Shown here piece by piece: positions 1 through 5,670 of a stretch of 5,670 nucleotides of DNA (position 1 is its first letter; each line of letters starts with the position of its first letter). Source of the stretch: a bacterium (GTDB lineage: Bacteria > T1Sed10-126); assembly GCA_003557545.1 (NCBI GenBank), contig PWOD01000149.1, positions 1 through 5,670 of the forward strand. The letters are read 5' to 3'. Position numbers and translations under genes: made by a program. The notes under the pieces were generated by a model. That model did no database searches, was not told the DNA's origin, and worked only from the letters and a program-made list of their open reading frames with translations.

Positions 1-3000
1 CAAGATTACCTAAAACTTCTGCTTTTTTAGCTGACTTGGGGAATATGAAGTCTATTCCATTCTCCATAGCAGACCATATAAAGTCCAGCATATTATCATT
101 ATTTTGATAATCTGAAGGAAGTAGAAACGCAATAGCAGTTTTAGTAATTTGTTTCTTACCAGAATACTTAATCTCAGCATTCTCAAAGCCACCTACTGAG
201 ATAGGTTTTTTAATAGAGAATGGAGCTAGTTGATCAAAAGTAAGTCTCTCTCCGTTGTAGAACATTCTTCCTCTGAAATTTACTGTATCAGAAGGAAGAT
301 GGTCTTTGAAGAGTTCTCTGTATTGATCTTCAGTAATTTTACCCCTCTCTAAGAACTTCTGGAACAATAACTGAGACTCATATTGCCAAGTTCTTTCCTG
401 GGTTTCTCCCCAAGCACCTGTAGTTCTTAGAATATAACTTCTAAATCCATCAAGAGTAGCCCAACCAGCAGCGTCATTTTCAGTTTGCTTTTTGTAAGCT
501 TCGGCTTTATCTCCTATAAACTCTTCATATTGTTTTTGTAATTCGGGTGTCAGAGCTACATCAACATCTCTAAACACTATATCTCTATAATAATGTTTAT
601 GAGAGAAGTCTTGCTCGAAGAAAGAGTTATCCAACCTGGGATACTCTTGGTTCAACATTTGGATATAAGCAGGGTCGTTACTAGAATGCCCCGCAGTTGA
701 AGTAATAGAGTTAGTTCTTTTATGTAAGTCAGAGGTAAATGTACCGTCTTCCTGAGCCTTCAGATAGGTGTTAATAGGACCAGTAAAGAGCTTAGTTTGC
801 TCAATAGCTGAGGTTACATAATAAAAGTTAATTGTATCTAACAAACTATTTAGCGTATCGTTGCTAATAGTAGTCGTTTTATCTCCCTTTTGTTTCTTAT
901 AAGCTAGTCCAAGAGAATCTAAAGTCTGAGGTGAAATTGCGTTATTAGTATATATCCCAGTCTTAGGGTTTTTAAGTTCAACTAGCCTGGCTTGAGTATA
1001 TTTAGCTTTTAAAGAATTTCTAAGATTTGTTACATACTCAGTTAAAACAGCGTCAATAGCTTCTCTGTTGTCAGCTATTAATTCATTTGCTCTCTCTATA
1101 TAGTCTTCTTTGGCTACATCAGAAATGGCTTGAAGATCTCTCTTCAGTTCTGGTGGAGCAAGATCTTTAAAGAAATTAAGCTCTTTATTAATATCTCCAG
1201 TTACAAACCTTCTATACTCAGGATTGGATCTCATAGCTAGAGAATACAGAACTTCGGCTTGTAGGTAGTCTCTAAGTTCTGCTATCATTTGTTCTGGCTC
1301 AATAACAGAAACATAGTCTTTTCCGAAGTTAAACCCTACTTCGAGCTTTCTTTCAGCAGACCTTAGAAATGGGAATATACCATTTAATATAGCTTCAGCG
1401 TGCAGAACCTGATAATCTCCAGGCTTGAGCTTATTGAAACTCTCTTTCTCCCCTCTTTCTTTCCCTGCAGATCGAAGAATACTTTTAGTAATTCCTCTCT
1501 GAGGAAGCCATTTAGAACCATAAGTAAGATAATTGCCTCTTTCTCCATCAAAGGGTTTAAGATGGTCAGGTAGAGTGTCTGTATTAATCTGGTCTATAAC
1601 TTTATCAATATGGTGTTTTAGTCTAAGAGAGTATTCAAACCTACCATCCTCGTTTCTGTACTGCCCATCAAATACAAAATCTTCATATTCTGCTTGCTTA
1701 TTAGCAAGTTCCCTGATTTCTTTATTAAACTTAAAGACATTTCTGTTGAAGATGTCGTCAGAGAATATACCTACGTCTTTTTTAGTCAACTCTTTTATTG
1801 TCTTGTGAACTGTTTCTACAGCCTTAGTAAGACTTTCTGGAGCTGATACATTAGGATCAAGAGTGATCCCAAAGTGTCGGAGATACTCTTTGTATATTCC
1901 TAAGTTAGAGGCTCTTGGGTCCCCTGCTTTATTAAGACTAGTCTGAGCTTCTCTAATATCGTTAAGTGTCCAGTCTCTGAGTCTCTTAGTGGTATCTCCT
2001 AGTGTCATATTATTACTAGGATTTAATCTATATCTACCTTGATACAACTCAAAGACTCTCCCACTATACGGATCAACATTAGAGATATTACTTTTCCAAG
2101 TAGCTGTGATCTTATTCTGAATAGTAGAAGCGATAGACTCTACTAAGTAACTCTCCCCTTCTGGACCATATACTAGCGTAGTATACTGACTCTCAGCTTT
2201 ACTAAACTGGTTTTCAAAAGCTTTTTGTAGCCTAAGTTCCTCTTTTGTCAGAGTTTCGGGTCGGAGATTGTCAGAACGGGTGTTAAGTCTGTTTAGAATT
2301 TCCCCATAAATAGGAACTCTATCTCTCTTAGATTCTAAAACTTCTACCATCTGTTGAAAGTTGGTAGTGTTTTTCAAGTCTTGGTGTAGTCTACCAATAA
2401 CTTTACTATAATCTGTGGTTTGTGGTAATCCCCCTACAGTTATCAGACTTCCATCACTAGCTCTTTCACTAATAGAAGCTAGAAAGAGCTTAAGAGGGAT
2501 TTCAACTTGCTCTTTGGGATCAATCAAGTTAGACTCGAACCAATTAGAAGTATTTTTGCCTCTATCTTCAGCTACTCTAAGATCTTCAGTTTGGTCTATC
2601 TCTAGGTTGTATTGAGTTAAGAACACTCTATGAGCTTGTACAGTCTCGTCCCAGTTGTTAAGAATTTGTTCTAAAATCTCAAAAGTTTCTCCACGAGCTT
2701 TAAATTCTTCTACCTTTTTAGTAAAGACTTCTTTAGCTCGTTTGTAGAGAATAGGAAGCTGAGCCTTAAAATTATAGAGAGACTGGGCTCCTCCCTCTAG
2801 TTGAGCATTTTTAAACGCTGTAGTAAAGATCTGAAAGTTCAGACCTCTTACCATAGCATCAGAAGTTCCTTGATCTAGATTTCCAATCCTATTGACACTT
2901 ACAGATTCTAAAGCATCTAGTTTAGCTACTTCAAAATTACCTTCACTAATTTCATTGAAAGTATTAATAATGACCTGAGGATCTCCTGCAGCTTCTTTTT

Positions 3001-5670
3001 TGTTAATACGCTTCCCAAAATATCTGCCAATGAAACTAACAATAGCGTCCCACATTCTAGCAAATATATTTTTCCTCTGAGTAGCTTGACCTGGGAATTT
3101 ATAATTATCTTTTCCAACAAGCATATACAACCTAAACTGCTCAGCTAAATATTCTTCTGCTTGTTTATCGGTAAGCTTATCGCCCTGAACGGTCTCTCCG
3201 TCTATTCTGACAGATCTATCTTTTAAAAGTCTTCTAGTCTCATCATATAAACTAGTTCTGTCTGCAGTAGAGTTAAATAATAAGTTATAGGCGTGGAAAG
3301 CTTCGTGATAAAGAACTCCTGGAGTACTAGTATCTGGATTAACTAAAACTCTTGCATATCCCCCAACAGTAGTAAATCTACCGTCCTTACCCTTCATAGC
3401 CTGTACTCCTACAGGATATACAGGAAGGTCTGGGAACATTTTTCTAAATCTAGCATATTCTGCAGAGAAGTTAACAGGCTCTCCTACTACTTCTGCACTA
3501 TCTGAGGTTATAGTAAAAGTCCAGGACTCGTCCCCAGTACCTCCTACTTCGTCTGTATGTTCCTCTTTTCCAAGATTATTGAGTTTCTTAGCGTCTTGTA
3601 CTCTAGTCTCGGTCTGTTGCTTCTCAATCTGCTTATTTCTCCCCTCTTCTACCTCTTTTCTAGCCTCTCTAGCTGCCTCAGCACTAGACATCTTCTTCCC
3701 CTGCCTCTCAGCAGCGTCTTGTTGAGCTTCTTTCGCTTGTTGAGCTGTACTAGTAACGACAATCCCATAATCTTGAGGAGTGGAGTGGGGTATATCTTGA
3801 TAATGAGCTGGAGGCTGCTCCTGAGTCTGTTTAGCTTCTTGTTTAGTAGTTTCAGCAGTGCTCTGCTTATGCATCTGTTGTTGAGCTGCTGGCTGGTTGC
3901 CCAACATCTTGTTTATATTATCTAGAGCTTCTTTTTTAGTAGTAGCTTGTGTAGTTCCTTCAGAAGCAGTTGCTCTTTCTTCTGTAGAATCAGCAAGTTT
4001 ATATCTAAACGCTCTATTATGTCTAGAAGGATTTTGTAGTCCGTCTACACCGTCTCTGTATTCTGGTAAAGGAAACTTAAGTTTAGGAGTATTATCTTTA
4101 CTACTAAGAAGAAAATCTTTATAATCTGATCTCTTTCTAGTAGTTAATTCAACATCTACTATCTTACCTTCTTTATCAAAGATAGGCTCAGCTTTATCTA
4201 CATCAACAAACTTATTAGTCTCTAGTCTTTTAGTATCTACTTGATAAAACTTGTTCCTAAGAAACTCTTCTAGTTTTCCTGTATCGTTATTTAAGAGAGC
4301 TTCTTTAGTAATAAATTGATCTCCAAAAACTACACTACTAAAGTCATCAGGGACATAGAATCTACTAAATTTCTCGTAGCCTTTAGTTTTATGAACACTA
4401 GGATTAGTAAAAAAGGTATAAGTATTGATTAGTTCGTGAGCTTTTCTTCTAGCAGAGTCTGTTCCATGTAGTAACATATACTGTAAAGCTGTTACTACTT
4501 TTTTTATATCTGCTTGAGCTAGGGTCTGAATATCAGGAGCTACTAGCATTCCCTGATGATTAGCGTATATAAAGCCTGGTTTAACTTGATATACAGAATT
4601 TCCTACAGTTATTTGTTCTCCCGTAGGAACCATAATACTGATGTCTTTTGCTTTAGTACCTGGAGGAAAAGCTTCTTCTAATGTAGTAGCTTTCTCAGGA
4701 CTTATATACTGTCCCTTATGATCTGTGGGAGCTACCCCAGGAGTAACTCCAGTAATTGCAAGAGTTACAGGAGAGTCAGACTCTATTATTTTTTTACGAA
4801 TAGTTTCGTCAAACTCTTTCTGCTTCGCATTAATAGTCTCTTCATTATATCCCTTAGGATCAACAATTCTATCTCCCCTAACTCCTACATTTCTGTAAGT
4901 TCCGTCTTCACGCATCATATCTCTCATATAAGCAAACGGAACTACTTTTCTATCAGATTGGTAATAAGAGTCCAACAACACAGGTTCCCCCTGAGCATCA
5001 GACAGTACTAAGTAAACAGAGTAATCTTTTCTATGAGACTTCCTAACTTCTTCCATTTGCTCTGCGGTAAGTACGTCCTTAAACGCAGTTTCGAACTGGT
5101 TGAAAGTATAAGCCTTAAGAGTTTGTCTACTCTTTGGTGTCCACTTATTTATAGCCTCAGCAAATCTAAGCTGATGCTCATAAAATTGAGGAGCTCGTAT
5201 AAACTCCTGTTGTCTCATACTAGTTCTTGCAAAACTAAAGATAGACCCTGCGAAGGGTTCCATAGGAGGTAAATGGAGCCTATCGCTTCTAGAAACTTCT
5301 TCGTAGGTTTCTTGTTTAGCTACGTCTGTAGCTGTTCCTTCGGGAGGGGCTTCTACTTTAGTTTCTTCTCTAGTGCCTCTTATTAACTTTTTGTAGCTAT
5401 TAATAATCCTCTGATACTGCTTACCAGTTTGGTTAGTCTCATTCATAGCTTCCCTAATAGCTTCCATTTGTTCGGGAATCTTATCAAGAGAGCTTTGAGC
5501 AAGATCTATCTCGGTCTGAATTCCCTCCATCCCCTCTCTTAGTCTTGACTTGAGATTAGATATTTCCCCAGCAATCCTATTTCTCTCATTGATTAATGCT
5601 GCCTGACTCTCAAACTCTGAAAGCTCAAGATTATCTTCAGCATCCATCAACTCATCATAAAGTCTTTTAA
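1..5670 (-). CDS. Interior fragment of a giant multi-domain phage protein with a zincin-like metallopeptidase domain (partial at both ends)
   Basis: One frame is open across the whole minus strand: complete codons run from + 5668 down to 2, giving 1889 residues without TAA, TAG or TGA. No start can be chosen. The frame is already open at the right edge, and the first internal Met codons (residues 8 and 47) lie inside a continuous coiled coil with no convincing ribosome binding site, so the protein probably starts upstream. Seen in order: coiled coil, unassigned region, low-complexity linker, HExxH peptidase domain, amphipathic helix, long helical region, and a C-terminal block cut by the window edge. 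No signal peptide or clear transmembrane segment is visible. Known of the class: crAss-like and other large tailed phages encode proteins of 1500-5000 residues, some carrying zincin-like peptidase or virion RNA polymerase domains. Inferred role: a virion-packaged, ejected multi-domain protein. No DFDxD-type RNA polymerase motif is present here; the DVD strings at about residues 500 and 1685 are not in that form. Coding status is near certain and the function is tentative. Alternatives are a prophage or conjugative-element polyvalent protein. Confidence 0.95.
2..844 (-). other. C-terminal module resembling giant-protein blocks of crAss-like phages (residues 1609 onward, cut by the window edge)
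   Basis: Landmarks in order: a helix ending in SAIEQTKLFTG (Gly1630) followed by SDLHKRTNSITSTAG; YYRDIVFRDVDVALTPELQ (near 1685); NDAAGWATLDGFRSYI (1731-1746), then GAWGE; IKKPISVGG (about 1819-1825); a hydrophobic strand into FLLPSDYQ (about 1848-1855); and GIDFIFPKSAKKAEVLG (1871-1887) at the edge. The series 'xxTKLFTG..., VFxDV..., DAxGWxTLDxxR...GxW, KPxxxG, LLPxxY, IDxxxFxSAxKxG' matches my memory of a module found in giant proteins of crAss-like and related phages, some of them linked to the virion RNA polymerase. No catalytic Asp triad is visible here, so RNA polymerase activity cannot be claimed for this window. Confidence 0.45.
845..2983 (-). other. Long mainly helical region, unassigned (about residues 896-1608)
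   Basis: Most of this stretch reads as helix rich in Glu, Lys, Asn, Leu and Phe with short loops, for example LYKRAKEVFTKKVEEFKARG and LTKAVETVHKTIKELTKK, separated by beta-like or loop pieces such as DGSLITVGGLPQTT and EDFVFDGQYRNEDGRF. It contains the block at 1140-1195 described separately. I see no enzyme motif. It may be structural or connect the peptidase to the C-terminal module, and I do not recognise a named family. Confidence 0.4.
2084..2251 (-). other. Possible conserved block in the helical region (residues 1140-1195)
   Basis: The segment runs from LTKEELRLQKAFENQFSKAE through a short hydrophobic strand (YTTLVYGPEG) to IQNKITATWKSNI. An 'AFxxxFSKAxxxY ... strand ... helix ending in a Trp' pattern resembles blocks I recall from other giant proteins of crAss-like and related phages, lying between the peptidase and the C-terminal module. 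The recollection is not backed by an alignment. Confidence 0.35.
3005..3067 (-). other. Amphipathic aromatic helix after the peptidase core (residues 868-888)
   Basis: IFARMWDAIVSFIGRYFGKR shows Ile, Met, Trp, Val, Phe, Ile and Tyr on one face and Arg, Asp, Ser, Arg and Lys on the other, followed by a basic INKKE. It is too charged for a standard membrane span. It may close the peptidase domain or bind a membrane or partner. It is followed by a Gly/Asp break (AAGDP) that probably ends the domain. Confidence 0.5.
3140..3157 (-). other. Candidate third zinc-ligand helix (EEYLAE)
   Basis: Residues 838-843 read EEYLAE and are followed by QFRLYML, an amphipathic helix 46 residues after the second motif His. 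In gluzincin-type peptidases a Glu from an ExxA/E-like helix completes the zinc site, so Glu839 or Glu843 is the likely ligand. Which one cannot be decided from sequence alone. Confidence 0.55.
3293..3307 (-). other. HExxH zinc-binding motif (HEAFH)
   Basis: The five codons CAC GAA GCT TTC CAC on the minus strand encode His788-Glu-Ala-Phe-His792. The motif lies in the expected context, with a hydrophobic GVLY before it and AYNLL after it forming an amphipathic active-site helix. The reading frame was confirmed by position. Confidence 0.85.
3527..3991 (-). other. Low-complexity Gln/Ala/Thr/Lys/Glu linker with a long charged helix (about residues 560-714)
   Basis: Composition changes sharply after ADSTEERATASEGTTQATT. 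The first half is Gln-, Thr- and Ala-rich with scattered Pro and His (NQPAAQQQMHKQSTAETT, TQEQPPAHYQDIPHSTPQ) and is probably disordered. The second half, about 641-695, is an almost unbroken run of Ala, Gln, Glu, Lys and Arg (AQQAKEAQQDAAERQGKK, then AEAAREARKEVEEGRNK), predicted as a long single helix or coiled coil. It ends in an acidic Gly-rich stretch (EEHTDEVGGTGDESW). It joins the N-terminal region to the peptidase domain and could act as a flexible tether or be exposed to proteolysis. The opposite strand shows apparent hydrophobic frames here only because Gln, Glu, Ala and Thr codons read backwards as Leu, Phe and Ser. Confidence 0.7.
4004..5269 (-). other. Unrecognised mixed alpha/beta region (about residues 134-555)
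   Basis: This stretch begins at PPMEPFAGSIF and ends just before the low-complexity linker. It reads as ordinary folded protein with many aromatic residues and alternating beta-like strings such as YSVYLVLSDAQGEPVLLDSY, PVTLAITGVTP and SVYQVKPGFIYA, then helical strings such as ADIKKVVTALQYMLLHG. The last pattern could be a small beta-rich domain followed by a helical bundle. I see no catalytic motif and do not recognise a family. The domain limits are estimates from composition only. Confidence 0.45.
5384..5668 (-). other. Coiled-coil segment at the N-terminal side of the giant protein (residues 1-95)
   Basis: The segment is rich in Glu, Lys, Arg, Gln and Leu/Ile with hydrophobic residues at roughly heptad spacing, for example INERNRIAGEISNLKSRLRE and later MEAIREAMNE. 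It has no proline except one near IPEQ, about residue 65, which may break it into two helices. It ends at LIRGTREET, after which a Pro/Thr/Glu-rich stretch of about 35 residues leads to the next folded region, beginning near LPPMEPF (about 133-139). Such segments usually give oligomerisation or an extended spacer. The segment probably continues beyond the right edge. Confidence 0.6.

What the first reader, a model, noticed from the sequence alone, without database searches (positions are those of the whole stretch)
1..5670. No cysteine in 1889 residues
My manual translation contains no TGT or TGC codon in frame. At a usual phage Cys content of roughly 0.5-1 percent, about 9-19 would be expected, so absence looks selected. 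Ejected proteins that unfold through a narrow tail channel and cross an oxidising periplasm would benefit from lacking thiols. I recall that the giant N4 virion RNA polymerase is also reported as cysteine-free, which should be confirmed. This is independent support for a virion-ejected role.
Basis: partly seen in the sequence, partly recalled or inferred. Interest (0 to 1): 0.6.

Follow-up and report, generated by a model that had tools for sequence, protein, structure and literature searches.

The report
Cysteine-free phage protein, end-coupled train
This is the middle of a giant protein that crAss-like gut phages carry in their virions and are thought to inject, and in its whole family cysteines are kept out of the interior and placed in matching pairs where one giant gene ends and the next begins, which suggests the injected proteins are hooked end to end by reversible disulfide bonds like wagons of a train.

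Summary
Confirmed: the minus strand is one open frame of 1889 aa with no Cys. The contig ends inside the gene. The protein is the zincin-to-RNA-polymerase part of a crAss-like virion cargo giant; relatives align along it, the best over aa 739-1888. Cys is excluded from these proteins (0.05-0.14%, against 1.1% in the external muzzle protein of the same operon), and T7 gp15/gp16, the three P22 ejection proteins and N4 vRNAP have none. The N4 case and its rationale are published. New here: in crAss-like cargo the remaining Cys sit at the protein ends and follow a junction rule. Where the gp47-RNAP-gp49 chain is split into genes, the upstream protein has one Cys in its last residues and the downstream protein one in its first (83 of 83 called junctions; interior 0.014%). 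Free outer ends lack it, and a fully fused 5420-aa version has none. The rule holds for genes on opposite strands and in five further genomes. I infer end-to-end disulfide coupling of separately encoded ejected proteins into one thread, reduced in the new host. The pairing rule is shown from sequence; the disulfide itself is not.

The parts
2..5668 (-). Open reading frame of 1889 aa, open at both ends, no Cys: internal part of a crAss-like virion cargo giant (corresponds to about residues 1250-3137 of the 5420-aa homologue on L048)
   Evidence: frame, 0 Cys; blastp aa 739-1888 vs L048 1986-3137, E 1e-78
3539..3991 (-). Low-complexity Q/E/K/T/A-rich linker (aa about 560-710) before the zincin domain
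   Evidence: seen in the translation; chance-like Pfam hits fall here
3059..3487 (-). Zincin-type metallopeptidase domain core (aa about 728-870)
   Evidence: A2 alignment of 26 sequences; AlphaFold2 mean pLDDT 78.7, about 90 in the core; zincin folds fill the top VIA rows, Z up to 7.1
3293..3307 (-). HEAFH (HExxH zinc-binding motif), aa 788-792
   Evidence: H, E, H invariant in 26/26
3131..3157 (-). EExLAExFR motif, aa 838-846; candidate third zinc ligand (Glu)
   Evidence: E112, A115, E116, F118 of the aligned segment invariant
2582..2866 (-). Region (aa about 935-1029) where the Steigviridae homologue (gp47-like) ends as a separate gene with a C-terminal Cys; here the frame runs on unbroken and without Cys (fused form)
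   Evidence: gp47-like proteins end 147-241 aa after HEAFH; continuous frame here
2..2581 (-). N-terminal part of the RNA-polymerase half (aa about 1030-1889); the catalytic DFDxD motif expected about 290 aa beyond the contig end
   Evidence: alignment to L048, L051, L078; DFDxD at L048 3424

Best explanation
The window encodes the middle (zincin plus start of the RNA polymerase half) of a crAss-like phage cargo giant. In this family the chain gp47-like (zincin), gp50-like (virion RNA polymerase), gp49-like, about 5400-6200 residues in all, is packed in the virion and ejected through the tail. Cys is purged from the interior so that the polypeptides can unfold, thread and refold without scrambled disulfides. 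Where the chain is encoded by separate genes, one Cys sits within the last residues of the upstream protein and one at about residue 3-6 of the downstream protein. Most likely these pair as an intermolecular disulfide that joins the proteins head to tail in chain order, so that they leave the capsid as one unbranched thread; the reducing cytoplasm of the new host then uncouples them. Gene fusion does the same job covalently, so fused forms, like this window, need no Cys. Shown from sequence: the window's homology, the Cys depletion, the junction rule, its independence of strand and the loss of couplers on fusion. Inferred: disulfide formation, threading order, reduction after entry.
For: Homology: aa 739-1888 match L048 (E 1e-78), also L051, L059, L078 and others; reference crAss-like giants match around HEAFH. 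Cys by class in 13 crAss-like loci: muzzle 1.09%, C1 0.022%, C2 0.013%, giants 0.138%, replication 1.59%. Terminal placement of the remaining Cys. Junction rule: 66 non-redundant IMG/VR loci give 83 junctions with both Cys, 76 with neither, 1 discordant; the discordant one (L052) has its Cys at -13, just outside the 10-residue window. Exactly one Cys on each side in all 83, N position 3-6, C position -1 to -9, gaps -13 to +68 nt. After removal of pairs with the same terminal hexamers: 73/73/1; shuffled partners never exceed 100 of 147 concordant. Interior Cys 48 of 338,986 residues. Reference genomes: RNAP has both ends, gp47-like only the C end, gp49-like only the N end. In crAss001, cr128_1, L129, L130 and DAC17 gp47 lies on the opposite strand from gp50/gp49 and the rule still holds. 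Five genomes fetched after the rule was formed obey it at 6 of 6 junctions; for crAss002 this assumes a start 32 codons inside the annotated one. L048, a full fusion, has no terminal Cys. The three in-chain breaks without Cys look like a frameshift, an in-frame TAA and an intron-like insertion rather than gene splits. Gain and loss of an extra chain member in L093/L111 vs L102 keeps the couplers. Control genes: 4.0% N-Cys, 9.0% C-Cys, no significant pairing. crAss001 virions are known to contain disulfides in tail and portal-vertex proteins (PMC10172136).
Against: No disulfide between cargo proteins has been observed; cryo-EM did not resolve these giants (PMC10172136). The window shows neither terminus, so its own couplers cannot be seen. 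Intestiviridae polymerases keep several interior Cys (8 Cys in Carjivirus gp44 including the terminal one), so exclusion is not absolute. Some C1 proteins (Carjivirus, crAss002, Rudgehvirus) and one Fpv3 protein have a terminal Cys without a partner next door. Loci are related, so 83 junctions are not 83 independent events: 35 clusters at 50% identity of the zincin domain.
Confidence: 0.74

Rival explanations
1. Cys is simply avoided in proteins that cross the oxidising envelope (the published N4 idea); the terminal Cys of crAss-like cargo have no coupling role.
For: N4 gp50-52, T7 gp15/gp16 and P22 gp7/gp16/gp20 have no Cys at all; published for N4-like phages and Zobellviridae.
Against: It does not predict Cys at exactly the ends, always paired across a gene junction and absent from free ends and fusion points.
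Confidence: 0.08
2. The terminal Cys pairs staple the assembled polymerase complex (disulfide or shared metal site) for stability in the virion, rather than making a thread for ejection.
For: Fusions show that the ends can be neighbours in the fold; virion disulfides elsewhere stabilise assemblies.
Against: A staple could sit anywhere on the surfaces; placement within 1-9 residues of the very ends gives an unbranched chain. Extra members are inserted with both couplers.
Confidence: 0.12
3. A nucleotide-level effect (overlapping start and stop, promoter or recoding signal) creates Cys codons on both sides of gene junctions.
For: Most junction gaps are short, many -1 or -4.
Against: In crAss001 gp47 and gp50 lie on opposite strands about 12 kb apart and still carry the pair; gaps range from -13 to +68; C1/C2 junctions with equally short gaps lack Cys.
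Confidence: 0.02
4. The window is a bacterial Cys-poor surface protein of the bin's organism, not a phage protein.
For: It was binned with a 2.15-Mb bacterial genome; large surface-type proteins of that bin are also Cys-poor.
Against: Collinear homology of over 1000 residues to crAss-like cargo giants; no similar protein in 58 other genomes searched; GC 37% against 43-53% for most sampled contigs.
Confidence: 0.02

Closest known systems
Crassvirales virion cargo proteins gp47/gp50/gp49 of crAss001 and the phi14:2 virion RNA polymerase (PDB 6VR4)
   Same: Homologous chain; zincin HExxH before the polymerase; virion proteins (MS) thought to be ejected partly unfolded
   Different: The held papers I searched do not mention Cys depletion or paired terminal Cys; the window lineage is a divergent fused form (about 25-31% identity)
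N4 virion RNA polymerase (Schitoviridae)
   Same: Giant ejected RNA polymerase with no Cys (0 of 3500)
   Different: Unrelated T7-like polymerase; no terminal Cys and no coupled partners seen
T7 gp14/15/16 and P22 gp7/16/20 ejection proteins
   Same: Ejected virion proteins, nearly Cys-free
   Different: No terminal pairs; form envelope channels, not a polymerase chain
von Willebrand factor-type disulfide concatemers (from general knowledge)
   Same: End-to-end disulfide joining of large proteins
   Different: Homotypic and secretory; not an ordered chain of different proteins that is uncoupled after translocation

Membership tests
Crassvirales giant cargo / virion RNA polymerase chain | Sequence homology to gp47-gp50-gp49 giants | tested here: met
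   aa 739-1888 vs L048 E 1e-78; cr50_1 gp_05258 E 3e-8 over the whole phage collection
Crassvirales giant cargo / virion RNA polymerase chain | HExxH zincin upstream of the polymerase | tested here: met
   HEAFH at aa 788, conserved with EExLAExFR
Crassvirales giant cargo / virion RNA polymerase chain | DFDxD polymerase catalytic motif | not testable with these tools
   Expected about 290 aa beyond the contig end
Crassvirales giant cargo / virion RNA polymerase chain | Gene neighbourhood (muzzle, C1, C2) and other crAss-like genes | not testable with these tools
   Contig is one gene fragment; cr50_1 terminase and L048 ends not found in the bin
Crassvirales giant cargo / virion RNA polymerase chain | Interior free of Cys | tested here: met
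   0 of 1889
Crassvirales giant cargo / virion RNA polymerase chain | Paired terminal Cys at gene junctions | not testable with these tools
   Termini outside the contig; tested on relatives only
N4-like virion RNA polymerase | Homology to the N4 T7-like polymerase | tested here: not met
   tblastn of 50,697 phage records up to E 10 lists no Schitoviridae record
Zincin metallopeptidase | HExxH helix plus downstream Glu in a zincin fold | tested here: met
   Motif invariant in 26 sequences; AF2 model core pLDDT about 90; top VIA rows IrrE, PPEP, lethal factor, ArdC, Z up to 7.1, Foldseek alone not significant
Zincin metallopeptidase | Peptidase activity | not testable with these tools
   needs an assay

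The most novel reading that the evidence does not exclude
Crassvirales eject their virion RNA polymerase as a redox-coupled protein train: separately encoded giants are joined head to tail, in a fixed order, by disulfides between purpose-kept terminal cysteines, in chains otherwise purged of Cys; members can be added, lost, split or fused in evolution as long as each joint keeps its pair, and the new host's cytoplasm uncouples them.
Probability: 0.7. Interest if true: 0.95.

Novelty: new variant of a known kind. Interest (0 to 1): 0.88.

Why it matters
How megadalton-scale protein cargo passes a narrow phage tail and arrives in order and in equal copy number is open. The junction rule gives a concrete, cheap test (non-reducing gel, disulfide mass spectrometry, Cys-to-Ser) in the most abundant phages of the human gut. 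It also gives an annotation rule: terminal Cys mark true gene ends of the cargo chain and exposed a probable start-site error in crAss002. More widely it would be a natural example of reversible covalent concatenation of different proteins for translocation.

Tried and rejected
Short-pattern scans of viral and genome collections with the whole window found no relative; patterns from low-complexity parts were poor, and a conserved zincin alignment solved this. A first attempt with wrong coordinates failed. Pfam and PHROGs hits of the window are weak, mostly in low-complexity parts; NCBIfam gives none for the zincin domain. Search of the bin for other pieces of the phage (terminase, both ends of the giant) found only the window itself. 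Host identity by a photolyase query was inconclusive. Nucleotide-overlap explanation rejected (opposite-strand genes). Intein trans-splicing considered and rejected: the Cys lie 1-9 residues from the ends, with no room for intein halves. Native chemical ligation considered and rejected: the N-terminal Cys is at residue 3-6, not 1. N- or C-terminal degron or modification idea rejected: free outer ends lack the Cys. Apparent exceptions L047, L080, L120 were examined one by one. Rfam found no intron family at gathering threshold in L120, so 'intron' there rests on the exact continuity of the flanking protein. A scan with a Carjivirus fragment gave no relatives. Foldseek against PDB gave no significant match.

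Full report
1. Observation. The minus strand of the window (5668..2) is one stop-free frame of 1889 codons with no TGT or TGC. Base composition by codon position would give about 22 Cys codons. The window is a whole 5670-base contig (C163) of a 239-contig bin, so the gene runs off both ends.

2. Identity. Pfam and PHROGs give nothing useful. tblastn against 50,697 phage records gives one significant relative, a 4774-aa protein of the crAss-like phage cr50_1 (E 3e-8). At E up to 10, 54 of 55 records are crAss-like or unclassified uncultured phage genomes, and nearly all matches lie on window residues about 770-950 in giant 'RNA polymerase subunit' type proteins. Window HEAFH (aa 788) aligns with HEAFH, HEAWH or HEAYH in these giants, followed by EExLAExFR. 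A profile scan brought 80 IMG/VR loci. The nearest giants align along the window: L048 over aa 739-1888 (E 1e-78), L051, L059, L078. phi14:2 gp077 in the same chain is the catalytic RNA polymerase of PDB 6VR4. p-crAssphage (Carjivirus) annotation already calls its homologue 'RNAP associated protein fused to zincin protease'. An AlphaFold2 model of the domain (mean pLDDT 78.7) resembles zincins among Foldseek's candidates (IrrE, lethal factor, PPEP, ArdC; Z up to 7.1), although Foldseek alone is not significant. The window is therefore the zincin-to-polymerase part of a cargo giant, corresponding to about residues 1250-3137 of L048's 5420.

3. Cys depletion. In 13 crAss-like loci the pooled Cys contents are: muzzle 199/18299 (1.09%), C1 2/9021, C2 1/7855, giants 111/80503 (0.138%), replication genes 346/21736 (1.59%). 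Muzzle and cargo are neighbours in one operon, of similar length and both in the virion; only the cargo is thought to be ejected (PMC10172136). In other phages: N4 vRNAP 0/3500, T7 gp15+gp16 0/2065, P22 gp7/16/20 0/1309, while non-ejected T7 and P22 virion proteins have 0.6-0.8%. The N4 case and its rationale are published (PMC2784036, PMC3715699, PMC3915230), as is a Cys-free giant in Zobellviridae (PMC10747016). Caveat: InlB-repeat/GLUG surface-type proteins of the same bin are nearly as Cys-poor, so the absence alone is not diagnostic.

4. Where the remaining Cys are. Listing Cys positions in the 80 giants showed them almost only at the extreme ends: residue about 3-5 after the start and the last 1-5 residues. 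In reference genomes the pattern is ordered: gp47-like proteins have a C-terminal Cys only, the polymerase (gp50-like) has both, gp49-like proteins have an N-terminal Cys only; C1 and C2 mostly have none. In Suoliviridae gp47 and gp50 are fused, and only the remaining junction has the pair.

5. Junction rule tested. In 66 non-redundant loci, 160 adjacent gene pairs: 83 with Cys on both sides, 76 with neither, 1 discordant; the discordant pair (L052) has its C-terminal Cys at -13, just outside the 10-residue window. All 83 have exactly one Cys on each side (N position 3-6, C position -1 to -9), gaps from -13 to +68 nt. Interior density is 48/338,986 = 0.014%. Removing pairs with identical terminal hexamers leaves 73/73/1, and shuffling partners never exceeds 100 of 147 concordant. 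Control genes under 900 aa show 4.0% N-Cys and 9.0% C-Cys without significant pairing (241/6/18/2, p 0.11). Free outer ends of the chain in the reference genomes: 0 of 19 N-termini and 0 of 18 C-termini with Cys within about 10 residues (counted). Three in-chain breaks without Cys are not ordinary gene splits: L047 reads as a frameshift (frames overlap 25 nt, protein alignment continuous), L080 as a single in-frame TAA, L120 as a 0.9-kb insertion carrying its own 4-Cys ORF exactly between DFD and ID of the catalytic motif.

6. Independent checks. In crAss001, cr128_1, L129, L130 and DAC17, gp47 is on the opposite strand from gp50 and gp49 and the pair is still there, which removes nucleotide-overlap explanations. 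Five genomes fetched after the rule was formed obey it, including Intestiviridae where polymerase and gp49 parts are fused instead. In crAss002 the annotated gp33 start hides the Cys; an internal ATG gives MSC, matching Carjivirus MSC. L048 encodes the whole chain as one 5420-aa protein (gp49-like pieces map to 4530-4711) and has no terminal Cys. L093 and L111 carry an extra 583-aa chain member with both couplers; the close relative L102 lacks it, and its giant ends in the last 26 residues of that member, Cys included. L056 has a homologous extra member that L091 lacks. L110/L124 split a piece that L100 encodes fused, with the pair only in the split form. The loci form 35 clusters at 50% identity of the zincin domain, so the junctions are related but cover many lineages and several distinct split sites.

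7. Mechanism. Shown from sequence: depletion, terminal placement, pairing, strand independence, loss on fusion. Inferred: the pair forms a disulfide. Placement within a few residues of the ends gives a linear, unbranched chain, as threading through a tail with constrictions under 50 A would need (PMC10172136). crAss001 virions do contain disulfides elsewhere. Cytoplasmic reduction would free the polymerase subunits. A structural staple or metal site at the same ends is the main rival (0.12).

8. Novelty. Reports on Crassvirales structure, genomics and biology held in the library (PMC10172136, PMC7886860, PMC10136315) do not mention cysteine; most subscription papers, including the phi14:2 polymerase paper, were not available, so prior report cannot be excluded.

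9. Limits. The window itself shows only the Cys-free interior; its own chain ends are unknown. No other piece of the phage was found in the bin, and the contig's GC (37%) differs from most sampled contigs of the bin, so the host assignment is open.

Noticed in passing
L009 2-6385 and 6551-12451 (bin contig C20): Two very large InlB-repeat/GLUG surface-type proteins of the bin are nearly Cys-free (4 Cys in 2135 aa, 1 in 1966 aa), so Cys poverty also marks likely exported bacterial proteins.
   Followed up: partly
L132 11243-23980 (crAss002 gp33): Annotated start looks 32 codons too early; an internal ATG gives MSC, matching Carjivirus gp44, with a hairpin-like, terminator-like stretch in the long gap before it.
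   Followed up: partly
L120 14513-15400: About 0.9-kb insertion with a 4-Cys ORF splits the polymerase gene exactly between DFD and ID of the catalytic motif; intron-like, but no Rfam match at gathering threshold.
   Followed up: partly
L133 35141-37714, L132 548-2221, L136 8852-11125: C1-type cargo proteins of Intestiviridae have a single C-terminal Cys (-2, -8, -11) with no partner in the next gene; Fpv3 has an N-terminal Cys in the protein at L135 9913-11709.
   Followed up: no
L133 11057-12324, L136 34142-34417, L031 35117-35362: Several crAss-like phages are annotated with thioredoxin-like proteins in the early region; a role in uncoupling cargo disulfides is conceivable but untested.
   Followed up: no
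L032, L034-L036, L039, L042: In-frame TAG is dense in the late virion and cargo genes but rare in the opposite-strand replication genes of the same loci (TAG recoding, published for the group).
   Followed up: no
L028 15127-17524 (N4 gp51, gp52): The two N4 proteins next to vRNAP also have no Cys (644 and 150 aa).
   Followed up: no
window 3557-3925 (+): A 122-aa antisense ORF opposite the low-complexity linker; most likely spurious.
   Followed up: no
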